Assembly: GCA_001767945.1 (NCBI GenBank)
Contig: MEMN01000042.1
Location: 34,931 to 67,432, forward strand
DNA: 32,502 nt
Direction of reading: 5' to 3'
From: Alphaproteobacteria bacterium RIFCSPHIGHO2_12_FULL_66_14
GTDB taxonomy: Bacteria; Pseudomonadota; Alphaproteobacteria; Reyranellales; Reyranellaceae
A program made the position numbers and the translations under genes. The notes under the pieces are model-generated. The model was not told the DNA's origin, searched no databases, and saw nothing but the letters and a program-made list of their open reading frames with translations. Positions 1 to 32,502 of this stretch are shown here, piece after piece. Within the stretch, counting starts at the first letter, position 1. Every line of letters begins with the position of its first letter.

Positions 1-2
1 AG

Positions 3-311
3 CGGGTGTCCCCCAGCGGCATCGCCAAGATTGTCGACTTGAGCCAGTTGCGCATCCTGGCAGACGTCGACGAACTGCACGTCGGCCGGGTGATCGTGGG
101 CGGCAAGGTCGAGGTCACGTTCCGGGGCAGCCCGACCGTCTACAAGGGAAAAATCTCGCGCGTGGCGCCGACAGTGAAGCGCATGCAGCGCGTCGAGCCG
201 GATGGCGGCTCCTCGACCGATGGTCGCGTAGTCCAGGTCGAGATCGAACTCGACGATCCGTCCAGCATGCCGCAGGTGCTGGGGCGCGAGACCCGCGTCA
301 CCTTCCCCTGA
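3..311 (+). CDS. HlyD/DevB-like periplasmic adaptor (membrane fusion) protein, C-terminal fragment truncated by window start
   Basis: Frame open to the window edge; C-terminal beta-domain-like sequence (LRILADVDELHVGRVIVGGKVEVTFRG...GRETRVTFP); directly followed by FtsX-type permease and ATPase genes. Confidence 0.72.
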   Translation, partial: RVSPSGIAKIVDLSQLRILADVDELHVGRVIVGGKVEVTFRGSPTVYKGKISRVAPTVKRMQRVEPDGGSSTDGRVVQVEIELDDPSSMPQVLGRETRVTFP

Positions 312-1576
312 TGGCACTGGTTCTGCCCGCCATTCCGTCGCTGAAGCTGCGCGGCTGGCGGCCGAAGCTGTCGCTGGCCCGGCTGCGGGCGGCGGCGAGG
401 ACGGCTACGACAATGCCGCTCGGCGCCCAGCAGCTCAAGCGCCAGCGCACCAGCACGCTGCTGTCGCTAGCCGGCGTTACTGCCAGCCTGCTCGTGATCT
501 TCGCCCAACTCGGTATCGAGCGGGCGGTTTACGATTCGGCGATCCGCCTTCATCGCACGGTGGCTGCTGATCTTGTCCTGGTTCCGTATGGCTTCAAGTC
601 TCTGCAACTCCATGCCGAGGTTCCCGTTGCGATGACGGACATTGTGTCCGCCAACTCCTCGGTAGCGGGCACGATGCCGTTGTGGTTCGGCGTCATGTCG
701 ATGAGCCACGCCGGCATGCCGACTGCCCGGCGTATCGCCTGGTATGCAATCGATGTGGAGCGGCCGGCGATCGACGTGCCTGGTTTGCGCGAAAACCTCT
801 ACAAGCTGCGCGAGGCGCGCCGCATGCTCTACGATCGGGAATCGCGGCCTTATTTCGGCGATCTCGGCGAGATTGCCGATCGTACGGCGGAGGTGCCGGT
901 TCTCGGCCCCCCCGACAATCGAGGGCTTTTGCGCCAGCTCTTCGTCGTCGGGACGTTCGCGGTCGGACCGAACGTTCTCAACGACGGCGCCGTCATGATG
1001 TCCGAAGGAACCATGGCCGAAGTGTTCGGCGCCTGGTGGTCGGACCGGCCGGCCTTTATCGCCATCCGGCTCGTTCAGGACGCCGACCCTGTCGCCGTGC
1101 GCCAGGAGCTCAATCGGGCGTTGGGCGGTCGCGGCGAAGTGATCACCACGGCAGAACTCGAGGCGCGCGAGAGGAGCTACTGGTCGCGCGAGACACCGGT
1201 CGGCTACATCACCGATCTCGGTTTCGTGATGGGTGTGATGATCGGCATGGTCTTCATCTACTACGCACAGTACCAGATCATCCGCTTCTATCTGCCCGAA
1301 TACGCCATTCTCAAGAGTTTGGGTTACGATTGGTGGTTCTTCCTCTTCATGATCGGCCAGATCGGCGCCGCCATCATCACACCGGCCTTTCTGGTTGCGT
1401 TCACGCTGGGGCGATTTGTCTACGGAGCGACGGAAGCGGCGATGCATCTCGGCATGTCGATGGGGCTGCGTGAAATGGCCGTGGCGCTCCTGGCCTGCGT
1501 GGTCATGACGGTGGTGTCGAGCCTGTTTGCGATCCGGCGCCTCTGGAAGGTCGACCCGATCATGCTGTTCGAGTGA
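311..1576 (+). CDS. ABC transporter permease, FtsX/MacB/DevC-like
   Basis: 421 aa; N-terminal TM, large extracytoplasmic domain, three C-terminal TMs ending in a typical FtsX-like tail ([30 protein letters not shown]); start coupled to the upstream stop. Confidence 0.85.
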   Translation: MALVLPAIPSLKLRGWRPKLSLARLRAAARTATTMPLGAQQLKRQRTSTLLSLAGVTASLLVIFAQLGIERAVYDSAIRLHRTVAADLVLVPYGFKSLQLHAEVPVAMTDIVSANSSVAGTMPLWFGVMSMSHAGMPTARRIAWYAIDVERPAIDVPGLRENLYKLREARRMLYDRESRPYFGDLGEIADRTAEVPVLGPPDNRGLLRQLFVVGTFAVGPNVLNDGAVMMSEGTMAEVFGAWWSDRPAFIAIRLVQDADPVAVRQELNRALGGRGEVITTAELEARERSYWSRETPVGYITDLGFVMGVMIGMVFIYYAQYQIIRFYLPEYAILKSLGYDWWFFLFMIGQIGAAIITPAFLVAFTLGRFVYGATEAAMHLGMSMGLREMAVALLACVVMTVVSSLFAIRRLWKVDPIMLFE

Positions 1577-2295
1577 CCATGTCCGCCAATCCCCATGGTT
1601 TTGGGCCGCCGGTCGTCGAGGCTGTGGACGTCCATCACCACTACGGTGAAGGGCCACAACGGGTCGACGTGCTGTTCGATATCAATATGCAGGTTCGCGA
1701 GGGTGAGTTGGTGATCGTCACCGGGCCTTCCGGTTCGGGCAAGACGACGCTGCTGACCATCCTGGGCACGATGCGCAGACCGTCCGAAGGCAAGCTCCGC
1801 TTGCTTGGAACCGACATCGTCGGGATCGGCGGTGCCGAACTGGATATTCTGCGCAATCGGGTGCGCTTCCTGTTCCAGAAGCGCAATCTCCTGTCGTCGC
1901 TTACGGCGTTGCAGAATGTGATCGCCGGCGTCTCGACGACGCCACTGTCGGATGTCGCCTGGGACGAACCGCGGGCGCGCCATTTGCTCGGCCTGCTGGG
2001 GCTCGCTGACAAGGCAGATTCATGGCCGGACGAACTGTCGGGCGGCCAGCAGCAACGCGTCGCCATCGCCCGCGTCATGATCGGGTTGCCGGATCTCATC
2101 ATCGCCGATGAGCCGACGTCCGCCCTCGACCGCGTGGCCGGCCGGCTGGTCGTCGATCAGCTCAAGGATCTCGCCATGCGGGCGAAGTGCGCTGTGGTGT
2201 TGTCGACGCACGACGAGCGCATCTTCGACGTGGCCTCGCGCCGCCTCCATATCGAGGATGGCCGTTGCTTCGACGTGCCCATCCACTACCACTGA
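1573..2295 (+). CDS. ABC transporter ATP-binding protein, LolD/MacB/DevA-like
   Basis: Walker [10 protein letters not shown], signature [13 protein letters not shown], Walker [16 protein letters not shown] start overlaps the permease stop (GTGA); alternative ATG at 1579. Confidence 0.93.
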
Positions 2296-2308
2296 TCGGC
2301 AGGGCGGC

Positions 2309-3553
2309 GTGCTGCTCTTGGCCTTCGACATCGTCGTCCTGCTCTGCCTGGCCGTGCAGTTCGCCATCGCCGGCTATTTTCTTTATCTGCTCTACTGGTT
2401 GGCCGTGCTTCCTCCGGCGGCCGAGCAAGTGCCGCTTCCGACCTCGGATCTGCCCCGGGTGCTGATCCAGATCCCGGTGTACAACGAACCGCTCGTGGTC
2501 GAACGCGCATTGGCTGCTGCGGCGTCTCTCGACTGGCCGTCCGACCGGCTGACGATCCAGCTCCTCGACGACAGCACCGATATCACCTCTGATATCGCGG
2601 TCCATGCCGTCGCACGTCACCGTCGCGATGGTGTGGAAGTCGTGCATGTTCGGCGTGCCGATCGCAGTGGGTTCAAGGCCGGTGCGCTGGCGGCCGGGAT
2701 GGCGGTCTGCGACGCGCCGTATGTCGCGGTCTTTGATGCTGATTTCGTCCCGGCCTCCGATTGGCTGCGCCGCGCCATGGCAGCGATGCTCGCCAACCCG
2801 AAGGCCGCCTTCGTGCAGACCCGCATCGAATGGGGCAATGGCAGGTACAACTGGTTGACCCGCGCGCAGCGTCTGATGCAGGACGCGCATTTTGCCGTCG
2901 AGCAGGACGTTCGGGCGCGGCGGGGCGTGCCCTTCCAGTTCAACGGCACGGGCGGCATCTGGCGTCGCGCCGCCGTAGAAGAGGCCGGCGGCTGGTCGCA
3001 CGACACGCTGTCGGAGGATCTCGATCTGGTACTACGTGCCCATCTCAAGGGCTGGAACGGCGTTTTCCTGATGGAGCCGCACGTGGTCGGCGAACTGCCG
3101 CAGAAGATCGACGATTTCAGTGCCCAGCAGAGTCGCTGGTCGAAGGGCTTCGTGCAGGTTGCTCGCAAGCTCATTGGTCCAATCTGGAGGTCGGACTGGC
3201 CCGCCGAGGCCAAGTTCGTGACCACGGCCCAACTCGGCCAGCAGCTCATCTTCCCGGTTCTGGTGGCAGGCGTCGTGGCGCTCGGCCTGTCGATTCTGGG
3301 CCATGGCTACCTGATGGGCGGATTCCGCTTCTTCCTGTGGTTGTGGATAGCCACGATGCTGGTCGTTCTGATCGGAATGACCTGGGGTGCTTATCGTCGC
3401 CTCGGTCGCGGCAGCGTGTTTGACTACGCAGTCACGGCAGCGAGCGTGCCGGCGTTGATCGTCTATCTCGCCATCGCCAACGCCGGAGCGATCGTGGGAG
3501 CCGGGCTCGGCAAGAAGACCGAGTTCAACCGCACGCCCAAGACCGGCAGCTGA
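2309..3553 (+). CDS. Family 2 glycosyltransferase, cellulose synthase/CslA-like membrane enzyme
   Basis: Likely GTG start at 2309 in the frame of the 2108..3553 ORF; LLDDSTD, FDADFVP, TEDLDL-like SEDLDL and QQSRWSKG (QxxRW) motifs with N- and C-terminal TMs. Confidence 0.87.
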   Translation: MLLLAFDIVVLLCLAVQFAIAGYFLYLLYWLAVLPPAAEQVPLPTSDLPRVLIQIPVYNEPLVVERALAAAASLDWPSDRLTIQLLDDSTDITSDIAVHAVARHRRDGVEVVHVRRADRSGFKAGALAAGMAVCDAPYVAVFDADFVPASDWLRRAMAAMLANPKAAFVQTRIEWGNGRYNWLTRAQRLMQDAHFAVEQDVRARRGVPFQFNGTGGIWRRAAVEEAGGWSHDTLSEDLDLVLRAHLKGWNGVFLMEPHVVGELPQKIDDFSAQQSRWSKGFVQVARKLIGPIWRSDWPAEAKFVTTAQLGQQLIFPVLVAGVVALGLSILGHGYLMGGFRFFLWLWIATMLVVLIGMTWGAYRRLGRGSVFDYAVTAASVPALIVYLAIANAGAIVGAGLGKKTEFNRTPKTGS

Positions 3554-3559
3554 CGATCG

Positions 3560-4858
3560 ATGGCCATTCTCGCCACCCTGGCTCTTTTCTTCGGCGCCGT
3601 GTTCGCCGTGTGTTGCGTGCTTCTGGCAGCCTTCATCGGCAGCCTGCTCTACATGGTGTTTCTGCACCATCGTCTGAAGGATGCCGGCCTGCACCGCGAG
3701 GAGATGCTGCTGTCCACGCCGTTGCCGGCCGACGCCGACCTGCCGCATGTCGTCGTGCAGATCCCGTCCTTCAACGAGGGGGCGGTGGTCCGTCGCGGCG
3801 CCGAATCGGCGGCTGCACTCGACTGGCCGAGCGACAAGCTGCATATCCAACTCCTCGACGACAGTACCGACGACACGGCCGAGATGGTCCGCGCAGTGGC
3901 GGCCGAACTCAAGGCCAAGGGTTTCGACGTAGTGGCGCTGCAGCGGTCCGATCGCAGCGGCTACAAAGGCGGCGCGCTGCACGAGGCGATGCAGAAGACG
4001 CCGCACGATTTTTTTGCGATCTTCGACGTCGACTACATTCCGCCGGCCGACTTTCTGCGCGTCTGCATGCGGCCGTTCTTCGCCGAGCCGAACACCGCGT
4101 TCGTGCAGGCCCGGTTCGACTTTCTTAATCCGTACGAGAATGCGCTGACCGAGATGCAAATGGTGACGCTCGACGCCCATCTCGGCATCGAGCAGGCGAC
4201 GCGCTGCTGGGCGGGCCATCCGCTGCCCTTCAACGGCACCTGCGGCATCTGGCAGCGCGCGGCCATCGAGGCCGGCGGCGGCTGGAAGGGCGATACCGTC
4301 ACCGAGGATCTCGACCTCACCTATCGCGGCTGGGTGAAGGGGTGGCGCGCGCTGTTCGTGACGAGCGTCGGCGTCCCGGGCGAACTGCCTGCCGACACCA
4401 AGACGTGGCTGCGCCAGCAGCAGCGCTGGCAGGACGGCTTCCGCCATGTCTCGATGCGCATGTTCCCGGAGATCTTGAAAAGCCGCACGATCACGCCGTC
4501 GGCCAAGGCCGCCGCGCTCCTGCACCTCTGCATGGCGCTCAACCAGCCGGTGCTGCTGGTCGGCGTGGTGTCCGGCCTGCTGGCGGCCCTGCTGGCGCCT
4601 CAGCTCATCCCGTTGCTGCTGACACTGTTTGTCATCACCGTCGTGTGGGTACTGATTTGCGCCACGACCTTCCTGCGCGCTGGCCATAACTTCATCCGGG
4701 GCGGCGAGATCCCGCCGCTCGCGTTCGGCGTGGTGCTGCTGCGCTTCGCTGGCGGCCAGGTGGCGACCGTCGTTCGGTCGCTCGGCGTCCATGTGAAGAA
4801 GGCCTTCAGCAAGCCCATGCCGGTCGTCTTCGACCGCACGCCCAAGAAGGGAGCCTAG
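3560..4858 (+). CDS. Family 2 glycosyltransferase, cellulose synthase/CslA-like membrane enzyme (paralog of upstream gene)
   Basis: QLLDDSTDDT, FDVDYIPP, TEDLDLTYR, QQQRWQDGF motifs; same TM layout as the upstream gene. Confidence 0.9.
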   Translation: MAILATLALFFGAVFAVCCVLLAAFIGSLLYMVFLHHRLKDAGLHREEMLLSTPLPADADLPHVVVQIPSFNEGAVVRRGAESAAALDWPSDKLHIQLLDDSTDDTAEMVRAVAAELKAKGFDVVALQRSDRSGYKGGALHEAMQKTPHDFFAIFDVDYIPPADFLRVCMRPFFAEPNTAFVQARFDFLNPYENALTEMQMVTLDAHLGIEQATRCWAGHPLPFNGTCGIWQRAAIEAGGGWKGDTVTEDLDLTYRGWVKGWRALFVTSVGVPGELPADTKTWLRQQQRWQDGFRHVSMRMFPEILKSRTITPSAKAAALLHLCMALNQPVLLVGVVSGLLAALLAPQLIPLLLTLFVITVVWVLICATTFLRAGHNFIRGGEIPPLAFGVVLLRFAGGQVATVVRSLGVHVKKAFSKPMPVVFDRTPKKGA

Positions 4859-5817
4859 CCCAGCACGCTTTCGCGTAACAGAGGATGATGGGCGCAGCGC
4901 AGGCCGCCGCCGGTCGAGATCGGACCATCGAAGGGCAGGGGGACTACGTCGATCCTGCGCCGGCGCAGTTCCTCGATCACGCGGGCATTGCCGGCATCGA
5001 TGATGGCGCGGCCCTCCTCGAGCACGAGAGCGTTGGTCGCGAGCAGGTTCGCTTCGTCTTTGGAAACGGTGATCGCATCCCAGTCGCGGAGCGATGTCGG
5101 CAGACCATCTATGAATTTTTCCGGACACCAGACGAGTAGGCCGGGTTTGATCAGGGCCAGCGCGCAGTCGAGATGAAGGACGTTTGACCTCATCGCGACC
5201 GGAATGACCCGGTAGCTATCGCCCAGTAGCGCTTGCAGCCAGTCGGCACCCGCGAGATCGGAGGCGCAGCCGGAAATCCCGACATAGATTTCATGGCCGT
5301 TCAGCAAGGTGTCGCCACCCTCGAGGAACGGGCCATCGACGCAGCCCGGCGAGCCGAGCGGCACGCTCGACCAGAGCGCGCCGCGCTGCTGCACGGCTTG
5401 CTGGATGATAGACCGCAGCCCGTAGCGTTCGCGTTGCCGGCATTTTAGGCGGAGCGAGGCATCGATCACGTGGTTGCCGACGACGATCATGCCGTCGCGC
5501 GGGAAGAGCTGCGCGCCTTCGCCGTTGGGGGCGAGGAACCTGCGTTCGTCACCCTTCAGCCGCTCCGGCCGGTGCACGGCAACGCCCTCGCGGGCAACCA
5601 ACTCGGCCAGCGCGTCGACCTGGTGTTCAATTAGGTGGGCCCATTCGGCGTCGACGTCGATCAGGCGGCGGCCGGCATGCTGGCGGCTGAACGTATCGCC
5701 CGGCGGGATCAACCAGCGCTGGGACTCTTCGTAGAAGACGACGAAATCTTCGGCCGGCGAGATGCCGATCACGACCTCGCGCAGCTTGCCCCATTCGTGA
5801 TGGGCGCCGAAGAGCAA
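4855..5817 (-). CDS. Amidinotransferase / arginine-modifying superfamily protein (glycine/inosamine-phosphate amidinotransferase-like)
   Basis: Likely TTG start at 5817 (MLFGAHHEWGKLREVVIG); EGGDTLLNG, NVLHLDCALALIKPG and GGGLRCAHHPLLR resemble the catalytic His and Cys regions of the guanidino-group modifying fold. Confidence 0.72.
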   Translation of the reverse strand: MLFGAHHEWGKLREVVIGISPAEDFVVFYEESQRWLIPPGDTFSRQHAGRRLIDVDAEWAHLIEHQVDALAELVAREGVAVHRPERLKGDERRFLAPNGEGAQLFPRDGMIVVGNHVIDASLRLKCRQRERYGLRSIIQQAVQQRGALWSSVPLGSPGCVDGPFLEGGDTLLNGHEIYVGISGCASDLAGADWLQALLGDSYRVIPVAMRSNVLHLDCALALIKPGLLVWCPEKFIDGLPTSLRDWDAITVSKDEANLLATNALVLEEGRAIIDAGNARVIEELRRRRIDVVPLPFDGPISTGGGLRCAHHPLLRESVLG

Positions 5818-5819
5818 CC

Positions 5820-7226
5820 TCAGACCCGGGCGTAGATGTCTTCGTAGCGGACGATGTCGTCCTCTTCGACATAGTCGCCGGTCTGGACCTCGACCACTTC
5901 CAGCAATTCGGAACCGGGATTGGCGAGGCGGTGGATGCCCCCAATTGGAATGTAGGTCGACTCGTTCTCGTGCAGGGTCATGATCTTGCCGTCGAGTGTC
6001 ACCTCGGCCACGCCTTTCACGACCACCCAATGCTCGGCGCGCCTGTTGTGGCTCTGCAGGCTGAGTTTGGCGCCGGGATTGACGGTCAGCCGCTTGGCGC
6101 GGAAGCGCTCGCCGCGGTCGATGTCCTGATAGCTGCCCCACGGGCGGTGCATCACGGCATGCTCGGTGGCCGCCCGGTGGTTGCCGTCCGACATGCGCTG
6201 AACGACGTCCTTCAGCCGCGGAAGATTGTCGCGATGTCCGACCAGGACGGCATCGTTCATCGACACGACAACGACGTCCTCGACGCCGATCACGGCGGTC
6301 AGCGGGCCGTCGGAGCGGATGTAGGAGTTGCGCACATGGTCGATCTCGACCGGCCCTTCGGTGACGTTGCCGGCGCTGTCGGCTTGGCCGACATCGAGCA
6401 GCGCGTCCCAGGTGCCGAGATCGGACCAGCGGAACCTCGCCGGCACCACCCAGCACTTGTCGGTGCGTTCCATCACCGCGTAGTCGATGGACTTCGCGGG
6501 CGCCTTGGCAAACGCCTCGGCATCGAGGAACACGGTCGAGCCGGTCTTCTTGGCCTTGGCCACGGCTTCTTCGGCGGCGGCGGCCATGGCCGGCTCGAAG
6601 CGCGCCATTTCGGAGAGCAGCACTTCAGGCGGAAACAGGAAGTTGCCGCTGTTCCACAGCAGGCCTTCGGCGATGTAGCGCAGTGCCGTCTGGGCATTGG
6701 GCTTCTCGACGAAGGCCTCGACCTTCTGAACCGGGCCGATGCGCTCGCTGCCGGGCCGGATGTAGCCGTAGTCGGTCTTGGGCTCCGTGGGCGGGATGCC
6801 GAAGGTGACGATGCCGCCCTGCTGGACGGCGGCAAGGCCTTCACGACAGCCGTCGCGGAATTCCTCGATGCCGATCACGAGATGGTCGGACGCGAGCGCC
6901 AGCACCGCCTTGGCTCCGAGGTTCCGCGCATAGGCCGCGGCGGCGGCCATGGCGGGCCCCGAATCGCGACGCGACGGCTCGACCAGGATGTCGATTTCTA
7001 CGCCGACGTCCTTGGCCTGCTTTTCAACCATGAACCGGTAGGCGTCGTTGGTGGCGATCACAGGGCGTGCAAACAAGCTACGGTCGGCGACCCGCTCGAG
7101 GGTCTGCTGGAAAGTCGAGTGCTTGCCCAAGAGCGGCACGAACTGCTTGGGCATGCTTTCGCGCGACAGCGGCCACAGTCGCTTGCCGGAGCCTCCGACC
7201 AGGATAACGGGTGTGATGAGCGACAT
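5820..7226 (-). CDS. manC: Mannose-1-phosphate guanylyltransferase / mannose-6-phosphate isomerase (bifunctional type II)
   Basis: N-terminal VILVGGSGKRLWPLSRESMPKQF pyrophosphorylase signature; C-terminal cupin HRPWGSYQDIDRGERFRAKRLTVNPGAKLSLQSHNRRAEHWVVV. Confidence 0.95.
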   Translation of the reverse strand: MSLITPVILVGGSGKRLWPLSRESMPKQFVPLLGKHSTFQQTLERVADRSLFARPVIATNDAYRFMVEKQAKDVGVEIDILVEPSRRDSGPAMAAAAAYARNLGAKAVLALASDHLVIGIEEFRDGCREGLAAVQQGGIVTFGIPPTEPKTDYGYIRPGSERIGPVQKVEAFVEKPNAQTALRYIAEGLLWNSGNFLFPPEVLLSEMARFEPAMAAAAEEAVAKAKKTGSTVFLDAEAFAKAPAKSIDYAVMERTDKCWVVPARFRWSDLGTWDALLDVGQADSAGNVTEGPVEIDHVRNSYIRSDGPLTAVIGVEDVVVVSMNDAVLVGHRDNLPRLKDVVQRMSDGNHRAATEHAVMHRPWGSYQDIDRGERFRAKRLTVNPGAKLSLQSHNRRAEHWVVVKGVAEVTLDGKIMTLHENESTYIPIGGIHRLANPGSELLEVVEVQTGDYVEEDDIVRYEDIYARV

Positions 7227-8942
7227 TCAGGCGGCTTTCGTTGGCATGGACATGAAGCGGCCGGCCGAGGCCGCGTGTCGAGCCGCGATATAGCCGAAGG
7301 TGAGGGCCGGGCCAATGGTGATGCCGGCCCCGGGATAGGTACCGCCCATGACACTGGTCATGTCGTTGCCGGCGGCATAGAGGCCGGTGATTGGGCTTCC
7401 CTGGTCATCGAGCACCCGGGCATGGCCGTCGACCCGCAGCCCCAGGAAGGTGCCAATATCGCCGGGAATCAGCTTCATGGCGTAAAATGGCGCCCGTTCC
7501 AGCGGCGCCAGACAGGGATTGGGCCCATGTGCCGGATCACCGTTGAAGCGGTGATACGCATCGGTGCCCTTGCCGAAATCCGGGTCCTCGCCGCGCGCGG
7601 CATGGGCATTGAAGTGTCGGATGGTTGCCTGCAGCGCCCCGGCATCGATCTTCATTTTGGCTGCGAGTTCCGGCCAGGTCGGCGCGGCCATCAGGTAGCC
7701 GTTCTTGAGATGCGGCCCCAGCGGCAGCGGCGCCGGCCCGATCGCTCCCATGCCGTAGCGGCGAATGGCGCGGTGATCGCACACCAGCCAGCAACTCGTC
7801 TCGGCGTGTCGCCGGGAAGCCTCGACCATGGCCGGCACGAAGTCGTGGTAGGACGCCGACTCGTTGGTGAAGCGCCGGCCCGCCGCATCGATGGCGATGT
7901 AGCCGGGTTTGCCGCGTTCGTAGAAGTGCGGAAAGGGCAGAGTCGTGCCGTCGGGCTGCGGCACCAGCGACACCGGCACCCAGGCCGCCGCATAGCCGAC
8001 ATCCTCGGCCAATGCGCCGCCGGCGGTCTGGCCGAGTCGGATGCCGTCACCCCGGTTCCCCGGCGGCGGGGCCGAGCGGTGCTGGCGACCGTCGCGGACA
8101 TGGCCGTAGTATCGTCTTTTCAGCTCGTCGTCGGCCGGGAAACCGCCGCACGCCAGCACAACGCCGCGCCGGGCCGCGATTTCTTCACGCTTGCCGTCAC
8201 GCTGCACGAGGGCGCCCACTACGGCTCCGTTACGCTGGATCAGTTCGACGACTGGACTGGATAGCCAGAGAGCGATGCCGCGTTCCTCCGCCGAAAGGGC
8301 GAGTGCCGCGATCAGCGCGTTGCCGTTGGCGAGCCGCGTGCCGCGCGAATGGTTCAGCCGGTCGATGGCGTAACGCGCCGTCATGCCCGCGACATGCAGC
8401 GCCGAGCGCACCGAGCGCGTCATCCTGAAGACGTGGGGCAGGTCGCCACGGCCCAGCATCATGCCGCCGAACGCCATCATGGTCCTGAGCGGCGGGCGCA
8501 GGTCAGCAAAGCGCCGGCCGAGGCGACGTCCGTCGAACGGCAACGGCAGCAGCGAGCGCCCACCCTGGGCGGCGCCGGGCTTGGTCGGATGGTAGTCGGC
8601 CCAGATCGGCACCGCTTCGTAGCGGACGTAGGTATTGTTCTCGATGAACTCGACGGCGGGATTGCAGTTGTCGAGGAAGGCATTGGCGAGTTCGAGATTC
8701 AGCCGATTGCCGGCTTCCTGCTGCAGGTAGGTGAGCGCCTCGTTCTTCGAGTCGGCGATACCGAGCGCGCGGCCGTGTCGGTTGCCCGGGATCCAGATTA
8801 CGCCGGCGGAATAGGCCGTCGAGCCGCCGAACTGCGGTTCCTTCTCGACCATCAGCACGCCGAGCCCGGCGTGGGACGCAGCGAGGGCGGCTGCAAACCC
8901 GGCGGCGCCGGAGCCCACCACCAGGAGATCCGTTTCAATCAT
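7227..8942 (-). CDS. FAD-dependent oxidoreductase, fumarate reductase/3-ketosteroid dehydrogenase-like flavoprotein
   Basis: N-terminal VVGSGAAGFAAALAASHAGLGVLMVEKEPQFGGST dinucleotide fold; C-terminal TYPGAGITIGPALTFGYIAARHAA FAD-binding motif. Confidence 0.88.
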   Translation of the reverse strand: MIETDLLVVGSGAAGFAAALAASHAGLGVLMVEKEPQFGGSTAYSAGVIWIPGNRHGRALGIADSKNEALTYLQQEAGNRLNLELANAFLDNCNPAVEFIENNTYVRYEAVPIWADYHPTKPGAAQGGRSLLPLPFDGRRLGRRFADLRPPLRTMMAFGGMMLGRGDLPHVFRMTRSVRSALHVAGMTARYAIDRLNHSRGTRLANGNALIAALALSAEERGIALWLSSPVVELIQRNGAVVGALVQRDGKREEIAARRGVVLACGGFPADDELKRRYYGHVRDGRQHRSAPPPGNRGDGIRLGQTAGGALAEDVGYAAAWVPVSLVPQPDGTTLPFPHFYERGKPGYIAIDAAGRRFTNESASYHDFVPAMVEASRRHAETSCWLVCDHRAIRRYGMGAIGPAPLPLGPHLKNGYLMAAPTWPELAAKMKIDAGALQATIRHFNAHAARGEDPDFGKGTDAYHRFNGDPAHGPNPCLAPLERAPFYAMKLIPGDIGTFLGLRVDGHARVLDDQGSPITGLYAAGNDMTSVMGGTYPGAGITIGPALTFGYIAARHAASAGRFMSMPTKAA

Positions 8943-10168
8943 CGCTTGGGTTCACCTGCGGTTCGGTCGATATTTTCGTCGCGCCGGCGCTTCGCCTCGG
9001 CTTCGACGGCATCGGCAAGGGCGGGGATGTGCGAGGCGATTTCGTAGAAGTCGCTGGCATAGAGAACCAGCAGCGTGGTCGGCCGCGTTGTCGCGACCGT
9101 GGCGCTGCGTGGTTGGCGCTCCAGCAATGCCATCTCGCCGAAGAACGCCCCTTCGCCGAGGTGCACCGTGCCGCCGGTGGGCAGGCGGACCTCGACCTCG
9201 CCGCTGGAGATGAAGAACATCGAGTCGCCGGGATCGCCACGCCGCACGATGATGATGCGGGAGGGATAGTAACGGGTCCGCAGCTTGCCCACGATCTCCG
9301 ACAATGTGACGACCCCGAGCGCGGCGAAGATCGGCACGCGCGCGACCTGCTCCCAAACTTTGAGGTATTCGCGACGCCGCTCTTCCTGGGCGAATCCGGT
9401 CGCCAGCACGCCCGTCATGATGGCGAGTACGGTGATGCCGCTGATCATCAGGATGGAGCCGACCATGCGTCCGCCGGCGGTGAGCGGCACCACGTCGCCG
9501 TAGCCGGTCGTGGTCAGGGTCACGACCGCCCACCACAGGGCGTTGGGCAGGCTGCCGAAGGCCTGGGGCTGGCGCTCGTACTCGAGCAGGTGCGCGGCGG
9601 TCGCGGCGATGACCAGCAGGATGAAGAACAGGATCAGGACGCTGGCGATCGGTGCGCGCTCGTTGGATACGACGCGGGCCAGCGTCCCAAGCGCGGGCGC
9701 GTGCAAGCCGAGTTTCAGGATCCAGAGAACACAGAAGATCGACGCAGCGTCCGAGCCGACGATCCGATAGCCGGCCAGCCATATGACAACCGGCATGGTC
9801 GCCAACAGGCCGATCAGACCGGGCAACGACATTGCCCAATGCAGCCGGGCCATGGCGGTCGAGGTGTCCCCGTAGCGTGGCGCTTCGGGAGCGGTCCACA
9901 GGCGCAGGACGTACTCGATGAAGAACAATATCGCGACGATCCAGATGGCGTAGCGCAGGGCGTTTCGCGTGTCGGCCGGCAGATCCCCGATCGACAGCAG
10001 GATCACGGCAAACAGGCCGATGCCGAGCACGATCAGGTGCAGCGCCCGCCATCGGCGCCCGGCGTCGCTGGGTTCGGTGAAATGCAGCAGCGCATGAATG
10101 CGCGCGCGGAGGCTGGAGCCCGTGGCCGTCACGGAGCGACCATAGGCGCCCTGGCGTGCGAATTGCAA
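8939..10168 (-). CDS. Cyclic nucleotide-gated potassium channel (ion transport domain plus cNMP-binding domain)
   Basis: Multiple TMs, pore TLTTTGYGDVVPLT, C-terminal cNMP-binding domain (GEGAFFGEMALLERQPRSATVATT); 4-bp overlap with downstream flavoprotein. Confidence 0.9.
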   Translation of the reverse strand: MQFARQGAYGRSVTATGSSLRARIHALLHFTEPSDAGRRWRALHLIVLGIGLFAVILLSIGDLPADTRNALRYAIWIVAILFFIEYVLRLWTAPEAPRYGDTSTAMARLHWAMSLPGLIGLLATMPVVIWLAGYRIVGSDAASIFCVLWILKLGLHAPALGTLARVVSNERAPIASVLILFFILLVIAATAAHLLEYERQPQAFGSLPNALWWAVVTLTTTGYGDVVPLTAGGRMVGSILMISGITVLAIMTGVLATGFAQEERRREYLKVWEQVARVPIFAALGVVTLSEIVGKLRTRYYPSRIIIVRRGDPGDSMFFISSGEVEVRLPTGGTVHLGEGAFFGEMALLERQPRSATVATTRPTTLLVLYASDFYEIASHIPALADAVEAEAKRRRDENIDRTAGEPKR

Positions 10169-10241
10169 CGCGAGGGAGGCCGGTTTACGGTCGCGCCCGC
10201 GTCATGGGACGGCGTTCCGGGAACAGGGGTTTGGAGCAGCG

Positions 10242-12320
10242 GTGGTCAAGGATTTGCGCATTGCCGTCGACATCGGCGGCACGTTTACGGATGTGGTGTT
10301 GGAGGAAAGCGGGCGGCGGCTGACGCGCAAGCTGCTGACGACGCCGCAGCGGCCGGAAGAGGCGGTTCTCGAGGGCGTACGCCTCATTTTGCGCGATGCC
10401 GGAAGAAGCTTCGGCGACGTCGAGGTCTTTGTGCACGGCACGACACTGGCGACCAACGCTGTGATTGAACGCCGCGGCGCCCGCACGGCCTTGATCGCCA
10501 CGAACGGGTTTCGTGACGTTCTCGATATCGCCAACGAGAGCCGCTACGACCAGTACGACCTCACTATCGAGAAGCCGCGGCCATTGGTGCCGCGCGCGTT
10601 GCGCTTCACCGTCCCCGAACGCATGGACGTGCACGGCAAGGTGCGGCTGGCGCTCGATGAGGCCGCCGTGCGGGCGGTGGCGGCTGAGCTCGGCCGCCAG
10701 CGTATCGAGAGCGTGGCCATCGCGTTCATACACGCCTACGTCAACCCGGCCCATGAGCGGCGCACGCGCGAGATCCTCGCAGCCGAGCTGCCCCACCTCA
10801 GGGTGACGCTTTCCAGCGAGGTCTGCCCCGAGGTGCGGGAATACGAACGCACCTCGACGGCGGTGGCCAACGCCTACGTGCAGCCCCTCATGGATTCCTA
10901 TCTTGAACGGATGCAGGCGGCGCTTGCTGCCGAGAAGTTCACGGGCACGATCTACCTCGTCACTTCCGGCGGCGGCCTCACTGCCATCGAGACGGCGCGG
11001 CGCTTTCCCGTGCGCCTGATCGAATCGGGGCCCGCAGGCGGTGCGATTTTTGCGGCGCAGGTGGCGGCCCGCGCCGGCGAAAGGCGTGCGCTCAGCTACG
11101 ACATGGGGGGCACGACGGCGAAGATCTGCCTGATCGACGATTTCACGCCGCACACTGCGCGGCTGTTCGAGGTCGACCGGGCTGCCCGCTTCCTCAAGGG
11201 ATCGGGCCTGCCGGTACGTATCCCCGTGATCGAGATGGTCGAGATCGGGGCAGGCGGCGGCTCGATCGCGCGGCTGGACGCATTGAAGCGCGTGACAGTG
11301 GGGCCAGAGAGCGCCGGCGCCGAGCCGGGGCCTGCTTGCTATGGCCGCGGCGGCCTGCATCCGGCGGTTACCGACGCCAATGTCGTGCTGGGCACGATCG
11401 ACCCCAAGGATTTCGCCGGCGGTACGATCGCACTCGATCTCGACGCCGCCAAGGGCGCGCTCGAGCGCGACGTCGCCGCGGGCCTGGGGCTGTCGACCGA
11501 CATGGCAGCCTATGCCGTATACGAGATGGTCTCGGAGAACATGGCGAGCGCCGCCCGCGTCCACGCCGTCGAACGCGGTGCCGTGGTCAATCAGTACAAT
11601 CTGATCGCCTTCGGTGGCGGCGCGCCGCTGCATGCCGCACGGGTCGCCGAGAAGATCGGAGTGCAGCGCGTGATCGTACCGCCCAATGCCGGCGTCGGTT
11701 CGGCCGTTGGCTTCCTGGCGGCACCCGTATCCTTCGAGCTCGTGCGCAGCCGCTACATGCGGCTCGACACCTTCGACGCGGCCTCGGCCTCCGAGCTTCT
11801 CGCCGAGATGAGCGCCGAAGCGACCGCGCTGGTGGCACCGGGCGCCCGCGGCATGAAGACATTCGAGCGCCGTGTCGCCTTCATGCGTTACATTGGCCAA
11901 GGGCATGAAATCCTGGTCGTGCTGCCGCCGCGGCCGCTGGTTGCGAGCGACGCCGAGGCGTTGCGCGCGGCCTACGAGCGCGACTACGCCGCCTTGTTCG
12001 AGCGCCACATTCCCAATGCGGCCATCGAAATCCTGAGCTGGTCGGTCCAGGTCTCGACCGAGACCAGCCTGCCGGCGGTGCAGGGTGCCGCGCCGACCGT
12101 GCCGGCGGCGGTGCCGGTCGGCCGCCGTGCCGTGTTCGACGGCCGCAGCGGCCGGACCACCGATGTACCGGTCTATCGCCGCGATCGGCTGCCTTCCGGT
12201 AGTACATTTTCCGGACCGGCGATCGTGGCCGAGGACGAGACCTCGACCTATATTTCGGCCAGTTTTACCGCGCACATCGACGCCTCCGGCTGTATCGTCA
12301 TGAACCGGCGGGCCGGGTGA
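10242..12320 (+). CDS. hyuA: Hydantoinase/5-oxoprolinase family, subunit A (ATP-dependent, ASKHA fold)
   Basis: DIGGTFTDVVLEE, VHGTTLATNAVIERRGARTALIATNGFRDVLDI, LSYDMGGTTAKICLI, AFGGGAPLHAARVAEKIG. Confidence 0.93.
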   Translation: MVKDLRIAVDIGGTFTDVVLEESGRRLTRKLLTTPQRPEEAVLEGVRLILRDAGRSFGDVEVFVHGTTLATNAVIERRGARTALIATNGFRDVLDIANESRYDQYDLTIEKPRPLVPRALRFTVPERMDVHGKVRLALDEAAVRAVAAELGRQRIESVAIAFIHAYVNPAHERRTREILAAELPHLRVTLSSEVCPEVREYERTSTAVANAYVQPLMDSYLERMQAALAAEKFTGTIYLVTSGGGLTAIETARRFPVRLIESGPAGGAIFAAQVAARAGERRALSYDMGGTTAKICLIDDFTPHTARLFEVDRAARFLKGSGLPVRIPVIEMVEIGAGGGSIARLDALKRVTVGPESAGAEPGPACYGRGGLHPAVTDANVVLGTIDPKDFAGGTIALDLDAAKGALERDVAAGLGLSTDMAAYAVYEMVSENMASAARVHAVERGAVVNQYNLIAFGGGAPLHAARVAEKIGVQRVIVPPNAGVGSAVGFLAAPVSFELVRSRYMRLDTFDAASASELLAEMSAEATALVAPGARGMKTFERRVAFMRYIGQGHEILVVLPPRPLVASDAEALRAAYERDYAALFERHIPNAAIEILSWSVQVSTETSLPAVQGAAPTVPAAVPVGRRAVFDGRSGRTTDVPVYRRDRLPSGSTFSGPAIVAEDETSTYISASFTAHIDASGCIVMNRRAG

Positions 12321-12330
12321 GGAGAGGATC

Positions 12331-14004
12331 ATGAGCCAGTCCAACAGCGTCGGGCTGATCGATCTGCAGATCATGTGGAACCGCCTGATCGCGGTGGTCG
12401 AGGAGCAGGCGCAGACACTGATGCGCACCGCCTTCAGCCCGATCGTGCGCGAGGCGGGCGACCTCTCGGCCGGGATCTTCGACCTCCAGGGCCGCATGCT
12501 GGCCCAGGCCATCACCGGCACGCCAGGCCATGTGAATTCCATGGCCGAGTCGGTGAAGCATTTTCTGCGCTATTTCCCGGTCGACACCATGAAGCCCGGC
12601 GATGCCTACATCACCAACGATCCCTGGATGGGGACCGGCCACCTCAACGACTTCGTCATCACCACGCCCTGCTTCCGCAACGGCAAGCTGGTCGCGCTGT
12701 TCTCCTGCACCAGCCATCTCATGGATATCGGCGGCATCGGCTTCGGCCCGGACGCCACCGACGTGTTCATGGAGGGCCTCTACATCCCGATGCTGAAGCT
12801 GTTCGACCAGGGCAGGGTGAACGAGACCCTGATGGCGATGATCCGTGCCAACACCCGACAGCCGGTCGACACCGAGGGCGATGTTTACTCGCTCGCCGGC
12901 TGCAACGACGTCGGCGCCCGCCGGCTGGTCGAGATGATGGACGAGTTCGGCATCGACACGCTGGATCCGCTCGGCGACCATATCATCGCCCGTTCGCGAG
13001 AGGCGGTGCTTGCCGAGATCGCCAAGCTGCCCAAGGGCACATGGCACAACAGCATGACGGTGGACGGCTACGACGAGCCGGTGACGCTCAAGGCTGCGCT
13101 TACCGTCTCCGATACCGGCATCCACGTCGATTACACCGGCACCACCGGCGTCTCGAAACGCGGCATCAACGTGCCGCACGCCTACACCACGGCCTACACC
13201 GTGTTCGGGCTGGGTTGCGTGGTTGCCACTCACATTCCCAACAATGCGGGCTCACTCGAACCGCTCACCGTGTCGGCGCCCGCCGACGCCATCCTGAACG
13301 CACCCAAGCCCACCGCCGTCGCCTCGCGCCATGTCATTGGCCAGATGTTGCCGGATGTCGTCTTCGGGTGTCTACGCCAGATCATTCCCGATCGCGTACC
13401 GGCCGAAGGCACGTCGTGCCTGTGGAACATCAACGTGCGCGGTCACGTGAAAGGTGGCGAGGGCGGCAACTACGGCTTCGGTATGGCCATCACCTCGAAC
13501 GGCGGCACGGGCGCCCGGCCGGACAAGGATGGTCTCTCGGCAACCGCCTATCCCAGCGGCGTGCGGGGCACGCCGGTCGAGATCGCCGAGACTCAGACGC
13601 CGCTCATCTTCTGGCGCAAGGAATTCCGTCCCGATTCGGGTGGCGCCGGCCGCTCCCGTGGCGGCCTCGGCCAGATCATGGAGATCGAGAGCGGCATCGC
13701 CGAGCCGTTCGACCTGCTCGCGGCCTTCGACCGCATCGACTATCCGGCGCGCGGTCGCGACGGTGGCGGCGACGGCGAGGCGGGTTTCGTGGCGCTCAAG
13801 TCGGGCAAGACACTCAAGGGCAAAGGCTTCCAGCTCATCCCGCCGGGCGACCGCCTCATGGTCATGACACCGGGCGGCGGTGGCATCGGCGCGCCGGCGG
13901 AACGCGGCCGCGCCCAGGTGGCCAACGATCTCGCCGACGAACTCATCTCGTCGGAGACGGCGGAGAAGCTTTACGCGTACAAGCCGCCGCAGGCGGCCGA
14001 GTAG
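12331..14004 (+). CDS. hyuB: Hydantoinase/5-oxoprolinase family, subunit B
   Basis: Typical HyuB sequence (MRTAFSPIVREAGDLSAGIFDLQGRMLAQAITGTPGHVNSM, GDAYITNDPWMGTGHLNDFVI, GGAGRSRGGLGQ); directly follows hyuA. Confidence 0.94.
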   Translation: MSQSNSVGLIDLQIMWNRLIAVVEEQAQTLMRTAFSPIVREAGDLSAGIFDLQGRMLAQAITGTPGHVNSMAESVKHFLRYFPVDTMKPGDAYITNDPWMGTGHLNDFVITTPCFRNGKLVALFSCTSHLMDIGGIGFGPDATDVFMEGLYIPMLKLFDQGRVNETLMAMIRANTRQPVDTEGDVYSLAGCNDVGARRLVEMMDEFGIDTLDPLGDHIIARSREAVLAEIAKLPKGTWHNSMTVDGYDEPVTLKAALTVSDTGIHVDYTGTTGVSKRGINVPHAYTTAYTVFGLGCVVATHIPNNAGSLEPLTVSAPADAILNAPKPTAVASRHVIGQMLPDVVFGCLRQIIPDRVPAEGTSCLWNINVRGHVKGGEGGNYGFGMAITSNGGTGARPDKDGLSATAYPSGVRGTPVEIAETQTPLIFWRKEFRPDSGGAGRSRGGLGQIMEIESGIAEPFDLLAAFDRIDYPARGRDGGGDGEAGFVALKSGKTLKGKGFQLIPPGDRLMVMTPGGGGIGAPAERGRAQVANDLADELISSETAEKLYAYKPPQAAE

Positions 14005-14027
14005 GTTGGGTAGAAATCAACGAGCAA

Positions 14028-15053
14028 ATGGGGGCTTCGATGAAACTGGGACGCAGGACGGCCTTGAAGGCAGGCGTGGGAACGGGTGCGGCGATGATGA
14101 TCGGTGCGCCATCGATGGTGGGTGCGCAGACGCCCGTCAAACTGCCGTTGTCGACGGTGTGGCCGGACGGCAACTTCCATACCGTCAACGCCAAGAAGTT
14201 CGCCGTGGAGGCGAAGAAGGCGACGGGCGGCGCCGTCGATATCGAGGTCAAGTCGGGCGGCCAGCTCGGCTTCAAGGGACCTGAACAGCTCCGTGCGGTG
14301 CGCGACGGCCTGGTGCCGATGGCCGACATCCTCAACATCCAGCAGATCGGCGACGAGCCGATCATGGGCATCGAGGGAATCCCCTTCCTGTGCAGCTCTG
14401 CCGACGACCTCAAGGTCCTGCACAAATATCTCCGGCCCATGTACGAGAAGGTCGCGTTGAAGAACAACCAGACCATCCTCTACATGGTGCCGTGGCCCAC
14501 GCAGTACCTTCACCTCAAGGTTAAGGCCGAGTCGGTCGATGCGCTCAAGGGCATCAAGATCCGTGTGCCCGACAAGAACGCGCAGGAAATGTGCAGTGCG
14601 ATCGGCATGGCGCCGGCGCTGATCCCGTGGGGCGAGACCATCGCCGCCCTGTCGTCCGGTGCGGTCGCCGGCGTGTCGACCTCGGCGGTGTCGGGCGTCG
14701 ACGGCAAGTTCTGGGAGTTCCTGAAGTTCTTCCACGCCACCAACCACGCCTGGTCGTCGCAGATCGTCACGATCAACAACGACACCCTGAAGAAGATCTC
14801 GCCCGCCAATCAGAAGGCGATCATGGACTTGGCCAAGAAGATGGAACCCGACTTCTGGGCGTCGTCGCTGCAGGCCGACAAGGACAGCGGCAAGAGGCTG
14901 ACCGAAGGCGGCATGCAGCTCGTGCCGGTCCCGGCGGCGATGATGGCCGAACTGCAGAAGCGCACCAAGCCGATGATCGCCGAGTACTACAAGCGGGTCC
15001 CGGCGGCCGAGGCGCCCATCAAAGCCTATCTCGCCGAAATGAAGCGCGCGTGA
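14028..15053 (+). CDS. TRAP transporter substrate-binding protein, DctP-like, with Tat-like signal
   Basis: RRTALKAGVG twin-arginine leader ending near GAQ; DctP family motif KGIKIRVPDKNAQEMCSAIG; alternative ATG at 14040; adjacent DctQ and DctM. Confidence 0.9.
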   Translation: MGASMKLGRRTALKAGVGTGAAMMIGAPSMVGAQTPVKLPLSTVWPDGNFHTVNAKKFAVEAKKATGGAVDIEVKSGGQLGFKGPEQLRAVRDGLVPMADILNIQQIGDEPIMGIEGIPFLCSSADDLKVLHKYLRPMYEKVALKNNQTILYMVPWPTQYLHLKVKAESVDALKGIKIRVPDKNAQEMCSAIGMAPALIPWGETIAALSSGAVAGVSTSAVSGVDGKFWEFLKFFHATNHAWSSQIVTINNDTLKKISPANQKAIMDLAKKMEPDFWASSLQADKDSGKRLTEGGMQLVPVPAAMMAELQKRTKPMIAEYYKRVPAAEAPIKAYLAEMKRA

Positions 15054-15634
15054 GCACGACGCCGGCGGGCCCGAACGCAGCGGCCACGGGGCTGCTGCGG
15101 ACGGTCCTCGATGGCATCGACAGACTTGGCCGGCTCGATGGCTGGTTGGGCGCCGCCTGTCTGTTCGCGCTTGCTTGTCTGATGTTGGCCGAGGTCGCCG
15201 TCCGGGCGCTTTCCGATATCTTCCCCTGGGTGCCGGCCGATATTCCGGTTGCCTGGGAGTATGGCTCGTATCTGATGGCCGGCGCTTTCACGTTCGGCGC
15301 CGCCATGACCCTGCGGGCTGGCGGCCATATCCGCGTCACCTTGGTACTGGCGCGCCTGTCGGCTGCTGCGCGTCGTTGGTTTGAAACCGTTCTGGCCGCA
15401 CTGGGTGTCGCCTTCACCGGGTTTCTCGCCTACGCCATGATCCGCTTTACGTGGCAGAGCTTCGACAGCGGCCGGACCTCGATCTCCAGCGACAGCCCGC
15501 TCTGGATTCCACAGGCTTTGGTGACGTTCGGCATCTGTCTGCTGCTCATGCAGTTCATTGCCCGACTGCTGCAGGCGTTGTTCGGCCTGCCGCTCGAGGA
15601 TCTCGGCATGCGCGCCGGCTCGAGCGCCGAATGA
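15050..15634 (+). CDS. TRAP transporter small permease, DctQ-like
   Basis: GTG start at 15050 overlaps the dctP stop; four hydrophobic segments; located between DctP and DctM. Confidence 0.85.
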   Translation: MSTTPAGPNAAATGLLRTVLDGIDRLGRLDGWLGAACLFALACLMLAEVAVRALSDIFPWVPADIPVAWEYGSYLMAGAFTFGAAMTLRAGGHIRVTLVLARLSAAARRWFETVLAALGVAFTGFLAYAMIRFTWQSFDSGRTSISSDSPLWIPQALVTFGICLLLMQFIARLLQALFGLPLEDLGMRAGSSAE

Positions 15635-15660
15635 CTCCGACTTCGGCGCGCTAGGCTGCC

Positions 15661-16965
15661 ATGCTGATTGTCGTTCTCACCCTGTTCGTTGTGCTGTTCG
15701 CCTTCCTGGCGGGTGGCCTGTGGATCGGCTGGACGCTCGCCGCCACCGGCACGGTGTTGCTGGCGATCTTCCGCGACATACCGCTCGACAAGCTGCTGGC
15801 GCAGTACGCCTGGAACATCCTCACGACCCAGGAGCTGCTTGCGCTGCCGCTCTTCATCCTGATGGGCGAGATCCTGTTTCGGACCCGCCTGTCGCAGTCG
15901 CTGTTCCGCGGACTCGCCCCGTGGGCCGCGCTGCTGCCGGGGCGGCTGCTGCACGTCAACGTGATCGGCTGCACGATCTTCGCCGCCATTTCGGGCTCGT
16001 CGGCCGCGACGACCCAGGTGGTCGGCCGCATCTCGATTTCGGAGTTGACGAAGCGAGGTTACTCCCGGGACGTCGCCGTGGGTTCGTTGGCCGGGGCCGG
16101 CACGCTTGGCTTTCTCATTCCGCCGTCCAACATCATGATCATCTATGGCGTGTTGGGCGACGTCTCGATCGCCAAGCTGTTCACTGCGGGCTTCATCCCG
16201 GGGTTCCTGCTGGCAACGAGTTTCATGGTCTGGATCATGGTCCACACCGCGCTGCGCCCGGGATTGGTGCCGCCCGGCGAGCGCCGGATCAAGGTTGCGT
16301 CGGCGGCCGAGTACTTGGCTTCGCTGCGCGAGCTGGGGCCGGCCATTTTTCTCATCCTGTGCGTCCTGGGTTCGATCTACGGCGGTATCGCCACACCCTC
16401 CGAGGCGGCGGCCGTGGGTGTAATGGGCGCCTTCATCGTGTCCGGCCTGCAGCGCGAGCTCAATCCGACGGCGCTCCGCAACATCGCCATCGGGTCGGTG
16501 CAGACCTGTGCGATGATCGCGATGATCGTGCTGGGTGCGTCGATCCTGGGCAGCGCCACGGCGTTTCTCGGAATCCCCGCGGCCGTCGCCGAGTTCGTCG
16601 GCGGCCTGGGACTCTCGCCACTATTGCTGATCGCCGCGTTGATCGCCTTCTACCTGATACTCGGCTGCTTCCTCGACTGATTCAGCATGATCGTCATGAC
16701 CCTGCCTATCGTCATGCCGATCGTGAAGGTGGCGGGCTTCGATCCGCTTTGGTTCGGCATCTTCCTCGTGCTGGTCGTCGAGATGGCGCAGATCACCCCA
16801 CCGGTCGGCTTCAATCTTTTCGTCATTCAGGGATTGACCGAGGACGGGCTGGGCTACATTGCCCGCGTGACGATGCCGTACCTCCTGATCATGGTTACCT
16901 TCACGATGCTTCTGGCAGCCTTTCCCGACATTGCCCTCTGGCTTCCGCGCTACCTCAGCGGCTAG
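15661..16965 (+). pseudogene. TRAP transporter large permease DctM-like, interrupted by an in-frame TGA at 16678..16680
   Basis: 15661..16680 encodes DctM-like TMs up to ...LGCFLD; the same frame continues after TGA with FSMIVMTLPIVMPIVKVAGFDPLWFGIFLVLVVEMAQITPPVGFNLFVIQG, the normal DctM C-terminus, to a stop at 16963..16965. Confidence 0.85.
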
Positions 16966-16995
16966 TCTGCCCTCAAGCGCCGAGGAGAGGGAACG

Positions 16996-18360
16996 ATGGA
17001 TCCGCGTCAGGTCAAGAATGCGGCGGATGCCCGCAAGATCGTCAAGGAACGCGGCCTGACGCACGTCAAGGTGGGCGTCCACGACATCGACGGCGTCCTG
17101 CGCGGCAAATACATCCACATCGACAAATTCCACTCGGCGCTCGAGGGCGGCTTCGGCTTCTGCGACGTGGTACTGGGCTGGGACTCCAACGACCAGCTCT
17201 ACGACAATGTCACCTACACCGGTTGGCACAGCGGCTATCCCGACGCCAACGTCCGCATCCTGTCTGACACCTGCCGCGAGATCGCGACGGAGCCGGGCAA
17301 CCTGATGTTCCTCTGCGAGTTCGTGGCCAAGGCGGAGGAGATCTGTCCGCGCGGCACGCTGCGTCGTGTGCTGGCCCGCGCGGCCAAGCTCGGCTTCGAA
17401 GTCAAGGTGGGCTTCGAGTACGAGTTCTTCGTCTTCGCCGAGACGCCGGAATCGATCCGCGAGAAGGGTTACAAGAACCTGAAGTCGATCTCGCCCGGCT
17501 TCTTCGGCTACTCGGTGCTGCGCAATTCGGTGCTGTCGGACTGGTATCAGGACCTGCTCGCCATGTGCGAGACCATGGATATGAGCATCGAGGGCCTCCA
17601 CACCGAGACCGGCGCCGGCGTGCTCGAAGCGGCGCTGCGCGTCGACGACGCGCTGGCTGCCGCCGACAAGGCCGCGCTGTTCAAGCTCTTCACCAAGGTG
17701 CTGGCGCAGCGGCGTGGCTGGCTCGCCACCTTCATGGCCAAGTGGTCGAAGGACTGGCCGGGGTGCGGCGGCCACATGCACATGTCGCTGTGGAAGAGTG
17801 GCAAGCCGGTCTTCTTCGACGAGAAGGCGCCCCATCGCATGAGCACGACGATGCGCCATTTCGTCGGCGGACAGCGGGCACTGATGCCGGAGACGCTGGC
17901 CATGGTGGCCTCGAACGTGAACTCCTACCGACGGCTCATTCCGGGTTTCTGGGCGCCGACGGACGCGACCTGGGGCGTCGAGAATCGCACCACGGCGTTG
18001 CGGGTCATTCCGGGTTCGGCCAAGTCGACCCGTGTCGAGTACCGGGTCGCGGCGGCTGATGCCAATCCCTACCTGGCGCTGGCCGCTGCGGTCGGCGCGG
18101 GCCTGTGGGGCATCGAGAACAAGATCGATCCGGGTGAGCCGATCAAAGGCAACTCCTACGCGGCCAAGCATCCGGTGAAGTCGCAATTGCCGCGCACGCT
18201 GATGGAGGCGGCCGGGCGGCTCAAGGGCTCCAAGCCGGCACGCGACCTGTTCGGCGACGCCTTCGTCGATCATTATTCCGCAACGCGTGAGTGGGAAGAG
18301 CGGGAGTTCCGCAAGGCCATTACGGACTGGGAACTCGAGCGCTACATGGAAATCATCTGA
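16996..18360 (+). CDS. Glutamine synthetase-like protein (possible gamma-glutamyl-amine/methylamide ligase)
   Basis: 454 aa; GS catalytic-domain features (HTETGAGVLEAAL, GCGGHMHMSLW, NSYRRLIPGFWAP, ENRTTALRVIPG, RVEYRVAAADANPYLALAA). Confidence 0.9.
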   Translation: MDPRQVKNAADARKIVKERGLTHVKVGVHDIDGVLRGKYIHIDKFHSALEGGFGFCDVVLGWDSNDQLYDNVTYTGWHSGYPDANVRILSDTCREIATEPGNLMFLCEFVAKAEEICPRGTLRRVLARAAKLGFEVKVGFEYEFFVFAETPESIREKGYKNLKSISPGFFGYSVLRNSVLSDWYQDLLAMCETMDMSIEGLHTETGAGVLEAALRVDDALAAADKAALFKLFTKVLAQRRGWLATFMAKWSKDWPGCGGHMHMSLWKSGKPVFFDEKAPHRMSTTMRHFVGGQRALMPETLAMVASNVNSYRRLIPGFWAPTDATWGVENRTTALRVIPGSAKSTRVEYRVAAADANPYLALAAAVGAGLWGIENKIDPGEPIKGNSYAAKHPVKSQLPRTLMEAAGRLKGSKPARDLFGDAFVDHYSATREWEEREFRKAITDWELERYMEII

Positions 18361-19520
18361 TGTCTCTCGTCGGCAACTGGAACTATCCGACCTCGATCCG
18401 CTTCGGCGCCGGCCGCATCCGCGAGCTGCCCGAGGCTTGCAAAGCCGTTGGCCTGAGGCGACCGTTGCTGGTCACCGACCCGGGGCTGGCCAGACTGCCG
18501 ATGATCGCCGATGCCATGGTGGCGCTGCGCAAGATGGGTATCGAGGTCGCGCTATTCAGCGAGGTCAAGCCCAACCCGGTCGCCGCCAACGTCGAGGCGG
18601 GCGTGCGCGTGCTGCGCGCCGGCAAGCATGACGGCGTGATCGCCTGGGGTGGCGGCAGCGGCATCGACACTGCCAAGGCCATCGCCTTCATGGCCGGCCA
18701 GACCCGGCCGATGTGGGATTTCGAGGATGTCGGCGACTGGTGGACGCGCGCCAATCCGGCAGGGATCTACCCCTCGGTCGCCGTGCCGACCACTGCTGGT
18801 ACGGGGTCGGAGACCGGCCGCGCCTCGGTGATCACCAACGAGGAGACGCACACCAAGAAGGTGATCTTCCATCCCAAGATGATGCCCCAGGTCGTCATCG
18901 CCGATCCCGAACTGACGGTCGGCCTGCCGCCCCAGCTGACGGCCGGCACCGGCATGGATGCCTTCATCCATTGCCTCGAAGCCTACTGCGCGCCGGGCTA
19001 TCACCCCTATGCGGAGGGCATTGCCGTCGAAGGCATGCGGCTGGTGAAGGAAAACCTCGAACGGGCGGTCAAAGACGGTCGCGATCTCGAGGCGCGCGGC
19101 CACATGCTGGCGGTATCGCAGATGGGTTCGACGGCGTTCCAGAAGGGGCTGGGCGCCATCCATTCGTTGTCGCATCCCGTGGGTTCGACGCTCGACACCC
19201 ATCACGGCCTGACCAACGCTGTCGCCATGCCCTATGTGCTGAAGTTCAACCGTCCAGCCATCGAGGACAAGATCGTCCGACTGTCGCGCTGGCTCGGTCT
19301 GCGCAATCCGACCTTCGACGGCTTCATGGAGTGGACGCTGGATATCCGGCGGAAGATCGGCATCCCGAACACGTTGGCCGAGCTCGGCGTGAGGGAGAGC
19401 CATCTCGACAAGTTTGCCGAGATGGCCGCCGTCGATCCCACGGCCGGCGGCAATCCGGTGAAGGCGGGCGTGCCGGAGATGCGCAAGATGTACGACGCGG
19501 CCGTCAGCGGCCGTCTCTAG
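18360..19520 (+). CDS. Iron-containing alcohol dehydrogenase
   Basis: ATG at 18360 overlaps the preceding TGA; GGGSGIDTAKAIAF, PTTAGTGSETGRASVI, GMDAFIHCLEAY, GAIHSLSHPVGSTLDTHHGLTNA metal-binding His pattern. Confidence 0.93.
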   Translation: MSLVGNWNYPTSIRFGAGRIRELPEACKAVGLRRPLLVTDPGLARLPMIADAMVALRKMGIEVALFSEVKPNPVAANVEAGVRVLRAGKHDGVIAWGGGSGIDTAKAIAFMAGQTRPMWDFEDVGDWWTRANPAGIYPSVAVPTTAGTGSETGRASVITNEETHTKKVIFHPKMMPQVVIADPELTVGLPPQLTAGTGMDAFIHCLEAYCAPGYHPYAEGIAVEGMRLVKENLERAVKDGRDLEARGHMLAVSQMGSTAFQKGLGAIHSLSHPVGSTLDTHHGLTNAVAMPYVLKFNRPAIEDKIVRLSRWLGLRNPTFDGFMEWTLDIRRKIGIPNTLAELGVRESHLDKFAEMAAVDPTAGGNPVKAGVPEMRKMYDAAVSGRL

Positions 19521-19521
19521 G

Positions 19522-21975
19522 ATGGCAGCCAATTTCCCCACTCAGGCTCGCGCCGTCATCATCGGCGGCGGCATCATGGGCTGCTCGACGGCCTATCACC
19601 TGGCCAAGCTCGGCTGGAAGGACGTGGTGCTGCTGGAACAGGGACGGCTGAGCGGCGGCACGACGTGGCATGCCGCCGGCCTCGTGGGCCAGCTCCGCAG
19701 CTACCAGAACCTGACGCGGCTGATCCGCTACAGTACCGATCTCTACGCCAGGCTCGAGGCCGAGACCGGGCTCGCGACCGGTTGGAAACAATGCGGTTCG
19801 CTCTCGGTGGCGCGCACCGAGGAGCGCATGGTGTTGTTGCGCCGCTCCGTCGCCATGGCAAATGCCCAGGGCGTTGCCTGCGAGCCGCTGACGGCCAAGC
19901 AAGCCGGCGACAAATATCCCATCATGCGCACCGACGATCTGGTGGGGGCGGTGTGGCTGCCAGGCGACGGCAAGGCCAATCCCGCCGACATCACCCAGGC
20001 GCTGGCCAGGGGCGCGCGCAATGGCGGCGTCCGCATCTTCGAGAAGACGCGCGTGACGGCCATCGACACCAGGGACGGTCGCGTCACCGGGGTGCAGACG
20101 ACCGAAGGCCCGATCAACGCCGAGATCGTGGTCAACTGCGGCGGTCAGTGGGCGCGTCAGGTCGGCCGCATGGTCGGCGTCACGGTGCCGCTCTATTCCT
20201 GCGAGCATATGTACATCGTCACGGAGAAGATGGAGGGCGTGCCGCGCGACCTGCCGGTGATGCGCGACCCGGACGGCTACATCTACTTCAAGGAGGAGGT
20301 CGGCGGCCTCTTGATGGGTGGCTTCGAGCCCGACGCCAAGCCGTGGAACAAGGACGTCATTCCTGACGATTTCGAGTTCGGCATGCTGCCGGACGACTGG
20401 GACCAGTTCCAGATTCTGATGGACAATGCCCTGATCCGCGTGCCGGCGCTGGAGAAAATCGGCATCAAGACTTTCATGAACGGCCCGGAAAGCTTTACCC
20501 CCGACCTCAACTACATTCTGGGCGAGGCGCCTAACCTGCGCGGCTTCTTCGTCGGCGCCGGCTTCAACTCGATGGGCATCGCCAGTTCCGGCGGTGCCGG
20601 CATGGCGCTCGCCGAATGGATCGTGGCTGGCGAGCCGACGATGGATCTCTGGCCGGTCGACATCCGTCGCTTCGCGGGCTTCCACGGCAACGACTCGTGG
20701 CTGCGCGCGCGTGTCGCCGAGACGCTGGGCCTGCATTACAAGATGCCGTGGCCGCAGCGCGAACACGAGAGCGGCCGGCCCTTCCGTCGCTCGCCGCTCT
20801 ACGACCGGCTGAAGGCGCGCGGCGCCTGGTTCGGCAACAAGATGGGCTGGGAGCGGCCGAACTGGTTCGCCGGCACCGGCAAGTCGCCTGACATGCAGTA
20901 TGGCTGGGGCCGTAGCGAATGGTTCGACCATGTCGCCGCCGAGCACCGCGCCACGCGCGAGGGCGTCACGGTGGTCGACGAGACCTCGTTCGGCAAGTTC
21001 CTGGTCCAGGGTCGCGATGCCGAGAAGGTGCTGCAGCATCTTGTTGCCAACGATGTCGCGGTGCCGGTGGGCCGCACGGTCTACACCGGGTTGCTGAACG
21101 ATCGCGGCACCTTCGAGAGCGATCTCACCATCGCCCGGCTGGCGCGCGACAGATACATGATCGTCACCGGCTCGGCCCAGCTGACGCGCGATGCCGACTG
21201 GATCGGCCGTCACCTGCCCGAGGGCGCTCACGCCACCCTGACTGACGTGACGGCCGCCTGGACCGTGCTGTCGGTGATGGGACCCCGGAGTCGCGCGCTT
21301 CTGCAGAAGGTGAGCCGCGCCGACTTCTCCAACGAGGCGTTTCCCTTCGCCACCATCCGCGAGATCGGCGTCGGCCACGCCACCGTGCTCGCCTCGCGCC
21401 GCACCTACATGGGCGAGCTGGGCTGGGAGCTTTACGTGCCGGTCGAGTTTGCTGTCACGGTGTTCGAGACCCTGCACGAGGCGGGCGTCGAGTTCGGCCT
21501 GCGCGATGCCGGCTACTACGCCGTCGATACGCTGCGCCTGGAGAAGGGCTATCGCGCCTGGGGCCGCGAGCTCACGCCCGACGACAATCCCTTCCAGGCG
21601 GGCCTCGGCTGGGCGGTGAAGCTCGACAAGCCGGGCGGCTTCATCGGCCACAAGGCCTTGCTCGAGGCCAAGGGCAAGCCGCTGGCGCGGCGGCTGGTGT
21701 CGGTCGTGCTGGCGGACGGCGAGCCGCTCCTGTGGGGTGGTGAGGCGTTGCTGCGTGACGGCAAGCCGGTCGGTGATCTCACGTCGGCGGGCTACGGCCA
21801 CACGATCGGGGCCTCGGTCGGCATGGGCTACGCCAAACGCGACGACGGGGCTGCCATCGATACTGCCTGGCTCGAGGCCGGCCGATTCGAGGTCGACCTT
21901 GCCGGCACATGCCTTGCTGCGAAGGTGTCGCTGCGCTGCCCCTACGACCCCACCGGAGCCCGTATCAAGGGCTGA
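19522..21975 (+). CDS. FAD-dependent dehydrogenase with GcvT-like C-terminus (dimethylglycine/sarcosine dehydrogenase family)
   Basis: IIGGGIMGCSTAYHLAKLG, SGGTTWHAAGLVGQLR (candidate covalent-FAD His region), C-terminal aminomethyltransferase-like domain (LNDRGTFESDLTIARL, DTLRLEKGYRAWGRELTPDDNPFQAGL). Confidence 0.92.
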   Translation: MAANFPTQARAVIIGGGIMGCSTAYHLAKLGWKDVVLLEQGRLSGGTTWHAAGLVGQLRSYQNLTRLIRYSTDLYARLEAETGLATGWKQCGSLSVARTEERMVLLRRSVAMANAQGVACEPLTAKQAGDKYPIMRTDDLVGAVWLPGDGKANPADITQALARGARNGGVRIFEKTRVTAIDTRDGRVTGVQTTEGPINAEIVVNCGGQWARQVGRMVGVTVPLYSCEHMYIVTEKMEGVPRDLPVMRDPDGYIYFKEEVGGLLMGGFEPDAKPWNKDVIPDDFEFGMLPDDWDQFQILMDNALIRVPALEKIGIKTFMNGPESFTPDLNYILGEAPNLRGFFVGAGFNSMGIASSGGAGMALAEWIVAGEPTMDLWPVDIRRFAGFHGNDSWLRARVAETLGLHYKMPWPQREHESGRPFRRSPLYDRLKARGAWFGNKMGWERPNWFAGTGKSPDMQYGWGRSEWFDHVAAEHRATREGVTVVDETSFGKFLVQGRDAEKVLQHLVANDVAVPVGRTVYTGLLNDRGTFESDLTIARLARDRYMIVTGSAQLTRDADWIGRHLPEGAHATLTDVTAAWTVLSVMGPRSRALLQKVSRADFSNEAFPFATIREIGVGHATVLASRRTYMGELGWELYVPVEFAVTVFETLHEAGVEFGLRDAGYYAVDTLRLEKGYRAWGRELTPDDNPFQAGLGWAVKLDKPGGFIGHKALLEAKGKPLARRLVSVVLADGEPLLWGGEALLRDGKPVGDLTSAGYGHTIGASVGMGYAKRDDGAAIDTAWLEAGRFEVDLAGTCLAAKVSLRCPYDPTGARIKG

Positions 21976-23621
21976 GCATCCTTGAGGCGTGTGTCGGCCA
22001 GTTCGCCGGCGGCTTCGAGGATCGGGTAGGCGACCGACGTCAGATGGCCGTTGATGCGCTTGAAGTCGCTGATCACGTCCATGTGGATCGAGCTGGTCTC
22101 GATCGACTCCGGCCGGCCTTCGCGCAGGCGGGCGTAATGGCTGTCGGCGGCCCGCGCTTCGGCCTCGCGCATGGCGGTTTTCTCGGCAACGAGGCGGCGG
22201 GCCAGCGCGATGTCGCGCGTGGTGAAGACGTTCAGCGCCAGGCGGAGGTTCTCCAACACACGGGTGTGGAAAGCCCTGAGTTCCGCCGTCCCTTCGGGCG
22301 AGAAGGCATAACGGTTCCTGATCTTCTTGGCCGCGAGCTCCATCAGGTTCTTGTCGATGATGTCGCCGATATGCTCGAGGTTGGTCGTGAAGGTCAGGAT
22401 CTCGACATACCGCTTGCCGTCCTCGTCGCCGAGTTCGTTGTGCGAGGTCTGGATGAGGTAGAGCTTGATCGCCTCGTAGAGCCGGTCGACAGCGTCGTCG
22501 GCGGCCTCGACCGCCTTCGCGGCCTTGGGGTCGTTGCGCTCGAAGACATCCATCGTCTGGCGCAGCATGTCGGCGACGCGGTCGCCGAGGTTCAGCGTCT
22601 CGCGCAGTGCACAGCCCAGAGCCTCGGCCGGGGAGTCGAGCACGTTGGGGTCGAGATGGCGCGGCCGGCCGGGATCGTCGGCCACGGGCTTGTCGGGCAA
22701 GAGGCGACGGCAGGTCCAGGCGACCACGTCGATCAGCGGCAGGAACAGGATTGCCGTGGCGACGTTGAAGGCGGTGTGGAAGTTGACCGCGAGCCGCGTC
22801 GCCGAAGGATCGACCCAGGTCATGGCCTGCAGTGCCGGACCCAGGAAAGGCAGGAGGACGAGGCCCACGACGCTGCGCGTGATCAGGTTGGCGAGCGGCA
22901 CGCGGCGCGCCTTCACCTCCGCACCGGCCTGCGCCATGTAGGGCGCCAACGCACCGCCGATGTTGGCACCGATCACCAGGGCCAATGCGAGCCTGGGCTC
23001 GACGAGGCCGCTGGCTGCAAACGACATGATCAGCAGCACGATCGACAGGCTCGAATGCACGAACCAGGTGGCGAGCGTGGCCAGCACGACGGCGATCACA
23101 TATTCGTCCTGCAGGCCCTGGAGCGCGGCCATGAAGGCCGGTGCACTGCGCAGCGGCAGGGTGGCGAGGGCCAGAAGCTTCAGGGACAGCAGCATCAGGC
23201 CGAGCCCGATGGCGACGCGGCCGAGATGGCGGGCCTTCTCGGATTCGCTCGACAGGAAGGCGATCACGCCGACGCCGATCAACAGCGGCGACACCCAGCC
23301 GAGGTCGAACGACAGGATCTGGGCGGCGATGGTGGTGCCGACATCGGCGCCCAGCATGACGGCGAGCGCGATGCCGAGCGGGATCAGGCCGCGCCCGGCG
23401 AAGGAGGAGAGCAGCAGCGCCGTGGCGGTGCTCGACTGCAGCAGGCCGGTGATGGCAAGGCCTCCCGCGAAGGCCGTGAAGCGGTTGCGCGAGCAGGCGC
23501 CGATGGCGCGGCGCAGGGTGGCGCCGAAGGCGCGCGTCAGTCCGGTGCGTACCATGCGGACGCCCCACAGCAGCAAAGCCACGCTGCCCAGAACGTTCAG
23601 GACTGTCTCGACGCCATGCAT
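21942..23621 (-). CDS. Na+/phosphate cotransporter family protein with PhoU-like C-terminus
   Basis: GVETVLNVLGSVALLLWGVRMVRTGL, GLLQSSTATALLLSSFAG (QSSTA repeat motif), second VHSSLSIVLLIMSFA repeat, helical C-terminal PhoU-like region. Confidence 0.9.
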   Translation of the reverse strand: MHGVETVLNVLGSVALLLWGVRMVRTGLTRAFGATLRRAIGACSRNRFTAFAGGLAITGLLQSSTATALLLSSFAGRGLIPLGIALAVMLGADVGTTIAAQILSFDLGWVSPLLIGVGVIAFLSSESEKARHLGRVAIGLGLMLLSLKLLALATLPLRSAPAFMAALQGLQDEYVIAVVLATLATWFVHSSLSIVLLIMSFAASGLVEPRLALALVIGANIGGALAPYMAQAGAEVKARRVPLANLITRSVVGLVLLPFLGPALQAMTWVDPSATRLAVNFHTAFNVATAILFLPLIDVVAWTCRRLLPDKPVADDPGRPRHLDPNVLDSPAEALGCALRETLNLGDRVADMLRQTMDVFERNDPKAAKAVEAADDAVDRLYEAIKLYLIQTSHNELGDEDGKRYVEILTFTTNLEHIGDIIDKNLMELAAKKIRNRYAFSPEGTAELRAFHTRVLENLRLALNVFTTRDIALARRLVAEKTAMREAEARAADSHYARLREGRPESIETSSIHMDVISDFKRINGHLTSVAYPILEAAGELADTRLKDAQPLIRAPVGS

Positions 23622-23676
23622 GATCGATGAATCCTACGCCTCGCAGCGTAGCGGTTAAAGTTTTTTGACGGAATTG

Positions 23677-24543
23677 TTACGACGCGAGCCGCGTCGCCTC
23701 GTCCATGAAGGCCCGCACCAAGGCAACACGGCGGCGCTCCTGCAGGCAGAGCGCATATTCGGCGACCGCGAGATCGCCATCGGCGATGGCGATGCGCCTG
23801 AAGCGGCGGTCTTCACCGAGTTCGCTCGCGAACACGGCGCCGACGCCGAAGCCCGCCGCCACCGCCTCGCGCACGCCCTCGCGGGTCTGCACCTCGACGA
23901 TGGAGCTTGGCCGGACGTCGGCCGCCGCCATCGCCTGTTCCAGCACCTCGCGGGTGATCGAGCCGCGTTCGCGCAGCACCAGCTCCTGGCCGTTGAGGGC
24001 GGCGAGGGGGGCACGGCCTTTCTTGGCCAGCGGATGCCTGGCCGGCGCGAACAGCACCACCCGGTCGGTGCGCAGCCGGACGGCATGCAGGCGCGGGTCG
24101 GACACGCTCTTGGCCATGACGGCGACATCGGCCTCGTGGCGCAGCAGGCGTTCGAGCACCACGGCGGAATTGTCGATCGAAAGTGCGAAGGTGAGACCGC
24201 CGGCGCGTTTCCTAAGGGCCGCCATGATCGGCACGACATGATGCGCCGAATCGGCTGCAATCCTGAGATGGCCGCGGGTCAGCGCCTGCTCTCCCGCCAG
24301 CAGGGCGCGGGCTTCGTCGTTGAGGGCAAAAAGCCGCGTGGTGACGCCGTGCAACTGCCGGCCGGTTTCGGTGGGCGTGACCGAGCGGCCGCGACGATCG
24401 AACAGATGCACGCCGTAGGCCTTCTCCAACGCCGTCACCTGGCCGGAGAGATTGGGCTGGCTGAGGCCCGAGGCGCGGGCGGCGGCGGAGAAGGAGCCGG
24501 CCTCGGCCACGAGATGGAAAGCGCGGAGCTGGGTGGGCGTCAT
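23677..24543 (-). CDS. LysR-family transcriptional regulator
   Basis: N-terminal HTH MTPTQLRAFHLVAEAGSFSAAARASGLSQPNLSGQVTALEKAYGVHLFDRRGRSVTPTETG; divergent from phnW. Confidence 0.93.
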   Translation of the reverse strand: MTPTQLRAFHLVAEAGSFSAAARASGLSQPNLSGQVTALEKAYGVHLFDRRGRSVTPTETGRQLHGVTTRLFALNDEARALLAGEQALTRGHLRIAADSAHHVVPIMAALRKRAGGLTFALSIDNSAVVLERLLRHEADVAVMAKSVSDPRLHAVRLRTDRVVLFAPARHPLAKKGRAPLAALNGQELVLRERGSITREVLEQAMAAADVRPSSIVEVQTREGVREAVAAGFGVGAVFASELGEDRRFRRIAIADGDLAVAEYALCLQERRRVALVRAFMDEATRLAS

Positions 24544-24616
24544 ATATGTGAAACCTATAGGTAGCATATGGAATATATACTGGACGGATAGAAGACGCGA
24601 GCCGATCATCGCCGCC

Positions 24617-25771
24617 ATGACCACCCAGAAACCCGCCGCCTCCGAAACCGGCGATCCGCTGCTGCTGACTCCCGGCCCGCTCACCACCTCGGCCAGCGTC
24701 AAGCAGGCCATGGTCCACGATTGGGGCTCGCGCGATCAAGGATTCATCGCCATCAACAAGATGGTGCTGACGAAGATCGTCGAACTGGCTGGAGGGCAGG
24801 GGACTCACGTCACCGTGCCGGTCCAGGGTTCCGGCACCTTCGCCGTCGAGGCGATGATCACCTCCTTCGTGCCCAAGACCGGCAAACTCCTCGTCCTGAT
24901 CAACGGCGCCTACGGTCAGCGGGCCAGGAAGATCGCCGAGATCGCCGGCCGCGCCGTCGCGACCCATGAGACGCCCGAGGACACGCCGCCCGATCTCGCC
25001 AGGCTCGAAGCGATGCTGGTGGACGACAAGGCCATCACCCATGTGTTCGCTGTCCATTGCGAGACCACCTCCGGCATCCTCAATCCCATCGCCGAGATCG
25101 CCGCGATCGTGGCCAAGCAGGGCCGGCGCCTGCTGGTCGATTCGATGAGCGCTTTCGGTGCGATCGAGATCGACGCCCGCAAGATCCACTACGACGCGCT
25201 CGCCGCCTCCTCGAACAAGTGCCTCGAGGGCGTGCCGGGTCTCGGCTTCGTGGTTTGCCGCAACACCGTATTGGCCGAGTGCAAGGGCAACGCCACCACC
25301 CTGGTGCTCGACCTGTTCGACCAGGCCGATGGCTTCGCCCGGACCGGCCAGTACCGCTTCACGCCGCCGATCCACGTCATCGTGGCGCTGGGCAAGGCGA
25401 TCGAGGAGCACGCGGCCGAGGGCGGCGTCGCCGGACGCGGCAAGCGCTACTGCGACAACGCCAGGGTGCTGATCGACGGCATGCGCGCCATGGGCTTCCG
25501 CACGCTGCTGCCCAACGAGCTGCAGGCACCGATCATCGTCACCTTCCACATGCCGACCGATCCCAAGTTCGTCTTCCAGCGCTTCTACGATGGGCTGAAG
25601 GACCGCGGCTACGTGATCTACCCCGGCAAGCTCACGGTGGCCGACTCCTTCCGCATGGGCTGCATCGGCCGCTTGTGCCCTGAGCACATGAAGGGCGCCC
25701 TTGCCGCCGTCCGTGAAGTCCTGGACGAGTTGCGTGTCAGTAACGGCGGCCCGGCCCTGGCAGCGGAGTAG
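24617..25771 (+). CDS. phnW: 2-aminoethylphosphonate--pyruvate transaminase
   Basis: LLTPGPLTTSASVKQAMVHDWGSRDQGF start and PLP-Lys region AASSNKCLEGVPGLGFVVCR; linked to phnA and phnY. Confidence 0.93.
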   Translation: MTTQKPAASETGDPLLLTPGPLTTSASVKQAMVHDWGSRDQGFIAINKMVLTKIVELAGGQGTHVTVPVQGSGTFAVEAMITSFVPKTGKLLVLINGAYGQRARKIAEIAGRAVATHETPEDTPPDLARLEAMLVDDKAITHVFAVHCETTSGILNPIAEIAAIVAKQGRRLLVDSMSAFGAIEIDARKIHYDALAASSNKCLEGVPGLGFVVCRNTVLAECKGNATTLVLDLFDQADGFARTGQYRFTPPIHVIVALGKAIEEHAAEGGVAGRGKRYCDNARVLIDGMRAMGFRTLLPNELQAPIIVTFHMPTDPKFVFQRFYDGLKDRGYVIYPGKLTVADSFRMGCIGRLCPEHMKGALAAVREVLDELRVSNGGPALAAE

Positions 25772-27019
<1,248 letters not shown>

Positions 27020-28468
27020 ATGGATACGATGATCCGCGGTGATGTGCGCAATGAATACCTCCGCATCGCCGGCAAGAAGGTCGAGACCAAGGCGCGCCTC
27101 GAAGTGCGCTTCCCCTGGGACAACCGTCTGGTCGGCACCGTGCCGCGTGCCACGCCCGACCTTGTGGCCCAAGCCTTCCGGATCGCCCATGCCTACAAGC
27201 CCAAGCTGACGCGTTATCAGCGCCAGCAGATCCTGCTCAAGACGGCGGACCTGCTCGTCGCGCGCAAGGAGGAACTCTCCCGTCTCATCACCCTCGAGTC
27301 GGGCCTGTGCCTGAAGGACTCGCTCTACGAGGTCGGCCGCGCCTACGACGTCTTTACCTTCGCGGGCCAGCTCTGCCTGTTCGACGACGGCCAGACCTTC
27401 TCCTGCGACCTCACCCCGCACGGCAAGCCGCGCAAGATCTTCACCCTGCGCCAGCCGCTGAACGCCATCAGTGCCATCACCCCCTTCAATCATCCGCTCA
27501 ACATGGTCGCACACAAGCTGGCGCCGGCCTTTGCCACCAACAACTGCGTCGTGCTGAAGCCCACGGAACTCACGCCGCTCACCGCGCTGTTCCTGGCCGA
27601 CACGCTCTACGAGGCGGGCCTGCCGCCGGAAATGCTGTCGGTCATCACCGGCAATCCCTCCGACATCGGCGACGCCATGATCACGGATCCGCGCGCCGAC
27701 CTCATCACCTTCACGGGCTCGGTCCGCGTCGGCAAATACATCGCCGACAAGGCCGGCTACAAGCGCATCGTCCTCGAACTCGGCGGTAACGACCCGCTGA
27801 TCGTCATGGAGGACGCCGACCTCGACAAGGCGGCCGACCTCGCCGTCGCCGGCGCCACCAAGAACTCAGGCCAGCGCTGCACGGCGGTGAAGCGCATCAT
27901 CGTGGTCGACAAGGTGGCCGACGCCTTCGTCGAGCGCGTGCTGGCCAAGGCCAGGAAGCTCAAGGCAGGCGACCCGCTCGATCCCGAGACCGACGTCGGC
28001 ACCGTGATCCACGAACGCGCCGCCACCCTGTTCCAGAACCGCGTCAGCGAGGCGGTCGCCAAGCATGGAGCGAAGCTCTTGCACGGCAACGACCGCCGCG
28101 GCGCGCTGTTTCCGCCCACCGTGGTCGACCATGTCGATCCCACCTGCGAACTGGTGCGCGAAGAAACCTTCGGCCCGGCGATCCCGATCATCCGGGTGAA
28201 GGACATCGACCACGCCATAAGAGTGTCCAATGGCACCGCCTATGGCCTCTCCTCGGGCGTCTGCACCGATCGTCTCGACTACATCACCCGCTTCGTCGAC
28301 GAACTGCAGGTCGGCACGGTGAACATCTGGGAAGTGCCGGGCTATCGCATAGAAATGTCGCCCTTCGGCGGCATCAAGGATTCGGGCCTCGGCTACAAGG
28401 AAGGCGTGCTGGAGGCGATGAAGAGTTTCACCAACGTGAAGACCTGGTCGCTGCCCTGGCCCGGTTAG
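27020..28468 (+). CDS. phnY: Aldehyde dehydrogenase, phosphonoacetaldehyde dehydrogenase type
   Basis: ALDH motifs [18 protein letters not shown] and [12 protein letters not shown]; starts at the base after the phnA stop, giving the phnW-A-Y order. Confidence 0.9.
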
Positions 28469-28492
28469 AGGCCGCGCCCGAGCCCGCCTGCA

Positions 28493-28513
28493 ACCTCCAC
28501 GACCCGTGGAGGT
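28493..28513. other. Inverted repeat: 9-bp perfect stem, 3-nt loop (ACCTCCACG-ACC-CGTGGAGGT)
   Basis: Read directly; 24 nt after the phnY stop; no T tract. Confidence 0.85.
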
Positions 28514-28584
28514 CCGATGTTCGCCGCTTCGCCCCGCAAAGCCTTGAAAATCCTCCAAAATCCTCCTTCGGCTGGGGACGGTCG

Positions 28585-28608
28585 ATGCGCGGTAGAACCG
28601 CGCATTTT
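28585..28608 (+). terminator. Putative intrinsic terminator: 9-bp stem ATGCGCGGT-AGA-ACCGCGCAT followed by TTTT
   Basis: Perfect inverted repeat 28585..28605 with a short T run, downstream of phnY. Confidence 0.55.
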
Positions 28609-28736
28609 CAAGAATAGGATTTCGGGTCCACCGGCGGTCGCGCGACACGCGCAGAGGACCGCGGTGAGAATCCGGGTGCATTCATCAAAAAGAACATATA
28701 GAGAACATCGGCAGAGTTCAAGCCCAGGAGGAACAT

Positions 28737-29096
28737 ATGGCCGATCCGAAGACCTATTCAGGCGCCTGCCACTGCGGTGCCGTGGCCTTCACCGTCGATC
28801 TCGATCCGACGACCGCGCTCAAGTGCAACTGCACGATCTGCAGCAAGCTGGGCGCTGTGTGGGCCTTCGCGCCCAAGACCAAGTTCAAGCTCATGGCGGG
28901 CGAGACGAAGCAAGGCGACTACCAGTTCGGCAAGAAGGCGCTGCACCACCGCTTCTGCACGGCGTGTGGCGTCGAGAGCTACGCCGAGGGCACGGCACCC
29001 GACGGCACCGCCACGGTCGGCATTAATCTTCGTTGCATCGAGGGCATCGATATCGACAAACTGAGGCCGCGGCCGTGGGATGGCCGCAGCATGTAA
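28737..29096 (+). CDS. GFA-family (glutathione-dependent formaldehyde-activating-like) zinc protein
   Basis: CHCGAVAFTV, CNCTICSKLGAVWAF and FCTACG Cys motifs; strong AGGAGG upstream. Confidence 0.9.
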   Translation: MADPKTYSGACHCGAVAFTVDLDPTTALKCNCTICSKLGAVWAFAPKTKFKLMAGETKQGDYQFGKKALHHRFCTACGVESYAEGTAPDGTATVGINLRCIEGIDIDKLRPRPWDGRSM

Positions 29097-29109
29097 GGGG
29101 AAACTTCCG

Positions 29110-29934
29110 ATGAGTGTCAGTCAGGCCGACAAGGCCAGGAAATTGCGTGCCCTGCACGAGGCGCCGCGTGCCTTCGTCATTCCCAATCCGTGGGACGGCG
29201 GCTCGGCCCGGATACTGGCCGGCCTCGGCTTCGAGGCGCTGGCGACCTCGAGCGGCGCCAAGGCCGGCGTGCTGGGCAAGCGCGACGGCAAGGTCACGCG
29301 CGAGGAGGCGCTGGCCAACGCCCGGATGATCGCCGAGGCGGTGGACGTGCCGGTGATCGGCGATCTCGAGAGGGGTTTCGGCGATTCGCCCGATGCGGCG
29401 GCGGAGACGATCCGGCAGGCGGCGGGCGTCGGTCTGGTCGGCGGCTCGATCGAGGACGCGACCGGCAACAAGGGCAAGCCGCTCTATGACATCGCATCGG
29501 CCGCGGAACGTGTCGCTGCGGCGGCGAAGGCCGCCCGTGCGCTGCCGTTCGCCTTCGTGCTGACTGCCCGCGCCGAGGGTTTTCTGCGCGGCTCTCCCGA
29601 CCTGGATGACGTGATCAAGCGCCTAAAAGCCTTCGAGGCGGCCGGCGCCGACGTGCTGATGGCGCCGGGCCTGCCCGATCTCGCCGCGGTCAGGAAGGTG
29701 TGCGGCGCGCTCGAGAAGCCGTTCAACTTCATGGCCGGCATCAAGGGCAAGTCCTTCAGCGTGGCCGAGCTCGAGGCCGCGGGCGTGAAGCGCATCAGCC
29801 TTGCCACCTCGCTCTATCGCGCGGCGATGACTGGTCTTCTAGACGCGGCCAAGGAAGTGAAGGAGAAGGGCACGTTCGGCTATCTCGACCACTCGACGCC
29901 GACACCCGAGCTGAACGCCTTCATGAAGGAATAG
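29110..29934 (+). CDS. Isocitrate lyase/PEP mutase superfamily protein
   Basis: FVIPNPWDGGSARILAGLGFEALATSSGA, VIGDLERGFGDSPDAAAETIRQAAGVGLVGGSIED, VLTARAEGFL; superfamily layout clear, specific reaction not assignable. Confidence 0.87.
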   Translation: MSVSQADKARKLRALHEAPRAFVIPNPWDGGSARILAGLGFEALATSSGAKAGVLGKRDGKVTREEALANARMIAEAVDVPVIGDLERGFGDSPDAAAETIRQAAGVGLVGGSIEDATGNKGKPLYDIASAAERVAAAAKAARALPFAFVLTARAEGFLRGSPDLDDVIKRLKAFEAAGADVLMAPGLPDLAAVRKVCGALEKPFNFMAGIKGKSFSVAELEAAGVKRISLATSLYRAAMTGLLDAAKEVKEKGTFGYLDHSTPTPELNAFMKE

Positions 29935-29943
29935 ACCGCCGAC

Positions 29944-30558
29944 ATGCTGACCGACGATGAGTTGAAGAGAATTGCCGCCGAAGAGCACTATCGCCATTCC
30001 GTCCGCAAGGCCATCGAGGCACAGGTGCCGCCGCCGGCACCTGCCGTTCCGGAGAAGCACAGCTTCGGCAAGAAGCTGTTCGACTTCTTCAACAGCTCGG
30101 TCGGCATGTGGCTGCTGTCTTCGGTGGTTCTGACCGGCGGCGCGGCGATGCTCCAGCAGATCCAGCACGACCACGAGATTGCCCTGAAGAATCGCGAGGA
30201 TCTGACCAGCCATCGCTTCGAGATCCAGCACCGGCTCGACAGCATGACCTTCCTGTTGAAGCGCGCGAAAACGATTGGCGACGCCAAGAACGCGCTCAAC
30301 GGCGTCTTCAAGAGTTCCATCCCCTTGACCCCGGAATTGCAGAATCGCAGCCTGGCGTCGCTCTACCTTACGATCCAGCCGCTGCTGGCCGGGACGGCAA
30401 AGGACAAGACGGCGGAGGCCTTCGAACTCGTCAAGCAGCTCGAGGAGTCCGAACTTCTGCTGCAGGCCCAGCCCGACGACAAGCCGCTCGACAGCGGCGA
30501 GCTCGCGAAGCTCACCAAGGTCATCACCGCGATCCAGAAGCTCCATTTCACTCCGTAG
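29944..30558 (+). CDS. Hypothetical single-TM membrane-anchored protein
   Basis: 204 aa; charged N-terminus, Pro-rich segment (VPPPAPAVPEK), one TM (VGMWLLSSVVLTGGAAML), helical C-terminus; no family recognised. Confidence 0.7.
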   Translation: MLTDDELKRIAAEEHYRHSVRKAIEAQVPPPAPAVPEKHSFGKKLFDFFNSSVGMWLLSSVVLTGGAAMLQQIQHDHEIALKNREDLTSHRFEIQHRLDSMTFLLKRAKTIGDAKNALNGVFKSSIPLTPELQNRSLASLYLTIQPLLAGTAKDKTAEAFELVKQLEESELLLQAQPDDKPLDSGELAKLTKVITAIQKLHFTP

Positions 30559-30568
30559 GAACAGCCAG

Positions 30569-31567
30569 ATGCAGGACAAGCCAGGATACAAATCGCCACT
30601 GTCGCGGCGCCGTTTGATGGTGGCTTCCGTCGTCGGCATGTTCGCTTTCTCCAGGGCCCACGCCCAGGCCTGGCCGGCCAAGCAGATCCGTGTGATCGCG
30701 CCCTATCCGCCGGGCGGCGGCGTCGACACGGTGGCGCGCGCCTTTTCCGAGAAGGTCTCGGCCAAGCTCGGGCAGACCATGGTGGTCGACAACCAGCCCG
30801 GCGCCGGCGCCACCATCGGCGCGGCGGCGCTCGCCCGCAGCGCGCCCGACGGCTACACGATGATGGTGGGCAGCCTGGTCGACTATTCGATCGCGCCGTT
30901 CTTCCACAAGAACCTGAGCTTCGACATGGCCAGGGACTTCGTGCCGGTGCTCGAGATCGGCAACGGCACCATCGGCGTGCTGGTGACGCCGAGTCTCCCA
31001 GTAAAGAACGTCCAGGAACTGATCGCGCTCGCCAAGAAGGAGCCGGGCAAGCTCTCCTATGCCTCGTCGGGCGTCGGCGGCCTGATCCATCTCAACTACG
31101 AGATGCTGAAGCAGATGACCGGCGCGGAGATGACCCACGTTCCCTACAAGGGCACGTCGTTCTTCCAGGCCGACCTCTATGAGGGCCGCGTGCAGGTCTC
31201 GATCGACAATGTGCTGGCGCACCTGCCGCACATCGCCTCGGGCAAGGTGCGCTGCCTCGCCGTCACCTCGAAGACGCGCTCGCCGCTCTTGCCCGAGGTG
31301 CCGACCATGGCGGAGGCGGGCGTGCCGGGCTTCGAATCGGCCACCAACTACACGGTGTTCGTGCCCAAGGGCGTCTCCGCCGACATCGTCGCCAAGCTCG
31401 ATGCAGCGGGCAACGCAGCGGTGCGCGAGGCCGATTTCCGCGAGCGCATGCTGAAGCTCGGCATCGTGACGACCGGCGGCCCGCAGGCCGAGGCCCAGGC
31501 GAAGATGGCGTCCGAGATCAAGCGCTGGGGCGATGTCATCCGGAAGGGCAACATCAAGCCGTCGTGA
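30569..31567 (+). CDS. Tripartite tricarboxylate transporter substrate-binding protein (TctC/Bug family)
   Basis: Leader SRRRLMVASVVGMFAFSRAHAQ then WPAKQIRVIAPYPPGGGVDTVAR, VVDNQPGAGATIGAAALARSAPDGYTMM; classic Bug motifs. Confidence 0.93.
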   Translation: MQDKPGYKSPLSRRRLMVASVVGMFAFSRAHAQAWPAKQIRVIAPYPPGGGVDTVARAFSEKVSAKLGQTMVVDNQPGAGATIGAAALARSAPDGYTMMVGSLVDYSIAPFFHKNLSFDMARDFVPVLEIGNGTIGVLVTPSLPVKNVQELIALAKKEPGKLSYASSGVGGLIHLNYEMLKQMTGAEMTHVPYKGTSFFQADLYEGRVQVSIDNVLAHLPHIASGKVRCLAVTSKTRSPLLPEVPTMAEAGVPGFESATNYTVFVPKGVSADIVAKLDAAGNAAVREADFRERMLKLGIVTTGGPQAEAQAKMASEIKRWGDVIRKGNIKPS

Positions 31568-31668
31568 AACAGGTCGGGGCCGTTGCATTCCTTGTCCTGA
31601 GGGGCAGCCGCCTCGTGCGCGCGTTCCACTTGAATCGACTCATCGCCGGGAGCGCGCCAAACTCTTGA

Positions 31669-31685
31669 GGCGCCCACAGGGCGCC
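31669..31685. other. Inverted repeat GGCGCCC-ACA-GGGCGCC
   Basis: Perfect 7-bp stem with 3-nt loop in the tctC downstream intergenic region. Confidence 0.8.
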
Positions 31686-31760
31686 CGTTGACCTGTCCCA
31701 TGACCTGCCGAGAGAGCAGTATCGCAGGCGAGTTCCGCGAACCGTGCCACGAGCTTCGAT

Positions 31761-31791
31761 GTCGGCGATCCGGAACTGCGGGATCGCCGAC
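31761..31791. other. Inverted repeat: 11-bp perfect arms GTCGGCGATCC / GGATCGCCGAC, 9-nt loop
   Basis: Read directly; no T tract on either side. Confidence 0.85.
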
Positions 31792-32049
31792 GAGAAAGCC
31801 GAGCGAATTGGCTCCAGGCTTGATGCTAGGCAGCTCTTCAAGGAGTGCACCAGGCCAACGCAAGTACCGGTTGCAACACTCCGAGATTTGTAGTGACTTC
31901 GTCTCGGAACCTTTAGAAGGTGGAAGGGTCGAGCGTTGCCAACCGTCTGGTATCTCTTCCTCGGATGAAAGTCGTCCCGCTTCACTATTTTTGGCCTTGT
32001 ACGGCCCTTCCGCTTCGAGCGCGTATTGGTCTTGCTGTTGGCGCTCGCG

Positions 32050-32502
32050 ATGCTGCTAGCGATTGGGGTAGGAGCAATGCTGCTGCTCAGTCGCGGCGCG
32101 GGAGTGAATGGCGATGCGCGCGGCTTGAGCTGGGGAACGCCAAGAGGGTGGTATTTCGTCTATCTTGCTGCTCTGCTAGGTTTGTCGCTTGTGCTTGCCC
32201 CTTGGTGGCGGGTCGCCATGGGCTTGCTTTCCTTGGCAGCAGTCGAGATCGGTTTGGGTTTTGGCGCGGCGGCTTTGTATCTCGCCAATGTGACCCTCGC
32301 TCCCACGCTGTTTCCGGAGAATTACAACCGGCCCCTCTACCGCTGGCACCCGCTACTGCAGGCTGTGGCCGTGCCGACACCATCCGATGAGACAAAGACG
32401 GCGCGTGTCTTCATCAATTCTCATGGCTTGCGCGGGCCTGAGCACACCGCGGACCAGTTCAAGGACAAGATCGTAGTCGCCTTGTTCGGCGGCTCGACCA
32501 CC
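32050..32502 (+). CDS. SGNH/GDSL hydrolase-like membrane protein, N-terminal part (runs off window)
   Basis: Open frame to window end, absent from ORF track because it has no stop; MLLAIGVGAMLLLSRG... TMs then ARVFINSHGLRGPEHTADQFKDKIVVALFGGSTT (GGST nucleophile-block pattern); upstream TTG at 32026 is an alternative start. Confidence 0.6.
   Translation, partial: MLLAIGVGAMLLLSRGAGVNGDARGLSWGTPRGWYFVYLAALLGLSLVLAPWWRVAMGLLSLAAVEIGLGFGAAALYLANVTLAPTLFPENYNRPLYRWHPLLQAVAVPTPSDETKTARVFINSHGLRGPEHTADQFKDKIVVALFGGSTT

Follow-up and report, generated by a model that had tools for sequence, protein, structure and literature searches.

The gene for the large permease subunit of a TRAP transporter, dctM (15661-16965), is interrupted at codon 340 by an in-frame TGA without a frameshift, and this stop is private to the source genome, being shared by no relative examined. 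We put at about 95% the probability that the private single-base change is a nonsense mutation of recent date or a population variant, or else an error in the consensus. By judgement rather than computation, we take recent nonsense mutation, or variation within the population, as the probable origin of the TGA allele, and assign a smaller, though considerable, share to an incorrect base in the assembly.

Gene layout around the interrupted dctM

The window, that is, the whole 32,502-nt stretch of DNA analysed, contains an operon with the gene order dctP-dctQ-dctM, followed by a glutamine-synthetase-type gene (Table 1). The start codon of dctQ is a GTG overlapping the dctP stop. When the dctM frame is read through the TGA, it yields one 434-aa protein that scored 355.7 bits against TIGR00786 in a profile search, above the curated cut-off of 268.45, and the first piece alone also scores above this value. 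Since the two pieces match consecutive stretches of the profile, nothing is missing or shifted. Both the reread frame and the profile coverage confirm the preliminary description, which had reported a TGA splitting dctM without a frameshift; its placement of an ATG 6 nt past the stop, opening a 92-aa ORF, is equally accurate.

Table 1. Features of the TRAP operon and the adjacent downstream gene, in window coordinates.
Feature	Position	Strand	Remarks
Putative dctP, TRAP periplasmic substrate-binding protein	14028..15053	+	Open; start at 14028 or 14040; assignment suggested by signal-like start, sequence and operon position
Putative dctQ, small permease subunit	15050..15634	+	Open; assignment suggested by size, hydrophobicity and place between dctP and dctM
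dctM 5' part including the in-frame TGA, 339 aa	15661..16680	+	TIGR00786 positions 1-315 of 405, 277.7 bits
In-frame TGA, codon 340	16678..16680	+	Gly in 80/80 orthologues, GGA in the nearest
dctM remainder, 92 aa from ATG, ending in TAG	16687..16965	+	TIGR00786 positions 320-405; ATG is the conserved Met343
Putative glutamine-synthetase-type gene, downstream of dctM	16996..18360	+	Open frame; name suggested by sequence recognition

Two further regions of the window were noted. Clustered at 24452-29934 are class-V aminotransferase, type I phosphodiesterase, aldehyde dehydrogenase and PEP mutase-type genes that may serve phosphonate or related catabolism. A 533-aa ORF on the minus strand (4855-6456), weakly matching arginine deiminase at residues 317-443 (29.8 bits), extends over the 3' end of a ManC-type gene (5820-7226); the true start of the ORF's gene is probably internal.

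Origin and age of the stop codon

Codon 340 encodes glycine in all 80 dctM orthologues fetched from named genomes (69 GGC, 6 GGG, 3 GGT and 2 GGA), none of which carries an internal stop. The position of the TGA inside a conserved gene, at a codon that is invariably glycine in these orthologues, makes it more than a chance occurrence. In the nearest relative, L031 (JAUXWB010000438.1), exactly this codon is GGA. L031 shares 97% protein identity with the source genome in dctM and 92.6% DNA identity over 7.9 kb, a span with only two indels, at 14012 and 14025, both between genes. The best 29 matches in related genomes, of which 19 are orthologues at 82-92% and ten are relatives at about 50-57%, also have Gly at codon 340 and no stop, although this set shares several records with the 80 orthologues and the two are not independent. 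The source genome, that of an environmental Reyranella-type bacterium, has Reyranella metagenome-assembled genomes as its nearest named relatives. With GGA in L031 and Gly in all relatives examined, a single G-to-T change explains the TGA. Among glycine codons, GGA alone can become TGA by one substitution, so that an ancestral GGA allowed the change in a single step where the usual GGC would not have done so. The GGA-to-TGA substitution proposed in the preliminary description thus gains strong support.

Some distant DctM paralogues of related genomes had been scored as containing an internal stop. Six were re-aligned: in five the stop was the natural C-terminal end (query position 433), and in the sixth (L120) the alignment ends before any stop.

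The substitution pattern on the source-genome branch bears on the age of the stop. The part of dctM before it accumulated 22 synonymous and 2 nonsynonymous changes, and the part after it 3 and 1, respectively. Had the 3' part evolved without constraint after the divergence from L031, about 15 nonsynonymous changes would be expected by a rough calculation, against the 1 seen (P for one or fewer about 4e-6). The relaxed selection after the stop that an old pseudogene should display was not found. The lack of decay in the 3' part means that the stop is either recent relative to the L031 split or absent from the cells. The downstream glutamine-synthetase-type gene has a dN/dS of 0.084 against L031.

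Absence from the cells, which would then carry GGA misrecorded by a consensus or assembly error, is one part of the best explanation and a tentative one. It is favored by the ordinary constraint on the remainder of dctM and by the state of the source genome, a fragmented draft of 4.46 Mb in 242 contigs, 89% complete. Two genes outside the window also look frame-shifted, which fits either error or decay. A CoA-transferase III gene (contig C227:9988-11087) consists of two pieces in different frames, 23 nt apart and covering profile positions 1-145 and 154-366, as expected from either a frameshift-like disruption or an error, and an ABC ATPase domain (contig C9:23534-23870) lies in two adjacent pieces, again in different frames. 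Other possibly disrupted genes therefore exist in this genome. Against a base error stands a genome-wide search of five families, in which the dctM TGA was the only in-frame stop among 228 matches (25 DctM, 29 TctC, 9 aldehyde dehydrogenase, 128 ABC ATPase and 37 CoA transferase III), so that such errors are not common.

Decoding of UGA and restart downstream of the stop

It is most improbable that the source lineage alone inserts an amino acid at this UGA or makes a working split DctM from the two pieces. The same TGA in independent genomes, named in the preliminary description as a sign of recoding or of a split protein, was looked for and found in none of the 80 orthologues, and the conservation that marks programmed UGA recoding is accordingly missing from this set.

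Readthrough of UGA, whether by selenocysteine insertion, a suppressor tRNA or a leaky stop, would produce full-length DctM, and the conserved 3' part with its single nonsynonymous change would fit a decoded stop. Nevertheless, this reading is very improbable, as several lines of evidence oppose it. Neither tRNA-Sec nor SelB gave a match over the cut-off in the 89% complete source genome; weak matches to the tRNA-Sec model were tRNA-Ser, Cys and His according to ARAGORN. No UCA anticodon, which would decode UGA, occurs among the tRNAs read, which cover all but two of 33 tRNA matches in an incomplete set. The fold of the RNA downstream of the TGA is no stronger than that of its shuffled versions (z -0.67), giving no sign of a SECIS-like or readthrough structure. 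Relatives all have Gly rather than Cys or Sec at this codon, and none has the stop. Finally, TGA terminates 13 of the 21 further genes inspected in the window, in conflict with an alternative code in which UGA means Gly and TGA is unused as a terminator; the earlier view that global UGA recoding is unlikely holds.

A functional two-piece DctM, with termination at 16680, reinitiation at ATG 16687 and assembly of two subunits, is more doubtful still. The in-frame ATG 6 nt past the stop would suit it, but this ATG is the codon for Met343, which is kept in 80/80 uninterrupted orthologues; it thus predates the stop and is there for coding reasons. No purine-rich ribosome-binding motif is present before it in TGCTTCCTCGACTGATTCAGC, the upstream TTCCTCGACTGATTCAGC has none either, and the ATG shows no sign of being a designed restart. 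Moreover, the break would lie within the HPout hairpin, close to the Na2 site, and the split form occurs in no relative examined. Among the four origins raised in the preliminary description, recent mutation and sequence error therefore remain, while stop readthrough and a 92-aa piece made by termination-reinitiation gain no support.

Predicted effect on transport and comparison with known systems

On the preferred reading, a G-to-T substitution private to the source draft genome changed dctM codon 340 from GGA to TGA, translation would end there, and a large part of the transport domain's second half would be missing from the 339-aa product. In Photobacterium profundum SiaM, the Na2 sodium site is formed by G325 in the HPout loop, G366, T369 and M372, and the T369A change alone leaves about 3% of transport (PMC9971032). 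In a gap-free alignment to SiaM (7qha_B), on which the Na2-equivalent positions were counted by hand, codon 340 lies five residues past the G325 equivalent. The latter, G335, is retained before the stop, and the equivalents of G366, T369 and M372 (A376, T379 and V382) all follow it. The standard-code product ends at residue 339 and so does not hold both halves of the transport domain together with the two sodium sites in a single chain. With a large portion of the second transport repeat and all but one of the four Na2 residues missing, it should be inactive in transport, as judged from sequence, and the transporter would be lost in whatever cells carry the TGA allele. Such a loss could be tolerated, since the source genome has about twenty further DctM genes, the most similar of them at about 51% identity. 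If real, the stop would represent a very recent loss of one among some twenty TRAP transporters. In annotation, dctM of this draft is best marked as interrupted and should not be cited as evidence for recoding or split subunits.

UGA is read as glycine in SR1/Gracilibacteria (NCBI code 25). The interrupted dctM resembles selenocysteine or UGA-as-glycine recoding in having TGA where relatives have Gly, but differs in that a single codon is affected, TGA is an ordinary terminator and no Sec machinery was found; both recoding and a working split DctM are most unlikely. With the DctM family (TIGR00786 / PF06808) it shares a full-length match when read through and the dctP-dctQ-dctM order, differing by one private in-frame TGA at codon 340. 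The gene is also like a bacterial pseudogene formed by nonsense mutation, with a single substitution, an otherwise intact gene and a stop that is not conserved; it differs in showing no secondary decay yet and in that a base error is possible. The case is one of a private nonsense change in an otherwise ordinary transporter gene and most probably involves no new decoding.
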